Assembly: GCA_002840275.1 (NCBI GenBank)
Contig: PHAB01000002.1
Span: 1 to 64,000, forward strand
Direction of reading: 5' to 3'
DNA: 64,000 nt
DNA from: Firmicutes bacterium HGW-Firmicutes-14
GTDB lineage: Bacteria > Bacillota > Thermincolia > Thermincolales > UBA2595
Under the pieces are notes generated by a model that was not told the DNA's origin, ran no database searches, and saw only the letters and a program-made list of their open reading frames with translations. The position numbers and the translations under genes were made by a program. Within the stretch, counting starts at the first letter, position 1; every line of letters begins with the position of its first letter. Below are positions 1 to 64,000 of this stretch, piece after piece.

Positions 1-2
1 CA

Positions 3-137
3 GAAAAAATCGGGGTAACGGCCAGGACCCTCCGGAAATGGGAAAACGGCAGTGATTATCCCAGGCTGGACCAGGCCTTTTTGGTGGCACAGGTATTGGG
101 CATACCTGTGGAAAGGTTATTTTTTTATATTGATTGA
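3..137 (+). CDS. XRE-family HTH regulator, C-terminal end (5' truncated by window)
   Basis: The open frame runs from the window edge to TGA at 135-137 and encodes about 44 residues. The segment VTARTLRKWENGSDYPRLD followed by LGIPVERLF is the typical second half of a Cro/C1-type helix-turn-helix: the recognition helix contains the KWENG signature, and the end reads like the short dimerising tail of small XRE proteins. It is probably a small DNA-binding regulator of 65-75 residues. Its target cannot be inferred. A stem-loop terminator follows closely, so it ends its own transcript. Confidence 0.75.
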   Translation, partial: EKIGVTARTLRKWENGSDYPRLDQAFLVAQVLGIPVERLFFYID

Positions 138-165
138 TGAACAATGGGGAAAGCATTTCAAACAG

Positions 166-200
166 ACACCCTTCCTAGATGGGAGGGTGTTTATTTTTGT
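166..200 (+). terminator. Rho-independent terminator after the XRE gene
   Basis: A 10-bp stem (166-175 with 181-190, one G-U pair) with a 5-nt loop is followed by a T-rich run. It lies 28 nt after the stop codon of the HTH gene. Confidence 0.85.
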
Positions 201-581
201 ATTAATTAGCGAAATATGTTGAAATACATAAAAATGGGAAGGAAATTTCCTAAATATGTAGAATTAATTCCTATAAATCATCGTTATAAAGAACATTTTT
301 TCATAATAAGCGGTAGTGAATAAGGTAAGAAGTGGAGCAAAGAGTGTATTTTTGGATATAAGCAGGGCAGAGCTTATCAGAGAAAGGAGGGCTGAATTTA
401 AACGGGTAATATTGTTCCAAAATTGATGAACGGCTGATAATACTTCTTGATTTGCAGCGTATAATCAATCCTGATATAGCTGAAGCTGTGTAATGCAGAT
501 ATTTCAAACGCATTCAAAGGCCCGAGAGCCAAGGCATTCTTGGCTCTCTGATTTTTAACGTTTTTGGGGGGAGAGGTTCAA
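201..581. other. Intergenic region before the chemotaxis receptor
   Basis: No convincing full gene is present. Around 342-493 there is weak coding-like sequence: a SRAELIRERRAEF-like stretch in one frame stopped by TGA, then IDERLIILLDLQRIINPD in another. This could be a decayed Spo0E-like peptide gene, but the match is not good enough to call. The region ends in a 10-bp perfect hairpin (524-548) followed by T-rich sequence, so some transcript probably stops there. No known riboswitch consensus was recognised. Confidence 0.5.
524..560 (+). terminator. Hairpin terminator upstream of the MCP gene
   Basis: A perfect 10-bp stem (524-533 with 539-548), a 5-nt loop and a T-rich tail. It separates an unidentified upstream transcript from the receptor gene, or acts as a leader attenuator for it. 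Confidence 0.7.
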
Positions 582-2462
582 ATGAAAATTTCTATAAGAA
601 TGAAGCTGATAGGAAGCTTCCTGCTGTTTGTCCTATTGATGACGGTTGTTGGTCTGACAGGACTTAAAACAGGAAAAGATCTGAATGAAAGCCTTAATGA
701 TATGACAGAGAACTGGCTGCCTAAAGGTGTGCTCATGGAGGAGATTAACTTCACAGTTGCCAACCACCGGATATGGGAAGTGGCAAACGTCCTGGCAGCA
801 GTTACCAACGACAGTGAGGCCTTAGCCGAGTACAAGGTCAAGACTGCCGAAGAACGGCAAAAATTCGATGACCAGGCAGAAAACCTGGGAAATATGCTTG
901 TAACTGAAAAAGGGAAAGCCCAGTTCAATGATCTGCAGGCAAAGTGGCAGGCGTACCTGGAGATAGCTGACAAGTGTGTGAGCCTGATTGGACAGGGCCG
1001 TTCTCTGGAAGCCTTTCAAATACTAAGGACAGACTCACGCCAGGTATACAGGGATTTAAGTACCAGCCTGGAAGAGCTGAATAAGCTGAATTCAGATGCT
1101 GCAGAGCAGGTAAGGCAGAAAAATGAAGATGCTTATAACCGTTCCAGGGTAATAAATGTCTCTATCCTGGCCGCTGCATTAATTGCCGGCATAGCCGGGG
1201 GAATGTACCTGGCCGGTTCAATATCGAAAGGGGTGGGATCGGTCACCGCGGCGGCGGTAAGACTGGCTGAGGGTGACCTTACCGTAGAAAAACTCAGGGT
1301 AAAATCCGGAGATGAAATCGGGGAAATGGCTGAAGCGGTCAACAAGATGGTTGAGAATCTCAGAGAGCTGATTCATACGGTCAGTTTGACCACCCAAGAA
1401 GTTGTTTCCTCCAGTGAAGAATTGTCTGCAACCGCTGAACAGACATCAGCATCAACCCAGCAGGTGGCCAAAGCAATCAATGAGGTGGCCACAGGTACCG
1501 GAAACCAGGCAAAATCCGTCAATCAGGCTGTTGATATTGTGGGTCAGCTGACCGCTGCGGTTGAACAGATAGCCACCGGCGCCCAGCATCAGTCATCAAG
1601 TGTTAACGAAACAAATCAAATAATCAGCCAGATGGTATCAGTAATCCAGGAGGTTGCTTCTTCTGCCCAGGCCGTATCCCAGTCTGCGGAAAAAACTTCC
1701 CGGGCTGCAGGGGCCGGTGAAGAAGCAGTAGTGAAGACGGTAGAGGGGATGGAGAGGATTAAGGATAAGGTGTTTGAGGCGGCCCAGAAGATAAAAGAGC
1801 TTGGTGAACAATCTACCCAGATAGGTGAAATAATTCAGGTAATTGATGATATTGCGGAACAGACAAACCTGCTGGCCCTAAACGCAGCCATTGAGGCGGC
1901 CCGGGCCGGTGAACACGGTAAAGGGTTTGCCGTTGTTGCTGATGAAGTCAGGAAACTGGCGGAGAGGTCAGGAAAAGCCACCAAGGAAATTGCGGAACTG
2001 ATCACCGGCATTCAAAAAGGTACCAACCAGGCTGTTGCCGCTATGGAAGAAGGGACAAAAGAAGTTGAATCCGGAGCAGGACTTGCACAGAACGCAGGGA
2101 ATGCTCTGAAACAAATAATTACCACTGTTTCTGATACTTACGACCAGACCCAGGGTATATCAGCAGCAGCGGAGCAGATGGCTGCCAGCAGTGACCGGGT
2201 AGTTCAATCGGTGGATGCGGTTGCCCAGGTAACCGAAAACAATACCGCTGCCACAGAAGAGATGTCGGCTGCAAGCGGGCATGTAACCGATACCGTGCAG
2301 AACATAGCGGCAGTGACCCAGGAGAACTCTGCTGCCATTGAGGAGGTCTCGGCCTCCACGGAACAGCTCTCAGCAACTGCTGACCAAATATCATCATCTG
2401 CAGAATCCCTGGCCCGGATGGCCCAGGACTTGCAGAATATAGTATCCAGGTTCCGCACATGA
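582..2462 (+). CDS. Methyl-accepting chemotaxis protein
   Basis: Transmembrane chemoreceptor that signals to the CheA/CheW kinase complex. The start is the ATG at 582, 6 nt after a GGGGGAGAGG ribosome site; a TTG at 564 overlaps that site and is less likely. The 626 residues contain TM1 (about 8-28), a periplasmic-type four-helix-bundle sensor (30-185), TM2 (188-210), a HAMP domain (211-265) and a long cytoplasmic coiled coil. The conserved hairpin tip [19 protein letters not shown] lies near residue 425. The small extracytoplasmic domain fits the 4HB_MCP class; the ligand is unknown. It is not next to other che genes and has its own terminator. Confidence 0.95.
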
Positions 2463-2543
2463 TTTGAAGAAGGAATTTCCTGCCGGATGCAGATGTAATG
2501 TTACAGGCGATGGAGCCCGCCTTAACCGCTGCTTAGCTGATGG

Positions 2544-2580
2544 CTCCTACCAGGTCCGCTGGTAGGAGTTTCTTTATTTT
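2544..2580 (+). terminator. Terminator of the MCP gene
   Basis: A 9-bp perfect stem (2544-2552 with 2560-2568), a 7-nt loop and a T-rich tail through 2580. Confidence 0.9.
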
Positions 2581-2708
2581 GTTATTATTTCATGGCATAC
2601 CTGGGAATTCAACTGGGTGCTTTGTTTTAAAATGAAGGAAGTTTCCGTTATAGCATAAAAACCTCCTCCGGAGAAACAATATGAATGACACAGAGGAGGT
2701 GAATAGGA

Positions 2709-3209
2709 TTGAATTTTTTCAGAGGCAGTTTATCTTTGGCTTTCATTTTGATACTGTCAGTGACTCTGATGGGGGGATGTACCGCCCAGAAGAAACCGCT
2801 TCCGCCTGCGCCGGGACCGACAGCGCCTGACCGAGCCCCCGGAACTGAAGTACAACCTGCCCCCAGGACACAGGCAGAAACCAGGGATATTGCTTCAGAT
2901 ATCACCCGGACGGCTGAATCGGTTGAGGGAGTCGAAAAGGCATATACTGTGGCGGTGGGCAACACTGTTTTAATTGGATTTGACCTGGAGGCAGGCAAAC
3001 AGGAGCTGGGGATTGCCAAAATCAAAAACCGCGTTGCTGAAAAGGCAGAGGCTGACCCCAGGATTGTCAGGGCATATGTCTCATCAGACCCTGATATAAC
3101 CGCCAGAATCAGGGAGATTTCTGACAATATCAGAAGAGGAAGGCCTGTTACGGAGTATCTTGACGAGATAGGTGAGATTATCCAAAGGCTTACTCCGAAG
3201 ACGGACTGA
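2709..3209 (+). CDS. YhcN/YlaJ-type sporulation lipoprotein
   Basis: Starts at TTG 2709, 7 nt after GAGGAGGTG. The 166-residue product has a lipoprotein signal peptide (hydrophobic LAFILILSVTL, lipobox MGGC, Cys about 24) and a Pro-rich linker. The C-terminal half (VEGVEKAYTVAVGNTVLIGFD, then DPRIVRAYVSSDPDI) resembles the YhcN/YlaJ family of spore-membrane lipoproteins. It is probably anchored on the outer face of a forespore membrane and made during sporulation. The role is from family knowledge only. It is monocistronic with its own terminator. Confidence 0.85.
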   Translation: MNFFRGSLSLAFILILSVTLMGGCTAQKKPLPPAPGPTAPDRAPGTEVQPAPRTQAETRDIASDITRTAESVEGVEKAYTVAVGNTVLIGFDLEAGKQELGIAKIKNRVAEKAEADPRIVRAYVSSDPDITARIREISDNIRRGRPVTEYLDEIGEIIQRLTPKTD

Positions 3210-3246
3210 CCCCAAAATGGCAAAACTGAAAACTCTTTAAATGTTC

Positions 3247-3292
3247 GGGTCTAACGTTTAGGATTTAATCCTTGTTAGACCCTTGTTTAATT
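3247..3292 (+). terminator. Terminator after the YhcN-like lipoprotein
   Basis: A 9-bp stem (3247-3255 with 3274-3282) with an inner AGGATT/AATCCT extension and a T-rich tail. Confidence 0.85.
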
Positions 3293-3401
3293 GGTTAAAA
3301 GAGCCTGGTTTCCTGTTCTAATCGGGCTAAATGTGCTATAATATATTAAAAATATGGTACCTTATTGTTTACCAAAATTACTCGCACCCGGGGAGATTGA
3401 A

Positions 3402-4349
3402 ATGTCCTTTTCCGCTGATACAAAAAATGAGCTGGCCCGTATCATTGCCAGGAAGAAGTGCTGCCGGCTGGCCGAACTGGCTGCAATAATCAAAATGGAT
3501 GGGCTTATACAGATCGGCGGCAACCGTAAAATGTCCCTGCATCTCTTAACAGAAAGTGCTGCTGTGGCCAGGAAAGTAATTACGTACCTAAAGGAGCTTT
3601 TCTCAGTTCACACTGATATCCTGATGAGAAAAAAGACCAAATTGAAAAAGAATAATATATATACTGTCGTTCTGGCATCCCGGCCGGAGGTATCGGAGGT
3701 TCTGCGCTGTGTCGGGATGACAGGGAAAGAAGGGCGGCTTATCGAACATATCATCCCGGAGTTGATTAAACGTGATTGCTGCCGGAGGGCATACCTGCGC
3801 GGGGTATTTCTGGGCGGTGGGTCTGTCAGTGACCCTGAGGGAGATTACCACCTGGAAATTCTTGTCAATGATGAAGTTTTCAGCAGCGATTTGTGTAAAC
3901 TGCTGGAACAATATGACCTGAAGGCCAGAATAAACAAAAGGAAAAACTGGGATGTGGTGTACCTTAAGGGGAGCGAGGAAATTATTAAACTTCTGAACCT
4001 GATGGGAGCTCATAATGCCCTTCTTAATTTTGAAAATGTCCGTATATATAAAGATGTAAGGAACCAGGTTAACCGTCTCGTCAATTGTGAAACAGCTAAC
4101 CTTAATAAAACTGTCAATGCTGCGGTTAAGCAGGTGGAGGATATTAAGCTTATCCAAAAGATAATAGGATTGTCCGCGCTTCCGGCAAACCTCAGGGCGG
4201 TTGCGGAACTAAGGCTTAATTATCCTGATATCAGCCTCAAGGAAATGGGGGAAATGCTGGAACCGAGAATAGGGAAGTCGGGGGTAAACCACCGGATAAG
4301 AAGAATCCAGAGGATTGCAGATAAAGTTAGGGAAAAACAAAAGGTGTGA
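3402..4349 (+). CDS. whiA: DNA-binding protein WhiA
   Basis: WhiA is a conserved Gram-positive protein with a LAGLIDADG-homing-endonuclease-like N-domain and a C-terminal HTH. It influences cell division, and sporulation in actinomycetes. The start is ATG 3402 (MSFSADTKNELARI, the usual WhiA N-terminus) after GGGGAG; an upstream in-frame ATG at 3354 has no ribosome site. The 315 residues match the family length. The degenerate endonuclease signature AYLRGVFLGGGSVSD is near residue 129, and the HTH (DISLKEMGEMLEPRIGKSGV) is near 275. The usual neighbours rapZ and yvcK are absent; rpoN follows 10 nt downstream. Confidence 0.95.
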   Translation: MSFSADTKNELARIIARKKCCRLAELAAIIKMDGLIQIGGNRKMSLHLLTESAAVARKVITYLKELFSVHTDILMRKKTKLKKNNIYTVVLASRPEVSEVLRCVGMTGKEGRLIEHIIPELIKRDCCRRAYLRGVFLGGGSVSDPEGDYHLEILVNDEVFSSDLCKLLEQYDLKARINKRKNWDVVYLKGSEEIIKLLNLMGAHNALLNFENVRIYKDVRNQVNRLVNCETANLNKTVNAAVKQVEDIKLIQKIIGLSALPANLRAVAELRLNYPDISLKEMGEMLEPRIGKSGVNHRIRRIQRIADKVREKQKV

Positions 4350-4359
4350 GGTGGCTTTA

Positions 4360-5775
4360 ATGCGGTTGGGGTTCGGACTCTCCCAGGAACAGACTCAAAA
4401 ACTCATGATGACACCGGAACTGAGACTGGCGATTAAGATTCTCCAATTGTCAGCTATTGAACTGACGGAATATATAGAACAGGAACTTGTGGAAAACCCG
4501 GTTTTGGAAGTCGTTGAGGAAACTGCAGAGGAAGCTGAAGAGGGCGGAAATAATTCTGCCACTGAGGAAAAGACAAAAGATAAATCAGATGAAGGACCGG
4601 ATATTGACTGGGAAAAATACTTTGAGGATGAGAACGGCCGGGACAGCGGTTCACCTGTTAAGAACGACCGCGAATCGCCAAGGTATGACAATTTTGTGGC
4701 AGAGGTGCCAACTCTCAATGACCATCTTATGTTCCAGTTGTCTATGTCGAAGCTGAACAGAAAAGAAAGGACAGTAGGGGAATTTTTTATCGGAAACATT
4801 GATGATAACGGATACCTGCATTGTTCTGCTGATGAGGCAGCTATCCACTGCGGGGTTCCGTTTACAACCGCAGAAAAAGTCCTTAAGACCATACAGGGTT
4901 TCGACCCCCTGGGTGTAGGCGCCAAAGACCTCAGGGAATGCCTGTTAATTCAATATGAACACATGGGTTTAGGGAATGACCTTCTGAAAAAAATAATTGA
5001 CAGGTACCTTCAGGAAGTCGCCGAGGGCAAGATGATGAAAGTCGCTAAGAAACTGGGTGTTTCCCTGCAGGAGATGCAGGAAGCCATTGACAGCCTAAAA
5101 GAGCTTGAGCCAAAACCGGGCAGGAAATTCTCTCCCAATGACAGGACCCGGTATATTGTTCCCGACGTAGTGGTGGAAAAGATTGACGGCGAATATATAG
5201 TTCTGGTCAATGATGTGTCTATGCCCAGGCTGACAATCAATTCTGTTTACCGGGAAATGGTGAGGAGCAGCCTGCCTGACCATGAAGGCAAGAAATACCT
5301 GGAGGCTAAATTAAACTCGGCTGCATGGCTGATGAAAAGCATTGAACAGCGCCGGGAAACCCTGTACAAGGTGGCCAGGGCTATTGTCGATTTCCAGAAG
5401 GAATTTTTTTGCCAGGGGATCAAACACCTGAAGACAATGAACCTGAAGCAGGTCGCTGAAACCCTGGGTATCCATGAGTCGACGGTAAGCCGGGCAACCG
5501 CAGGCAAATACATGCAAACCCCCAGGGGCTTGTTTGAGATGAAATTCTTCTTCTCCAGCGGGGTTTCAAATGACCACGGGTCATCAACTTCTTCGGAAGC
5601 CGTGAAAAAGATTATTAAAGAACTTATTGCTGAAGAAGATACCGCAAAACCCCTTAGTGACCAGAAGATAGCAGAAAAGCTTAAAGCCAGGGGTGTGGAC
5701 ATATCCAGGCGGACTGTGGCCAAGTACCGTGATGAGATTGGGATACTTCCCACATCCAGAAGGAGAAGGTATTAG
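4360..5775 (+). CDS. rpoN: RNA polymerase sigma-54 factor
   Basis: Alternative sigma factor for -24/-12 promoters, dependent on AAA+ activators. The start is ATG 4360 after GTGAGGTGG (471 residues). It has the Gln/Leu-rich activator region I (LSQEQTQKLMMTPELRLAIK), an acidic linker (about 55-110), the core-binding domain, an HTH near 360 (LKQVAETLGIHESTVSRAT) and the RpoN box near 450 (SRRTVAKYRDEIGI). No activator gene lies in this window and no clear -24/-12 promoter was spotted. It follows whiA after 10 nt and so is probably cotranscribed with it. Confidence 0.97.
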   Translation: MRLGFGLSQEQTQKLMMTPELRLAIKILQLSAIELTEYIEQELVENPVLEVVEETAEEAEEGGNNSATEEKTKDKSDEGPDIDWEKYFEDENGRDSGSPVKNDRESPRYDNFVAEVPTLNDHLMFQLSMSKLNRKERTVGEFFIGNIDDNGYLHCSADEAAIHCGVPFTTAEKVLKTIQGFDPLGVGAKDLRECLLIQYEHMGLGNDLLKKIIDRYLQEVAEGKMMKVAKKLGVSLQEMQEAIDSLKELEPKPGRKFSPNDRTRYIVPDVVVEKIDGEYIVLVNDVSMPRLTINSVYREMVRSSLPDHEGKKYLEAKLNSAAWLMKSIEQRRETLYKVARAIVDFQKEFFCQGIKHLKTMNLKQVAETLGIHESTVSRATAGKYMQTPRGLFEMKFFFSSGVSNDHGSSTSSEAVKKIIKELIAEEDTAKPLSDQKIAEKLKARGVDISRRTVAKYRDEIGILPTSRRRRY

Positions 5776-5892
5776 ATTTAAAACAGCGAAAAATTTGAGG
5801 AAATATACCAGAAAAAAAAAGGAAATGATGATGGACTGGAAGAATTATATATCAGGTTAAAGGAAAAATTACCAATATATTTTCGTCTTTAC

Positions 5893-5918
5893 CGGGACAT
5901 AAATGCTAGCAGCGGGAC
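5893..5918 (+). promoter_or_regulatory. CggR-operator-like direct repeat
   Basis: Two copies of CGGGACATAAA start at 5893 and 5913, exactly 20 nt apart, upstream of cggR. From established knowledge, the Bacillus subtilis CggR operator has two CGGGAC boxes with the same 20-nt spacing. The TGTC half-boxes of that operator are not conserved here. This suggests CggR autoregulates the glycolytic operon, with fructose-1,6-bisphosphate as the expected inducer (inference). Confidence 0.7.
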
Positions 5919-5955
5919 ATAAAATGGCCAACGGAAGGAAGCGTGAGGTTCGGTA

Positions 5956-7002
5956 ATGACAGACATTATTACTCTGCAGCAAAAGATCGCCCCTGAATTA
6001 ATAGAACTTATGGAAAGAAGATATACTATACTGCGACATGTATCTCATTCCCAGCCTGTGGGCAGGCGTACCCTGGCTAATGATCTGAATCTGGGTGAAA
6101 GGGTTGTCCGTTCTGAACTGGATTTCCTGAAAAACCAGGGGCTGTTGGAGGGCGATGCCGGCGGAGTGAGGCTTACCCGGGAGGGTGATTATTTAATTCA
6201 CGAACTGTCTGAATTCATTAAGGACCTTAGGGGTTTACTGGATATTGAGATCCGCATCAGGGAAATTCTTGGGTTGGAACATGTGATTGTTATTCCCGGG
6301 GATTCTGATAATGATGAACTGGTGAAAAAGGAAATTGGCCGGGCAGCGGCGAGGTACTTGCTTGGGGCTTTAAGAGGAGGCAGCATAATTGCCGTAACCG
6401 GCGGGACTACAGTGGGTGAAGTTGCCAAGGCTGTCCCGGTATCCCATTCTCCCCGTGATATTCTTGTTGTCCCGGCCCGGGGCGGGCTTGGTGAGGATGT
6501 GGAGATACAGGCAAATACGATTGCGGCCAAAATTGCCAAACGGTTAATGGCTTCCTACAGGCTCCTGCACGTGCCCGATAATGTGGGTGAGGATGCCATG
6601 AATTCCCTGATCAAAGACCAGCATATAAGAGACATTATAAGGACTATCAAGTCTGCAGATATACTTATCCATGGAATTGGAAACGCTGAGGAACTTTCCG
6701 TCGGCAGAGGTGATTCTGCCGAAGAAACCGGAAGACTGGTAAAGGCAGGGGCTGTGGGTGAAGCGTTTGGACACTATTTTGCCAGGGACGGAACAATAGT
6801 ACGCAATATTCACAGTCTTGGTATCCGGGTCAATGACCTGAAAAGGATCAGGCATGTAATAGGGGTTGGCGGTGGGAGAAAAAAAGCCGATGCAATCCTT
6901 TCAGTCCTGTCAACCGGCCTTGAAACTGCACTGGTTACTGATGAAGCAGCCGGGAAGGCTATTCTGGAAAACATAGTACCCCAAAATCCCGGTTTTGGAT
7001 AA
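5956..7002 (+). CDS. cggR: Central glycolytic genes regulator CggR (SorC/DeoR family)
   Basis: 348 residues starting at ATG 5956. The N-terminal winged HTH (RRTLANDLNLGERVVRSELDFL, about 37-60) is followed by a SorC-type sugar-phosphate-binding domain (about 90-345) containing GGTTVGEVAKAV and RGGLGEDVEIQAN motifs. In Bacillus CggR represses gapA-pgk-tpiA-pgm-eno in the absence of glycolytic flux, and the same gene order follows here. The operator-like repeat sits 38-63 nt upstream of the start. First gene of the glycolytic operon. Confidence 0.95.
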   Translation: MTDIITLQQKIAPELIELMERRYTILRHVSHSQPVGRRTLANDLNLGERVVRSELDFLKNQGLLEGDAGGVRLTREGDYLIHELSEFIKDLRGLLDIEIRIREILGLEHVIVIPGDSDNDELVKKEIGRAAARYLLGALRGGSIIAVTGGTTVGEVAKAVPVSHSPRDILVVPARGGLGEDVEIQANTIAAKIAKRLMASYRLLHVPDNVGEDAMNSLIKDQHIRDIIRTIKSADILIHGIGNAEELSVGRGDSAEETGRLVKAGAVGEAFGHYFARDGTIVRNIHSLGIRVNDLKRIRHVIGVGGGRKKADAILSVLSTGLETALVTDEAAGKAILENIVPQNPGFG

Positions 7003-7031
7003 ATAAGAACATATTAAACTTTATTAAATAA

Positions 7032-8057
<1,026 letters not shown>

Positions 8058-8081
8058 TTTTAGAAAGGGAGGTATCCGGCG

Positions 8082-9278
8082 ATGAATGTAAACACAATAA
8101 GAGACATGGATGTAAAGAATAAGAAGGTATTTTTAAGAGTGGATTTCAACGTACCTCTCAACGAAAACAGGATCATAACCGATGATAACAAGATACGGTC
8201 TTCTCTGCCAACCATTGAAATGCTTATGCAAATGGGGGCCCGGGTCATTGTTGCATCCCATCTGGGCCGGCCCAAGGGCCAGCCAAATGAGAAATATTCC
8301 CTGGAACCCGCCGCCAGGAGGTTGGGGGAAATCCTGGGGAAAGAGGTCCTTTTTGCCAGAGACTGTATCGGAGAAGAAGCAAAAAGGGTTGCCGATTCTC
8401 TCAAAGACGGGGATGTGGCCATGCTGGAGAACCTGAGGTTCTATCCCGGAGAGGAAAAAAATGACCCTGATTTTGCCCGGCAGCTGGCTGACCTGGCTGA
8501 TATTTACATAAATGATGCCTTTGGCACGGCTCACAGGGCTCATGCCTCTACGGTAGGAGTCCCGGGCCTGCTGCCGTCAGCCGCAGGCCTGCTGATGGAA
8601 AAGGAAGTTCAGTATATGAGCAAAGTTGTGACAAACCCTGTCAAGCCTTATGTGGCAATTATCGGCGGGGCCAAAGTTTCTGATAAAATCGGTGTCATTG
8701 AAAATCTGCTCGATAAAGTAGATATGTTTCTGATTGGCGGAGGTATGGCCAATACCTTTTTGAAGGCCAGGGGATTTGATATGGGCAGTTCACTGGTGGA
8801 AGAAGACAAGGTCGGCCTTGCCCGGGAAACCATGGAAAGGGCTGAGGCCAAGGGGGTCCAGATTCTCCTGCCGTCAGACCTGGTGGTAGCCGAAAGGGTT
8901 GCTCCCGATGCCCCAAACAGGGTTGTGGCCAGTGACCGGGTACCATCCGGATGGGCAGCGGTTGACATTGGGCCCGACACGGCACGCAGGTACGGAGAAG
9001 CCGTCAAAAATGCCAATACCATTGTGTGGAACGGTCCCATGGGTGTATTCGAGATGGAGACGTTTGCCAGGGGTACTGAAACAGTGGCCAGGGCTGCCGC
9101 CGAATCTGACGGGACTTCCGTTGTGGGCGGGGGAGAATCTGCCGCTGCCGTCAAGAAAATCGGTGTGGCCGAAAAAATTAGTCATGTATCAACGGGCGGC
9201 GGGGCTTCCCTTGAATTCCTGGAAGGCAAGTCTCTTCCGGGGATTGAAGCCCTTGCCAAAACACCGGTCGGTGTCTAG
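8082..9278 (+). CDS. pgk: Phosphoglycerate kinase
   Basis: Transfers the acyl phosphate of 1,3-bisphosphoglycerate to ADP. 398 residues, ATG at 8082 after AAAGGGAGG. Substrate-side motif RVDFNVPL near residue 20, ASHLGRPKG near 60, the hinge/nucleotide motif NGPMGVFE near 316 and the Gly-rich VGGGESAAAV near 348. It is a stand-alone PGK, not fused to TIM; tpiA follows after 31 nt. Confidence 0.98.
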   Translation: MNVNTIRDMDVKNKKVFLRVDFNVPLNENRIITDDNKIRSSLPTIEMLMQMGARVIVASHLGRPKGQPNEKYSLEPAARRLGEILGKEVLFARDCIGEEAKRVADSLKDGDVAMLENLRFYPGEEKNDPDFARQLADLADIYINDAFGTAHRAHASTVGVPGLLPSAAGLLMEKEVQYMSKVVTNPVKPYVAIIGGAKVSDKIGVIENLLDKVDMFLIGGGMANTFLKARGFDMGSSLVEEDKVGLARETMERAEAKGVQILLPSDLVVAERVAPDAPNRVVASDRVPSGWAAVDIGPDTARRYGEAVKNANTIVWNGPMGVFEMETFARGTETVARAAAESDGTSVVGGGESAAAVKKIGVAEKISHVSTGGGASLEFLEGKSLPGIEALAKTPVGV

Positions 9279-9309
9279 GCCCGTATTTAGTATTCCGGGG
9301 GTGAGATAA

Positions 9310-10059
9310 TTGAGAAAACCGATAATCGCAGGCAACTGGAAAATGTACAAAACTGTTGAACAGGCAATTGCCCTGATAAGTGAGCTTGATGACCTGATAA
9401 AAAACAAAAATAATGCGGAAGTAGTAGTGTGCCCTCCCTTTACTGCCCTCGATGCAGTGCTGGAAGCAACAGAGGGGACCGGTATTTCCGTCGGAGCACA
9501 AAATATGCACTGGGAAGCCGAAGGGGCTTTTACCGGGGAAGTTTCCCCTGCTATGTTGAAGGAAATGGGCTGTAAATATGTGATCATTGGACACTCAGAG
9601 CGCCGGCAGTACTTTGGAGAAACAGATGAGAATGTGAATAACAAGGTTAAAGCCGCATTCAGTCACGGGCTGCTGCCGATAGTCTGTGTGGGGGAAAGAC
9701 TCGAACAGAGGGAACAGGGGATTACAGAGACTGTTATCAAGACCCAGGTTGATGCCGGCCTGAATGGGCTGGACCAAGACTTGGCTGCCAGGCTCGTGGT
9801 GGCTTACGAACCGGTCTGGGCAATAGGGACCGGTAAGACTGCTTCTGATGAGGATGCCCAGCAGGTAATCGCGTTCATCAGGAAGACCCTGGCAGACCTG
9901 TTTGGCGAAGATACTGCCCTGGAGGTCCGGATTCAATACGGTGGCAGTGTTAAGCCTGATAACATTGCGGGACTCATGGAACAGCCGGACATAGACGGGG
10001 CCCTGGTCGGCGGAGCAAGCCTGGAAGCTGTCAAATTCAGTGCGATTGTTGATTACTAA
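9310..10059 (+). CDS. tpiA: Triosephosphate isomerase
   Basis: Interconverts dihydroxyacetone phosphate and glyceraldehyde 3-phosphate. 249 residues, starting at TTG 9310 after GGGGGTGAG. Catalytic residues are visible: Lys in AGNWKMYK, His in IGHSERRQ, and Glu in VVAYEPVWAIGTGKTA. The phosphate-binding YGGSVKPDN is present. Fourth gene of the operon. Confidence 0.98.
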   Translation: MRKPIIAGNWKMYKTVEQAIALISELDDLIKNKNNAEVVVCPPFTALDAVLEATEGTGISVGAQNMHWEAEGAFTGEVSPAMLKEMGCKYVIIGHSERRQYFGETDENVNNKVKAAFSHGLLPIVCVGERLEQREQGITETVIKTQVDAGLNGLDQDLAARLVVAYEPVWAIGTGKTASDEDAQQVIAFIRKTLADLFGEDTALEVRIQYGGSVKPDNIAGLMEQPDIDGALVGGASLEAVKFSAIVDY

Positions 10060-10114
10060 GTGTTAGTAGATTGCTAATTGATAGTTGTTTACCAGTAAGG
10101 CAGGGGGTGAAAAT

Positions 10115-11656
10115 TTGACGGCCGACCGCAGGCTTGTAATGCTGATGATTTTAGACGGATGGGGAATCAGAGAGGAAACAGAGGGAAATGCAATCGCCCA
10201 GGCGAACACGCCATATTATGACAGCCTGCTGAGGACCTGCCCCCACACAACCCTTGGCGCCGGAGGAGAAGATGTCGGTCTTCCTGAAGGACAGATGGGC
10301 AACTCCGAGGTGGGGCACCTGAATATTGGGGCCGGCCGCGTTGTTTACCAGGACTTCACCCGCATCTCCAAGGCCATCCGGGAAGGGGATTTTTTTAAAA
10401 ACGATTCCTTGCTTGCGGCAATGAAAAAAGCCGGGGATTCCGGCACTGCCCTGCATCTGATCGGACTGCTCTCAGATGGAGGGGTACATAGCCATATAGA
10501 CCACCTGTATGCCCTGCTGGACATGGCAAAAGGGCAGGGGCTGAAAAGGGTTTATGTTCATGCCCTGCTCGACGGCAGGGATGTTCCGCCGGCCAATGCC
10601 AGGGAGTATATTGATGCCCTTGAATCCAAGTTTCGGGAAACCGGGACAGGGGCCATTGCTACTGTCACGGGCAGGTATTATGCCATGGACCGGGACAGGC
10701 GGTGGGAGAGGGTTGAACAGGCATATAATGCCATGGTGTTTGGGGAGGGGTTAAAATCCACTCTGGCATCCGGCGCAGTAGCCCGGTCTTATGAGGCCGG
10801 AGAGACCGATGAATTTGTCAGGCCGACAGTAATTATAAATGAAAATGGAGAACCGGTAGCCACGGTGGATGACGGTGATTCAGTAATCTTTTATAATTTT
10901 CGCCCCGACAGGGCCAGGGAAATTACCAGGGCCTTTGTTGACAAGGAATTTTCGGGTTTTGAGCGTAAAAAAGGTTTCCCTAAAATCCACTATGTCTGTA
11001 TGACCCAATACGATAAAACAATAGATGCGCCTATTGCCTTTAAACCCCAGGTCCTTACCAGTACCCTGGGGGAGTATCTTAGTAAAAATGGATTGAAACA
11101 GCTTAGAATAGCTGAAACCGAAAAATATGCCCATGTCACTTTCTTTTTTAATGGGGGTGTGGAGCCGCCGAATCCGGGTGAAGAAAGAATCCTGATCCCT
11201 TCACCGAAAGTTGCAACTTATGACCTGAAACCTGAAATGAGCGCCTATGAGGTGACAGAAGCTGTCATCAGGGAAATTGAAGAATCGGGGAATAACGTCA
11301 TTATTTTGAATTTTGCCAACCCCGATATGGTGGGTCATACAGGGGTGATGGAAGCAGCTGTCAGGGCGGTGGAAACAATTGATAAATGCATGTCAGCGAT
11401 AATTGAGAAGGTGAAGGCCAAGGGAGGTATAGCCCTGATTACTGCTGACCACGGTAATGTGGAACAGATGGTTGACCCCAGTACGGAACAGCCCCATACG
11501 GCCCATACCACAAATCCCGTCCCATTTATTTATGTGGATGAAATGAACAGGGAGGCGTCACTCAGGAAAGGCCGGCTGGAGGATATCGCCCCCACGGTGC
11601 TGAAATTGCTGGGGCTTGTAATACCGGGGGAAATGACAGGCAAACCCCTCATATAA
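10115..11656 (+). CDS. gpmI: 2,3-bisphosphoglycerate-independent phosphoglycerate mutase
   Basis: Mn2+-dependent 3-phosphoglycerate to 2-phosphoglycerate mutase of the alkaline phosphatase superfamily. The start is TTG 10115, which has CAGGGGGTG 7 nt upstream; an in-frame TTG at 10085 has no ribosome site. The 513 residues match the family. Phosphoserine loop [14 protein letters not shown] near 60-73, and metal motif [10 protein letters not shown] near 445. It sits between tpiA and eno. Confidence 0.97.
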
Positions 11657-12961
<1,305 letters not shown>

Positions 12962-12982
12962 ACCCAGAAAATTGTCATACTC

Positions 12983-13021
12983 AAAGTCTGCCCCCTATAA
13001 AGTAATAGAGGGTGGACTTAC
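12983..13021 (+). terminator. Weak hairpin after eno
   Basis: An imperfect inverted repeat (AAGTC...GACTT outside, CCCCTAT/ATAG-AGGG inside, one bulge) is followed by a pyrimidine-rich stretch. It probably ends the glycolytic transcript, but the T-run is poor. Confidence 0.45.
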
Positions 13022-13077
13022 CTTTATTTAACTATGTCTAAAGTTTTTGAATCTTCTTTATATTGCCTCGGTTTTTA

Positions 13078-13106
13078 TTGAAATTTTGTCCATCTTATGG
13101 TATAAT
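13078..13106 (+). promoter_or_regulatory. Sigma-A promoter of hppA
   Basis: TTGAAA (13078-13083), a 17-nt spacer and TATAAT (13101-13106). The transcript would begin near 13113 and carry a leader of about 150 nt before the hppA start. Confidence 0.85.
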
Positions 13107-13123
13107 TGACCATCATGGGTTAT

Positions 13124-13177
13124 CCTGGTTAGGGAGGTGATTTAACTTAATATTCAGGTTTCCGGTGTCTAACCAGG
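13124..13177 (+). promoter_or_regulatory. Inverted repeat in the hppA leader
   Basis: CCTGGTTAG (13124-13132) and CTAACCAGG (13169-13177) form a 9-bp stem in the predicted leader RNA. The 36-nt loop holds a GGGAGGTGAT Shine-Dalgarno-like sequence not followed by a start codon. It is possibly a leader regulatory structure; no known riboswitch matches. Confidence 0.4.
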
Positions 13178-13261
13178 AACCTTTATGATACAGGGGTATA
13201 AGAGACAGAGAGTCCCCCGATGTAACAAAAAAGAAAAGGAAGAGGAGAGTGAGAGTGTCCA

Positions 13262-15391
13262 ATGTTGAGTGAACCTACAAACGCTTTAGCATGGATTTCC
13301 TTGGGCGCAGGTGTTATTTCTTTGGTAGTTGCATTTCTTTTTCTAGGCAGCGTTCTTAAGGAAGACATGGGAACTCCGCGGATGAAGGAACTGTCGAATG
13401 CAATTTTTGAGGGCGCTATGGCGTTCCTGAACCGCCAGTACAAGACACTGGCCCCAATTGTCATTATCATCTTTATTGTATTGTTCTTTGTTCCGGCAGA
13501 ATTGTTTACCCACGGTGACCCTGAGGCTGCTGCCCAGGTAACGGGACTGTCAGGAAGATTAGCCCTTCCCGTATCCTTCCTGGTTGGAGCAGTTGCATCT
13601 GCTTTTGCAGGTTATGCCGGAATGGTGAGTACAACCAAAGCTAATGCCAGGACAACTAACGCTGCCCGGACAGGAATCCGTAAGGCCCTGAGTATTTCTT
13701 TCCGTGCCGGTGCCGTTATGGGTTTATCTGTTGCAGGCTTAGGTCTGGCCGGTGTATCTGCTTTATTTTTAATTTTTAAGATTCCCGCAATTATTAACAG
13801 TTTTGCTTTTGGCGCCAGCGCCGTTGCGCTCTTCGCACGGATCGGCGGTGGTATCTATACCAAGGCTGCTGACGTTGGTGCTGACCTGGTTGGTAAGGTT
13901 GAAGCCGGTATACCTGAAGATGACCCCCGGAACCCTGCGGTTATTGCTGATAACGTTGGCGATAACGTCGGTGACACCGCCGGAATGGGTGCTGACCTTT
14001 TTGAATCATATGCAGCCACAGCTATTGCTGCTATGGTAATCGGGGGCAGTGTTTTAAAACCTGCCGGTATGGCTATGGAGGGTGTTCTGTTCCCGCTGAT
14101 GATTGGTGCGGTTGGGATTATTGCCTCAATAATTGCCACTTCTTTTGTCAGAATGCCAAGTGAAGAGTCAAATCCGCAGGCTGCCCTGAATATGGGACTT
14201 TGGGGAACCAACATCATAACCGCTGTTGCAGGGTTCTTTGTTGCCAAGGCGATGTTTGGCGATGTTGCGGTAGGTATATTTATCGGCATAGTTGCCGGTT
14301 TGCTGACGAACGTTGCGATTGGTTACATAACTGAGCTGTATACCTCCTATCATAAGCGTCCGGCCCAGGAAATAGCCGAAGCTTCGGCAACCGGACCTGC
14401 CACAAACATTATCAAGGGACTTGCAGTTGGACTGAAATCTACGGTTTACCCGGTTCTGGTTATCGTAATTGCCATCTGGGCCTCCTTTTTCTTCGCTGAG
14501 AGCGCTGGAGACGCAAACGGTATTGCCGGACTTGGTATCTATGGTATAGCCATGGCAGCCATGGGAATGCTTTCCACCGCCGGTATGGTTGTTGCTATTG
14601 ACTCTTTTGGCCCGGTTGCTGACAATGCCGGTGGTATTGCCGAAATGGCCGAACTTGGACCTGAAGTACGGAAAAACACTGATAAACTGGATGCTGTAGG
14701 TAACACAACCGCAGCTGTAGCGAAAGGTTTTGCCATCGGTTCAGCAGCCCTGACAGCCCTGGCGCTGTTTACAGCTTATGCCCAGTCTGCTAACCTGGTT
14801 GAGACCGGTATTGATATTCTTAATCCAATTGTCATAATTGGTCTGTTCATCGGCGCAACCGTACCTTTCCTGGTAGCATCATTCGCCATGGAAGCTGTGG
14901 GTAAAGCCGCATTTGAAATGATTGCCGAAGTACGCCGTCAATTCAAAGAAATCCCCGGACTGATGGAAGGCACAGGAAAACCCGATTACGCTCGTTGTGT
15001 TGATATCAGTACCCGTGCTGCGATCAAGCAGATGGTTGCTCCAGGTATGGTAGCAATAGGGACTCCGGTAGTAGTTGGTTTCCTTTTAGGCCCCCTCGCT
15101 CTGGGCGCTGTTTTGGCGGGCGGTACCGCTGCAGGTGTGCTCATGGCCTTATTTATGGCCAACGCCGGTGGCGCATGGGATAATGCCAAGAAATACATTG
15201 AAACCGGTAAACTTGGCGGCAAAGGCAGTGAAAACCATAAAGCGGCGGTTGTTGGCGATACCGTCGGTGACCCGTTCAAGGATACTGCCGGACCTGCCAT
15301 GAACCCGTTAATCAAGGTTATGGGTACCATCTCCCTGATCCTTGCTCCGGTTATCTCAAAATACAGTATCTTTGGTAAGATGTTTGAATAA
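13262..15391 (+). CDS. hppA: Membrane-bound ion-pumping pyrophosphatase (K+-dependent type)
   Basis: Integral membrane pyrophosphatase that couples PPi hydrolysis to H+ and/or Na+ export. 709 residues, about 16 TM helices, ATG at 13262. PPi/Mg2+ motifs: [11 protein letters not shown] (about 202), [20 protein letters not shown] (about 225-245) and the C-terminal [17 protein letters not shown] (about 665). GNTTAA near 481 has Ala where K+-independent enzymes have Lys, so this is the K+-dependent class, which includes the Na+ pumps. Ion specificity is not settled from sequence alone. Transcribed alone from its own promoter, with a terminator behind it. Confidence 0.96.
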
Positions 15392-15447
15392 GACAATTTA
15401 ATCAGGTAAAGAATTAATTGATCTAGTGATATTTCATGGAAACAATG

Positions 15448-15486
15448 GAGGGTGTCCCATACATAGGGCACTCTCTCTTTTTTTTT
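15448..15486 (+). terminator. Terminator of hppA
   Basis: An imperfect stem (about 15448-15458 with 15466-15475, one bulge) is followed directly by a long T-run (15478-15486). Confidence 0.8.
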
Positions 15487-15585
15487 GCTTAGATATCAAC
15501 CCTCGTTTACATTTTTTGTTGTAATACCGGACAAAATATGCTAAAATTTAAATGTTAGCCTTTAAGACCCCGGGAGGTGACTGGA

Positions 15586-15825
15586 ATGTCCGCTTTGGAA
15601 ATTATATTAACCGTGATTCATATTCTTTTGGCTCTGGGTGTAATAGTAACCGTATTGCTGCAATCAGGTAAGAGTGCAGGTTTATCAGGAGCTATCGCCG
15701 GTGGCGCTGAAACCTTTTTCGGTAAAAAGAAGGGAATGGACGAATTCTTAAGTAAACTGTCCACCGGTTTTGCCATAGGTTTTCTTTTAACATCCCTGCT
15801 GCTTAGCAGCACCCTGGTAAGATGA
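15586..15825 (+). CDS. secG: Preprotein translocase subunit SecG
   Basis: Small auxiliary subunit of the SecYEG channel. Starts at ATG 15586 after CGGGAGGTGA; 79 residues. Two TM helices (about 4-24 and 57-76) flank a cytoplasmic loop with the family motif SGLSGAIAGGAETFFGKKK. The secG / rnr / smpB / ssrA neighbourhood, here with two genes inserted after secG, is common in Bacillota. It has its own terminator. Confidence 0.95.
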   Translation: MSALEIILTVIHILLALGVIVTVLLQSGKSAGLSGAIAGGAETFFGKKKGMDEFLSKLSTGFAIGFLLTSLLLSSTLVR

Positions 15826-15835
15826 GTACTTAACT

Positions 15836-15882
15836 ACCGGCATGAGGCTTGGAGACGAACGCTTCATGCCGGTTTTCGTTTA
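15836..15882 (+). terminator. Terminator of secG
   Basis: A 13-bp stem (15836-15848 with 15861-15873, one G-U or mismatch) followed by TTTTCGTTT. Confidence 0.85.
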
Positions 15883-15894
15883 ATGTAAAAATTG

Positions 15895-15923
15895 CGACAG
15901 CTGTCGGTTATTCATGATATAAT
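15895..15923 (+). promoter_or_regulatory. Extended -10 promoter with a 12-bp palindrome at the -35 position
   Basis: TGATATAAT (15915-15923) is an extended -10 box. The expected -35 region is occupied by the perfect palindrome CGACAGCTGTCG (15895-15906), a likely binding site for a dimeric regulator of the acyl-CoA synthetase gene. Confidence 0.55.
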
Positions 15924-15964
15924 ACTATCTGGGAAAACACCAACGTATTAAAGGAGGCATGTAT

Positions 15965-17476
15965 ATGACCCTTGGGGAGATGATTGAACGCGGAAGTAAC
16001 GCTTACCCGGAAAAGACCGCCATCAAGTTTAAGGACATGGTATGGACTTACACTGATCTTAACAATGACATCAACAAGGCAGCCAATGGATTGAAGAAGC
16101 TGGGAATCAAAAAAGGCGATAAGGTTGGTCTGCTGATGATCAACAGCCCGTATTTTGTAATTACATATTTCGGCATAGTCAAACTGGGGGCCACAGTGGT
16201 TCCGGTTAATGTAATGTTCAAAGGCGGGGAAATTGTATACCAGCTGAATGATTCTAACGCCGTGGTATTGATCACCTCACCAAGGTTCATGCCCCTGATT
16301 GCCCAGATAAGGGACCAGTTCAAAACCGTTAAAAATGTTATAGTACAGGATATATATGAGGAAAATAGTTTTCCGGGAACAATCTCCCTGGCAGAAATGT
16401 TAAAGAATGAATCTGCAGACCTAGACCTGGATTATAATGTATCTGATGACGATATCGCGGTATTTTTGTATACTTCGGGGACTACCGGTAACCCCAAGGG
16501 AGCTATGCTGACCCATGATAACCTGGTGGCAAATGCTGACCAGACCCGTATGGCTACCGATTCAACTGATGAGGATATTACCCTCTGTGTGCTCCCTATG
16601 TTTCATTCCTTTGCCTGGACCACATGTGTCACTCTTCCCCTGTTGTGTGGAGGAAAGATAGTCATTCATGAGAGTTTTGTACCCCAGGCCTTTTTGAAGA
16701 CCATTCCCGAAGAAAACATAACCATTATTGCTGCAGTTCCCACCATGTATGCGGTTCTGCTTCAAGTACCCGAAGTAAACCCCGACCATTATAAGAAAAT
16801 ACGGCTGGCATATTCCGGTGGGGCTGCCATGCCGGTTGAGGTAATAAAGAAAATTGATGAAAAATACAGGATCAAGATCCTTGAAGGGTATGGACTGTCT
16901 GAAACCAGTCCGGTATGTACCGTCAATCCCTGGAAGGGAATGCGAAAACCCGGTTCAATCGGAATTACGGTACCCGGGGTGGACTGCAGGATAGTTGACG
17001 ATTCCGGTAATGATGTGCCGCGCAACGCTCCAGGTGAGCTGCTTTTCCGCGGGCGCAATGTAATGAAGGGATATTACAACCTTCCGGAAGCCACGGCCGA
17101 GGCCCTTAAGGATGGATGGATATGTACAGGTGACATAGGGTATATGGATGATGACGGCTATATTTTCATCATCGACAGGAAGAAGGACCTGATTATTGTT
17201 GGCGGTCTGAACGTTTACCCGCGGGAAGTTGAAGAAATCCTATACACCCATCCCAAAGTGGCTGAAGCGGCAGTTATCGGAGTCCCGGATAAACTCAGGG
17301 GGGAAAGCGTGAAAGCCGTTATTGCCCTGAAACAGGGTGAAACCGCCGCCGAAAGGGAGATAATAAAATATTGCCAGGAAAAACTGGCCAATTATAAACT
17401 GCCCAAATCTGTTCAGTTTATGGAGGCCCTGCCAAAGACCAGTACAGGTAAGATTCTTAAAAGGGCTCTTAAATAG
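15965..17476 (+). CDS. Long-chain fatty-acid-CoA ligase-like AMP-forming synthetase
   Basis: Acyl-adenylate/thioester-forming enzyme that activates a carboxylic acid with ATP and CoA. Of two near in-frame ATGs, 15965 is chosen because AGGAGG lies 7 nt away; ATG 15959 is only 1 nt from it. 503 residues. AMP-binding P-loop-like motif YTSGTTGNPKG near 168, GYGLSETSP near 310, TGDIGYMDDDGY near 385, DRKKDLIIVGG hinge near 405, and the catalytic Lys in SKTSTGKILKRALK at the end. Substrate chain length cannot be read from sequence. An HD-domain gene follows after 21 nt. Confidence 0.9.
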   Translation: MTLGEMIERGSNAYPEKTAIKFKDMVWTYTDLNNDINKAANGLKKLGIKKGDKVGLLMINSPYFVITYFGIVKLGATVVPVNVMFKGGEIVYQLNDSNAVVLITSPRFMPLIAQIRDQFKTVKNVIVQDIYEENSFPGTISLAEMLKNESADLDLDYNVSDDDIAVFLYTSGTTGNPKGAMLTHDNLVANADQTRMATDSTDEDITLCVLPMFHSFAWTTCVTLPLLCGGKIVIHESFVPQAFLKTIPEENITIIAAVPTMYAVLLQVPEVNPDHYKKIRLAYSGGAAMPVEVIKKIDEKYRIKILEGYGLSETSPVCTVNPWKGMRKPGSIGITVPGVDCRIVDDSGNDVPRNAPGELLFRGRNVMKGYYNLPEATAEALKDGWICTGDIGYMDDDGYIFIIDRKKDLIIVGGLNVYPREVEEILYTHPKVAEAAVIGVPDKLRGESVKAVIALKQGETAAEREIIKYCQEKLANYKLPKSVQFMEALPKTSTGKILKRALK

Positions 17477-17497
17477 TATATTTAGTGGAGGTCACGG

Positions 17498-18049
17498 ATG
17501 GAAAGGAATGAAGCTCTGGCTGAGCTCAAGAAATATGTAAAAAATAAAAACCTGCTAAAACACATGTATGCCTGTGAAGCAGTTATGAAAATACTGGCCC
17601 GGCATTTTGGCGAAGATGAGGAGAAGTGGGGGATGGCAGGCCTGCTGCATGATATCGATTATGATGAAACAAAGGATGACCCGGTGCGCCACAGCAAGGT
17701 AGGCGCCGATATGCTCAAAAACCTGGGTCTCTCTGAGGACATAGTTTATGCGGTTAAGGTCCATAACGAGGTACACGGGCTTCCCAGGGTGTCCTTGATG
17801 GATAAGGCCCTTTATGCGACTGACCCTGTTACCGGATTGATTGTGGCCGGTGCCCTGATAAAACCGCAGAAAAAGCTGGCTGCTATTGATGTGCCGTTCC
17901 TGGTCAACAGGTTTCACGAAAAATCCTTCGCCAGGGGGGCGAACCGGGAGCAGATCGCTTGCTGTTCCGAACTGGGATTTACCCTCGAAGAATTCCTTGC
18001 CCTGTCCCTCGAAGCCATGCAGGGGATCAGCAGAGAACTTGGTTTATAA
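17498..18049 (+). CDS. HD-domain phosphohydrolase family protein
   Basis: 183 residues, ATG at 17498 after GTGGAGG. It is an HD/HDIG-type metal phosphohydrolase fold: LLKHMYACEAVM gives the first His, MAGLLHDIDYDE the HD pair (about 48-53), and VRHSKVGADML and VKVHNEVHG further His ligands. This subgroup is often annotated as an HDIG domain protein of unknown substrate. It is likely cotranscribed with the acyl-CoA synthetase and ends at a strong terminator. Confidence 0.85.
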   Translation: MERNEALAELKKYVKNKNLLKHMYACEAVMKILARHFGEDEEKWGMAGLLHDIDYDETKDDPVRHSKVGADMLKNLGLSEDIVYAVKVHNEVHGLPRVSLMDKALYATDPVTGLIVAGALIKPQKKLAAIDVPFLVNRFHEKSFARGANREQIACCSELGFTLEEFLALSLEAMQGISRELGL

Positions 18050-18063
18050 GACTAAATTAAGTC

Positions 18064-18099
18064 CGGCAGCCTGGGTTTATGTTAGGGCTGCCGTTTTTT
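18064..18099 (+). terminator. Terminator after the HD-domain gene
   Basis: An 8-bp stem CGGCAGCC/GGCTGCCG (18064-18071, 18086-18093) followed by six T. Confidence 0.9.
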
Positions 18100-18164
18100 G
18101 TGCTGCGGTTTGAGGTATTATTTTGTTGGATAGAATAGATAATGAGAAAGTTGGTGATTTAATT

Positions 18165-20273
18165 ATGAAAGAAAAAATTCTTGAATTTATGAAACGTTCG
18201 GCATACCGTCCACTGTCGGCCGATGAGCTATTCCGGGCTTTTAACCTTGATAACCGGGAAACCTTTGTAAAAAATCTAAATGAAATGGAGCAGGACGGTA
18301 AAATTATCTGTACAAGAAAAATGAAGTACGGTCTGCCTGAAAAGATGAACCTGGCAGTGGGAAAACTCCAGGGGCATCCTAAGGGATTTGGGTTTCTAAT
18401 CCAGGATACACCGGGACTTCCGGATATCTATATCAGTGCCGAAAATATGAATGGGGCTATGCATAATGACCGCGTGGTTGCCAGGTTTCTGGGGCGGGAT
18501 TGGGACGGACCCCGGCAGGAAGGGGAAATAATCAGGGTTCTGACCAGGGCTAACACCCAGATAGTTGGAACCATTGAAAAGGGCAGGAAATACAGCTTTG
18601 TTACACCTGATGAGGGAAGGCTAAGCATAGATGTATTTGTCCCCAAAGGCCAGGAAAAGGGGTCAGTTACCGGGGATAAGGTTGTGGTGGAGATAACCGG
18701 GTGGCCGGAAAAGCGCCGCAATCCCGAAGGGAAAGTGGTTACCGTAATCGGACACAAAAGTGACCCCGGAACCGATATTGAATCAATTGTCTGGAAATAC
18801 GGGCTATCCCAGGCATTCCCTAAGCATGTTATGAATGAAATAAAAAAAATACCAATACAGGTGACCAGGGAACAGGCGAAAGGACGGCGTGATTTGAGAG
18901 ACCTGCAGATGGTTACCATTGACGGTGAAGATGCAAAAGACCTGGATGATGCTGTATCCCTGGAAGTGCTTCCGGGCGGCAGCTACAGGCTTGGAGTGCA
19001 TATTGCCGACGTGGGGAGCTATGTCCCCGCCAACAGCGCCCTTGATAAGGAGGCATATAAGAGGGGGACCAGTGTCTACCTGGTGGACAGGGTTATTCCC
19101 ATGCTCCCTCCGGAGCTGTCAAACGGCATATGCAGCCTCAATCCGAGGGTGGAAAGGCTGGCAATGTCTGTATTCATGGAAATAGACACTGCAGGCAGGG
19201 TACTTAATCATGAGATTGTAGAATCTGTGATAAATATTGATGAGAGAATGACATATAGGAATGTCAAAAAGATACTGGTTGACAGGGACCCGGAACTTTT
19301 AAAGAAGTATGGCTATCTTTTAGATACTTTTAATAATATGGAAAAACTATGTCTTATCCTCAGGGGCCGCAGGCTGCAGAGAGGCGCTGTCGATTTTGAT
19401 TTCCCTGAAGTCAAGGTCAAGCTGAATGACAGGGGAGAGCCTGTGGAAATTGCCAAATATGACCGTTCCATTGCTGACCAAATTATAGAAGAATTTATGC
19501 TTGTCACCAATGAAACCGTGGCCCAACACTTTTATGAGGCAAAAGTACCTTTTGTCTATCGGATTCATGAGACACCGGACGGGGAAAAGATCTCTAATCT
19601 GAACAGGTTCCTTTTTACCTTTGGTCTCAGCATAAAGGGATTTAACAATATCCACCCGGGGGCGTTCCAGGAGGTATTGAACAAAGTTACAGGACGTCCT
19701 GAGGAGCGGGTGATAAGTACAATTATGCTTAGGACAATGAAGCTGGCCAGGTACAGTGAGGAAAGTCTCGGCCACTTTGGCCTTGCAGCTGAGCATTACT
19801 GCCACTTTACCTCACCGATTAGGAGGTACCCGGACCTGGTTATCCACCGCATAATCAAGGAAGTCCTGCAGAAAGGGAAACTGCCTGCCAAGAGAAAAGA
19901 TAAGCTGGCCGGTTTCACTGCTGATGCATCTTTGCAGTCTTCTGAACGGGAGCGTATTGCGACTGAAGCAGAGCGGGAAAGTGTTGATCTGAAGAAAGTC
20001 GAGTTCATGAGGGATAAGGCCGGTGAAGAATTTGATGCAGTGATTTCAGGAGTTACTTCATTCGGTATGTTTGTGGAACTGGATAACCTGGTCGAGGGCC
20101 TGGTGCATATCACCACCCTGGCGGACGATTTCTATGAATATGATGACATAAAGCACTCCCTTACCGGACGGCATACAAGGAGGACTTTCAGGATCGGGGA
20201 TACTGTCCGGGTAAGACTTGAGAAGGTGAATCTGGACGAACGTCAGCTGGATTTTGAACTGGCAGACATATAA
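18165..20273 (+). CDS. rnr: Ribonuclease R
   Basis: Processive 3'-5' exoribonuclease that degrades structured RNA and works with tmRNA/SmpB in quality control. ATG 18165 (MKEKILEFMKRSAYRPL) aligns with the usual family N-terminus. An in-frame TTG at 18123 with TGAGGT upstream is a real alternative that would add 14 residues. About 702 residues: N-terminal winged-helix, cold-shock OB domains (PKGFGFLIQD), RNB catalytic domain with DGEDAKDLDDAVSLE (Mg2+ Asp cluster) near 253, and a C-terminal S1 domain (GVTSFGMFVELDNLVEGLVH). Followed by smpB and ssrA. Confidence 0.96.
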   Translation: MKEKILEFMKRSAYRPLSADELFRAFNLDNRETFVKNLNEMEQDGKIICTRKMKYGLPEKMNLAVGKLQGHPKGFGFLIQDTPGLPDIYISAENMNGAMHNDRVVARFLGRDWDGPRQEGEIIRVLTRANTQIVGTIEKGRKYSFVTPDEGRLSIDVFVPKGQEKGSVTGDKVVVEITGWPEKRRNPEGKVVTVIGHKSDPGTDIESIVWKYGLSQAFPKHVMNEIKKIPIQVTREQAKGRRDLRDLQMVTIDGEDAKDLDDAVSLEVLPGGSYRLGVHIADVGSYVPANSALDKEAYKRGTSVYLVDRVIPMLPPELSNGICSLNPRVERLAMSVFMEIDTAGRVLNHEIVESVINIDERMTYRNVKKILVDRDPELLKKYGYLLDTFNNMEKLCLILRGRRLQRGAVDFDFPEVKVKLNDRGEPVEIAKYDRSIADQIIEEFMLVTNETVAQHFYEAKVPFVYRIHETPDGEKISNLNRFLFTFGLSIKGFNNIHPGAFQEVLNKVTGRPEERVISTIMLRTMKLARYSEESLGHFGLAAEHYCHFTSPIRRYPDLVIHRIIKEVLQKGKLPAKRKDKLAGFTADASLQSSERERIATEAERESVDLKKVEFMRDKAGEEFDAVISGVTSFGMFVELDNLVEGLVHITTLADDFYEYDDIKHSLTGRHTRRTFRIGDTVRVRLEKVNLDERQLDFELADI

Positions 20274-20285
20274 AGGCAGACACCC

Positions 20286-20313
20286 TTGACAGTAAGTATT
20301 AATATGTTATAAT
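20286..20313 (+). promoter_or_regulatory. Sigma-A promoter of smpB-ssrA
   Basis: TTGACA (20286-20291), a 16-nt spacer and TATAAT (20308-20313), right after the rnr stop codon. It gives smpB (and perhaps ssrA) transcription independent of rnr. Confidence 0.85.
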
Positions 20314-20349
20314 GATATATGCGTTACACCCATAAGAAGAGCAACATAT

Positions 20350-20390
20350 ACCCTCTTGACATGGCAAAAAGTGCGCTGTTCCAAGAGGGT
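20350..20390 (+). promoter_or_regulatory. Hairpin in the smpB leader
   Basis: ACCCTCTTG (20350-20358) pairs perfectly with CAAGAGGGT (20382-20390), with a 23-nt loop and no T-run afterwards. It lies in the leader between the promoter and the smpB start. Its role is unknown; it could be an mRNA stability or attenuation element. Confidence 0.45.
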
Positions 20391-20428
20391 TGACTTTCCC
20401 CAAAATCAGACTGAGGGATATGATTTTA

Positions 20429-20896
20429 ATGGCTGAAAATATTAAAACAATAACCGAAAACCGTAAGGCCCGTCATGACTACCATATCGAAGAAACCTTC
20501 GAGGCAGGTATTGTTCTGGCCGGGACAGAGGTTAAATCCCTCAGGGCAGGGAGGGCCAATCTTAAGGACAGTTTTGCCAGGGTTGATCATGGGGAAATAT
20601 TCCTTTATAATGCCCATATAAGCCCCTATGACCAGGGCAACAGGTTCAATCATGACCCTCTCAGGACCAGGAAGCTTCTGATGCATAAACATGAGATACG
20701 TAAACTGATTGGCCGGGTCCATGAGAAGGGGCTGACCCTGGTCCCGCTTAAAATGTATTTCAAAAACGGAAAGGCTAAGGTCCAGCTGGCCCTGGCCAAA
20801 GGGAAAAAGCTCTATGACAAGCGTGACGACATGGCTGCCCGGGATGCCAAAAGGGAGATGGAAAAGGCTTTTCGGGAGAGGCAGAAAGACAATTGA
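20429..20896 (+). CDS. smpB: SsrA-binding protein SmpB
   Basis: Binds the tRNA-like domain of tmRNA and places it in the empty A site of stalled ribosomes. Starts at ATG 20429 ([20 protein letters not shown]) 10 nt after GAGGGA; an ATG at 20420 abuts that site. 155 residues with the OB-fold signatures [21 protein letters not shown] and [18 protein letters not shown], plus the basic C-terminal tail [20 protein letters not shown]. Its stop codon overlaps an 18-bp palindrome, and ssrA begins 20 nt later, next to its RNA partner. Confidence 0.97.
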
Positions 20897-20908
20897 CAAT
20901 TGTCAATT
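20891..20908. promoter_or_regulatory. 18-bp perfect palindrome between smpB and ssrA
   Basis: AATTGACAATTGTCAATT spans the smpB stop codon and ends 8 nt before the mature tmRNA 5' end. It could form a processing hairpin for tmRNA 5' maturation or bind a dimeric protein. TTGACA inside it is too close to the RNA 5' end to be its -35 box. Confidence 0.55.
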
Positions 20909-20916
20909 AAAAATAT

Positions 20917-21524
20917 GGGGGTGTACTGGTTTCGACGGGGGAAGAATGAACACAAGCAGCGAGCCGGGGTCCCACAAGCCCGTTAATACGGTGGAACTTA
21001 AATTAAACAACAACGAAAATTACGCTTTAGCAGCTTAATTGCTGCCTAACCTCTCTGCTTCTGTGCTCTGTGTGAAGTGGATGAGGTCATTTAACAGAGC
21101 TGGCCGATCCCCAATTCTCGGAGGGGTGAGGCGAGATTTATCGAGATAGTGACGTGTAAGCCTGCCGGTGGGCGTGCATTGAGCGAAATCTAAATCACCA
21201 GGCTGCGCTCGGAGAAGCTTGTGTGGGTTCTCCTTCGGACAGGGGTTCGATCAATGGTCGCCCTATCCAGTGATGGATAGGTGATAACCCGGCTTTATCG
21301 GTGAAGGCTCAGCACGTGAAGGTGGTGCTAATACCGAGTGGTATGTGGGGAAACCCAACAGCCGTGTATCGACTCATAGGCTGCCAATTGGGTGGTACTA
21401 GGATGCGGGTGGCAATGAATACAGGAACCTGCATAATACGCCGGGGGACTTGGGAAAAACCAAGTTCAAGATATAGTCAGCGCTTATGTGAAAACATAAG
21501 ATAAGCGTCCCCTCACCTCCACCA
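20917..21524 (+). ncRNA. ssrA: tmRNA, interrupted by a group I intron in its T-loop
   Basis: Rescues stalled ribosomes together with SmpB. The 5' end GGGGGTG (20917-20923) pairs with CACCTCC near the 3' end; the 3' CCA is encoded at 21522-21524. The diagnostic GTACTGGTTTCGACGGGG follows the 5' end. The tag frame around 21000-21038 encodes KLNNNENYALAA then TAA; the resume codon is probably AAC at about 21009. The T-arm reads AGGGG-TTCGAT up to 21251, then is broken by 256 nt (21252-21507), and resumes as T-CCCCT. Removing that insert restores a normal T-stem/loop and leaves a 352-nt tmRNA, the usual size. This is the intact, presumably working copy. Confidence 0.95.
21252..21507 (+). mobile_element. 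Group I self-splicing intron in the tmRNA T-loop (no ORF)
   Basis: It starts after the U of TTCGAT and ends in G before TCCCCT. CGAUC-AAU-GGUCG gives a P1 helix with a U-G pair at the 5' splice site, and the last nucleotide is the omega-G. P2 hairpin CCTATCC/GGATAGG (21262-21281). AAGATATAGTC at 21468-21478 is the typical conserved 3' strand of P7. A GAAA-capped helix CTTATGT/ACATAAG lies near the end. At 256 nt it has no endonuclease gene. Group I introns in tmRNA genes have, to my recollection, been reported before but are rare. Confidence 0.9.
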
Positions 21525-21999
21525 AATTTAACGCGAAACACATTTCGCGATGTGATACTGGAAGCATAAGTTTGCCGTCTTGGCAAACTTATGCTTCCGG
21601 TTTTATGTGGCAAACTTATGGTTCCATTTTCTTATTTCTAAAATGAAGGCCTTAGCTTATTTTAAGTCGAATTGTGCTAGTGTTTGGGGACTAAACTACA
21701 ATACCTTGGTTTTTGTAAACTGCAATATTCGGGTGTGTTTTTTGTTTTATGAAGATTGGCGAACCCCTTGGCAGGTGGGGTATTAAGGTATCACCAAAGA
21801 ATTGCATCAAACATCCTTAAAGCCTCAAGAAAGTGTCCCATTGAGATTTTTCCCTAAAACAGGAGCTACGGAAAAGAGGTTAACATAGTATGCATCATAA
21901 GTCCTGGTATGCGAGATGATGTTATGTTAACAATGTTATGAATTGCCCTGAGTATTTTTAGTAAGTTTATCGGAAGCGAGACATCTGGAGGTGTAGGAT
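21525..21999. other. AT-rich spacer between tmRNA and the kinase-like gene
   Basis: No convincing gene was found. It contains a 6-bp hairpin GCGAAA/TTTCGC (21532-21549), a 17-bp terminator hairpin (21560-21598), a partial repeat of its 3' arm (21607-21623) and an inverted repeat GTTAACATA/TATGTTAAC (21879-21887, 21923-21931) with an inner CATCAT/ATGATG match. The composition differs from the flanking core genes, as expected of acquired DNA. No integrase fragment could be recognised. Confidence 0.6.
21560..21604 (+). terminator. Strong hairpin downstream of tmRNA copy 1
   Basis: A perfect 17-bp stem (21560-21576 with 21582-21598), a 5-nt loop, then GGTTTT. It probably ends the tmRNA precursor. 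Confidence 0.8.
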
Positions 22000-22557
22000 G
22001 TGGTTGAGAACCAGGAGTACAGCGTAACTTTAGATAAATTGGACAGTTATCCTGTATTGGGAAAAGGGGCTTACGGAAAAGTTTATAAACTAGATGAAGG
22101 AACCTGTGTGAAGGTTAACAAAGACATCAAGATTAACAAAAACGAAGTAGAGTTATATAAAAAATACAAGAACTGTCCATTATTTCCAAAGTTTTATGGC
22201 TGCGGTGAAAACTATATTGTCATGGAACTAATTAAAGGGGAATCTTTAGAAAGCTATTTAACTAAAGGAAAGTCTCTAGACAAGAATATATTACAATTGT
22301 TAGTGAAAATGTTTGAAGAAGGGAAAAAGGCGGGTTTACGCCTCAATCCCTATATCAGACATATTATTTTAACTCCTGAAAATTGTATAAAATTAGTCGA
22401 CATTAAAAGCACTATCAGACATAGCAAAAATAAATTAGCATCCGGAAAATCAATTTTATTTCTAAAGGGATTGAATGAATACGGACAAAAACAAGTTTTT
22501 CTGGAATATGTAAAAAACAATCATGAGTGGCTAATTAATCAATGGAACAACGTCTAG
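22000..22557 (+). CDS. Degenerate protein-kinase-like protein, orphan
   Basis: 185 residues from GTG 22000 after CTGGAGGTG. The N-terminal half resembles a small eukaryotic-type protein kinase: glycine loop LGKGAYGKVYKL (about 20-31), VAIK-like CVKV, and hinge VMELIKGESLESYL (about 73-86). The catalytic parts are degenerate: the HRD region is LNPYIRHIIL, and DFG is replaced by LVDIKS. It is short for a kinase, so a pseudokinase or a YrzF-like protein is likely. It is AT-rich and lies alone between two tmRNA copies; its stop codon is 4 nt before homology to tmRNA resumes. Function unknown. Confidence 0.7.
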   Translation: MVENQEYSVTLDKLDSYPVLGKGAYGKVYKLDEGTCVKVNKDIKINKNEVELYKKYKNCPLFPKFYGCGENYIVMELIKGESLESYLTKGKSLDKNILQLLVKMFEEGKKAGLRLNPYIRHIILTPENCIKLVDIKSTIRHSKNKLASGKSILFLKGLNEYGQKQVFLEYVKNNHEWLINQWNNV

Positions 22558-22561
22558 GTCA

Positions 22562-22883
22562 AAATTAAACGCTAATAACGATTACGCTTTAGCAGCTTGT
22601 GTGGGTTCTCTTCCGGACAGGGGTTCGATCAATGGTCGCCCTATCGAGTGATGGGTAGGTGAGAAGGCTCAGCAAGTAAAGGTGGTGCTAATACCGAGTG
22701 GTATGTGGGAAAACCCAACAGCCGTATATCGACTCATAGGCCGCCAATTGGGTGGTACTAGGATGCGGGTGGCAATAAAACAGGAACCTGCATAATACGC
22801 CGGGGGACTTGGGAAAAACCAAGTTCAAGATATAGTCAGCGCTTATGTGAAAACATAAGATAAGCGTCTCCTCACCTCCACCA
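22562..22883 (+). pseudogene. Second, deleted tmRNA copy with group I intron
   Basis: Homology to ssrA starts at the tag region AAATTAAAC and encodes KLNANNDYALAA. The tag end AGCTT is fused directly to GTGTGGGTTCTC, which in the intact gene lies about 180 nt further on. Then come GGACAGGGGTTCGAT, a 237-nt intron (22630-22866), TCTCCTCACCTCCACCA and a terminator. The 5' half of the tRNA-like domain, PK1, the tag stop codon and PK2-PK4 are missing, so it cannot work as a normal tmRNA. The deletion ends share AGCTT, which suggests microhomology recombination. The different tag suggests a diverged source rather than a recent duplication. Confidence 0.85.
22630..22866 (+). mobile_element. Group I intron in the tmRNA relic
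   Basis: It sits at exactly the same T-loop site as the first intron and is nearly identical, with the same start (CAATGGTCG), the same AAGATATAGTC core (22827-22837) and the same GAAA-capped helix. The P2 arm differs by changes that keep pairing (GGGTAGG against CCTATC). About 20 nt after P2 is missing between short GGTGA repeats. The downstream exon changes CCCCT to CTCCT, which still pairs through one G-U. Confidence 0.88.
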
Positions 22884-22892
22884 AAAAATGAT

Positions 22893-22920
22893 CCCGGGGT
22901 TTAAAAGCCCCGGGTTTTTG
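22893..22920 (+). terminator. Terminator after the tmRNA relic
   Basis: A 7-bp GC-only stem CCCGGGG/CCCCGGG (22893-22899, 22908-22914) followed by TTTTT. It lies 9 nt after the CCA and is probably the terminator of the ancestral tmRNA gene. Confidence 0.92.
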
Positions 22921-23099
22921 TTTGGTTTTTAAAAATCTCAAATTTTAGCATGCAAATAGAAGGGAATAGAAAAAATTGGCAGAAGAATTATTATATGGCT
23001 TAAATAGTCTGCACTAAACCTGGTGAAGTCAAATCCATCAAAATATGGGGACGCAAAACCAAGGTATAGCAGCAAAATAAATAAAGGGAGGTTTTTAGT

Positions 23100-24518
23100 T
23101 TGCAGAAATATTTTTTCAAAAAATGCACTTCACTATTGATTGCTTTAACTTTGTTAATCGTCACGGTTTACCCTGTTTATGGGCAGGACAATTCTATTCA
23201 AGTACAACTAAATGGAGAAAATATCCCATTTGATGTGGCACCTCAAATGGTTAATAACCGTGTCATGGTTCCAGTGAGAACAATTTTTGAGAAACTTGGG
23301 GCCAATGTAGATTGGGATGGTCAAACGGGGACTATTACCATAACTAAAGATGGAACTGTTATGAAATTGGTTCTGAACTCCAATAATGCAATAATAACGA
23401 AAAACGGAGTGGAAAGCACACTCCAACTGGATACCGCTCCTATTCTTGTCAACGACAGGACCTTAGTCCCGGTAAGATTTATTTCCGAAGGCCTGGGAAA
23501 ACAAGTTGGATGGGATCAAGCAAACAGGACTGTAGTAATAATTGATTACGACTATTTTGTTAATGCCCTTAAAACCCAGGCTCCAATCTTTTACGAATAT
23601 GCAAGTAATCAATATGACGAAATCAATACAGGAGAGATTGACGGTTCCGCTGATTATTCCTTTAAATATGACCCCGGCATCGACCCCGGTGAAGTTGTTA
23701 GCGGTACGATAAATGCAGATCTTAATGCAAAACTTAATAAAGACAATGGGTCCATGGATGCAGTCATAAAGATAAGTGGTTTGGAAGAGGTTCTCAAAGG
23801 CAGTGGGTTGGAGAACTACGACGAAATTTCTATCAACATCCTCTTTGATAATAACAGCTTCTATATAAAGAGCAATCTGTTTTCGCTATTGGAACAATAC
23901 AATATTCAGGTGGGGGACAAATGGATTAAGGCAGATATCGCTGATCTTGGTATCCCTGATGTTGAAACAATGCAAGACTTAAAGAAAACGCAAAGTACAC
24001 AGTCAATTGAGCAGATCCGTGAATCCCTTGTAAATACTCAGATGGAACTGGATGTTAACTCTTTTAAAGAGGCTCAAACGATATTTAATGCCCTGGTACC
24101 GTTAGTAGATAACAATCACTTTAAATTGACCATCCAGGGAGATATGAAGTTCTATACCTGGAACATTAAAAAACAGGATTTGGTTGATGCTGTACTTAAC
24201 CTTCAAAAGGGTTTAGGAAGCATGGAAAATATGTCATTGGAAGATTTGGCTGAAATGAAAGAATTTATGGACAGTCTTGTATTTGATTTTAATATGGAGG
24301 TTGGGATTAAAAACAATATCATTGTCAGCAGTAAAACCTCTTTAAATACACAAATGGACTTGCCGGATATGGGGCATTTTGAACTGTCTTTAAAAACCAA
24401 TTCCAAAGTATCGAATCCCAACAATGCTTATTTCAAAATTTCGATGCCAAGCCCAAATCAAGTTATAGACTATGAAGATTTGTACGAAGTTCCGGAGGAA
24501 CCCTCAGTTGATTATTAG
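23100..24518 (+). CDS. Exported protein with copper-amine-oxidase-type stalk domain
   Basis: 472 residues from TTG 23100 after AAAGGGAGG. Signal peptide (SLLIALTLLIVTVYPVYG, cleavage near 29). Then a tandem stalk/Cu_amine_oxidN1 domain (about 32-150) with the paired motifs MVPVRTIFEKLGANVDWD and LVPVRFISEGLGKQVGWD. The remaining 320 residues are an acidic, beta-rich region without cysteines that I do not recognise. Stalk domains in Clostridia are thought to attach secreted proteins to the cell surface. It is monocistronic, ending at a strong terminator. Confidence 0.85.
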   Translation: MQKYFFKKCTSLLIALTLLIVTVYPVYGQDNSIQVQLNGENIPFDVAPQMVNNRVMVPVRTIFEKLGANVDWDGQTGTITITKDGTVMKLVLNSNNAIITKNGVESTLQLDTAPILVNDRTLVPVRFISEGLGKQVGWDQANRTVVIIDYDYFVNALKTQAPIFYEYASNQYDEINTGEIDGSADYSFKYDPGIDPGEVVSGTINADLNAKLNKDNGSMDAVIKISGLEEVLKGSGLENYDEISINILFDNNSFYIKSNLFSLLEQYNIQVGDKWIKADIADLGIPDVETMQDLKKTQSTQSIEQIRESLVNTQMELDVNSFKEAQTIFNALVPLVDNNHFKLTIQGDMKFYTWNIKKQDLVDAVLNLQKGLGSMENMSLEDLAEMKEFMDSLVFDFNMEVGIKNNIIVSSKTSLNTQMDLPDMGHFELSLKTNSKVSNPNNAYFKISMPSPNQVIDYEDLYEVPEEPSVDY

Positions 24519-24606
24519 CAGAACTAAAAAATCCATTCAAGCGGGTTCTATATTTACTTCATCCGGAACAATGCTGTCCAAGGCTTATTTGCTTTCCGGG
24601 ATTTTA

Positions 24607-24634
24607 GGCCACCCAAAAAAGGTGGCCTTTTTTG
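24607..24634 (+). terminator. Terminator after the stalk-domain gene
   Basis: A 7-bp stem GGCCACC/GGTGGCC (24607-24613, 24621-24627) and six T. Confidence 0.92.
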
Positions 24635-24754
24635 TTAATCCGGGGGAATGTTTATCTGTACTTTTTCCAGGGTTTTTTACCGCTAGTGTTTTTTTCGGGA
24701 TAAGGGCGTAAGGATATTAAACCTGGAAAATATGATGAAAAAAAATCATTCATC

Positions 24755-24783
24755 TTGACTAAAGATAAAAAATAATCTATAAT
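24755..24783 (+). promoter_or_regulatory. Sigma-A promoter of the HTH/PUA-like gene
   Basis: TTGACT (24755-24760), a 17-nt spacer and TATAAT (24778-24783), 24 nt before the predicted start codon. Confidence 0.85.
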
Positions 24784-24806
24784 CGTAATTGAGGGGGGAT
24801 ATTTTG

Positions 24807-25508
24807 GTGGATATTAGCAAACTAATTGAGGGAATGGAAGAAAGGCTTCAAGCGGTTGAACAGAAACTTGAGCTTTTAACCGAAAATAGGGAAATATACC
24901 TTACTTTAGATGTTGCCGCAAAAGAACTGGGTAAATCGGAGCTAACGATTAGGAGGTGGGTTCAGGAGGGAAAAGTTAACCCCGTACTTACACCAAGAGG
25001 GCGGATGTTATTTACCCTAAGACAGATAAATGAGTTAAGTGATGAGCTTCAGGTCGGCAGTTCTTATGGTTTGAAAATTTTGTATGCGGATTGGCCCAGG
25101 AAAGCCCCGGAGAGGATTGCTTTTCCCAAAAAAAGATATAACATAGCAAAAAGCATGCAACCAGGTATGTTGTGCTTGATCTACCTTGCCCATCCAATTA
25201 AAAGGGTTGTAACTGTAACCGAGATTACAGGGACAATTGAAGAAGGTGCTTTAAAATGGCCTAACCAAGAACAGGAATATCCTCGTTGGCCTTACGTTGT
25301 TCCCCATAAACAGATTGTGGGTTTTAAGGAGGGGCTGACTCTTAAAGAAGCCGGAATAGATTTTAGACCCCGGCCAGGCGATACTTACCTGCAATTGGAC
25401 AAAGAAACATTTGACAGGGTTGTAAACACTCTAAAAGAACAACCGGATTATGACTGGCCTAAATGGCTGGAGATGTATGGCAATTACTGTGATCTTAATC
25501 AACAATAG
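24807..25508 (+). CDS. Helix-turn-helix protein with an EVE/PUA-like C-terminal domain
   Basis: 233 residues from GTG 24807, 8 nt after GAGGGGGG; in-frame TTGs at 24789 and 24804 fit less well. An N-terminal short coiled coil is followed by an excisionase/MerR-type HTH (LDVAAKELGKSELTIRRWVQEGKV, about 34-57). The C-terminal 150 residues, rich in Trp and Pro (MQPGMLCLIYLAH, TEITGTIEEGAL, YPRWPYVV), resemble the EVE/PUA fold that binds modified bases, but this is a pattern judgement only. It could be a modified-DNA-sensing regulator. A GreA-C-like gene follows after 62 nt. Confidence 0.6.
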   Translation: MDISKLIEGMEERLQAVEQKLELLTENREIYLTLDVAAKELGKSELTIRRWVQEGKVNPVLTPRGRMLFTLRQINELSDELQVGSSYGLKILYADWPRKAPERIAFPKKRYNIAKSMQPGMLCLIYLAHPIKRVVTVTEITGTIEEGALKWPNQEQEYPRWPYVVPHKQIVGFKEGLTLKEAGIDFRPRPGDTYLQLDKETFDRVVNTLKEQPDYDWPKWLEMYGNYCDLNQQ

Positions 25509-25570
25509 GAAAATAGAACAAAAACTAAGCAATGATAAATCGGAGTGCCGGTGGAAAAGGGGGGCGCAAA

Positions 25571-26062
25571 ATGCATCACAGAGCAAAAGCGGAAGCCAAT
25601 GCGCGAAACTTTGTCAGATTAAACAGTGTTGTGACGCTTAGATGCCAGAAAACTGTGAATGATGAAATAAAGACGGTTTATGAAACATTTAACATTACGG
25701 ATAATCCGGAAGATGAGAGTGTTCATAACCGTGTAAGTCTGAATAGCAAAATTGGAAAGGCCCTGTGGGGTGGGATTAAGAATCAGAAAGTTTTATTTCA
25801 AGGCTATGATAGTGCTACAATCGTTGAGATAGTAAACGATACCGCTTCCCACAAGGTTAGCAGGGACAGCATTGTGGAAATAGAATTATATAAAGATTAT
25901 GAGTGTATGGACCTGGTTGGAACCAAAGTTCTCGGTTGCCGGGATGATATAAGGGATCGATTCAACAATAAAGAAATTAACAGTATTGTAAAAATATACA
26001 ATGCCAGAGGCAGGCCGGAGTTTGCTAAAATAAGAAAAATTGTATCTCGCAGGGAAGCATAG
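25571..26062 (+). CDS. Small protein with a GreA/GreB C-terminal-like segment
   Basis: 163 residues from ATG 25571 after AAGGGGGG. The part NRVSLNSKIGKALWGGIKNQ (about 60-80) resembles the FKBP-like C-terminal domain of GreA/GreB-type proteins that contact RNA polymerase. The N-terminal coiled coil of true Gre factors is missing, so it would not act as a normal cleavage factor. The last 75 residues are basic and unrecognised. It lies in the same orientation as the HTH/PUA-like gene and ends at a terminator. Function unknown. Confidence 0.5.
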   Translation: MHHRAKAEANARNFVRLNSVVTLRCQKTVNDEIKTVYETFNITDNPEDESVHNRVSLNSKIGKALWGGIKNQKVLFQGYDSATIVEIVNDTASHKVSRDSIVEIELYKDYECMDLVGTKVLGCRDDIRDRFNNKEINSIVKIYNARGRPEFAKIRKIVSRREA

Positions 26063-26118
26063 CGGCACCGCAATCTTGGCGTATTAAATATACGCTTGTG
26101 ATTGCGGCGCCGTTTTTT
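26063..26118 (+). terminator. Terminator after the GreA-C-like gene
   Basis: A long stem starting CGGC-CCGCAATC and closing GATTGCGG-GCCG with an inner GCGTAT/ATACGC helix, followed by six T. Confidence 0.88.
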
Positions 26119-26248
26119 CTTATGAGAGCATGCCTAAATTAAATTCGCCGGTTGGTTGCACTGATTGAACACTTAGGAGGTTTTTTTAATTAAGAAGAAA
26201 TTTGAGACTAAACTGAAAAGCCATGACAATACCTTTAAAGAGCTTTTT

Positions 26249-27193
26249 TTGCGGAATTCGAACAACCCGATATTAACGGCCAAAGACTGGCCGTACCAAG
26301 CAAATACGGTGTTCAATCCAGGAGCGACTAATTTTCACGGTAAATTCCTGGTACTTGCCCGGGTGGAAGACAGACGGGGATTCTCCCACCTTACCAAGGC
26401 CATCAGTGAAGACGGGGTTGGCAACTGGCAAATTGACGGATTGCCGACCCTGGAGTCTGATCCGTACAACCATCCGGAGGAACTATGGGGAATAGAAGAC
26501 CCGCGGATTACCTGGCTCGCAGAATCGGGCAAGTGGGCCATCACCTACACTGCCTATTCTCGTGGAGGTCCGCTGGTGGCCATGGCGCTAACAGACGATT
26601 TTGTACATTTTGAGCGGCTCGGACCGGTTATGCCGCCGGAAGACAAAGATGCCGCGCTTTTTCCGCGCAGGATCAACGGTAAATGGGGACTCATTCACCG
26701 GCCGATTGTTACTAACTACGTGCCGGGAGCACATATCTGGCTCTCATATTCAGACGACCTGGTTCATTGGAGTAACAGCCGGGTATTGATGCACGCCCGC
26801 CGTGGCGGATGGTGGGATGGCGGCAAAATTGGCCTTTGTACTCCTCCCATGGAAACCGCTGAAGGCTGGATTATGCTTTACCACGGGGTGCGCCTGACTT
26901 GCGCCGGGGCCATTTACCGGCTTGGGTTGGCATTGCTTGACCTGGACGACCCTCTTAACGTTTTGCGCCGGAGTGAGGAATGGGTGTTTGGCCCGGCAGA
27001 GTGGTATGAACGGCAGGGAGATGTGGCCGATGTGGTTTTCCCGGGTGGCTGGGTATTGGACGATAAGACCGGAATGCTAAAAATGTACTACGGGGGAGCA
27101 GACACGTGCATTGCTTTGGCTACGGCCTCCATCAGCGACTTGCTGGAGTATCTCCGAAAATGTCCGGAACCGAAGGACGAGACAATTTATTGA
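26249..27193 (+). CDS. GH130-family beta-mannoside phosphorylase/hydrolase
   Basis: Five-bladed beta-propeller enzyme of glycoside hydrolase family 130, acting on beta-mannosides such as mannobiose or mannosylglucose. From TTG 26249 the product is 314 residues and begins at the domain edge (RNSNNPILTAKDWPY). Motifs: FNPGAT, ARVEDRRG, WGIEDPRITWL, FPRRINGKWGLIHRP and YYGGADTCIALA. TTG 26249 has no ribosome site. AGGAGG at 26175-26180 points instead to an in-frame ATT at 26189, which would add 20 residues. It heads a sugar cluster with a GT4 transferase and a phosphohexomutase. Whether it acts as phosphorylase or hydrolase cannot be decided here. Confidence 0.88.
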   Translation: MRNSNNPILTAKDWPYQANTVFNPGATNFHGKFLVLARVEDRRGFSHLTKAISEDGVGNWQIDGLPTLESDPYNHPEELWGIEDPRITWLAESGKWAITYTAYSRGGPLVAMALTDDFVHFERLGPVMPPEDKDAALFPRRINGKWGLIHRPIVTNYVPGAHIWLSYSDDLVHWSNSRVLMHARRGGWWDGGKIGLCTPPMETAEGWIMLYHGVRLTCAGAIYRLGLALLDLDDPLNVLRRSEEWVFGPAEWYERQGDVADVVFPGGWVLDDKTGMLKMYYGGADTCIALATASISDLLEYLRKCPEPKDETIY

Positions 27194-27233
27194 TAAAATC
27201 TGCTTTTAAACAGTTTGAAAAAGGAGGAAGCCA

Positions 27234-28502
27234 ATGAAGATAAAAACTACGAACCAAATAAGGACTATAACCTTTTTAAGTACATATCCGCCGCGGGTTT
27301 GCGGGTTGGCCACATTTACCGAGGATTTGGTGAACGAAATCGACAAAGCTCCTTTGTTCCGACCGACCGTTATTGCGGTGACAAATACAGAGGAATACGA
27401 AGACTCGCGGGTGGCAGCCAAACTCAGCCAGCACAACCGCGCCAGTTATTTCCAGACTGCCAGATGGGCAAACACTCATACCGACCTGCTGGTCATCGAG
27501 CATGAATATGGGATATTCGGCGGAGAATGCGGTGAATACATTATCGATTTAGCCAAGAATTTAACGATACCATTTATTATCACGACACATACAGTACTTA
27601 TGGACCCATCTCTAAAACAAAAGCTGGTTCTCTGGGAACTTGGACGACTTGCCTCAATGGTGGTGACGATGGCTCAAAGCGCAGTTCCGCTGTTGACCGG
27701 GACATATGGTATTGAGGCTGGCAAAATAGCGGTCATTCCCCACGGTGTGCCAAGTCTGCCCGTTAAGCCGCGGGAAGAAGCAAAAGTCAGTTATGGCTTA
27801 GCTGGCAAGCAGGTCATTAGTAGTTTTGGTCTCTTAAGTCCGGCTAAGGGGCTGGAATATGGAATTGAAGCTGTGGCCAAAGTTGTACCGGAATACGAAA
27901 ACCTGGTTTACCTTATTCTGGGCAAAACCCATCCATGCGTCAAAGAGCTAAATGGCGAAAGCTACAGGGAGAGCCTCGTTTCCTTAGCTAAAAACCTTGG
28001 GGTAAAGGATAATATCCGGTTTATCGACAAGTACCTGACTAAAGAAGAAGTAATAACCTATCTCAATTTGTCCGACATCTACATGACGCCGTACCTGTCC
28101 AAAGAGCAGGCGGTCAGCGGGACACTGGCGTATGCTGTGGGATGTGGGCGGGTCGTCGTATCGACTCCATACCGCTATGCTCAGGAATTGCTGGGAGACG
28201 GCCGGGGAATGCTTGCCGAATTCAGGGATTCCGAATCTCTGGCGTCATGCATCAGAGGTGTACTCGACAACCCCGCGAAAAAAAAGGAAATGGAAATGAA
28301 GACCCTGGCTGTCGGCCGGGAGATGACGTGGGCCAATGTCGCCGGTCGCTACGCCAGGCTGTTCACCGGCATTATGGAAACGCCCCAACCGAAGGGAATG
28401 CAATTATTAACCAACATCATGGAAAGACCCAAACCGCAAGGATTGCGAATCGGCACCAACATCATGGAAAGACCCAAGCCGAAGGGAGTACTGGTAGAAT
28501 AA
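27234..28502 (+). CDS. Glycosyltransferase family 4 with a C-terminal 15-residue repeat
   Basis: 422 residues from ATG 27234 after AAAGGAGGAAG. It is a GT-B-fold retaining glycosyltransferase: N-domain TYPPRVCGLATFTEDLV, EHEYGIFGGECGEYI, IPHGVPSLPV, then the C-domain with FGLLSPAKGLEYGIEA and the nucleotide-sugar region YMTPYLSKEQAVSGTLAYAV. The last 45 residues are three tandem 15-residue units of the form NIMERPKPxG, an unusual tail that may oligomerise or anchor the protein. The stop codon abuts the start of the next gene, so translation is coupled. The acceptor is unknown; its neighbours suggest a mannose-containing glycan. Confidence 0.9.
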   Translation: MKIKTTNQIRTITFLSTYPPRVCGLATFTEDLVNEIDKAPLFRPTVIAVTNTEEYEDSRVAAKLSQHNRASYFQTARWANTHTDLLVIEHEYGIFGGECGEYIIDLAKNLTIPFIITTHTVLMDPSLKQKLVLWELGRLASMVVTMAQSAVPLLTGTYGIEAGKIAVIPHGVPSLPVKPREEAKVSYGLAGKQVISSFGLLSPAKGLEYGIEAVAKVVPEYENLVYLILGKTHPCVKELNGESYRESLVSLAKNLGVKDNIRFIDKYLTKEEVITYLNLSDIYMTPYLSKEQAVSGTLAYAVGCGRVVVSTPYRYAQELLGDGRGMLAEFRDSESLASCIRGVLDNPAKKKEMEMKTLAVGREMTWANVAGRYARLFTGIMETPQPKGMQLLTNIMERPKPQGLRIGTNIMERPKPKGVLVE

Positions 28503-29546
28503 ATGGATCAATTTACAGAAACCTTTGATGATGCCCATATCTTCCGGATGACCGATGACACAGGCATGTTCCAACATGCCCGGTTTAGTATCCCCAACCT
28601 TACGGAGGGTTACTGCACTGATGACAACGCCCGGGCGCTGATTATGGCAGTGATGCTCTATGAGAAACTCCCAAAGCCTGCTTATCTCGCGCTGGTCTAT
28701 CGCTATCTGGGGTTTGTCTTATATGCTCAGGATGAAAGCGGCGGGTTCCGCAACTTTATGACGTATAACCGGCAGTTCACTGAAAGGGAGGGCTCAGAGG
28801 ATTGCTTCGGCCGCTGTCTGTGGGCTTTAGGGTATACTCTGGCCTCGTCAGTTATGCCCCGCGGAGTCAGAGAATCGTGTGCTGTTGCAGTCAGCTGTGC
28901 CCTGCCCAAGATTTCAACCCTGGAATGGTCTCGCGGCCAAGCTTATGCTCTGATTGGCCTTAGTTTTATCGAAGATCCAGAAGTTGATTACCTTATGTCT
29001 GGATTGGCAGATTCCCTCGTCGACCGGTTTGCCCGCTTAGGCGGGGATCAGAATTGGCGGTGGTTTGAGGAAAGCCTTACATATGCCAATGCCGTGTTGC
29101 CGTGGTCTTTGTTTGCGGCTTACCGCCGCCTGGAACAGGATAAATTGATTCTTGTGGCTCAGGAAAGTCTGGAGTTTCTTGACCAGGTTACGTTTCATGA
29201 CGGTTTTTTTCGGCCGGTGGGATGTAATGGATGGTTTGTGCGGGGTGGGGACAAGGCGAAGTATGACGAGCAGCCTATTGAGGCGTGTACGGCCACTTTG
29301 GCCCACTTGGCCGCTTATCAGGCTACCGGAGACTGCGAAATGCTGAAGCTGGCACGGCGGAGTTTCGCATGGTATTTAGGTGAGAACTCCCGGCGTGAAT
29401 CCCTGATAGACAGTGAGACCGGGGGATGCTCCGATGGCATCATGTCAGACGGCATCAACCGCAACCAAGGGGCTGAAAGCATCATCGGCTACAGTATTGC
29501 CGGTCTGGCTTTGGCGCAGCATGAAAGGATTGTGATTCTTCCATGA
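28503..29546 (+). CDS. Six-hairpin (alpha/alpha)6 glycosidase-like protein
   Basis: 347 residues; ATG 28503 directly follows the GT4 stop. Repeated helical hairpins with NLTEGYCTDDNARALIMAVML near 33 and RGQAYALIGLSF near 142, a late AGLALAQHE, and a Trp/Tyr-rich groove. Proteins of this type are found next to or fused with GT4 transferases in many bacteria and are usually annotated as glycosyltransferase-associated or hypothetical. Catalytic activity is not assignable. Its stop overlaps the next start as ATGA (29543-29546). Confidence 0.75.
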   Translation: MDQFTETFDDAHIFRMTDDTGMFQHARFSIPNLTEGYCTDDNARALIMAVMLYEKLPKPAYLALVYRYLGFVLYAQDESGGFRNFMTYNRQFTEREGSEDCFGRCLWALGYTLASSVMPRGVRESCAVAVSCALPKISTLEWSRGQAYALIGLSFIEDPEVDYLMSGLADSLVDRFARLGGDQNWRWFEESLTYANAVLPWSLFAAYRRLEQDKLILVAQESLEFLDQVTFHDGFFRPVGCNGWFVRGGDKAKYDEQPIEACTATLAHLAAYQATGDCEMLKLARRSFAWYLGENSRRESLIDSETGGCSDGIMSDGINRNQGAESIIGYSIAGLALAQHERIVILP

Positions 29547-29611
29547 AAGTTATTATCCTTGCGGGCGGCGGAGGCAGCCGCCTGTTCCCTCTTTCGCGGA
29601 CCAGGTTTCCT
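29543..29611 (+). pseudogene. Nucleotidyltransferase (mannose-1-phosphate guanylyltransferase-like), N-terminal remnant
   Basis: The ATG overlaps the previous stop (ATGA), as in a coupled operon. The first 23 codons read MKVIILAGGGGSRLFPLSR and TRFP, the classic sugar-nucleotidyltransferase signature. After that the frame runs into unrelated sequence and stops at 29731 inside the next gene. The rest of a gene of roughly 350-470 codons has been deleted. It probably supplied GDP-mannose or a similar donor to this cluster. Confidence 0.8.
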
Positions 29612-29672
29612 ATCTCGATTGATTATGCCGTGTGTTGGACAAGGTCAGCACATAGAAAAAGGGGGGCTTTGA

Positions 29673-31075
29673 TTGATAGAATTTGGTACCGACGGCTGGC
29701 GGGGGATTATCAGCGAAGATTACACCTTTAATAACGTCCGCCTGGTCTCCGAAGGCATTGCCAACTATATTAACGGTCGCGGCGAGGCGGGCAAGGGCAT
29801 CGCCGTTGGTTATGATGCGCGGTTTTTGTCAGCGGAGTATGCGGCCGACTGTGCAGCCGTGCTGGCCGGCCAAGGGATTAAGGTTTGGCTGGCCGACAGT
29901 ATCCTGACAACGCCGGCGCTGAGCTGGCAGGTAAGAGACCGCGCCGCTGCCGGTGGGGTGATGATTACTGCCAGCCATAATCCGGCTGCATATAACGGAC
30001 TCAAATTCAAGGCCGCTTACGGTGGCTCAGCTTCACCGGAAATCATGGCGGAGATTGCCAACTGTGTCCGGCCTTTGGAAGACAGTGGACGCACGTTCCC
30101 GAAAGTAACCCTGCCGTCAGTGGTTGAATATTTTGCGCCCCAAACGGCATATCTGGAACACGTCAAAGCTATGCTGGATCCCAAAACATTGACCGGCTTC
30201 AAAGGGAAAATCATATTTGATGTGATGCACGGTGCGGCGATGGGCTGCCCGGGTGAATTGGCGAAAGCCTTTGGACTGGATATGATTGAACTGCATAGTG
30301 AGTTCAATCCCTCCTTTGGCGGGGTAAACCCTGAACCGATTGAGAAGAACCTGGCCGCCCTAAGACAGACGATGAAGGAACACAAGGCATACATCGGCCT
30401 GGCGACCGATGGCGACGGTGACCGCATAGGCGCTATGGATGCCGGCGGTCGTTTCATCAACCCCCACCAGATTATGGCTCTCCTGATAAAATATTTTGTG
30501 GAGAAGCGTGGATGGAACGGTGATATTGCGCTGACGATAACAGTATCGGAACTGGTGAAGCGAGTGGCGCAGAAGTACGGCCTGAACCTTTACGAAACGC
30601 CGGTTGGCTTTAAGTACATTACCACACTGATGCTGAATGAGGATATTTTGCTCGGCGGTGAGGAGTCAGGCGGCATTGGTATGAAAAATTATATCCCCGA
30701 ACGGGATGGCGTGATGCTGGGATATTTTTTGATTGAGATGGTAGCAGCTTATGGCAAAACACTGGGGCAGTTGATTGACGAGATGATGGGGGAACTGGGC
30801 CGGTTCTATTATGAGCGGGAAGATATACACCTGGAAATGGAAAAAAGGAACGCCTCATGGAGGCGCTTGCCGGGAACCCGCCTAAGGAGTTTGACGGGCT
30901 GAAGTTTTTGTCAAGCAATTTGCTGGATGGATGCAAGCTGTACCTGCCGGACGGCTGGGTGATGTTCCGCGCTTCCGGTACGGAGCCTATCGTGCGTATT
31001 TATGCCGAGGCCAATGACCCCAATCGTCTGCAAGAAATCCTAAATAAAGCCGTACGCTATGCGAACAACGCGTAA
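29673..31075 (+). pseudogene. Phosphoglucomutase/phosphomannomutase with a -1 frameshift
   Basis: Alpha-D-phosphohexomutase that interconverts hexose 1- and 6-phosphates. Starts at TTG 29673 (MIEFGTDGWRG) after GGGGGG. Catalytic phosphoserine loop ITASHNPAAYNGLKFK near 95, metal loop TDGDGDRIGAMD near 245, and sugar loop GGEESGGIGM near 330. The frame breaks at an A6 tract (30841-30846) and runs to a stop at 30902. The C-terminal phosphate-binding domain (FRASGTEPIVRIYAEA) continues in the -1 frame to 31075. One extra A would restore about 467 residues. Sequencing error, decay or recoding cannot be told apart here. Confidence 0.85.
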
Positions 31076-31111
31076 GCTCTTGTCAACCAGGGCGCCTGCC
31101 CGTTTCAAAGG

Positions 31112-31552
31112 CTAAACAATCTTAACCATTTTCTTAAACCTGATACCATACTTTATAAAAAGATCATGATCCAGCCAACCCGATTCATCTTGAAAACCTA
31201 GCTTTTCCCAGAATGCAATAGCAGTATTTCTGCCATAAACCTCAATTTTCCTCACTCCATGAGCCTTCACATAGTCCAAAACCATTTTACACAAAGTCCT
31301 GCCAATACCGGAACGATGTAACTCCTGGTGGACAGCAGCATGCCTGATTTCTGCTTCTTTGCCCCGGTTGATAAGCACAAACGCTGCAATGACGCGATCT
31401 TCTTGTACTGCAACAAAGACCATTTCTTCCCCGATAATCTCGAACTTATTTCTGGTATCCCGGGGAAGACCAAAAGGTTGCCATAAAACCTGGTATAGCA
31501 ATTCATCAGCCTGTTTGAGAATTCCTTTATTTGATGTAATGCAAAATTCCAT
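31112..31552 (-). CDS. GNAT-family N-acetyltransferase
   Basis: 146 residues on the minus strand. It has the acetyl-CoA-binding motif A region IRHAAVHQELHRSGIGRTLCKMVLDYV (R/Q-x-x-G-x-G/A type, with RSGIG as the pyrophosphate loop) and the motif B region YGRNTAIAFWEKLGFQ. The substrate cannot be predicted. It is convergent with the sugar cluster and divergent from the membrane-protein gene at 31658. Confidence 0.88.
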   Translation of the reverse strand: MEFCITSNKGILKQADELLYQVLWQPFGLPRDTRNKFEIIGEEMVFVAVQEDRVIAAFVLINRGKEAEIRHAAVHQELHRSGIGRTLCKMVLDYVKAHGVRKIEVYGRNTAIAFWEKLGFQDESGWLDHDLFIKYGIRFKKMVKIV

Positions 31553-31657
31553 TCATACCCTCTCCGCATTTTAAGAATATAACTCCACGATTTTTCCAGT
31601 GATAATAAGACCTAAATCAGGAAAAATACTAATAAATAAACTATTGGGGTGATATAG

Positions 31658-32239
31658 ATGTTTAAAATTAAAGACAGGGTCACATTAGGAATCGTAGCTG
31701 GTTTAGCAGGAAATCTGGTAAAAACTGTAATCGATGAACTATCTGTCAAAAAGAAGATCTCTCAACAGTCTTTCCGTGGCACTGCAGCGGGAGTTTGGGT
31801 CAAAAACAAAAATGAAGCGACAAACATTAAAGGTCAGGTTCTTGGAGGCTTATTAGATTTTGGAATGGGTTCTTTAGGAGGAATCGGAACAGTATTTATG
31901 CTATCAAAAACCGGTCGAGACAGCTTGATAACTAAGGGACTACTTTCCGGAATAGCAATGGGTTCTTTCATTACCTTTGCTCTTGGAGCCCTGCCCCAAA
32001 ATACTGTAAGGCCTAAAGACGCTGCCAGTAACCTGTCGTACATGGTTAGTCACGCCGCATACGGTATAGTTACAACTTTTGTTGCTGCCAAACTTGGCGA
32101 TTCATCGTTATATGACATAAAACCTGTAAACAATTACCTTCAACCAACCGAATCTACTTCTGAACAGATAAAAACTAAAGCAAAATCAATACGCATAATC
32201 CCAAACCATCACTACAGCAAAAGAGGCTCTAAATATTAA
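31658..32239 (+). CDS. Conserved membrane protein of unknown function
   Basis: 193 residues from ATG 31658 after TTGGGGTGAT. Three to four hydrophobic Gly/Ala-rich helices (about 10-28, 66-86, 96-115, 130-150) and a hydrophilic basic C-terminus. It resembles small uncharacterised membrane proteins seen in spore-forming Clostridia, with the feature GLAGNLVKTVIDE near the N-terminus. No catalytic motif and no family name recognised. AT-rich. Confidence 0.6.
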   Translation: MFKIKDRVTLGIVAGLAGNLVKTVIDELSVKKKISQQSFRGTAAGVWVKNKNEATNIKGQVLGGLLDFGMGSLGGIGTVFMLSKTGRDSLITKGLLSGIAMGSFITFALGALPQNTVRPKDAASNLSYMVSHAAYGIVTTFVAAKLGDSSLYDIKPVNNYLQPTESTSEQIKTKAKSIRIIPNHHYSKRGSKY

Positions 32240-32316
32240 TAAACTAGCGTTGTCAGATGATGTGGGCCGGTTTGTTAACTTTCATAGGGCCGGTTATGCA
32301 GCTTTTTATGAGCGCC

Positions 32317-32940
32317 TCATTTCCTTGCCTGAATTCTCCACCCAATATTACCAAACAATAAATACAGCCAGTGGGGAAATATGAATTTTTCCATCAAATT
32401 TACAGCTTCCTCCTGTATCGGATTTGCATTTACAAGGGCAGCAACCGTTAAATCCAGTGATCTAATGACATTCTTGGCCCTGCCTCCCAGTTTTGCCAGA
32501 GGCTGTCCATTTATTGAACCACCTCCGCCCAGCGCCAGTCCACCAACCCATGCAAACCCGGCATCTCTTGCAAAATACCTGTAAATGCTTAAAGCCGTAT
32601 GATTTTGGTGTGCTTCAGGAATGCCGCAGTTGCAAATAGCGAGCATTGACTGATTCTTAACCTGCTTTTTTCCCCGCCTGCTGCCGGCAATTATCTCCAT
32701 AGCCCTGACTACCATTGCCGGAGTACTGTCTACATGCAGCGGGCTTGAGATAATTAGAATATCACACGTATTAACAGCATTGATTAATTCCTCGCTTCCA
32801 TTATCAGACGCGAGCAATTTGTATATGTTTATTTTGCTTGTCTGAAAACCATTCTTCTGTAATCCTTCCAGAAGATAATCCCCCAATACCTCTTAGCGCT
32901 AGCATAGGTGGTGGGAGTACGTCACTAATAGAACTTTCAT
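32317..32940 (-). pseudogene. Flavodoxin-fold NAD(P)H:FMN oxidoreductase with two in-frame stops
   Basis: A minus-strand ATG (32938-32940) preceded by GGAAGG begins MKVLLVTYSHHLC, a typical flavodoxin-fold first strand. TAG and TAA then fall in the same frame within the FMN phosphate loop before LGDYLLEGLQKNGF. The remaining 189 codons are open (DILIISSPLHVDSTPAMVVRAME, then GGLALGGGGSINGQPL). Loop length is normal, so point mutations rather than a deletion broke the gene. Translation could restart at TTG 32886, but that product would lack the FMN loop. Confidence 0.75.
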
Positions 32941-33039
32941 AATCAACCTTCCTTCATGTCAAAAATTCGCAGTCCTAATTCCTTATTGAAAATCTATGTT
33001 CTTCATTCGTTATAATAGTACAAATTTCCTTCAATTGTC

Positions 33040-33100
33040 ATATGCACGTATGTTATATGCACGTGTGCCACATTCATGTGTGCTATATGCATGTGCTGCC
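33040..33100. repeat. Four imperfect 15-16-bp tandem repeats
   Basis: Units such as ATATGCACGTGTGCC and ATATGCATGTGCTGCC follow one another in the leader upstream of the YggT gene. Each contains a TGCAYGTGTG-like core. They could be protein-binding sites or simple tandem repeats; too short and degenerate for CRISPR. Confidence 0.6.
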
Positions 33101-33196
33101 TTGAACCCTATTACATTAAATTGAACCTTCCAGTACATGATATTAGTATCAAATCACTGCTAATTCTGCATAAAAAATTGACACGGAGGGAATCAC

Positions 33197-33529
33197 ATGG
33201 AACACTTGAATTTTAATAAAAATGATAATGGAAATCTAAAGGCCAGGCAAATGGTCTATTATATCCTGGGTATTTTAGAAGTTTTATTTGCCTTTCGCCT
33301 GGTGTTCAAACTTTTAGGGGCCAACCCCGCAAGCGGGTTTGTATCTTTTATCTATTCACTGACCCAAATATTTCTGTCCCCATTTGCCAGCATTTTTCGG
33401 TCTTCTGTCACAAAAGGAAATGTAACTACAGCGGTATTTGAACCATCTACCGTTATTGGCATGATCGTGTATGCCATTCTTGCCTGGGGGATTGCCAGGT
33501 TAATAGAGATTAACACGGCCAGGAGTTAA
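33197..33529 (+). CDS. YggT-family membrane protein
   Basis: 110 residues from ATG 33197 after ACGGAGGG. Two TM segments (about 18-40 and 82-103) flank the conserved LLGANPASGFVSFIYSLTQIFLSPFASIF, the mark of YggT proteins. Family members are linked to membrane organisation and osmotic tolerance, but the mechanism is unclear. This copy stands alone, unlike the usual sepF/divIVA-linked one. A repeat-rich leader lies upstream and a bidirectional terminator downstream. Confidence 0.85.
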   Translation: MEHLNFNKNDNGNLKARQMVYYILGILEVLFAFRLVFKLLGANPASGFVSFIYSLTQIFLSPFASIFRSSVTKGNVTTAVFEPSTVIGMIVYAILAWGIARLIEINTARS

Positions 33530-33551
33530 CTGGGAAGGTTGAGCAGATTCC

Positions 33552-33600
33552 AAAAAAACAACAATACACACTAATTTTGAGTGCGTATTGTTGTTTTTTT
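33552..33600. terminator. Bidirectional terminator between the YggT and PPOX genes
   Basis: A 20-bp stem (33552-33571 with 33581-33600, one mismatch), A-rich on one side and T-rich on the other, between two convergent genes. Confidence 0.88.
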
Positions 33601-33659
33601 AGGGAAATTACTTCGATGGAGTTTTACTCCATCTGCGATTAGCCTTTGAATAAACTAAA

Positions 33660-34046
33660 TTACCTGCCGGCAGGGGCGGGATAAATTTCGGTAATTCTTG
33701 TCTTGACTACATATGCAGGTTTGGGCAGATTCATATTCAACCCTTCTACTGCGGCACAAACTTTGTTATAGAGCTCACCCTGGTCCAAAAGTTCAGCTTC
33801 ACCTTTAAACTGGTAGCCAACCATTTTCTTGTGGTCTGCCACAACTATGCATATCTTATTATTTTCCTGTAAGTTCTTTCTTGTTTTAGCAGAGAAGATA
33901 TCTGCAAAAACCAGGTGTTCATCATCCAAAATCTGAAGAGAACCTTTGAATGAAGCATTTGGCATACCGTTCTTATCAGCGGTGGCGGCAACACATAATT
34001 TGATTTTCTCAATAAACTCTTTCATATCATCCGTTAACTTAGCCAA
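33660..34046 (-). CDS. Pyridoxamine 5'-phosphate oxidase-like FMN-binding protein
   Basis: 128 residues, starting at TTG 34046 after AAAGGAGGTGAT. FMN-binding split-barrel fold: CVAATADKNGMPNASF near 18, LVFADIFSAKTRKNLQEN near 45, then KICIVVADHKKMVGYQFKGEAELL. The family binds FMN or other cofactors and reduces diverse small molecules; this one is too short for true PdxH. It may be involved in redox housekeeping. Next to a Crp/Fnr regulator in the same orientation. Confidence 0.88.
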   Translation of the reverse strand: MAKLTDDMKEFIEKIKLCVAATADKNGMPNASFKGSLQILDDEHLVFADIFSAKTRKNLQENNKICIVVADHKKMVGYQFKGEAELLDQGELYNKVCAAVEGLNMNLPKPAYVVKTRITEIYPAPAGR

Positions 34047-34143
34047 GTTATCACCTCCTTTAGACTATTTTAATCCTCAATCTATCGAATTTCTGTAAAT
34101 AAGTTTACATTTTTGAGATTTATAATGATTTATTATGGAGAAA

Positions 34144-34833
34144 TTACCCGAGTATACCGGAGTTTTTCACACAAAAATCGGTTTTTAGCATATAATACCT
34201 TCCATGCCTGCTTAGAATTCCGGCAGACCTGAATTCCTTTAAAACCTGCGCAACCTTGACCCGTGAAGCCCCAATCATATTGGCCATATCCTGCTGGGTT
34301 ATATTTAGTTCAATAATTACCATATCAGATATTGTCTTACCATATTCATTAGCAAACCTAATCAGCAGCCTTAGCAGTTTCTCCCTGACAGACCCTGCCG
34401 AAGATTCACTTACCTGCTGCATAGTTGTGTTCAATTTCCAGGCCAAATGATTTATAATTTTGATGGCAAAATCCGGATTCTGCTGAATAATCATTTCCAG
34501 GCCCTGCCGGTTAAAGCCGCACAACTTTGCATCTTCTAACGCAACGGCACTGAATTGCAGCTCGCTTTCCTGAAACAACGCTGATTCCCCCAATACTTGC
34601 CCTGAGCCTACAATACTAATAATTATTTCTCTTCCATCCTCGTTATTTTGAATGAGTTTTAATTTCCCCGATTTAATTAAATATATCGTTGGGTCATACT
34701 CCCCCTGACGGAACAGAAAATCCCCTTTGGCTACCGATTTATTAATTTTTCCCGGGCAAATGGTGTTAAACTCAGCTTCACTTAGACCTTGAAACAAGGG
34801 TAATTCCCTTAGACACAACAGCTTCTCTTTCAT
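34144..34833 (-). CDS. Crp/Fnr-family transcriptional regulator
   Basis: 229 residues. N-terminal cyclic-nucleotide-binding-like beta-roll (GDFLFRQGEYDPTIYLIKSGK, GQVLGESALFQ), a long dimer helix, and a C-terminal HTH_Crp (ITQQDMANMIGASRVKVAQVLKEF, about 178-201). There is no N-terminal cysteine cluster, so it is not an Fnr-type oxygen sensor; the effector is unknown. It could regulate the PPOX gene lying 97 nt downstream. Confidence 0.92.
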   Translation of the reverse strand: MKEKLLCLRELPLFQGLSEAEFNTICPGKINKSVAKGDFLFRQGEYDPTIYLIKSGKLKLIQNNEDGREIIISIVGSGQVLGESALFQESELQFSAVALEDAKLCGFNRQGLEMIIQQNPDFAIKIINHLAWKLNTTMQQVSESSAGSVREKLLRLLIRFANEYGKTISDMVIIELNITQQDMANMIGASRVKVAQVLKEFRSAGILSRHGRYYMLKTDFCVKNSGILG

Positions 34834-35100
34834 TAAAATTCACCCTTTATAATTTCAATCTGTTGCGTATGTTTATTCCACACGAGGGAATTAACATCCT
34901 TTTTAATAGAACCGGTTTCAACCTGTTGAGGTGAGTGTGTTTGGCAGGATAAATGTTAACGAAACCGAAAAAACTTAGCAGATGATATCTGTTGACATTT
35001 TCACCACAAGGTGTTAAATTATATATTAAACAGTGTTCAGTATAAAAACAGTGATAAACCATAAAACATTGTTTAATAATACTTGGGTGGTGCTTATGTC

Positions 35101-35946
35101 ATGAAATATATCTTATGGTTGTTAATCATTGTCTTAGCGGCAGCAGTCATCGCAACAATCACAGCCAGATATCTGTTTGAAAGAAAAGTGCAGGCAGAAG
35201 TGAAGGAGCTTTTTAAGGATGTCAATGCCGGGAGAAATGAAGCAGTTACCAGGGAAGACCTGTCAGGTCTGCCGGATGTTGTACAAAAGTGGCTGGGGAA
35301 CTCCCGAATAATTGGTAAAGAGGAGATTATTACTGTAAGACTAAAACAAAAAGGGTCAATGAGGATCAAACCGGAGCAATCATGGATACCCTTTGAAGCT
35401 GAACAATATTTTAATGCCGAAAGCCCGGGCTTCATCTGGTCTGCCGATGTCAAGGCCGCCCCATTCATACATATTGCCGGGAGAGACAGGTATTATAACG
35501 GTAAGGGTAATATGCTGATAAAAATTATGTCATTGATCAAAGTAGCTGATGCAGCGGGAATGGAGATCGATCAGGGGGCCTTACTGAGATACCTGGCGGA
35601 AATCATTTGGTTCCCAACAGCTGCCCTGAATGACTATATCAAATGGGAGGGCATGGATGATACGTCAGCAAAGGCAACTATGACCTGTCAGGGGGTTACC
35701 GCCTCGGGAATTTTTGTTTTTGACCAACAGGGAAATCCCGTTAGTTTTTCCGCCAAAAGGTATTGGGAACAGGAAGGTAAATACAATCTGTATGATTGGT
35801 ATGTGCAATTCAGTGGTTACAATGAATTCCACGGGATTGTCATCCCCGTCAGGGGAGAAGTGACCTGGAAGCTGCCCGAAGGTGATTTCAATTGGTTCCA
35901 ATTTGAGGTTACTGAAGTGGAATACAACAAGCCTGACGTTTATTAA
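35101..35946 (+). CDS. DUF6544-type membrane-anchored protein
   Basis: 281 residues from ATG 35101 (TTG 35083 possible). One N-terminal TM helix (YILWLLIIVLAAAVIATITA) is followed by a soluble domain with LPDVVQKWLGNSRIIGKEEI, VRLKQKGSMRIKPEQSWIPF, LLRYLAEIIWFPTAAL and RYWEQEGKYNLYDW. These match the DUF6544 family, whose function is unknown. A TetR regulator follows 52 nt downstream and probably belongs to the same unit. Confidence 0.78.
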   Translation: MKYILWLLIIVLAAAVIATITARYLFERKVQAEVKELFKDVNAGRNEAVTREDLSGLPDVVQKWLGNSRIIGKEEIITVRLKQKGSMRIKPEQSWIPFEAEQYFNAESPGFIWSADVKAAPFIHIAGRDRYYNGKGNMLIKIMSLIKVADAAGMEIDQGALLRYLAEIIWFPTAALNDYIKWEGMDDTSAKATMTCQGVTASGIFVFDQQGNPVSFSAKRYWEQEGKYNLYDWYVQFSGYNEFHGIVIPVRGEVTWKLPEGDFNWFQFEVTEVEYNKPDVY

Positions 35947-35998
35947 TTTTGAACATAATGAGCCTCAAGTTTACCAATGCTGACAGGGAGCTGATTAA

Positions 35999-36646
35999 AT
36001 GGGCATCAAAGAACGGAAGCAAAGGGAAAGGGACGAAAAGCGTAATTTAATACTTAACGCTGCCGGGGCAATTGTCGCCGAAGAAGGGATTGACAGCCTT
36101 TCGGTCAGAAAAATAGCAGACAGAATCGAATATTCTCCGGCAATAATCTATCATTATTTTGAAAACAAAGAGGATATCATGCAACATTTGCTGGTCGGTA
36201 AATACCGGGAAGTTGTCGATCAGTTCCGGGCAGTTGAAATAAATAATCAAAATCCGGAGACAATTCTAAGAGAATTTTTAAAAAAATACATTAAATGGGC
36301 CATGAAAAACCGGGAAATATATAAAAACATCATGTTGAATAACTCAACCGGTGTGCTGGAATATACTTCGGTTCTTTGCCGGGGCGCTGTCGAAAAAAGA
36401 CCGGCCGTGGGAATGTTGGCCCAAGTAGTAAAGGAATTGTCTAAAGAGCCATTGCCTGAAAAACACTTGAATGGGGAACCCGAAGCAGGTGATGAACATA
36501 TGGAAATAAAGGCGCAGGCTGTCTGGGCATCGGCCTTTGGACTTGTTATCAGAATGATCGTTGAGAATATCCCTGAAGAACAGCAGGAGCGTCTCATTGC
36601 CGGGCATATAGAACTCATTACTGATGGATTAAGAGGCGGTAAATAA
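35999..36646 (+). CDS. TetR/AcrR-family transcriptional regulator
   Basis: 215 residues from ATG 35999. N-terminal HTH (LILNAAGAIVAEEGIDSLSVRKIADRIEYSPAIIYHYFENKEDI, written in full to about residue 58) of the TetR class. The C-terminal ligand domain is helical with WASAFGLVIRMIVEN near 177. It may control DUF6544 upstream or the decayed exporter that converges downstream. Ligand unknown. Confidence 0.92.
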   Translation: MGIKERKQRERDEKRNLILNAAGAIVAEEGIDSLSVRKIADRIEYSPAIIYHYFENKEDIMQHLLVGKYREVVDQFRAVEINNQNPETILREFLKKYIKWAMKNREIYKNIMLNNSTGVLEYTSVLCRGAVEKRPAVGMLAQVVKELSKEPLPEKHLNGEPEAGDEHMEIKAQAVWASAFGLVIRMIVENIPEEQQERLIAGHIELITDGLRGGK

Positions 36647-36669
36647 GGGAATACTGGCCTCTGAAACAG

Positions 36670-37910
36670 CTATTCTATTCTTAAAGCGTCTATTGGGTCA
36701 AGTTTTGAGGCTTTCGTGGCCGGATAAACACCGAAAAATATCCCGACCAGTAATGCAAAGAGGATAGCGATAATGATTGCGGGGATTGACACCGCGGTAT
36801 GGATGGCCGGGACAGCAGCCGGCAGCAGCCGGGCGCCTCCTAAACCCGCCATCAGGCCCAACAGGCCGCCAATCATACTTAGGACAACGGCTTCAATCAG
36901 GAACTGGACCAGGATGTCGCGGCGGCTGGCTCCTATGGCCTTGCGCACACCGATTTCACGGGTCCGTTCACTCACTGAAACCAGCATGATGTTCATGATG
37001 CCGATTCCGCCCACCAGCAGCGAAATAGCGGCAATACCGCCCAGGGCAGTAGTAAGGATGCCCAGGATATTTGAGATGGCATTCAGCATGTCCTGTTGTT
37101 TGAGAATTGAAAATTCCTCATCAGCATGGTTTTTCAGTAAAATACGCCTGACTGTTTTTTCGGCCGGTTTAACCGTTTCTGCTGATGTGGCTTTTACAAT
37201 AATCTGGCTTATGTTTTGGCCGGCGGGTTCAGAACGGGCAAGCATTTCAGTGACAGGAAGGTATATTTTTATATTCAGGTCCTCACCCTGGGGCCCCATA
37301 TTTTCCGGTTTTTTGTAAGCAAGAACACCTACAACTTTGTAATCCACGTTGTTCATTTTAAATGTCTTTCCGACCGAATCTCCGCCTTTGAACAATTCTT
37401 TGTTAGCCTGATCTCCAATAACCGCCACACGGGCCTTGTCGACCCGTTCTTTTTTTGTAAAAAAGCGTCCGTATCTTAAATCAATATCAGAAACCCTGGA
37501 CAGGTCTTCATCAACCCCTGTGGTGGAAGTCAGTATATCCAGGTCGTTAAGCCGGTCAACACCGGGCAGGATACCGGTTACGGCGGCAATATCTTTGTTG
37601 CCTCTTATTGCCAGGACATCATCATAAGTGAGAGTAATCCTTGCCTGGACAAAACCCTCTCTTCCGGTTTTGGAATCCAGGCTTCCGGTAGGTTCGTCTG
37701 CCAGGATTACTGACGGGGAATTTACAATAGCCCTGGCGGTGCGGGGAGGCATTCTGCTGTAGAGCCCGGCCAGTTCCACGTTTTCCAGGCTGTATATTGG
37801 GGGAGCAGGTTAAAGGCCTGAAACACAAAACCGATGTGTTTGTTTCGAATAGCCGCAAGCTTCCGGTCGCCCAGCTTACTGATAAATATTACAAACACCC
37901 CGGTGCCCGC
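36670..37910 (-). pseudogene. Collapsed MacB-type ABC exporter (ATPase fused to permease by deletion)
   Basis: Reading the minus strand from about 37890: an ATPase piece [28 protein letters not shown] (Q-loop), a frameshift, [15 protein letters not shown], a deletion removing the ABC signature, then [20 protein letters not shown] (Walker B) fused straight into the extracytoplasmic MacB domain. The C-terminal FtsX part with three TM helices (GIGIMNIMLVSVSERTREIG) is intact. The Walker A end of the ATPase and the first TM helix of the permease are gone. The open stretch 36670-37779 encodes a 369-residue chimera that cannot pump. It was probably a peptide or drug exporter. Confidence 0.85.
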
Positions 37911-38069
37911 CTAAAGTGGCACCGGATTTACAAAAAACCCACAAAACGACAATATATCTAAATGAAATTTACCGGCAGCTTCTTTTTTTTCCGGCTGAAT
38001 CTCTGCATCCCATAATATTGATGGAAATTGAGAATAATAAACACAAAAACAGGTGGTGTAAAACCAATT

Positions 38070-39449
38070 ATGGCAGGAATTTTTGACAGTATTTTCAAAG
38101 GTGAAAAGGTTCAGAGAAAACCCGAAGCTCCGCCAAGGAAAATGCATTGCCACCAGTGTGAGTATACTCCGGCAGGTGGATGCACCCAGGCTGGGGTTTG
38201 CGGGAAAAGCCCGGACCTGGCCAGTTTACAGGATACGATTATTTTCGGCCTGAAGGGGATAGCGGCATATGCTGTACATGCCCGGGAACTTGGGTATGAA
38301 GACCCCGATGTCAATGCTGTTACCCATGAAGCCCTCTTCTTAACTCTGACCAATGCGAATTTTAACCTGCAGGAGCATATTGATATGTGCCTGAAGGTAG
38401 GGTCAGCCACTGTCAAGGTGCTGGATTTATTGGATAAAGCCCATACAACGGAACTGGGGATTCCCCGCCCGGTCAGGGTTACCAGCAACAAGGTGGAAGG
38501 ACACTGTATTCTGGTCACAGGCCACGATTTACTGGCGTTGAAAGAATTGTTGAACCAGACTGAGGGCAAGGGAATCAATATTTATACCCATTCAGAAATG
38601 CTCCCGGCTCACGGTTACCCTGAGCTTAATAAACATGAACACCTGAAGGGTAATGTCGGCAAGGCCTGGTATGACCAGAGGGAGGTCTTTGACAAGTTTC
38701 CGGGGGCCATTCTGGCCACAACCAACTGTGTAATGCCGATAAAGAATAAGAATTACGGGGACAGGATGTTTACCTACCTGGTAGCCGGAGTGGAAGGTGC
38801 CACAAAAATCACGGACCGGGATTTTACACCAGTGATTGAGAAGGCTTTGTCTCTTCCACCGGCGGACGTACACTCAGATGAAACCCTTATTACGGGCTAT
38901 CATCATCAAAGTGTCCTGCCTATGGCTCCTCTTATTATTGATGCGGTTAAGGCGGGCAAAATCAGGCGGTTTTTTGTGGTTGCAGGGTGTGACGCTCCCA
39001 CTAAAGGCAGGGACTATTTCCGGGAACTGGCCCTGTCAATTCCCAAAGATTGTATCATCATCACTACTTCCTGCGGCAAATTCAGGTTTAATGACATTGA
39101 CTACGGTAATATCGAAGGGACAGAGATTCCCAGGTATATAGACCTGGGCCAGTGCAACAATTCAGGGTCGGCCACCAAGATTGCCCTGGCCCTGGCAGAA
39201 GCCTTTGAGTGTACCGTAAATGACCTGCCCCTCAGCATAGTTCTTTCCTGGTTTGAACAAAAGGCTGTGGCAATCCTGTTGGGGCTCTTAAGTCTAAACG
39301 TTCAGAATATAACTATCGGGCCCAAAGCGCCGGAATTCTTATCACCCGGGGTAGTTGAGGTGCTGCAGAAGAACTTCGGTTTACAATTAATCAGTGGTGA
39401 TGCCAAAGCAGACCTGGCCAGGATGCTGGGAGACCAACAGAGTTCTTAG
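38070..39449 (+). CDS. hcp: Hydroxylamine reductase / hybrid cluster protein, extended N-terminus
   Basis: Hcp carries a [4Fe-4S] and a hybrid Fe-S-O cluster and acts as a hydroxylamine or NO reductase in anaerobes. Starts at ATG 38070 after AGGTGGTG; 459 residues. The N-terminal CHQCEYTPAGGCTQAGVCGK gives C-x2-C-x7-C-x5-C, the class I ([4Fe-4S]) spacing. Hybrid-cluster motifs: TGHDLLALKELL, TTNCVMP, GCDAPTKGRDYF, TTSCGKFRFND and WFEQKA. A 24-residue extension precedes the first Cys, unlike the paralogue at 50941-52233. It stands alone with its own terminator. Confidence 0.95.
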   Translation: MAGIFDSIFKGEKVQRKPEAPPRKMHCHQCEYTPAGGCTQAGVCGKSPDLASLQDTIIFGLKGIAAYAVHARELGYEDPDVNAVTHEALFLTLTNANFNLQEHIDMCLKVGSATVKVLDLLDKAHTTELGIPRPVRVTSNKVEGHCILVTGHDLLALKELLNQTEGKGINIYTHSEMLPAHGYPELNKHEHLKGNVGKAWYDQREVFDKFPGAILATTNCVMPIKNKNYGDRMFTYLVAGVEGATKITDRDFTPVIEKALSLPPADVHSDETLITGYHHQSVLPMAPLIIDAVKAGKIRRFFVVAGCDAPTKGRDYFRELALSIPKDCIIITTSCGKFRFNDIDYGNIEGTEIPRYIDLGQCNNSGSATKIALALAEAFECTVNDLPLSIVLSWFEQKAVAILLGLLSLNVQNITIGPKAPEFLSPGVVEVLQKNFGLQLISGDAKADLARMLGDQQSS

Positions 39450-39531
39450 CGGCGGTTAAGCTGTCGGAAAAATAAATTTAGTCGGAATTTGCTGTCCTTG
39501 ATACCAGCCCATATACAGAGCGCATTATGTG

Positions 39532-39568
39532 ACAAGGCGTGTTTTGCAGCCTTGTTTTTCTTTTTTAC
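39532..39568 (+). terminator. Terminator after the first hcp gene
   Basis: A 7-bp stem ACAAGGC/GCCTTGT (39532-39538, 39549-39555) followed by TTTTCTTTTTT. Confidence 0.85.
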
Positions 39569-39713
39569 ATCTAACTTCGACCCAAATAACAAATAATTTC
39601 ATCCGGCAATTTTTCTTAGCAAAATGGGAATCGACATGGTTTTTAAGTGAAGTTATTTATAATTATATTGATAACAATTATTTAGTGAACTTTTTTGCAA
39701 AGGAGGTGATTTA

Positions 39714-41627
39714 ATGTTCAGAAATACATACTTCGTTTTGAACGTTAAACCGATAAAAATAATGGTTGGTATAATCGTTTTATTATTTTCTGTTTCGACG
39801 GCTGCCCTGGCTAATCCGGCAATAAACACGGTCAGCCCGGCTCATTTAAGTCAGCAGGATCAGGTCACACAGGTTAGTGCAACGGTGTATAATGTTTCTG
39901 TCATTACCCGGTTCACTGTTGACGATGAAGACATAGCAGGGACTATCTCAGGTGGCAATGTCAGTGCCGAAAAGAATTTCATACCCGGCCTTCATAGGGT
40001 ATATCTTTCAGTTTCCGATGAAGCGGGCAATATAGCTGAACGATCGTGGCAGTTTTATGTCAATGACCCGTCAAAGGCTTACCTGTTACCGGATAAAACA
40101 ACCTGTGAAAATTGCCACCCCAATACATGGAAAAACTTCCCTGGACACATGGTGGATATAAGGCTGGGCGGACACCCGCATTCTTGCGGGGCATGTCATT
40201 ACTATGGTTCACCGGAACAGCTTATTGTCCGTTCCGATGGGAGCAATATGGCATCCAACTGTATGGACTGCCATTCCACACATTATGGCCTGTACCTTGA
40301 ACCACCGCACGGCCATACTGCATGGAAGGGGACCTGGCCTGAATCGGGAGTCCCGATAAAATCGCCAAGAGAATCCTTTGATTGTCAGTACTGCCACCAA
40401 CCCGGGACAAAAGTCAGGCTGGGACACGACCTTGTGGCAGACCATGAGGCCGGTGAGGCGCCATGCACCTCCTGCCATTCGGCAATTCTTACTGTGACCC
40501 ACAATTCAAACGGAAACACCTGTAATACATGTCACGGGTCATCGAACCCCACAGTCCAAAGTGCTGCTCAGGGCCCGATGGCTGCAAAAGCGGGCACCCA
40601 CTTTTTCTGCAGTAACGTTGGGACCGGCAAGGGAATTGAAATTTACTCAACCCAGGAATTTAATGATTTGAACCTGGGAATTGTGTCCCTGGTGGTTTAC
40701 GGGCCGGATTTGGAAGTAGTTTCAGAAGAATGGGCTCCTGGCCCCGGGCTTGAAATAAGCCGCCTGAAGGTTGACGGCTGGAACCCGGCTGACGAACAGT
40801 ATATCCTGGCCTATATTGAACAGGAAGGCAGGTGGCAGAAACTGTCCGTTGCGGCAGAAGGGCAGATACTCTACAAGAGATACCCGGTCACATCCCCTGC
40901 CAGGTTGGTTTATCTTCCTCCCGGAACAACTAAGATTAAGACCATGGTCCGGTCCGGGCCTGGAGACAGCAATTACCAAGCTGTCTTAAATGTAAAGGAA
41001 GCGTATTACGGTAAACCTGTCAAATGCACCGGGTGTCATTCTGCGGCTGTTCATGAAGGCATACATAACTATAATCTCGACAGAGCCTGCCAGACCTGCC
41101 ACCTTTTGAGCCTGACCCAGGAACACATGAACAATCCCAAAACTCAGACAAAGACACTGGATTGTGATACATGCCACAACAGTAATAATCCGGCAGTAAC
41201 TCTGGCCGTTAATACCCATAAGACTGAATGTGCCGCCTGTCATAGTAAAGTACATACTACAGACATTTCAGAAAGCATGCCGGCCGATATTCCACTGTAC
41301 CAGGGGTTCTGCTGGTCGAGCGTAATGAATGCCCATATGTGGGCCGGAGAACCATGGATGCCCGCTGAATTTGCAGATACGGGCAGAGTGCTTGTTTCTG
41401 ACCTAAGGAGTGATATAAGCCGCCAGGATATTGAAACCTATTACCATAATGAGATGACGGCACAAGGGTGGCTTCCGGTAGAATTGACCCAGGAAAATAC
41501 TGACTGCCTGCAGTTAGGGTATGTTAAGGATACACGGGAAGTTTGCATATTCCGGTATAGCGGTCCGGTACCAAATACTGCGGTACCGGGATCAAACAAA
41601 TGCCGGCTGCTGATTCTTTATAAGTAA
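39714..41627 (+). CDS. Decaheme c-type cytochrome
   Basis: 637 residues from ATG 39714 after AAAGGAGGTGATTTA. One N-terminal hydrophobic signal/anchor (IMVGIIVLLFSVSTAALA), then an Ig/FN3-like region (about 35-125), then ten CxxCH heme-c motifs: six between about 131 and 274 (CENCH, CGACH, CMDCH, CQYCH, CTSCH, CNTCH) and four between about 438 and 510 (CTGCH, CQTCH, CDTCH, CAACH). A heme-free domain of 165 residues separates them. The C-terminal 120 residues are unrecognised. Such proteins carry electrons across the thick wall in metal-reducing or syntrophic Clostridia. No partner oxidoreductase or heme-lyase genes are nearby. Confidence 0.93.
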   Translation: MFRNTYFVLNVKPIKIMVGIIVLLFSVSTAALANPAINTVSPAHLSQQDQVTQVSATVYNVSVITRFTVDDEDIAGTISGGNVSAEKNFIPGLHRVYLSVSDEAGNIAERSWQFYVNDPSKAYLLPDKTTCENCHPNTWKNFPGHMVDIRLGGHPHSCGACHYYGSPEQLIVRSDGSNMASNCMDCHSTHYGLYLEPPHGHTAWKGTWPESGVPIKSPRESFDCQYCHQPGTKVRLGHDLVADHEAGEAPCTSCHSAILTVTHNSNGNTCNTCHGSSNPTVQSAAQGPMAAKAGTHFFCSNVGTGKGIEIYSTQEFNDLNLGIVSLVVYGPDLEVVSEEWAPGPGLEISRLKVDGWNPADEQYILAYIEQEGRWQKLSVAAEGQILYKRYPVTSPARLVYLPPGTTKIKTMVRSGPGDSNYQAVLNVKEAYYGKPVKCTGCHSAAVHEGIHNYNLDRACQTCHLLSLTQEHMNNPKTQTKTLDCDTCHNSNNPAVTLAVNTHKTECAACHSKVHTTDISESMPADIPLYQGFCWSSVMNAHMWAGEPWMPAEFADTGRVLVSDLRSDISRQDIETYYHNEMTAQGWLPVELTQENTDCLQLGYVKDTREVCIFRYSGPVPNTAVPGSNKCRLLILYK

Positions 41628-41644
41628 AGGGAGAGTTCTAATAC

Positions 41645-41697
41645 AAAATAATTGACGGTATCTGACTCGGTTTTTCCAGATACCGTCAATTATTTTG
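41645..41697. terminator. Long bidirectional terminator after the cytochrome
   Basis: A perfect stem of 15 bp (41650-41664 with 41677-41691), extended to about 20 bp by A/T pairs, with T-rich ends both ways. Confidence 0.92.
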
Positions 41698-41719
41698 CCG
41701 TTAAAGAGCCATGTGTTTT

Positions 41720-42022
41720 TCACGTCATCGGCAGGTCATATTCGTCTTCGTATTCCTTAATAAAACGGTGCATCAGGACTGTCCAGGTGAAGGTAATTAT
41801 AGCAGATACAAACGAGAACTCTATGTGTCTTCCAAAAGATGAACCCTGGCAGCTAAGCAGGGAAAAAATAAGGCCGCACCAGAAACCCTGGCAGAAGGTG
41901 CAGCTGAAAAGTTTCCGGAAAACATAATGAGTCCTGCCCAGATATTCCCGTACTTTCTTAAACAAAATAAAATCAAACAAGAAGAAACGGACAGCCAGGA
42001 TAAATAATAAATCTATTAACAT
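41720..42022 (-). CDS. Small membrane protein, DUF1360-like
   Basis: 100 residues. Hydrophobic segments at about 3-20 and 68-88, and the motif FSCTFCQGFWCGLIFSLL, which resembles the CxxCxGFW signature of DUF1360 proteins (function unknown, found in spore-formers). Its start overlaps the end of the upstream 56-residue gene by 7 nt, so the two are translationally coupled. Confidence 0.7.
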   Translation of the reverse strand: MLIDLLFILAVRFFLFDFILFKKVREYLGRTHYVFRKLFSCTFCQGFWCGLIFSLLSCQGSSFGRHIEFSFVSAIITFTWTVLMHRFIKEYEDEYDLPMT

Positions 42023-42186
42023 TTGTTCATCTCTTTTTCAAGTTCGGGGTACAATTCAACCAGTATCTTGAGCTGGTCCCGGGTCAGGGTTACATGTCCG
42101 CCAAAATCATCTTTGATAATTAACCGGTCATTAGCAGCTTCTACAGTGGGACAGCACTGTTTTTGGCATAAAGCAAGTTTTATCAT
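42016..42186 (-). CDS. Small cysteine-containing protein, unknown
   Basis: 56 residues from the minus-strand ATG at 42186 after GAGGAG; an earlier GTG at 42204 precedes the ribosome site. The sequence has LCQKQCCPTVEAANDRL near the N-terminus and a hydrophilic end GHVTLTRDQLKILVELYPELE. No family recognised. It overlaps the DUF1360-like gene downstream. Confidence 0.65.
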   Translation of the reverse strand: MIKLALCQKQCCPTVEAANDRLIIKDDFGGHVTLTRDQLKILVELYPELEKEMNKC

Positions 42187-42360
42187 ATCACATCCACTCC
42201 TCAATTATATTTTATTCCGGGACCGGGGATTCGTTACTGTATCACATTTTCTTTTGTCTGTCAGCAAAATATATTTTGGTTATTTTTCAAATACTATATT
42301 AGGACTTTGGGGTTAGACGCTGATTAATTAAGAATGTTGTTTATTAAAGGAGGTAACCGG

Positions 42361-42600
42361 ATGAACATAACACTGGACTTCAGGAACGGGAATTTGGGTT
42401 ACCCGGGAGTGGACAGGCTGAGGGATGCTATCGGCAGGATGGGACCTGACGGTGAACTGACCATTATGGTGAATTCAAACGACGCCCATGAAACGGACAT
42501 GCTGGTAGAAGAACTGCAGAGGCAGGGATTCGATTATCAGCCAAAAGGTTCTGCCGGTAACATCTATAATATTATCGCCAGAAGACATCTGCTCCACTAG
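42361..42600 (+). CDS. Small protein, possibly TusA-like fold
   Basis: 79 residues from ATG 42361 after AAAGGAGG. The pattern of a short strand, helix and strand, with MVNSNDAHETDMLVEELQRQ followed by GFDYQPKG, recalls the TusA/SirA fold, but the catalytic CPxP is absent. It could be a structural relative or simply unknown. A hairpin follows the stop codon. Confidence 0.65.
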   Translation: MNITLDFRNGNLGYPGVDRLRDAIGRMGPDGELTIMVNSNDAHETDMLVEELQRQGFDYQPKGSAGNIYNIIARRHLLH

Positions 42601-42624
42601 GGAGGAATTGAGAGACTGCTGCAA

Positions 42625-42672
42625 ATGGGCTGCGCCCCGTGTTTCGGACATGGGACGCAGCTCATTTGATAT
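42625..42672 (+). terminator. Hairpin after the TusA-like gene
   Basis: ATGGGCTGCG (42625-42634) pairs with CGCAGCTCAT (42656-42665) with one G-U pair; the inner sequence pairs further. The T-run is weak. Confidence 0.5.
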
Positions 42673-42771
42673 AATGTGCTCGATTTTCAGACAATTAAAT
42701 AGGAATAAAAGGAATTGATCGGAACATTATCGAACTAATCGTTTAACGCTAATAATAAGAGGTATCAAAGA

Positions 42772-43449
42772 ATGAATTTTACCGACACCGGAGCCCCTCC
42801 CCCGGCTGGACGCGGCCAAGAGAGAAGGATTATGGTTGAAGAACAGATAGCAGCCCGCGGGGTTAACAACACAGCTGTATTGGACAGCATGCTGGCCGTA
42901 CCCCGCCACCTGTTTGTTCCGCCTGATGTACAGGACCGGGCTTATGAAGATAAACCGCTTCCCATAGGCCAGGGACAAACGATAAGCCAGCCGTTCATGG
43001 TCGCATTAATGGCAGAAGCCCTGGAGCCGAAATCCACTGACCGTATCCTGGAAATAGGCACCGGTTCAGGATATGCAGCTGCAGTGTTGTCTGGAATTGT
43101 ATCCAGGGTTTTTACGGTAGAACGGCATGAGACGATAGCCCGCCAGGCCGGGTCCTGCCTTAAAGAGCTGGGTTATAACAATGTCAGGGTTAAGGTCGGT
43201 GACGGTACAAAAGGCTGGCCGGAAGAGGCTCCTTTCGATGGTATACAAGTCACCGCAGGGGCGCCCGGAATACCCCAATCCCTGTGTGAGCAGCTCAAAC
43301 CCGGGGGATACCTGGTAATTCCGGTAGGGGATTCCTTTTTTCAGGAACTGGTGAGGATCAAAAGAACTGCTGACGGTTTTTTTATTCAGGAAAGCCTCGG
43401 TACAGTCCGGTTTGTCCCTCTGATAGGGGAGGAAGGCTGGGTTCCTTAA
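42772..43449 (+). CDS. pcm: Protein-L-isoaspartate O-methyltransferase
   Basis: Repairs isoaspartyl damage using S-adenosylmethionine. 225 residues from ATG 42772. The N-terminal RRIMVEEQIAARGVNNTAVL and AVPRHLFVP are typical, the SAM motif I is LEIGTGSGYAAAVL (about 87-100), followed by VERHETIARQA and DGIQVTAGAPGIPQSL. Full length. The strand switches just downstream. Confidence 0.95.
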   Translation: MNFTDTGAPPPAGRGQERRIMVEEQIAARGVNNTAVLDSMLAVPRHLFVPPDVQDRAYEDKPLPIGQGQTISQPFMVALMAEALEPKSTDRILEIGTGSGYAAAVLSGIVSRVFTVERHETIARQAGSCLKELGYNNVRVKVGDGTKGWPEEAPFDGIQVTAGAPGIPQSLCEQLKPGGYLVIPVGDSFFQELVRIKRTADGFFIQESLGTVRFVPLIGEEGWVP

Positions 43450-43475
43450 CCCCGGACATTTCCCAACAACCGGTC

Positions 43476-44840
43476 TTATGTGCTAAACCCTGCCAGGTAT
43501 ACCGAATAATCGGTTAGGTACCGGTATAACTGCCCACGCCATAAAGGGAATTCGGTCTGTATAAAAGCCGGTGTTCTCGCCGGATTGCCATTTGCTTCAA
43601 GAAGCCAGGGTTTACCGAGTTTATCCACCACCAGGTCTATACCCAGCTCGCCCAAAGGGCCGAACCGTTCGTCAAGTACACCTGCCGTCCTAAGCGTCAG
43701 TTCCCCAATCAGGCCGAGAAAATCTTCTTTTTTATAAGGAATTTTTGGTATTATTTCTTTAAAAAGTTCCTTCAGGGGGATCCGTTTACCTCCTGCAGAA
43801 TAGTTTGTAATAGGGCTGTCTCCATATGGCCCTATTACTACCATGCCGGGCAGGACCCACTGGTTTTTGCCGTTTTTCATCGGACAGGTCCTGATGGAAA
43901 AAGGCCCTCCATGAAATTCCATACAGTTAATAGCCTGTTGGACCTGGTACCTGTATTTATTCGAAGTTGCGCTCCTCAAAACATCCGTGATTTCAGCGGC
44001 AGACGCTATGAAACGGGTTACATCTTCGGTGCCTTTTCTGAACCTGCATTCGAGACCCCCGTCCGTTTGTTTAACAAGGATAATCCCTTTTCCTTTCATA
44101 GAATTGACGGGTTTAAGATAGACGTTTTTATGTTTTATTAATTGTTCGGTCAAATCAGAAACGGTTTTTAATAACCTCGTGTCCGGTATATGATTTTTCA
44201 GCAGTTTATCACTTCCCAGGGTCCTGATAAAGTCTGATTTGCTGATACTTGTTTTGTTGTTGAAAATCCTGCCCGGACCGATAACGGCTTCGATAAGACC
44301 ATGGATTTTGGCGGATTCCGGGTAGATACGGTTAATCACCGAATCAGGGAAAGGGAATCTTCCCTGTTTCCAGGTACTGTATCCATGGTCAAAATAATAT
44401 CCCTGAATTGTCTTCGTGTTTAGATCAATATCCTTTCCGGAGAAAATGTATAGTATGCCTCGGTTTTTGAATAGATGGGCATATTTATGGTAGAAGCCGA
44501 GTTTCTCCGGAACATGACGGGAAAAAGCCAGCACTCCCACTAGGGGACCCAGTCGGAAGACCCGGCTGCCCTTAGGTTTAATCATCAAAGAGGTACCGTC
44601 AGGAATACCAAAACATTTCAACAGTTCGGGGGAAAACCCCATCTTTGAAAGGCCCACATTATTGACCGGGTGGGGGCCAAGAGCTGAATCAAGCGGCAGA
44701 ACGGCAGTTTCTGCCCGTGAAGAGCCAAACTTCAGGGTGACTGATTCACCCTTCATAAGCTTAAATCTGTTCAACAATCCGGGCGGCAGTGACCAAACGG
44801 TTCCGGAATGCTGAGTCCTGGTTACTTCATATGTTGTCAT
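43476..44840 (-). CDS. YheC/YheD-family ATP-grasp protein (spore coat associated)
   Basis: 454 residues from the minus-strand ATG at 44840, preceded by AAGGTGGG. The N-terminal third (VWSLPPGLLNRFKLMKGESVTLKFG) is followed by LGPLVGVLAFSRHVPEKLGFY. An ATP-grasp domain (about 220-445) has VYLKPVNSMKGKGIILV (ATP Lys), GPFSIRTCPMKNGKNQW and LGELGIDLVVDKLGKPWLLEANGNP (metal Glu/Asn). In Bacillus the family is tied to the spore coat. A paralogue lies at 47823-49175; the reaction is unknown. Confidence 0.9.
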   Translation of the reverse strand: MTTYEVTRTQHSGTVWSLPPGLLNRFKLMKGESVTLKFGSSRAETAVLPLDSALGPHPVNNVGLSKMGFSPELLKCFGIPDGTSLMIKPKGSRVFRLGPLVGVLAFSRHVPEKLGFYHKYAHLFKNRGILYIFSGKDIDLNTKTIQGYYFDHGYSTWKQGRFPFPDSVINRIYPESAKIHGLIEAVIGPGRIFNNKTSISKSDFIRTLGSDKLLKNHIPDTRLLKTVSDLTEQLIKHKNVYLKPVNSMKGKGIILVKQTDGGLECRFRKGTEDVTRFIASAAEITDVLRSATSNKYRYQVQQAINCMEFHGGPFSIRTCPMKNGKNQWVLPGMVVIGPYGDSPITNYSAGGKRIPLKELFKEIIPKIPYKKEDFLGLIGELTLRTAGVLDERFGPLGELGIDLVVDKLGKPWLLEANGNPARTPAFIQTEFPLWRGQLYRYLTDYSVYLAGFST

Positions 44841-45054
44841 ATATTCCCACCTTGCAACAAATCCTTTTTTGTTACTATATGTCAACAAAAGGCCTGTTGT
44901 GAGCGGAATGCTTGGAATAACCGGATAATAACCGGGATAAAAAACAAACGGCCGGATGTGCCGATCGTCTGCTTAATATTATACCTTCATTTTATTCTTT
45001 TAAATTAAGTTGTGACAATTGTATCAATTTTAACCCATTTTTGCAAAGAAAACA

Positions 45055-45063
45055 TGATATAAT
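45055..45063 (+). promoter_or_regulatory. Extended -10 promoter of the Na/Pi transporter gene
   Basis: TGATATAAT lies 44 nt before the start codon of the transporter. No good -35 box is seen 16-18 nt upstream. Confidence 0.5.
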
Positions 45064-45106
45064 TTTAGTGAAACTGTTTTCTAACAACACATGAAGGGGA
45101 AGCATA

Positions 45107-46741
45107 ATGCAGGTTTTCTCAAATGTTTTGGGAGGAATAGGAGTATTTCTTCTGGGTATGACCCTTTTGGCCAATGGTCTGAAAGCCCTTGCGGGAGATG
45201 CCTTGAGGAGAGGATTAAGCCGCTTTACGGGTGGGACCTTGTCGGCAATTCTGTCCGGAGCAGGTACAACCGCCCTCATACAGTCTTCCAGCGCCACTAC
45301 CCTTACCACCATTGGTTTTGTGAGTGCAGGGCTGCTTACCTTTCCCCAGGCAGTCGGGGTGATATTCGGTTCAAACCTGGGCACTACCAGCACTGGCTGG
45401 ATCGTGTCCCTGATAGGGTTAAAACTAAATATCAGTGCAGTTGCCCTGCCCCTGGTCGGCGTGGGGGTGTTGTTCAATCTTTTTTCCCGCGGCAGGTATT
45501 CATCCCTCGGCATGGCGGTTGCGGGTTTTGGCCTTATTTTTGTTGGGATTGACCTTCTTCGGGCAGGTATGGAATCAGTGGTGGTTGACCCCGGGATTTT
45601 CCCGGGAGACACGGTATGGAACCGGTTAGTCCTGGTTCTTGTGGGGGTATTTATGACCTTTGTCATGCAGTCCTCCAGTGCTGCCATGGTAACGACTCTG
45701 GCGGCTCTCCATTCGGGGGCTATAGTACTGGACCAGGCGGCTGCTCTGGTAATTGGGCAAAACGTCGGGACAACGGTAACCGCCGGCCTTGCTTCGGTGG
45801 GTGGGTCTGTCCCGGCCAAAAGAACGGCTCTGGCCCATGTTTTATTTAACCTGATTACCGGAGTTGCTGCGTTTTTGATACTTCCCCTGTTTATTTTTGC
45901 AGTTTCAGGCGCAACGCGGATAGCCAACATCACTGACCCCGCGGTTGCCCTGGCAGCTTTCCACACGGTTTTCAACATTCTGGGGCTGATACTGCTCGTA
46001 CCGGTTATGAGACAATTTATCGGTGTGATTATCAGGATTATACCTGACAGGGGGCCACAGCTTACCAGGCACCTGGACCCGACTGTGGCGGAAGTGGCGC
46101 CTGTGGCTGTTGAAGCAGCCCGAAGGACCCTGGTTGAGATCATGATTCTTGTTCTGGAGATTTCGGCAGATATTATCACTAAAAGGGCTGACCTTCAGGC
46201 TGCCGGTGAAAAACTGGATGCAGCAAGAGCTGCTCTGTCTGAAACCAGGCGGTTTTTGGGTCTTATCCGCACGGATTCTTCGTCCGACTTGGAATACCGG
46301 CGCCATCTTTCAGCCCTTCATGCGGTTGATCACCTGGAGCAGTTAGTAGAACATGCCGTAGAAAATGATTATTCAGGAACTATTGAAAAACATAACCGCC
46401 TGCGGGAAACAGCGCAAATGCTGATGGAGGCAATAATGTATACGGTCAGGGAGATAAAGGGTCCTGATACAGATTTACTGCTGGGGTCGGTCCAAAAGAC
46501 TTCTCAGTCAATTGCTGACCGGAGGCGTTCGGGCCGGGTGGAGGTATTGCACAAGACTGCGAAGGGTAAACTCGACCCGGAAACAGGGCTTGCCGAAATA
46601 AATGCTATGATTTGGCTGGACCGCCTGGCTTACCACCTGTGGCGGATGGTTGCCCACCTGGTGGAAGACAGCGCCGATGGCAGCAATAACAGCTCCGGAA
46701 CCGTAATGCGTGAAACTTCTAAAATACGGGATGAAAAATGA
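45107..46741 (+). CDS. Na/Pi cotransporter family protein with PhoU-like domain
   Basis: 544 residues from ATG 45107 after GAAGGGGAAG. Two inverted Na_Pi_cotrans repeats carry the signature QSSSATTLTTIGFVSAG (about 64) and QSSSAAMVTTLAALHSG (about 188). About 9 TM helices fill residues 1-310, followed by a cytoplasmic helical PhoU-like domain (about 330-530). It probably imports phosphate with sodium; bacterial members with PhoU domains are also linked to other anions. The stop overlaps the region just before the alcohol dehydrogenase start, so the two genes may be coupled. Confidence 0.92.
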   Translation: MQVFSNVLGGIGVFLLGMTLLANGLKALAGDALRRGLSRFTGGTLSAILSGAGTTALIQSSSATTLTTIGFVSAGLLTFPQAVGVIFGSNLGTTSTGWIVSLIGLKLNISAVALPLVGVGVLFNLFSRGRYSSLGMAVAGFGLIFVGIDLLRAGMESVVVDPGIFPGDTVWNRLVLVLVGVFMTFVMQSSSAAMVTTLAALHSGAIVLDQAAALVIGQNVGTTVTAGLASVGGSVPAKRTALAHVLFNLITGVAAFLILPLFIFAVSGATRIANITDPAVALAAFHTVFNILGLILLVPVMRQFIGVIIRIIPDRGPQLTRHLDPTVAEVAPVAVEAARRTLVEIMILVLEISADIITKRADLQAAGEKLDAARAALSETRRFLGLIRTDSSSDLEYRRHLSALHAVDHLEQLVEHAVENDYSGTIEKHNRLRETAQMLMEAIMYTVREIKGPDTDLLLGSVQKTSQSIADRRRSGRVEVLHKTAKGKLDPETGLAEINAMIWLDRLAYHLWRMVAHLVEDSADGSNNSSGTVMRETSKIRDEK

Positions 46742-46758
46742 GGAAGGAGGCTTTTGCC

Positions 46759-47751
46759 ATGTATGCAATGGTCCTTGATGGACCCGGGAAACCGCTTAGG
46801 GCGGCTGATTTGCCTATACCTGAACCGGGGCAGGACCAGGTATTGCTCCGGGTCAATGCCTGCGGAGTGTGCCGGACAGACCTTCATATAGTTGACGGAG
46901 AACTGACAGAGCCCAAGCTGCCTCTTATCCCGGGGCACCAGATTGTGGGTACTGTCGTAAAAGCGGGAGAAGATGTGCATTTATTTAAGGAAGGTGCCAG
47001 GGTGGGTGTGCCATGGCTCGGCTCCACCTGCAGCCGGTGCAGTTACTGCCGGTCGGGCCGGGAAAACCTGTGTGATAACGCCCGCTTTACCGGGTACCAG
47101 CTGAATGGCGGTTTTGCCGAATATACTGTTGCTGATTTCCGTTTCTGTTTTCCTGTTCCTGACGGGTACCCTGACCTGCAAGCTGCGCCGCTGTTATGTG
47201 CCGGGCTTATCGGGTATCGTTCCCTGACCATGGCGGGGGAGGCCGGGAATCTTGGAATTTACGGTTTCGGAGCCGCGGCCCATATTGTGGCCCAGGTAGC
47301 CCGTTACCAGGGGCGGAAGATATATGCCTTTACCCGGCCGGGAGATGATGCTGCCAAAAGGTTTGCCATGGATTTGGGGGCTGTTTGGGCCGGTGATTCC
47401 GGTCAAATGCCTCCTGTGGAACTGGATGCGGCTATAATTTTTGCCCCGGACGGTTCGACTGTTCCCGCCGCTTTAAAAGCTGTGGCCAAGGGAGGGATTG
47501 TGGTCTGTGGCGGGATTCATATGAGTGATATCCCGTCGTTTCCTTATGAAATCCTCTGGGGTGAGCGGATTATCAGGTCTGTAGCGAACCTCACCCGTGA
47601 AGACGGGGTAGAGTTCCTGGCCCTGGCCCCCAGGATTCCCGTCCACACTGAAGTTCAGCCTTTTCCCCTGAGCAGGGCCAATGAGGCTCTGGAGGCACTG
47701 CGCAGCGGCAGTGTCCGCGGCGCAGTAGTACTGGTTCCTGACCAGGGGTAA
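46759..47751 (+). CDS. Zinc-dependent alcohol dehydrogenase (AdhA type)
   Basis: 330 residues from ATG 46759, 8 nt after AAGGAGG. Medium-chain dehydrogenase: catalytic zinc site CGVCRTDLHIVDGEL (Cys about 36) with GHQIVGTVVKAGE, structural zinc CSRCSYCRSGRENLC (about 92-106), and a Rossmann segment LGIYGFGAAAHIVAQVARYQG where the usual GxGxxG is GFGAAA. It oxidises or reduces alcohols/aldehydes with NAD(P)H. Substrate unknown. Confidence 0.92.
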   Translation: MYAMVLDGPGKPLRAADLPIPEPGQDQVLLRVNACGVCRTDLHIVDGELTEPKLPLIPGHQIVGTVVKAGEDVHLFKEGARVGVPWLGSTCSRCSYCRSGRENLCDNARFTGYQLNGGFAEYTVADFRFCFPVPDGYPDLQAAPLLCAGLIGYRSLTMAGEAGNLGIYGFGAAAHIVAQVARYQGRKIYAFTRPGDDAAKRFAMDLGAVWAGDSGQMPPVELDAAIIFAPDGSTVPAALKAVAKGGIVVCGGIHMSDIPSFPYEILWGERIIRSVANLTREDGVEFLALAPRIPVHTEVQPFPLSRANEALEALRSGSVRGAVVLVPDQG

Positions 47752-47790
47752 AGATGTTTTATTGTTTTCAACCGATAAATGGACAGCAAT

Positions 47791-47825
47791 AGTGGTTGGG
47801 GCATTTGGCCCCAGCCACTTTTTTA
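47791..47825. terminator. Terminator between adh and the second YheC/YheD gene
   Basis: A 12-bp stem (47791-47802 with 47808-47819, one G-U) and six T; it lies between convergent genes. Confidence 0.92.
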
Positions 47826-49175
47826 ATTATCACTGAAACCGGCCAGAAAGGTCGCGTAATCCAGGGGGTATTTGTACAGGAGCATAGGCCAGAGGGGATA
47901 TTCTTTCTGAATAAAAATAGGAATAATACCCGGGTTCCCATTGGCTTCTATCAGCCACGGTTTTCCTTCTTGGTCAAATACGATATCCAGCCCCAGCTCT
48001 CCCAGGGGCCCGAACTCTCTGTCCAGCGCTTCGGCCGTCCCGAGAGTCAGTTCTTTTAACAAGCTGAGAAGACGGTCTTTTGAATAAGGAAGCCGGGGCA
48101 GAATGCTCTCATAAAAGTCTTTGAGCGGGATAAGCTTTGCTCCGGCCGTGAAATTCGTAAGGAAACCCTCACCGAAGGAACCCTTGGCAAACATGCCTGG
48201 TATTACCCATTGACCTTTACCGTTTTTCATGGCCCAGGTACGGATTGAGAAGGGACCTCCTTTAAAATTCATTCTGCGGATCCCCTGCTGAATGATGTAC
48301 GGCCTTTTCCGCCCGGCGGCTTTCTTAATAACATCTGAGATTTCTTTAGGGGACGAAAGCAGCCCTGTATATTTTTTGCCGCCGGTCATATAAGAATACT
48401 CCGGGACATCCCGGCCGGTATTGTTTACCACAATGATGCCGTGTCCCTTCATGCCGTTGACAGGTTTAAGAAATACCTCTCCATGGTCCTGCAGCATAGA
48501 CATTAACTGGCTGGCAACAGTATATTCCCACGTTTCCGGAATGTGGTTTTTTAATACCTCATCCCTGGACAGCACCTTCACAAATTGCAGTTTATCTATC
48601 ATTGTTTTTTTATTAAAAATTCTATTGCGGCCGATTAAGTTTTCAAGCCAGATATGACATATATAAGGGTTCGGATAGCACCGGTCTATAACGGCATCAG
48701 GAAAGGGGAATTCACTTTCACTCCAGGTATTTTTCGTATAATCATAACTATAACCGGTAATAGTCCTTTTTTGGGTATTGATGCTGCGGCCCCGGAAAAC
48801 ATAAAGGATACCGTTATGGCTGTTCAGTTTTGCATATGACCTGTAAAATCCCAGCCTGGCGGGGACATGAGCAGGAAAGGTAAGAATTCCTATGACCGGT
48901 CCAAGCCGAAAAGCTCCGTCCTTCTCTTGTTTTACCCCCATAAAGGTTTCTAATGGGATACAGAGCTGCTTCAGCGCTTCCGGGGACAAACCCAATACCG
49001 GGTCTGTGCTGTTTCCTTCAGGCAGCAGGCGGGTTATGACATCAATACTTTTGGCTCCGCATTTAAGTGTTATTGATTGATTGGCTGTAAGGCCATATTG
49101 ATCTATCAGTTCCTGTGGTACTGACCAGATGTTCTTTTTATGTTCTGTACAGTAAATCTTGTACCGTTTTTGCAT
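47823..49175 (-). CDS. YheC/YheD-family ATP-grasp protein, second copy
   Basis: 450 residues from the minus-strand ATG at 49175 after AAAGGTGG. Colinear with the protein at 43476-44840: IWSVPQELIDQYGLTANQ, LGPVIGILTFPAHVPARLGFY, then an ATP-grasp domain with VFLKPVNGMKGHGIIVV, GPFSIRTWAMKNGKGQW and LGLDIVFDQEGKPWLIEANGNP. Expected to be a spore-coat-linked ligase-like enzyme. The two copies flank the transporter/adh pair and are clearly diverged paralogues, not a recent duplication. Confidence 0.9.
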   Translation of the reverse strand: MQKRYKIYCTEHKKNIWSVPQELIDQYGLTANQSITLKCGAKSIDVITRLLPEGNSTDPVLGLSPEALKQLCIPLETFMGVKQEKDGAFRLGPVIGILTFPAHVPARLGFYRSYAKLNSHNGILYVFRGRSINTQKRTITGYSYDYTKNTWSESEFPFPDAVIDRCYPNPYICHIWLENLIGRNRIFNKKTMIDKLQFVKVLSRDEVLKNHIPETWEYTVASQLMSMLQDHGEVFLKPVNGMKGHGIIVVNNTGRDVPEYSYMTGGKKYTGLLSSPKEISDVIKKAAGRKRPYIIQQGIRRMNFKGGPFSIRTWAMKNGKGQWVIPGMFAKGSFGEGFLTNFTAGAKLIPLKDFYESILPRLPYSKDRLLSLLKELTLGTAEALDREFGPLGELGLDIVFDQEGKPWLIEANGNPGIIPIFIQKEYPLWPMLLYKYPLDYATFLAGFSDN

Positions 49176-49351
49176 TCTGACCACCTTTACATAATTTAAT
49201 ACTTTTTATCACTATATGATTTTAGGGAATTTTGGGTGCCCCCGGAGCAGCCAATTTACCGGACAAAACAAAATTATACCAGCCTGGTTGGATTAATTTT
49301 TTAATTCGGGAAATAATAATTCCGAAATCATATTAAAGAGAGGTGTTTTCT

Positions 49352-49555
49352 TTGACGTTAGACAGGATTGCATTGATTTTAGTAATTATTGGGGCATTGA
49401 ACTGGCTGCTGGTGGGGTTATTCAGATATGACCTGGTTGCCGGCCTGTTCGGTGGTTCTACCTCCCTGGTCAGCAGGATTATCTACGTGTTGATAGGGGT
49501 GGCTGGGGCCTGGTGTATCAGCCTGCTGGTCAGACCGCGGGAAAAGGCAAAATAG
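49352..49555 (+). CDS. DUF378 membrane protein
   Basis: 67 residues from TTG 49352 after AAAGAGAGG. Two TM helices with the family signature ALILVIIGALNWLLVGLFRYDLVAGLFG and SRIIYVLIGVAGAW (positions about 6-33 and 41-54). DUF378 proteins are small membrane proteins of unknown function. A terminator follows directly. Confidence 0.88.
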   Translation: MTLDRIALILVIIGALNWLLVGLFRYDLVAGLFGGSTSLVSRIIYVLIGVAGAWCISLLVRPREKAK

Positions 49556-49578
49556 TTTAAAAAGAATAGTTTTTAATC

Positions 49579-49614
49579 AAAACAGAGCAGGACCCAGTGT
49601 CCTGCTCTGTTTTA
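49579..49614 (+). terminator. Terminator of the DUF378 gene
   Basis: A 15-bp stem (49579-49593 with 49599-49613), a 5-nt loop and a TTTT end. Confidence 0.92.
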
Positions 49615-49633
49615 AAACAGGGGAGGTGATCTC

Positions 49634-49819
49634 TTGCTGTGTCCTGAAATAAAAACGGTCAGGGTGGACAGCTGGCGGCCGGAATCCCGGCTGGAAGTCA
49701 GCCGTCTGCTGGATGGTGGATGGGAAATGGCGGCGGTAAGTACTGAAAAGCGTTATCCTTGCTGTGGCAGGGTCCCGGGAACTATTGAAACCGTGTATTA
49801 CCGGCTGCAAAAAAAATAA
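49634..49819 (+). CDS. Small hypothetical protein
   Basis: 61 residues from TTG 49634, preceded by GGGGAGGTGAT, which is why it is accepted as a gene. One beta-alpha-beta-like unit SRLEVSRLLDGGWEMAAVST and a CC pair (YPCCGR). No family recognised. It lies between a terminator and the ZIP transporter gene. Confidence 0.5.
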   Translation: MLCPEIKTVRVDSWRPESRLEVSRLLDGGWEMAAVSTEKRYPCCGRVPGTIETVYYRLQKK

Positions 49820-49887
49820 AATTGTCTCCGGCCCTGGGTGTGATATAATAGTAATGTTAGCCAATTTGAAATGAAAGGGCCGGAAAA

Positions 49888-50703
49888 ATGCTGGATTTTA
49901 TACAGGGGCAGAGTCCTGTTATACAGGCGCTTATTGCCACGTGTTTTACATGGAGTATCACGATACTTGGCGCTGCATCGGTCTTTGTGGCCAAAGATAT
50001 AGGCAAAAGGGTTTTGGATTCCATGCTGGGGTTTGCAGCCGGGGTTATGATAGCTGCCAGCTATTGGTCTCTCCTGGCCCCGTCTATCGAAATGTCAGAG
50101 GGCGGTGGGTTTCCCGCCTGGTTCCCCGCCACAGTGGGATTTGCTCTTGGCGGGATATTCCTCCTGGGCATAGACAGGCTTATTCCCCACCTGCACCTGG
50201 GCGGATCAATTGATGATGCCGAGGGAATAAAGACGTCCTGGAGGCGCAGTACCCTGCTTGTTCTCGCGGTTACCCTGCACCATATCCCTGAAGGATTGGC
50301 TGTAGGGGTGGCTTTTGGTTCTGCGGCAGCAGGTTTCCCGTCAGCCAGTTTTATGGGGGCGATTGCTCTGGCCATAGGAATTGCTATTCAAAACTTCCCG
50401 GAGGGAATGGCTGTTTCCCTGCCCCTGCGCCGGGAAGGGCTTTCACTAAAGGCAAGTTTTTTCTATGGTCAGCTCTCGGGGCTGGTTGAGCCTGTAGCCG
50501 GTGTCATCGGGGCGGCGGTGGTCCTGATGGTCAGGCCGGTACTGCCTTATGCCCTGGGGTTTGCCGCAGGGGCCATGATCTATGTCGTCATAGAAGAACT
50601 GATACCCGAATCCCAGCGGGGCAGTCATAACGACCTGGCTACCATGAGTGCAATGCTGGGGTTTGTGGTAATGATGATTCTGGAAGTAACCTTTGGGGGA
50701 TGA
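49888..50703 (+). CDS. ZIP-family divalent metal transporter
   Basis: 271 residues from ATG 49888 after AAAGGGCCGG. Eight TM helices; the metal-binding helices have LAVTLHHIPEGLAVGVAFG (about 129-147) and AIQNFPEGMAVSLPLRREG (about 168-186), the HxxPEG and NxPEG signatures. Cytoplasmic loop HLHLGG. It likely takes up Zn2+ or related metals (ZupT type). Followed by the long palindrome. Confidence 0.93.
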   Translation: MLDFIQGQSPVIQALIATCFTWSITILGAASVFVAKDIGKRVLDSMLGFAAGVMIAASYWSLLAPSIEMSEGGGFPAWFPATVGFALGGIFLLGIDRLIPHLHLGGSIDDAEGIKTSWRRSTLLVLAVTLHHIPEGLAVGVAFGSAAAGFPSASFMGAIALAIGIAIQNFPEGMAVSLPLRREGLSLKASFFYGQLSGLVEPVAGVIGAAVVLMVRPVLPYALGFAAGAMIYVVIEELIPESQRGSHNDLATMSAMLGFVVMMILEVTFGG

Positions 50704-50713
50704 TTAACAAAGA

Positions 50714-50928
50714 GGGGTGTCTCAAAAGAGGCACCCCCATTAGTATACCAAAAAGGACTGGGCAAATGTTTTCCGGAGCGGGGCTTAAATCGTCAATCGG
50801 TCGGAGACCCGCCTGGCTAAAAATGGCGGGAGCCGTGTCCGATTGAGATTTCGCCCAGAGCGGAGGAATCATTTGTCCAGTCCCGGTTTTGGATTAAGCA
50901 AACGGGGGTGCCTCTTTTGAGACACCCC
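50714..50928. repeat. 215-bp nested palindromic element, MITE-like
   Basis: The two ends are a perfect 25-bp inverted repeat (50714-50738 and 50904-50928), and each end is itself a 10-bp hairpin with an AAAA or TTTT loop. Inside, 50755-50768 pairs with 50870-50883 (one mismatch), the segment near 50787-50803 pairs roughly with 50838-50851, and CCCGCC (50808) pairs with GGCGGG (50825). All pairs share one centre near 50820, so either strand folds into a single long hairpin. No ORF. It sits between convergent zip and hcp genes and could end both transcripts. Confidence 0.85.
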
Positions 50929-50940
50929 CGGATGTTTCTG

Positions 50941-52233
50941 TTATCCCATCATTTTGGCCAGGTCAGCACTGGCATCACCGCTGATCAGCTGCAGATTGAA
51001 GTTTTTCACGAGGACATCAACCACATTCGGAGTTAGGAACTCAGGGGCTTTTGGACCGATCCACATGTTCCTGACTCCCAGGCTAAACAGTCCGAGCAGG
51101 ATGGCTACGGCTTTCTGTTCAAACCAGGACAGGACGATGGTCAGTGGCAGGTCGTTTACACTGCAGTTGAAGGCATCGGCCAGGGCCAGAGCAATTTTGA
51201 CAGCGGAAATGGAATTGTTGCATTGACCGAGGTCGATAAACCGGGGTATGCCGGTTCCTTCGATGGTACCGAAATCAATATCATTGAACCTGAACTTGCC
51301 ACATGAGGTTGTCAGTATAACACAGTCTTTTGGCACCAGGGAAGCCAGGTCCCTGAAATATTCGCGGCCCTTGGTCGGAGCGTCACACCCGGCGATACAG
51401 AAAAATCTCTTGATCTTTCCTGCCTTTACAGCATCAATGATGGCCGGGGCCAGGGGCAGGACATTTTCATGATGAAAACCTGTGGTCAGGGTCTTATCTG
51501 ATGTCACATTGGCAGAAGGGAGGGACAGGGCTTTTTCGATAAGAGGTGTGAAATCGTCATTCTCAATCTTCCGGCTCTCCTGTACTCCAGTTACACCATA
51601 AGTCCACATGCGGTCGGCATAGTTCTTGTTCCTGACCGGCATTACACAGTTGGTGGTAACAAGGATAGCCCCGGGGAAATCTTCAAAAAGCTGGCGCTGG
51701 TCATACCATGCTTTACCCACATTCCCCCTGAGATGTCCGTATTTCTTCAGTTCCGGATACCCGTGAGCGGGCAGCATCTCAGAGTGGGTATAAATGTTGA
51801 TTCCTTTTCCCTCGGTTTGTTTCAGCAGTTCCTTCAGGGCATACAGGTCGTGGCCCGATACCAGGATGGAATGTCCTTCCACTTTATCCTGGGAGACGGT
51901 TACAGGTTTGGGTACACCAAGGTTGGAAACATGGGCCTTATCCAGGAGATCCATGACTTTTACCGTGGCGTCTCCTACTTTGAGAGCCATGCCGACGGTG
52001 TCTTCCAGGTTGAAATTGACATTTGTGAGGGTTGAATACAGGGCCTTATGGGTGATGCCATCGACTTCGGGGTCAATGTATCCCAGTTCCCTGGCGTGGG
52101 TCGCATATGCTGCCACACCTTTCAGGCCTAAGATAATGGTATCCTGCAGGCTGGCGATATCTTCATTCTTGCCGCAGACGCCTGACTTGGTACAGCCTCC
52201 CTTTGGGGTTTGTTCACATTGGTAACAGAACAT
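50941..52233 (-). CDS. hcp: Hydroxylamine reductase / hybrid cluster protein
   Basis: 430 residues on the minus strand, starting MFCYQCEQTPKGGC at the normal Hcp N-terminus. Class I C-x2-C-x7-C-x5-C cluster (CYQCEQTPKGGCTKSGVCGK). Hybrid-cluster ligands in SGHDLYALKELL, TTNCVMPV, GCDAPTKGREYF, TTSCGKFRFND and WFEQKA. Very similar along its length to the protein at 38070-39449 but without that protein's extension. It reduces hydroxylamine or NO, protecting against nitrosative stress. No hcr reductase gene is adjacent. Confidence 0.95.
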   Translation of the reverse strand: MFCYQCEQTPKGGCTKSGVCGKNEDIASLQDTIILGLKGVAAYATHARELGYIDPEVDGITHKALYSTLTNVNFNLEDTVGMALKVGDATVKVMDLLDKAHVSNLGVPKPVTVSQDKVEGHSILVSGHDLYALKELLKQTEGKGINIYTHSEMLPAHGYPELKKYGHLRGNVGKAWYDQRQLFEDFPGAILVTTNCVMPVRNKNYADRMWTYGVTGVQESRKIENDDFTPLIEKALSLPSANVTSDKTLTTGFHHENVLPLAPAIIDAVKAGKIKRFFCIAGCDAPTKGREYFRDLASLVPKDCVILTTSCGKFRFNDIDFGTIEGTGIPRFIDLGQCNNSISAVKIALALADAFNCSVNDLPLTIVLSWFEQKAVAILLGLFSLGVRNMWIGPKAPEFLTPNVVDVLVKNFNLQLISGDASADLAKMMG

Positions 52234-52451
52234 ACTATCAGCTCCTTTGGTTTATGTTTTAATCTGTTTTTGTAACCTTTTGGATGTGTCCATTATAAAC
52301 GGTGAGCAGAACTAATACTGTAATATAAATCACATTCCGGAGTGAAGTTAGTTAAAGTTTGCCGGGACATAAATCATGTAAACCGCGCCAGCCTTGACTG
52401 GAAACTTGGCAAATACTATACTGAGACTGATGACTGAAAAGGGGAAAAATT

Positions 52452-53624
52452 ATGTCCAATGCCAACCTGTATGCCTTAAAGGAAAAAGTAAAAAATTTCG
52501 CCCTGTCATCCGGTATTGATAAAATCGGGTTCACTGATACGCGTCCGCTGGCGGAGCACCTGCCCCGCCTGCTGAGGCGTCAGGAAGCTCTATATGATGG
52601 CGCAATCAGGGAGGGAGACCCCGATAAGAGGATCAATCCCGCTCTTCATCTGCCCGGGGCCCAATCGGTTATATCAGTCGCTATAGCGTACCCTGCGGCG
52701 GACAGTGACCCGGCTCAACAGGAGGCAGGGCCTGACCGGGCAGGAAGTCCGGGCCGGGGGGAGTTCAGCGTAATTTCCAGGGGAACGGATTATCACAAAG
52801 TTGTTATGGAAAAGCTGGAGAATCTCGGCCGGTTCATTAGGTCTGAAGTTCCCGGTGCCCGGACAGTGGCGATGACAGATAAAGAGGAAATACTGGAAAA
52901 GGCGATTGCTGTCAGGTCCGGCCTGGGGTGGTTCGGAAAAAATCACCTCTTGATAACACCCGAATATGGGTCCTGGGTGGTGCTGGGGGAATTAATCACC
53001 GATATACCGTTCCCGGCAGACCGTCCCGTACAGGGGGGATGCGGCAGCTGTACAGGGTGCATAGAAGCCTGTCCCACCGGGGCGCTTAAGGAAGGACACG
53101 ACCTGGCCCTGGACAGGTGCCTGGCTTCCCTCACTCTTGTCAAGTCTGCAATTCCCAGGGAAATCAGGGGGTTGATGGGCAGCACTGTTTACGGGTGTGA
53201 TATCTGCCAGAAGGCATGTCCCTTTAACAGGGATATAACGGCTGCCCGGCATCCGGAGTTTAGTTTTGATAATGAAGATGCTTTTCCGGTGTTGAAGGAC
53301 ATTATAGGGATGAGCAATTCCCAATTCAGGAAAAGGTTTGGGCATATCTCGGGAGCATGGCGTGGAAGGAATCCCATCCAGCGAAACGCGATAATTGCTG
53401 CCGGGAACCTCAGGGACCCTGAAACCCTGCCGGAATTAATCAGGGTCCTGGAAAAGGATGACAGACCGGTATTAAGGGGAGCTGCCGCCTGGGCCCTTGG
53501 GCGGATCGGGTTATATGAGGGTATATGTGCCCTGGAAGCAGCCCTGAAAAGGGAAAAGCACCCGGAGGTGCTTGAAGAGGTTAGGGAAAGCCTGTTAAAT
53601 TATCCCTTGGCCAATTTGGAATGA
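52452..53624 (+). CDS. queG: Epoxyqueuosine reductase
   Basis: Last step of queuosine tRNA modification, reducing epoxyqueuosine with cobalamin and two [4Fe-4S] clusters. 390 residues from ATG 52452. Domains: N-terminal DUF1730/cobalamin region (KEEILEKAIAVRSGLGWFGKN, about 140-160), ferredoxin clusters CGSCTGCIEACPTGAL (about 197) and CDICQKACPFN (about 255), and C-terminal HEAT-like repeats (LRGAAAWALGRIGLYEG). A CGGGACATAAAT match to the CggR-operator box lies about 90 nt upstream. Confidence 0.95.
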   Translation: MSNANLYALKEKVKNFALSSGIDKIGFTDTRPLAEHLPRLLRRQEALYDGAIREGDPDKRINPALHLPGAQSVISVAIAYPAADSDPAQQEAGPDRAGSPGRGEFSVISRGTDYHKVVMEKLENLGRFIRSEVPGARTVAMTDKEEILEKAIAVRSGLGWFGKNHLLITPEYGSWVVLGELITDIPFPADRPVQGGCGSCTGCIEACPTGALKEGHDLALDRCLASLTLVKSAIPREIRGLMGSTVYGCDICQKACPFNRDITAARHPEFSFDNEDAFPVLKDIIGMSNSQFRKRFGHISGAWRGRNPIQRNAIIAAGNLRDPETLPELIRVLEKDDRPVLRGAAAWALGRIGLYEGICALEAALKREKHPEVLEEVRESLLNYPLANLE

Positions 53625-53860
53625 ATATCTTTCACCAGGAAATTTACTTCCTCACAGCATTTTTTAATCTGTTCCAGTAACTTTTGATGTTTCATCATCA
53701 TCTCCATCATTTGGTCCATCCCGGGCATTGGGGGATGAAACTTAGGTGGCTTGGCCGGAGGGTACATCATCATGGGGCATTGGCCCGCGGGATGCATTCC
53801 CCCGCAATAGGGGCACATATAGCCTTGGCTGTAGCCATAGGGGTAATCTGAATAGTACAT
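53600..53860 (-). CDS. Small Met/Pro/Tyr-rich protein with CPYCGG motif
   Basis: 86 residues from the minus-strand ATG after AAGGAGG. The N-terminus is Tyr-rich (YYSDYPYGYSQGYM), then a CPYCGGMHPAGQC zinc-knuckle-like site, a Met/Pro stretch (MYPPAKPPKFHPPMPGM), and a C-terminal helix with CC. It resembles small spore-coat or surface proteins by composition only. Its 3' end overlaps the queG 3' end by 25 nt. Confidence 0.6.
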   Translation of the reverse strand: MYYSDYPYGYSQGYMCPYCGGMHPAGQCPMMMYPPAKPPKFHPPMPGMDQMMEMMMKHQKLLEQIKKCCEEVNFLVKDIHSKLAKG

Positions 53861-54093
53861 TCTGCAAACCTCCTTAAGATTGACATAAACTTTGTTCTTT
53901 CTTAGTTTATTGTATTAGTAGATAAGGCTGGTTTGTGACTAACGGGAGAAATTTTTCTTGAAAATCGTCGATATTCAAAGGCCGGAATATCGGGCAGCTT
54001 AACAACTAATAAAGGGTTTTCCCCCGGCTCGCTAGAATTTATACTTAAATCAAAGAACATTTTCGAAGATTTTATAATTGGGGGTGTTTACCG

Positions 54094-54786
54094 GTGCCGC
54101 CCAGAATTCTGATTGTTGATGATGATTCGAATATATGTGAGATTTTGCGGCTCTACCTGGTCCACGAGGGGCTGGAACTCACCTTTGCCCACAACGGCAG
54201 CGAAGCTTTGGACAAGTTCCGGGAAAAAGCCCCGGACCTGGTCATCCTTGACCTGATGCTGCCTGTTATAAATGGGTGGGAAGTCTGTAAGATGATTAGG
54301 AACCAGAGTCATGTGCCGATTTTAATGCTTACGGCCAAGGATACCACTGAGGATAAGGTTAGCGGGCTGGGGATGGGGGCAGATGACTATGTGGTCAAAC
54401 CTTTTGACCCCCAGGAAGTTGTTGCCAGGGTAAAAGCCCTTCTCCGGCGTTCTGTGGAAACCGGCCCTGCCGGCGGGCAGAAACATGAAACCATTGGCTT
54501 GGGGAACCTGCAGATAGACCTGTCCCAGTATATTGTTTCATGCAATGGAGAAAAAATTGACCTTAAACCAAAGGAAATCCAGCTGTTAAGTTTCCTGTTA
54601 AGAAACCCCAATATGGTGTTTACCCGCGACCAGCTGCTGGAACACGTCTGGGGCTATGATTTTATGGGAGAGACCAGGACCGTTGATGTCCATGTCAAAC
54701 GCCTCAGGGAAAAACTGGAGGATAAGGATTCGGGCTGCCGGATCACAACAGTATGGGGTGTGGGCTATAAACTGGAAACAGCATAA
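54094..54786 (+). CDS. OmpR-family response regulator
   Basis: 230 residues from GTG 54094 after GGGGGTG. Receiver domain with acidic pocket DDD (9-11), phosphoacceptor Asp53 (VILDLMLP), conserved Thr/Lys (LTAKD and VVKPFDP), and a C-terminal winged helix (KPKEIQLLSFLLRNPNMVFTR, RTVDVHVKRLREKL). It forms a two-component pair with the kinase starting 18 nt downstream. Confidence 0.96.
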   Translation: MPPRILIVDDDSNICEILRLYLVHEGLELTFAHNGSEALDKFREKAPDLVILDLMLPVINGWEVCKMIRNQSHVPILMLTAKDTTEDKVSGLGMGADDYVVKPFDPQEVVARVKALLRRSVETGPAGGQKHETIGLGNLQIDLSQYIVSCNGEKIDLKPKEIQLLSFLLRNPNMVFTRDQLLEHVWGYDFMGETRTVDVHVKRLREKLEDKDSGCRITTVWGVGYKLETA

Positions 54787-54804
54787 TTGTTTGGAGGAAG
54801 CAGT

Positions 54805-56196
54805 ATGTACGGAGGAATATTCAGGAGGCTGCTGTTTACATATATTATAATAATGGTGGTCATAATCGGCCTTTTATCTATTTTTCTGTCTCAGTTTCTC
54901 AGGATATATTTCTTCCAGGCAAAACAGAGGGAACTTACCGATATCGGCAGGCAGGTGGAGACCCAATTAATCCGGCACCGGCGGGAGGAAATATCCCGCC
55001 GCGAATTGACTGACCGGATAAATACCATCGGCCGGGCAGCCAACGCCAGAATTATGGTTGTTGAGACAGACAAGGATGATGCATCGTTGCTGTCATCGGG
55101 ACTCGATAATGAGCTTCAGCCTCTTTTAAACCAGGTGCTGGAGGGAGAAAAGGTAGTAGAAAGGCAGCATTTTGCCAGGGAACTGAACACTTTTGTTGTC
55201 ACTGTGGGAATTCCTGTGACCGGAGAAGACACAAAGGGAGCGGTCCTTCTTTTTTCCCCCGTCTATGATGTTGACCAGGCCATGACCAGGGTATATAAAA
55301 TCATCCTGGGAGCATCCCTGGTTTCCCTGGCCGTTGGCCTGGTACTGATATGGATAACTTCCCGTAAAATGTCCCGCCCAATCACTGATTTGAGTCTAAT
55401 GGCCAGGAAAATCGCCGAGGGTGAAGCTGTACCTGATATCCCTGGTGAACCGGAGGATGAAATTGGCCAGCTGGCCCATTCGTTCAATTATATGAAGAAC
55501 CAGTTGGCTATAACGGAAAAGATGCGGCAGGAATTTATTGCCGGGGTATCCCATGAACTTAGGACTCCGCTGACATCTATCCGCGGATTTATCCAGGGTA
55601 TCCTGGACGGGGTTATCCGGCCGGAAGAGCAGTCCAGTTACCTTAAACTGGCTTATGAGGAAACCAGCAGGCTGACCAGGCTTACCAATGACCTCCTGGA
55701 ACTGACCAAACTGGAGGCCGGGGCGGTTAAACTGGATAAAGAACCGGTAGTTTTCAGGGAACTGCTGGATGAAAGTATTCTGTCTGTCCAGCGCAGTATG
55801 GGCAGGATGGAATTCCAGCCTGAAATAAAGATATCACCTCCGGGATTGTCATTTAAGGCCGACCCTGACAGGCTGAAACAGGTGATGATAAATCTCCTGA
55901 CAAATGCCTTCAAATATACCCCGGATGCCGGAAAAATAACGGTGGAGGCATCAGGTGACTCTATGAAAACAGTTATCCGGGTAATTGATACGGGAATGGG
56001 TATCCCTGCAGATGAAATCCCGTTCATATTTGAAAAGTTCCACCGGGTGGACAAGTCGCGTAATTCGGAGGCCGGGGGCACAGGTCTGGGACTGAGTATT
56101 GTAAGAAACCTGGTGGAACTGCATGGCGGAAAGATAACGGCAGAAAGCGCTGAAGGCAAGGGTACCTGTTTTGAGATTGTCCTGCCGGGAAACTGA
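54805..56196 (+). CDS. Sensor histidine kinase
   Basis: 463 residues from ATG 54805 after TTGGAGGAAG. TM1 (about 9-31), an extracytoplasmic sensor of about 130 residues, TM2 (about 162-184), HAMP (186-240), HisKA with phospho-His in FIAGVSHELRTPLTSIRG (about 250), and HATPase with N-box INLLTNAFKY, G1 DTGMGIP and G2 GGTGLGLSIV. Partner of the upstream regulator. The exported proteins encoded downstream may be its targets (inference). Confidence 0.96.
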   Translation: MYGGIFRRLLFTYIIIMVVIIGLLSIFLSQFLRIYFFQAKQRELTDIGRQVETQLIRHRREEISRRELTDRINTIGRAANARIMVVETDKDDASLLSSGLDNELQPLLNQVLEGEKVVERQHFARELNTFVVTVGIPVTGEDTKGAVLLFSPVYDVDQAMTRVYKIILGASLVSLAVGLVLIWITSRKMSRPITDLSLMARKIAEGEAVPDIPGEPEDEIGQLAHSFNYMKNQLAITEKMRQEFIAGVSHELRTPLTSIRGFIQGILDGVIRPEEQSSYLKLAYEETSRLTRLTNDLLELTKLEAGAVKLDKEPVVFRELLDESILSVQRSMGRMEFQPEIKISPPGLSFKADPDRLKQVMINLLTNAFKYTPDAGKITVEASGDSMKTVIRVIDTGMGIPADEIPFIFEKFHRVDKSRNSEAGGTGLGLSIVRNLVELHGGKITAESAEGKGTCFEIVLPGN

Positions 56197-56317
56197 AGGT
56201 AACCAATTTACAGATTGTTTACAAATAGTTCATTCCTGTGTCATAAGTGCCTCTTAAAATATGGATAACAGGTGGATGTTCCGGCACAGGAGGGGGGTTA
56301 ACCAGGGAGGGTTTTGC

Positions 56318-56677
56318 ATGAACAGGCTTATTGTGGCAGTTGCTATTTTAACCGTTTTTCTTATATCCGGATGCGGGCCGGCTGCTTCGAAGTCACAGGA
56401 TGTGAAAGGGCCATCCCCAATTACCCCGGCGGAGCAGGAAGATAGCCGGGAGACAACTGAAGGCAGCGCCGGGAGCCGGGACAGTGTTCCAGACAGTGAA
56501 AAAGGTGAGGCCCAAGACACTGAAGGGGACCTGGTAATTAAGAGTGAGAACCAAGTTACCGCCGGTTCCAAGCAGGAGCTGGTGGAACAGATAGATAAAG
56601 AGGTTGATGACCTGGTTGAATCGCTGAACAACCTTGATACTATAGAAGACAGTGAACTTCAGGTTGACATTGAATAG
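56318..56677 (+). CDS. Acidic lipoprotein, unknown
   Basis: 119 residues from ATG 56318 after AGGGAGGG. Signal peptide with lipobox LISGC (Cys about 18). The rest is very acidic and low-complexity (Glu, Asp, Ser), ending in a helix VEQIDKEVDDLVESLNNLDT. Secreted and membrane-anchored; no family recognised. It follows the two-component system and precedes another exported protein. Confidence 0.75.
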   Translation: MNRLIVAVAILTVFLISGCGPAASKSQDVKGPSPITPAEQEDSRETTEGSAGSRDSVPDSEKGEAQDTEGDLVIKSENQVTAGSKQELVEQIDKEVDDLVESLNNLDTIEDSELQVDIE

Positions 56678-56704
56678 GAGGGTTTCCGGAAGGAGGGTTA
56701 GTTT

Positions 56705-57253
56705 GTGAAAAAAGTATTGGCATTAATTTTAGCCCTGGTTTTGATGGCGGGCAGCAGCACCGCTTATGCGGCAAATCAGGGACAGAACGGTTCTAAGTCC
56801 GGAATGGACCGTTCCGAGACGAATAGGCATGTAAATAACGGTTCAGCCCAGAAACACCAGCAGAGGTCACAGGCGCGCGAAAAAATGCTGCTGGTCCGGC
56901 AAAACGAGGCAGAATTCAAACAGCTTAGGGAAGAAATTAAAAACAAGCTGCTCCAACTCAAGAAGAGGATAACATACCTGAAAAGGAACCCTAGTTCCCT
57001 GACCGATGAACAGGTTGTTGAAATCAGGGAAAAACTCTCCCTTGTCAGAAGCGACAAGGCCGGACTTAACGGTACATGGGGCCTGATCAAAAAGGAACAG
57101 AAGAAACTGAAGGCCCATAATCTTAACAGGAACATGGATGGAGCTATAGGTGACCTGGATAATATCTGTGAGGTGCAGCAAAAACGCATTAGGACAATGA
57201 AGCAGTTAAGCAGTGACATTGACAATATTTTAAGGATACTGAAAGACAGGTGA
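56705..57253 (+). CDS. Exported coiled-coil protein
   Basis: 182 residues from GTG 56705 after AGGAGGGTTA. Signal peptide (LALILALVLMAGSSTAYA, cleavage near 24). The mature protein has a hydrophilic, basic linker, then two long helices (about 65-100 and 110-180) with heptad Leu/Ile spacing. No cysteines or enzymatic motifs. It is likely a wall-associated or envelope stress protein, next to the acidic lipoprotein with opposite charge. Confidence 0.7.
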   Translation: MKKVLALILALVLMAGSSTAYAANQGQNGSKSGMDRSETNRHVNNGSAQKHQQRSQAREKMLLVRQNEAEFKQLREEIKNKLLQLKKRITYLKRNPSSLTDEQVVEIREKLSLVRSDKAGLNGTWGLIKKEQKKLKAHNLNRNMDGAIGDLDNICEVQQKRIRTMKQLSSDIDNILRILKDR

Positions 57254-57375
57254 TTTCACCTGTCTTTGGCTTTTCAGCAGCCTGAAGAATGGATAGAAAA
57301 ATGCATAAGGGAAATAATGAGGGTGAAAAAAACTGAGCATGATTCAAGCGGAAGGATACAGAGGGGTGATCACAG

Positions 57376-57483
57376 GTGGCTGTCGGAATAGTCGGGATTG
57401 TTGTCCGGGACAGGGCGGACAGGGCTGAAGATGTCCAGCGTATTATTACCAAATATGGTGACTCGATAATCTCAAGACTATGA
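57376..57483 (+). pseudogene. TM1266/hydrogenase-regulator-like ACT protein, truncated
   Basis: GTG 57376 after GAGGGGTGAT encodes 35 residues (AVGIVGIVVRDRADRAEDVQ then RIITKYGDSIISRL) and stops at 57481. This is the first beta-alpha-beta part of the small ACT-like TM1266/iron-only hydrogenase system regulator family, normally about 80-85 residues with a following GMGIPY-like segment. The second half is missing. It may be a remnant or a translated leader, since its stop lies next to the ribosome site of the thioredoxin reductase fusion. Confidence 0.55.
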
Positions 57484-57500
57484 TATAAGGAGTGGTATGT

Positions 57501-58787
57501 TTGACACAGCAGATTATTTCCATTGGGTCTGACCGGTTTGAAGATGATGTTGTGAAAAGTACAGCTCCCGTTGTGGTAACTTTTTATTCTGATGAATGTC
57601 CTCCCTGTCAGGCCCTGGAACCTCTGATCAATTATCTGGCAGGTAAGTACAGTGACCATGTAAAATTTGTCAGGATTCACAGGCAGAAGAACAGGGAACT
57701 GGCAGGCAGGCTGGGGATCAAAAGCAGTCCCACGGTTCTTTTCTATAAAGACAGTGAAGAAGTGTGTGGCCGTCTTACCGGCTATATAAAAAAAGCCGAA
57801 CTAAGGAAATCTATTGAGGATGTTTTGGGAGATGCCTGTCCCAAAATAGAAAGGAGCCGTCAGGAATATGATGCCCTTATCCTGGGAGGCGGGCCGGCAG
57901 GGCTCACGGCGGCTATATACCTGGCAAGGGCCAGGCTGAGGACAGTAGTCATTGATGAAGGTCTCCCGGGTGGACAGGCATCAACCACTTTTCATATTTC
58001 CAACTATCCCGGGACAAATGGCACTGTCAGGGGTAAAGACCTGATGGGCAATATGGTGGAACAGGCCATGTCCTTTGGGGCGGTGGTGGAAAGTTTCAAG
58101 GAAGTGCTGGAGATTGATTTAAGTAAAGATATCAAGTACGTAAAAACGGAAGACACCGATTATTATGCAAAATGTGTGGTCCTGGCCACAGGTGCTGAAC
58201 CAAAAAAACTTCCTGCCGAAGGGGAAAGGGAATACCGGGGAAGAGGGGTACATTATTGCGCCACCTGTGACGGTGCTATGTACCAGGACCGTAAAGTCGT
58301 GGTCATCGGCGGCGGTAATTCTGCTGTTGAAGAGGCTGTGTTCCTGACCAGATTTGCCTCCCATATCACGGTAATCCACCAGTTTGACCACTTTCAGGCT
58401 TCCCGGGTTGCCCAGGATGAGCTTTTCAGGAACTCCAACATAGATGTAATCTGGGATTCCGAGGTGCGTAAAATTGAGGGGGATGCCCTGGTTAAAAACC
58501 TGGTGATTGAAAATCTTAAAACAAAAGAAACGAAAACCATTCCGGCAGACGGAGTGTTTGTCTATATCGGAATGCAGCCGCGTACCGATGTCCTTGACGG
58601 GCAGGTAAAACTAAATGAGTGGGGATATATTTCAGCTGACGAAAACCTGAGGACCAATATTGATGGAGTGTATGCGGCCGGAGACGTACTGGACAAAAAG
58701 TTCAGGCAGATAGCTACGGCTGTTGGAGACGGGGCTGTGGCAGGATTGATGGCAGAAAAATATGTTGCCGAAAAGAATCATATTTGA
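57501..58787 (+). CDS. Thioredoxin - thioredoxin reductase fusion
   Basis: 428 residues from TTG 57501, 8 nt after AAGGAG. N-terminal thioredoxin domain (about 1-110) with CPPC (Cys33/Cys36) and the cis-Pro in IKSSPTVLFY. Then an NADPH-type FAD reductase: GGGPAGLTAAIYLARA (about 130), redox CATC near 252-256, VVVIGGGNSAVEEAVF (NADPH site) and YAAGDVLDKKFRQI. The order Trx-TrxR is the reverse of the mycobacterial TrxR-Trx fusion. CPPC instead of CGPC suggests an altered redox potential. Confidence 0.93.
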   Translation: MTQQIISIGSDRFEDDVVKSTAPVVVTFYSDECPPCQALEPLINYLAGKYSDHVKFVRIHRQKNRELAGRLGIKSSPTVLFYKDSEEVCGRLTGYIKKAELRKSIEDVLGDACPKIERSRQEYDALILGGGPAGLTAAIYLARARLRTVVIDEGLPGGQASTTFHISNYPGTNGTVRGKDLMGNMVEQAMSFGAVVESFKEVLEIDLSKDIKYVKTEDTDYYAKCVVLATGAEPKKLPAEGEREYRGRGVHYCATCDGAMYQDRKVVVIGGGNSAVEEAVFLTRFASHITVIHQFDHFQASRVAQDELFRNSNIDVIWDSEVRKIEGDALVKNLVIENLKTKETKTIPADGVFVYIGMQPRTDVLDGQVKLNEWGYISADENLRTNIDGVYAAGDVLDKKFRQIATAVGDGAVAGLMAEKYVAEKNHI

Positions 58788-58931
58788 CGGTAGTGACAGG
58801 GAAAAAGAGATGCTTGATGTGACTTCACGCCAGGAGAGGAAAAAATTAAAAGCCGGGGAATGAAATTTATAAGAGGAATAATTGAAAATACAGCGAAGTA
58901 AACATATTATTGCGTTTGAGGGAGGGATAAA

Positions 58932-59456
58932 GTGAGAAAGGTACTGCTGTTGTTTATAGGTGTAATGATTATTTTTGCTGCCGGGTGCGGTGGAAGCAAG
59001 ACACAGAGTTATTCTGCGGATTCTCCCGAAGGAACGGTACAGGCCTACTACCAGGCTTTAGAAAACGGTAAGCCCGGGGATGCCTACGAATACCGTAAAT
59101 TTGACCCGCCCAAGAGCAAAGACGAATTTGTCAAGGAACAGAGAATGCCCTTTGAGGATTTCACTATTGCCGGCAAAGCCGAAATACAGGGAAATACCGC
59201 AACAGTTCCTGTAAAGTTTAAGACAGGTGTTTCAACGATGCCGGAAATTACCATGGATGTCGCCCTGCAGAAAGATAAGAAGTGGCAGATTACCGGATTT
59301 AATGTTGGTGGCGGAACGATGGGTGGTTCTGGTGACGGAGCCCCGTCCGATATGCCACCGTCAGGCATGCCTCCCACAGGAGGGACTGCTGACGGCCAGA
59401 CCGCCAATCCACATGCACCTGGAGGAAGTATACCTCTAGACGGTCAAAACCAGTAA
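58932..59456 (+). CDS. Lipoprotein with a DUF4878/NTF2-like domain
   Basis: 174 residues from GTG 58932 after GAGGGAGG. Lipobox FAAGC (Cys about 19). A domain starting SPEGTVQAYYQALENGKPGDAYEY with alternating strands (TVPVKFKTGV, KKWQITGFNVGGG) looks like the NTF2-like DUF4878 fold. The C-terminal 45 residues are Gly/Pro/Met-rich and low-complexity. Exported and lipid-anchored; function unknown. Confidence 0.75.
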   Translation: MRKVLLLFIGVMIIFAAGCGGSKTQSYSADSPEGTVQAYYQALENGKPGDAYEYRKFDPPKSKDEFVKEQRMPFEDFTIAGKAEIQGNTATVPVKFKTGVSTMPEITMDVALQKDKKWQITGFNVGGGTMGGSGDGAPSDMPPSGMPPTGGTADGQTANPHAPGGSIPLDGQNQ

Positions 59457-59466
59457 GAAATTACTT

Positions 59467-59492
59467 AGCGCCTGAAAAGGCGCTTTTCGTTT
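59467..59492 (+). terminator. Terminator after the DUF4878-like lipoprotein
   Basis: A 6-bp stem AGCGCC/GGCGCT (59467-59472, 59479-59484) and TTTT. Confidence 0.7.
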
Positions 59493-59493
59493 C

Positions 59494-59911
59494 GGTAAGG
59501 GGCGCAAAGTGCTGCTGATTGCAGGCATCCTGATTTTTCTCTTTTCCGCCCTGGCATATAACCTGGCATCTGTCATTCTGGTTCTCCTTGCCTTGCGGGT
59601 GGTACACGGCGCTGGCTGGGGGGTAATGACCACCGCTGCCATTATTATACGGTGTGGGCTTTGGGGCGGTGCAGCCGGTGCTTAGTGTGGTGACCATAAA
59701 CCTTGCTCCCATCCAGAAAAGGGGAGCGGCCAATGCGACCTTCTTCTCGGCCATGGATCTGGGGATAGGCCTGGGGGCCGTTATCCTGGGCGCAATCTCC
59801 CAAAAGGCCGGTTATGCAGTGATGTACGGCAGTTCCGCTGTTTTCACCATTTTTGCGCTGGTTTTATATTTTTTGGTCCTCAAGCCCAGGCTCATTGAGA
59901 AAAAAGGGTAA
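59494..59911 (+). pseudogene. MFS transporter remnant
   Basis: The first frame reads RKVLLIAGILIFLFSALAYN and VVHGAGWGVMTTAA, a piece of TM3-TM4 of a major facilitator protein, and stops near 59685. The second frame, from about 59650, has GFGAVQPVLSVVTINLAP and KRGAANATFFSAMDLGIGLG plus a C-terminal helix to a stop at 59909-59911. The 5' end and most of the middle (several helices) have been deleted. No product could transport. Confidence 0.8.
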
Positions 59912-59920
59912 AAATTCTTT

Positions 59921-59949
59921 TTGACAAGACGGGCTTTTATTGTTAAAAT
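59921..59949 (+). promoter_or_regulatory. Promoter of tRNA-Ala
   Basis: TTGACA (59921-59926), a 17-nt spacer and TAAAAT (59944-59949), 35 nt before the tRNA. Confidence 0.85.
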
Positions 59950-59983
59950 AGATACTGCATTATGAAATTATAATTTGATATGT

Positions 59984-60059
59984 GGGGCCATAGCTCAGCT
60001 GGGAGAGCGCTTGACTGGCAGTCAAGAGGTCAGGGGTTCGAACCCCCTTGGCTCCACCA
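59984..60059 (+). tRNA. tRNA-Ala (GGC anticodon)
   Basis: Acceptor GGGGCCA pairs with TGGCTCC (one G-U). D-arm AGCTCAGCTGGGAGAGC, anticodon arm CTTGA-CTGGCAG-TCAAG (anticodon GGC), and T-arm AGGGGTTCGAACCCCCT. CCA is encoded (60057-60059). Directly followed by a terminator and then a group II intron remnant. Confidence 0.97.
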
Positions 60060-60067
60060 AATATTAA

Positions 60068-60104
60068 AAAACACGCCAACCTTTTTTTAAGGTGGCGTTT
60101 TTGT
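60068..60104 (+). terminator. Terminator of tRNA-Ala
   Basis: ACGCCA/TGGCGT stem (60073-60078, 60093-60098) extended by CCTT/AAGG with one bulge, and a T-run. Confidence 0.85.
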
Positions 60105-60119
60105 TGTGTGCCCGGCATG

Positions 60120-60409
60120 GGCGTTATCTATAGGGTGAAAGTCCCAAACAGCGAAGGCAGTAGTAGCTGAAGCTTAAGACAAGGGTGTCCGTCGCGAGGC
60201 GGAATCTGAAAGAATAGGCCCGAGAATACATTCAGCAGGGGTACCGGGTAGTAGTTGATACGGACTTAGCCCAGTTCTTTGATAGGGTAAACCATGACAT
60301 CCTGATGAGCAGGGTAGCCCGGAAGGTTAAGGATAAGCGAGTTCTTAAACTCATCCGAGCTTACTTGGAGTCTGGAGTGCTGCTTAACGGTATAGTGGCC
60401 CTTTTTTAA
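60120..60409 (+). mobile_element. Group II intron remnant with reverse-transcriptase fragment
   Basis: 60120-60220 matches the 5' domain of bacterial ltrA-type group II introns (GGGTGAAAGTCCC, GGCAGTAGTAGC, AAGGGTGTCCGTCG, GCGGAATCTGAA). It is fused directly at about 60221 to an internal RT segment (REYIQQGYRVVVDTDLAQFF, then DRVNHDILMSRVARKVKDK) that stops at 60409. The 5' half of the RT, its YADD site, maturase and domains IV-VI are absent, so it cannot splice or move. Confidence 0.85.
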
Positions 60410-60648
60410 GATGAATGCAAAAAGTCGTGCCTAGGGGGAAGGAATTATCGAAGGTTTTGTTATGACCTGAAACCGTACTACACATCGTAACGGGCGATTA
60501 GCAAAAATGGTTACACTTTGTCTAATGTTGTGCAGCTGACCGTTTGTTACAATTAACATACGCAAATATCAAATAAAGGGGGGCAGTCTTTTTGATTGTT
60601 GAAATTTGGATAATGTAAATTTCATTCAGTAGGAGGTGGCCAAAAAAG
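60410..60648. other. Spacer between the intron remnant and the DUF3830 gene
   Basis: No gene seen. It probably contains the promoter of the transport operon, but no well-spaced -35/-10 pair could be picked. A strong ribosome site (GTAGGAGGTGG) for the next gene lies near its end. Confidence 0.5.
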
Positions 60649-61128
60649 TTGGGAAAAGAAGAACTCTATGAAACTTGGAAAAAGGTCTGGGTACGCAAAG
60701 ACAGAAAAGTAAACCCTGATGCACCGGTAGTTAACTTCAAAATTGATGGAGTCGTGGCGAGAATCAGCTTATTAACCCATGCTGCACCCGAAACTTGTAA
60801 GGCTATTTTAGAACGGCTGCCGATTAAGGGGCATATAATCCATGGTTGTTGGTCAGGAGATATGGTGCGTTCCCTAGAGTTTGTTGATTACGGCAAAGTG
60901 CCGTTCGAAAATCAAACCGGGTATCCCATTGAGGGAGACTTCTGTTACTATCCGCCTCATAAAGAGCTAACATTTTCCTATGGAGAGGCAAGAGCCACCA
61001 TGCCTTATGGTCCTATTGACGTTTCAGTGGTTGGGAGGGTTATCACTAAATTGGATGAACTTACGGATGTATTTAGGCTTACTCGATTGGAAGGAGCCAA
61101 AGAGTACATCATTACTTTAGCTGAATGA
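60649..61128 (+). CDS. DUF3830-family cyclophilin-like protein
   Basis: 159 residues from TTG 60649 after AGGAGGTGG. A cyclophilin-like beta-barrel with FKIDGVVARISLLTHAAPETCKAI near 27 and KGHIIHGCWSGDMVR near 60, then ELTFSYGEARATMPYGPI. These match DUF3830, whose members are frequently encoded beside ABC importers or hydrolases for amino-acid-like compounds. Here it leads a Liv-type importer, 68 nt upstream. It may bind or process the imported solute; no activity is proven. Confidence 0.8.
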   Translation: MGKEELYETWKKVWVRKDRKVNPDAPVVNFKIDGVVARISLLTHAAPETCKAILERLPIKGHIIHGCWSGDMVRSLEFVDYGKVPFENQTGYPIEGDFCYYPPHKELTFSYGEARATMPYGPIDVSVVGRVITKLDELTDVFRLTRLEGAKEYIITLAE

Positions 61129-61196
61129 ACATCGGGCATTTTGCCGGTAAGGTGTAATGCCCGTAGTCAAGTTAAAATAAAAAGGAGGATTTTTTG

Positions 61197-62441
61197 GTGA
61201 AAAGAAATAAGCTTTTCGCGGTAGCCATGGTATTGTTTCTACTTGTAGGGACTTTAGGCTGCAGTTCCCAATCCCAATCGGGCAGCGGTGATTCCAAAGA
61301 TAATCCAAAACAACCTTATAAGATCGGCTTGTTAATTCCAATGTCCGGAGATGCCGGCGATCACGGCCAAATAATGATCGATGGAGCCAAAATTGCGCAG
61401 GAAGAGATCAACGCGGCCGGGGGAATTCTTGGCCGGCAAGTTGAACTTATTCCTTTTGACTCAGCGGCCAATACTGAAAAAGGCGTAACCGGGGCCAAGA
61501 AGTTAATTGAGCAGGACAAAGTCGATGCTCTGGTAGGTACATATAGAACAGGTGTAGCCTTGGCAGTGATGGATGTAGCTGCGGATGCCAAGATTCCTTT
61601 CCTCATCTCTATGGCAGCAAGTGATGAGATCAGAAACAAAATCGGCAAGGACAATAGTTATTACAAATATGTATTCAAGGTAGCTCCCGATGTTGCCGAT
61701 TATACCGCTAATTTGCTACCATTCTTGACAGACATCACCAAAGCTAAAACTTATTACTATGCAGCAGAGAATACTGCTTGGGCTAAGCAATTAGGCAGCG
61801 TTATGAAGAAACAGGCAGAAGCAGCGGGTATTAAGTTAGTCGGAGAAGCGTATGTCGATACTTCAGCTACGGAATTTACTGCTACAATAATGGACATCAA
61901 GAAAGCAAATCCAGATGTGGTAGTATGTGGCATTATTACAGCACCGGGGGTGCCATTTGCCAAACAATACTATGATGCGAAAGTCCCTGTACCCATGGTT
62001 GTTACATCTGGAGTGTTAACAATTCCTAATACCATTAAGAACATGGGAGCCCAATCGGATTACATTTCTTTTGGCCTGTTTAACATTGATAAACCGATTA
62101 CTGATCTTACAGTACCTTTCTGGGAAAAGTTCCAAGAAAAGTATGGGTACCGTGGAACCGGGTTTAATGAAGTAAAAACGTACGATTCAATAAGGATCTT
62201 GGCTGAGGCAATCAATAAGGCTGGATCTTTTGACAAGGATGCCCTTGCTAAGACATTGGAAACCGAACAATTCAAAGGCTTAGCTGGAACGTACAAATTT
62301 GACGAGACGGACCACCAGGCTAAATGGGGCGAAGGCTACGTAAATGGCGTTTTGGCCGAATGGAAAGACGGCAAGGCTCAGGTTATCTGGCCTGAAAATG
62401 TTAGGGATTCTGCATTAATCAGGGCGCCATGGTGGAAATAG
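61197..62441 (+). CDS. Branched-chain amino acid-type ABC transporter, substrate-binding lipoprotein
   Basis: Extracytoplasmic solute receptor of the LivK/periplasmic-binding type 1 family. Starts at GTG 61197, 8 nt after AAGGAGG. 414 residues with a lipobox LGCSS (Cys about 22) and a bilobed domain: IGLLIPMSGDAGDHGQIMIDG, AKKLIEQDKVDALVGTYRTG, PFLISMAASDEI and GYRGTGFNEVKTYDSIRILA. The substrate could be a branched-chain amino acid, amide or urea derivative. A hairpin/terminator separates it from livH. Confidence 0.93.
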   Translation: MKRNKLFAVAMVLFLLVGTLGCSSQSQSGSGDSKDNPKQPYKIGLLIPMSGDAGDHGQIMIDGAKIAQEEINAAGGILGRQVELIPFDSAANTEKGVTGAKKLIEQDKVDALVGTYRTGVALAVMDVAADAKIPFLISMAASDEIRNKIGKDNSYYKYVFKVAPDVADYTANLLPFLTDITKAKTYYYAAENTAWAKQLGSVMKKQAEAAGIKLVGEAYVDTSATEFTATIMDIKKANPDVVVCGIITAPGVPFAKQYYDAKVPVPMVVTSGVLTIPNTIKNMGAQSDYISFGLFNIDKPITDLTVPFWEKFQEKYGYRGTGFNEVKTYDSIRILAEAINKAGSFDKDALAKTLETEQFKGLAGTYKFDETDHQAKWGEGYVNGVLAEWKDGKAQVIWPENVRDSALIRAPWWK

Positions 62442-62498
62442 GTTGCATTTGCTGCTGCCGTTAAGAAAAGGCAAGAAATAATTTACCCCTAAATTTAA

Positions 62499-62580
62499 GA
62501 GTATCCCGAAATGGATTCCCGATAACTAAATGATCGCATGTTCAATTAATGTACGGGTGAAGTTTCGGGCTACTCTTTTT
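62499..62580 (+). terminator. Attenuator-like hairpin between the binding protein and livH
   Basis: GAGTATCCCGAAA (62499-62511) pairs with TTTCGGGCTACTC (62563-62575) with one mismatch and a 51-nt loop, followed by TTTTT. It would let only part of transcription reach the permeases, giving excess binding protein, or protect the upstream mRNA end. Confidence 0.7.
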
Positions 62581-62610
62581 CTATGACAGGCTTGTTGGAG
62601 GTGAGTTGCC

Positions 62611-63471
62611 ATGGCATTTATCCAGCTGGTTATCAGCGGAGTATTACAAGGCGGATTATATGCGCTGATCGCACTCGGTTTGACCCTGACGCTCGGCGTG
62701 ATGCGGATTACGGATTTATCGTATGGGGTGTACTACACTTTAGGTGCTTATTTTTCCTTTTTCTTTATTATAAAGCTAGGGTTTAATTTTGTCCTTGCCG
62801 GCATCTTATCCGTAGTTCTTGCATTTCTGATAGGTTTGCTAGTTGAGCGGTTATTGCTCAGACGGATTATCTCTGATGAACTATCAGTTATGATTCTAAC
62901 GTTTGCCTTTGCTTACGCCCTAGAGGAGATAATTGTGTTTGTGTGGGGATCGCCGTTCCGCACGCTCCCTCCATATGCTATCGGAACGTTAAATATAGGG
63001 GGCATTTTACTGGAAAAGCAAAGGCTGGTAAGTTTTGCGGTTGCAGTAGTACTAATCGTTTTGGTACTTCTTTTCCTGAAGAAAACCAGATTTGGAAAAG
63101 CTCTCAGGATGGTTTCCCAGCAGCAGCATGGGGCATATTTGGTTGGCATTGATGTTCAACTGATTCAACGATTAACCTTCGCGGTTGGAAGCTTCCTTGC
63201 TGCCAGTGCTGCTGTTTTGCTCAGCCCGATTTACCTGGTCTATCCGGCTATGGGCTGGTCACCGCTGTTAAAGGCCTTTGGCATTGTGATTTTAGGTGGC
63301 ATGGGAAGTGTAAAGGGCACTATCATTGCCGCGTTTGCTTTGGCCCTAATCGAAGTACTTTCAAGCTATTATATAAATCAGTCTTTGTCGCAAGTAAGTT
63401 TCTTTGTAGTCTTAATTCTGGTGATCTTAATTAGACCGTCCGGACTTTTTGGGAACAGAGAAGGAGTGTAG
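62611..63471 (+). CDS. livH: Branched-chain amino acid-type ABC transporter permease LivH
   Basis: 286 residues from ATG 62611 after TTGGAGGTGAG. About 8 TM helices (QLVISGVLQGGLYALIALGL at the start) and the LivH features TLGVMRITDLSYGVYYTLGAY, RMVSQQQHGAYLVGIDV (cytoplasmic coupling region) and KAFGIVILGGMGSVKGTIIAA. It pairs with LivM, whose start is 2 nt beyond the stop codon. Confidence 0.94.
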   Translation: MAFIQLVISGVLQGGLYALIALGLTLTLGVMRITDLSYGVYYTLGAYFSFFFIIKLGFNFVLAGILSVVLAFLIGLLVERLLLRRIISDELSVMILTFAFAYALEEIIVFVWGSPFRTLPPYAIGTLNIGGILLEKQRLVSFAVAVVLIVLVLLFLKKTRFGKALRMVSQQQHGAYLVGIDVQLIQRLTFAVGSFLAASAAVLLSPIYLVYPAMGWSPLLKAFGIVILGGMGSVKGTIIAAFALALIEVLSSYYINQSLSQVSFFVVLILVILIRPSGLFGNREGV

Positions 63472-63473
63472 CA

Positions 63474-64000
63474 ATGAAAGAAAAGAAATTGAATTTAATC
63501 TTCATACTTTTTTGGCTTATCGCCCTTCTCCTAGTACCTCCTCTGTTTCCAAGGTATTTGTTGCATGTGTTCATCATTGCCCATATTTATGCGGCATTTG
63601 CTCTTAGTTGGGACCTGCTGGCTGGTTACGTCGGAGAGTTGTCCTTGGGCCATTCGTTGTTTTTTGGGCTGGGGGCGTATTCAATAGGGTATTTAAGCGG
63701 CAAATTCGGAGTTGATCCCTGGCTTTCCATAGGCATATCCTGCATTGTTACGGTAGTTTGGGGACTGCTGATAGGTTTGCCGTGTTTAAGATTGAGGGGA
63801 CCATATCTGGCAATTGTTACCTTGGCTTTTCAAATGCTTTTCTTTTTATTGGCAAATTCTTTATACAACCTTACAGGGGGAGAAGAGGGAATAAGAAATA
63901 TTGAACGGGTATTTAACAGCACAGAATCTTATTATTACTTATCAGTGTTTCTGGTAATAATTGCTTTCATAATCTGCTATCTGTTAGTTAGTTCAAAGTA
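63474..64000 (+). CDS. livM: Branched-chain amino acid-type ABC transporter permease LivM (3' truncated by window)
   Basis: ATG 63474 after AAGGAGTG. The first 175 residues are visible and the frame is open to the window end. LivM family features: IIAHIYAAFALSWDLLAGYV, GELSLGHSLFFGLGAYSIGY, LRLRGPYLAIVTLAFQMLFF and NLTGGEEGIRNI. Usual length is about 300-330 residues; the ATPase genes livG/livF are expected beyond the edge. Confidence 0.93.
   Translation, partial: MKEKKLNLIFILFWLIALLLVPPLFPRYLLHVFIIAHIYAAFALSWDLLAGYVGELSLGHSLFFGLGAYSIGYLSGKFGVDPWLSIGISCIVTVVWGLLIGLPCLRLRGPYLAIVTLAFQMLFFLLANSLYNLTGGEEGIRNIERVFNSTESYYYLSVFLVIIAFIICYLLVSSK

What the first reader, a model, noticed from the sequence alone, without database searches (positions are those of the whole stretch)
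20917..22920. Island bounded by two intron-bearing tmRNA copies
Intact ssrA, 1 kb of AT-rich DNA with a kinase-like gene, and a second 3' tmRNA copy with the same intron and a terminator form a structure like an integrative element at tmRNA, a common island target. The repeat includes the intron itself, so the att sequence would be inside or across the intron. No integrase remains. Either the element was reduced to one cargo gene, or a diverged ssrA was captured.
Basis: partly seen in the sequence, partly recalled or inferred. Interest (0 to 1): 0.82.

Follow-up and report, generated by a model that had tools for sequence, protein, structure and literature searches.

The report
Single-gene insertion at tmRNA gene
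A bacterial ribosome-rescue RNA gene (ssrA, interrupted by a self-splicing-type intron) has had a single foreign gene inserted behind it, with the old 3' part of the RNA gene, intron included, pushed downstream; relatives carry whole strings of such one-gene insertions at the same spot, which points to an unusual gene-collecting site that no recombinase gene nearby explains.

Summary
20917-21524 is an intact ssrA with a group I intron (21252-21507) in the T-loop. A 35% GC stretch with one kinase-like ORF (22000-22557) follows. Then comes a damaged second ssrA 3' part (22562-22883) with the same intron, and a terminator. The island reading is largely right but needs three corrections. (1) The displaced copy starts in the tag codons, not in the intron. 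(2) Its tag (ANNDYALAA) is the relatives' tag, while the working gene now has NNENYALAA, so copy 2 looks like the old native end. (3) It is not isolated. In Thermincolaceae relatives the same spot holds ssrA fragments in tandem, separated mostly by single genes: G002 (nine or more), G008, G007, G001. G007 is the pre-insertion state of one G008 unit. Of 16 fragments, 10 start -2 to +15 nt from an upstream gene's stop codon (about 2e-9 by a simple null). Nine start near the tag/helix-5 hairpin and four in the T-arm. No tyrosine or serine recombinase lies at these sites. In G002 the two introns are identical (241/241) while exons match 127/162, so the intron moved between copies. Best reading: a one-gene unit of an ssrA-targeted insertion array with a new boundary region; the enzyme is unknown.

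The parts
20390..20896 (+). smpB, partner gene of tmRNA (fixed upstream anchor)
   Evidence: PF01668 E 2e-66
20917..21251 (+). ssrA 5' exon (tRNA-like 5' end, tag NNENYALAA with TAA stop, pseudoknots, T-arm to GGGGTTCGAT)
   Evidence: RF00023 match; borders from sequence
21021..21046 (+). tag end plus helix-5 hairpin TACGCTTTAGCAGCTTAATTGCTGCC, region where most displaced fragments in relatives begin
21252..21507 (+). group I intron of copy 1, T-loop position 7, U at -1 and terminal G
   Evidence: RF00028 E 2.3e-8; splice rule from PMC11915505
21508..21524 (+). ssrA 3' exon TCCCCTCACCTCCACCA
   Evidence: splicing restores a standard T-arm and acceptor stem
21557..21601 (+). terminator hairpin of copy 1; nearly the same hairpin lies behind ssrA in G004 and inside the G002 array
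22000..22557 (+). cargo gene, 185 aa, protein-kinase-like N-lobe without a clear HxD motif; paralogue elsewhere in the genome (C39, 64%)
22562..22598 (+). start of displaced ssrA copy: tag region with the relatives' tag ANNDYALAA up to the end of GCAGCTT
22599..22629 (+). rest of copy 2 5' exon, joined to the tag by an internal deletion (most of tag stop to PK4 lost)
22630..22866 (+). group I intron of copy 2, 229/237 aligned positions identical to copy 1, 18-nt deletion in P3/P4, probably dead
22867..22883 (+). copy 2 3' exon TCTCCTCACCTCCACCA
22893..22922 (+). terminator behind copy 2, probably the original ssrA terminator and now available to the cargo gene
   Evidence: position

Best explanation
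21525-22561 is one unit of an ssrA-targeted insertion array. A DNA unit made of an ssrA 3' part (tag to terminator) followed by one gene recombined with the host's intron-bearing ssrA near the tag codons. The host 5' part plus the incoming 3' part make the working ssrA. The incoming gene sits behind it. The host's old 3' part, with the relatives' tag, the intron and the original terminator, was pushed downstream, where it decays. The same has happened repeatedly in relatives with other genes, at two preferred stretches of ssrA (tag/helix 5 and T-arm). The units carry no recombinase, so they were moved by one acting in trans or since lost. The intron spreads between neighbouring ssrA copies independently, by homing or conversion. 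Shown: anatomy, arrays in relatives, presence/absence of a unit, absence of recombinase genes, intron transfer in G002. Inferred: order of events in the window, site-specific enzyme, trans action.
For: Copy 2 carries the tag of G004/G007/G008 while copy 1 differs. Fragments downstream of ssrA in G002 (nine or more), G008 (2), G007 (2), G001 (1). G007 ssrA-to-FAD gene aligns at 92.5% with G008 fragment-to-FAD gene, with the multicopper-oxidase unit absent in G007. 10/16 fragments start -2 to +15 nt from a co-directional stop codon; null 5.6%, binomial 2e-9. Starts cluster at ssrA 84-108 (9/16) and 313-332 (4/16). G004 and G007 ssrA are nearly identical until the T-arm, then differ there and downstream. 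Repeated helix-5 matches on one contig only in this family; none of the other Bacillota genomes with a match has two on one contig. No PF00589 or PF00239 hit at these sites. G002 intron 241/241 vs exon 127/162, Fisher 1e-15.
Against: Fragment starts are not one fixed crossover (also 54, 152, about 241; in BICA1-7 about 18). No circular form, no attP and no enzyme was found. No same-genus genome without the kinase unit is held, so the window's own empty site is unseen. In the window alone exon and intron divergence outside the tag are similar (45/48 vs 229/237), so intron movement there is not proved. G004 shows no displaced fragment behind its unit. Fragment starts of decayed copies are approximate, and the null for stop-codon spacing ignores shared ancestry among units.
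Confidence: 0.62

Rival explanations
1. Homologous or homology-assisted uptake: DNA from a related cell carrying its ssrA and the gene behind it recombined in ssrA at one end and joined by chance at the other, leaving a truncated native 3' part. No site-specific enzyme is needed; arrays then spread by ordinary recombination between ssrA repeats.
For: Variable fragment starts; no recombinase at the sites; the FAD-gene unit is 92.5% identical between G007 and G008 against about 81% for the neighbouring core genes, so units spread by transfer between lineages.
Against: Chance joins would not cluster at two ssrA stretches nor fall -2 to +15 nt from a stop codon in 10 of 16 cases.
Confidence: 0.2
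2. Conventional integrase-bearing islands (as in Dehalococcoides or Islander sets) integrated in ssrA and later shrank to one gene each.
For: Tandem ssrA islands, only some of which keep the integration module, are documented (PMC3146451); T-arm type fragments in G002 and G007 fit.
Against: The least decayed units (G008 fragment 2, window, G002 HEG unit) already hold one gene ending 1-4 nt from the fragment; no integrase remnant in any unit examined; a tag/helix-5 start is not a site described in the papers read.
Confidence: 0.22
3. Simple old tandem duplication of an intron-bearing ssrA, with the kinase gene arriving later.
For: Copies adjacent and co-oriented; downstream of the tag exon and intron divergence are alike in the window.
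Against: Copy 2 tag matches other genera rather than copy 1; copy 2 has no 5' half although that is the best conserved part; relatives have several independent units.
Confidence: 0.1
4. Functional second RNA: copy 2 is kept as a processed RNA or as terminator for the kinase gene.
For: Terminator intact; intron and 3' exon well kept.
Against: No 5' half, so no tRNA-like fold; pseudoknots lost; P3/P4 of the intron deleted. Use as the cargo gene's terminator remains possible and does not conflict with the main reading.
Confidence: 0.08

Closest known systems
Dehalococcoides ssrA-specific genomic islands (PMC3146451)
   Same: Serial insertions behind ssrA, each leaving an ssrA 3' repeat on the same strand; many units without an integration module; variable cargo.
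   Different: There the repeat is 20 bp starting in the T-loop and serine recombinases DsiB/DsiA are linked. Here most fragments start in the tag/helix 5 (about 250 nt if undeleted), units carry mostly one gene, and no recombinase is linked.
tRNA/tmRNA-targeted integrative islands as defined by Islander (PMC4383910)
   Same: Intact gene plus displaced same-strand 3' fragment.
   Different: No integrase, units about 0.8-2.2 kb (Islander requires an integrase and at least 2 kb), boundary outside the anticodon, T-loop and T/acceptor sub-sites it lists.
Group I introns at T-loop position 7 of ssrA (PMC11915505)
   Same: Position, U before and G at the end of the intron, length 256 nt, Bacillota host.
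   Different: Here two tandem copies hold the intron, and in G002 a free-standing LAGLIDADG gene lies between two identical introns.
Integron gene cassette arrays (own knowledge)
   Same: Mostly one gene per unit, each gene closely followed by a shared recombination-type sequence, mostly same orientation, enzyme not in the units.
   Different: The shared sequence is a piece of a host RNA gene with variable start, not attC; no integron integrase was shown.

Membership tests
tmRNA-targeted integrative island | intact ssrA followed by displaced same-strand 3' fragment | tested here: met
tmRNA-targeted integrative island | integrase gene in or overlapping the unit | tested here: not met
   no PF00589 on contig C37 and no PF00239 in the genome
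tmRNA-targeted integrative island | empty site in relatives | tested here: inconclusive
   G004, G007, G008 lack the kinase unit but carry others and belong to another genus; G007 is the empty state for a G008 unit
tmRNA-targeted integrative island | crossover at T-loop or T/acceptor junction | tested here: not met
   similarity of the displaced copy starts at the tag, 22562; T-arm type seen in relatives only
Dehalococcoides-type ssrA island | linked DsiB/DsiA serine recombinases | tested here: not met
Dehalococcoides-type ssrA island | tandem units each ending in an ssrA 3' repeat | tested here: met
   one unit in the window, several in G002 and G008
ssrA T-loop group I intron | T-loop position 7, U at -1, terminal G, restored T-arm | tested here: met
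   sequence, rule
ssrA T-loop group I intron | self-splicing | not testable with these tools
   needs in vitro transcription; copy 2 lacks the P3 5' strand
integron cassette array | integron integrase and attC structure | not tested
   tyrosine recombinases exist elsewhere in these genomes but were not classified

The most novel reading that the evidence does not exclude
A cassette system that uses the tmRNA gene as its docking site. Single genes, each closely followed by a piece of ssrA as recombination site, are added one at a time behind ssrA by a recombinase encoded elsewhere, so that each event also swaps the degradation tag and the 3' half of the tmRNA. The arrays would be analogous to integron arrays but built on a host RNA gene.
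Probability: 0.2. Interest if true: 0.85.

Novelty: new variant of a known kind. Interest (0 to 1): 0.6.

Why it matters
ssrA is a favourite insertion target, but the described sub-sites are in the T-arm. If insertion near the tag is real, mobile units can rewrite the proteolysis tag and the 3' half of tmRNA in one step; that would be a new source of tmRNA variation. Serial single-gene units without a linked enzyme raise the question of what assembles and moves one-gene cassettes, long debated for integrons. Identical introns in diverged tandem ssrA copies with a homing-endonuclease gene between them make intron movement at the insertion target directly testable.

Tried and rejected
Att site inside or across the intron: rejected, most fragments lack the intron. 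Phage or plasmid source: no useful ssrA 3' match in phage or plasmid records, no kinase match in phages. Seven IMG/VR hits to the helix-5 pattern are permuted phage tmRNA genes, unrelated. The hairpin GGCAAACTTATGCTTCC as integrase arm sites: rejected, it is a terminator. G002 motif GGTATTCGATTA: terminator copies. First phylum pattern scan had a spacing error and is void, repeated correctly. RF00023 scan of 398 genomes uninformative because tRNAs also score. First nhmmer survey failed technically, redone. Apparent T-loop repeats in L069 and L078 were not reproduced with their own ssrA and may be tRNA genes; not used. AlphaFold model of the kinase-like protein is unusable (mean pLDDT 43), so no fold search was run. 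ssrA 5' vs 3' divergence as mosaic proof: weak, since the 3' half evolves faster anyway; only the G004/G007 T-arm switch and the tag switch are used.

Full report
What is there. The window lies on contig C37 of a 3.65-Mb Bacillota genome whose family relatives include MAGs deposited as Thermincola ferriacetica. After rnr and smpB comes ssrA, 20917-21524 (RF00023). ARAGORN misses it, probably because a 256-nt group I intron, 21252-21507, sits in the T-loop between GGGGTTCGAT and TCCCC. Joining the exons restores a standard T-arm, and the intron has U before it and ends in G, the rule for the main ssrA intron site, position 7 (PMC11915505). The Rfam intron match is significant (E 2e-8) though below the curated score.

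Behind it lie 1037 bases of 35% GC (window 47%) with one clear gene, 22000-22557. Its product resembles a protein-kinase N-lobe (Pkinase E 0.004 and 0.0006 for a paralogue; weak kinase hits among solved structures). No clear HxD catalytic motif is visible in the alignment. A paralogue lies elsewhere in the genome and homologues lie in G004 and G008 away from ssrA. Four bases after its stop begins a second ssrA piece, 22562-22883: 37 nt of tag region, then a jump to the end of the 5' exon, the intron and the 3' exon, followed by a terminator. Pseudoknots 2-4 are mostly gone, and the intron lacks 18 nt covering the P3 5' strand, so this copy is dead as tmRNA and probably as ribozyme.

Which copy is old? 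The tag in copy 2 encodes ANNDYALAA, the tag of G007 and G008 as called by ARAGORN and of G004 by sequence. The working gene encodes NNENYALAA. Copy 2 has no trace of the ssrA 5' half, the best conserved part. So copy 2 looks like the former 3' part of the native gene, and the tag now in use came with the insertion or changed since.

Relatives. G002 (contig C60, JAENZX010000008) has ssrA with intron at 4152-4743, followed by ssrA fragments near 5927, 6534, 8817, 9735, 12006, 12864, 14852, 20645, 21187 and 22328. Between the first ones lie mostly single genes: a LAGLIDADG endonuclease, a decayed membrane-protein gene, an AMP-binding enzyme, a 194-aa protein, a GAF-GGDEF protein and a histidine kinase; one unit (12072-12864) shows no gene of 80 aa or more. 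G008 has a multicopper oxidase, an ssrA fragment, an FAD gene and a membrane-protein gene, and another fragment. G007 has the FAD gene directly behind ssrA. The G007 stretch from ssrA helix 5 through the FAD gene aligns at 92.5% with the G008 stretch from fragment 2 through the FAD gene, and the sequence just behind both is the same. G007 therefore shows the state without the [ssrA 3' part + multicopper oxidase] unit. G001 has a three-gene unit (XRE regulator, IrrE-like, third gene) ending one base before an ssrA fragment; G004 has an XRE-IrrE unit with a third gene behind ssrA but no visible displaced fragment.

Regularities. Of 16 fragments in the window and four relatives, ten start -2 to +15 nt from the stop codon of a co-directional gene. 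A random intergenic position lies within 20 nt after such a stop in 5.6% of cases, binomial 2e-9. This null ignores shared descent among units, and starts of decayed copies are approximate. Nine fragments start at ssrA positions 84-108 (tag to helix 5), four at about 313-332 (T-arm), three elsewhere. The helix-5 pattern occurs in 30 of 398 Bacillota genomes; two or more matches on one contig occur only in G002 and G008. Among 72 ssrA loci found by SmpB (49 with over 3 kb downstream), only the Thermincola loci and L080 (Peptococcaceae BICA1-7, near-full second copy starting about 48 nt after a stop) have further long ssrA copies.

No enzyme. Tyrosine recombinases occur in all these genomes but none at the ssrA sites. 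Serine recombinases are absent from the window's genome and from the array contigs of G002, G008 and G004.

The intron. In G002 the introns of copies 1 and 2 are identical over 241 nt, whereas the exons match at 127 of 162 positions (Fisher 1e-15). The identical stretch extends only about 12 nt into either exon. The intron was therefore moved or converted recently between copies, and a free-standing LAGLIDADG gene, found only in G002 among 101 genomes, lies between them. In the window the introns match at 229/237 and exon parts at 75/85 (p 0.01), but that difference comes from the tag, so intron movement there is possible, not shown.

How it most likely works. A unit with an ssrA 3' part and one gene recombines with ssrA near the tag or in the T-arm, rebuilds ssrA and displaces the old end. 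Repeats build an array with the newest unit next to ssrA. A recombinase in trans or since lost is inferred. Rivals are homology-assisted uptake, shrunken conventional islands, and tandem duplication. The tandem arrangement and units without integration modules are known from Dehalococcoides. The tag/helix-5 boundary and the one-gene units were not found in the papers read or in the searches made, in a limited library that lacks most subscription journals.

Verdict. The att-in-intron idea is not supported. I rate it a new variant of tmRNA-gene-targeted insertion, with an unproved but testable cassette-like reading.

Noticed in passing
window 21000-21038; L041 4240-4275: The working tmRNA tags begin with unusual residues (NNENYALAA in the window, IDNDLAYAA in G002) where relatives have ANNDYALAA or AEENYALAA.
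   Followed up: partly
window 2497-2556: Fluoride riboswitch (RF01734, 59 bits).
   Followed up: no
L041 4838-5923: Free-standing two-domain LAGLIDADG endonuclease gene with a zinc-finger-like start, between two ssrA copies with identical introns.
   Followed up: partly
L041 5960-6550, L137 2795-4363: A membrane-protein gene on the minus strand (89% identical over 72 aa to a decayed copy) recurs in the G002 array, each time before an ssrA helix-5 fragment; a third gene-less copy of its flanks lies between.
   Followed up: partly
L046 10143-10482: Genome G009 has a second, diverged ssrA-like copy without a recognisable tag on another contig, in a transposase-like neighbourhood.
   Followed up: no
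L080 18168-18545 and 19277-19341: Peptococcaceae bacterium BICA1-7: near-full second ssrA copy and a third remnant with a hairpin in place of its middle, 8-9 kb behind the working gene.
   Followed up: partly
L141-L147: Viral contigs with circularly permuted tmRNA genes inside or near tRNA clusters, tags such as ANDQVYALAA.
   Followed up: no
G012 C3 and C9, G405 C2 and C16: Two genomes of one genus carry two tmRNA helix-5 sequences on different contigs.
   Followed up: no
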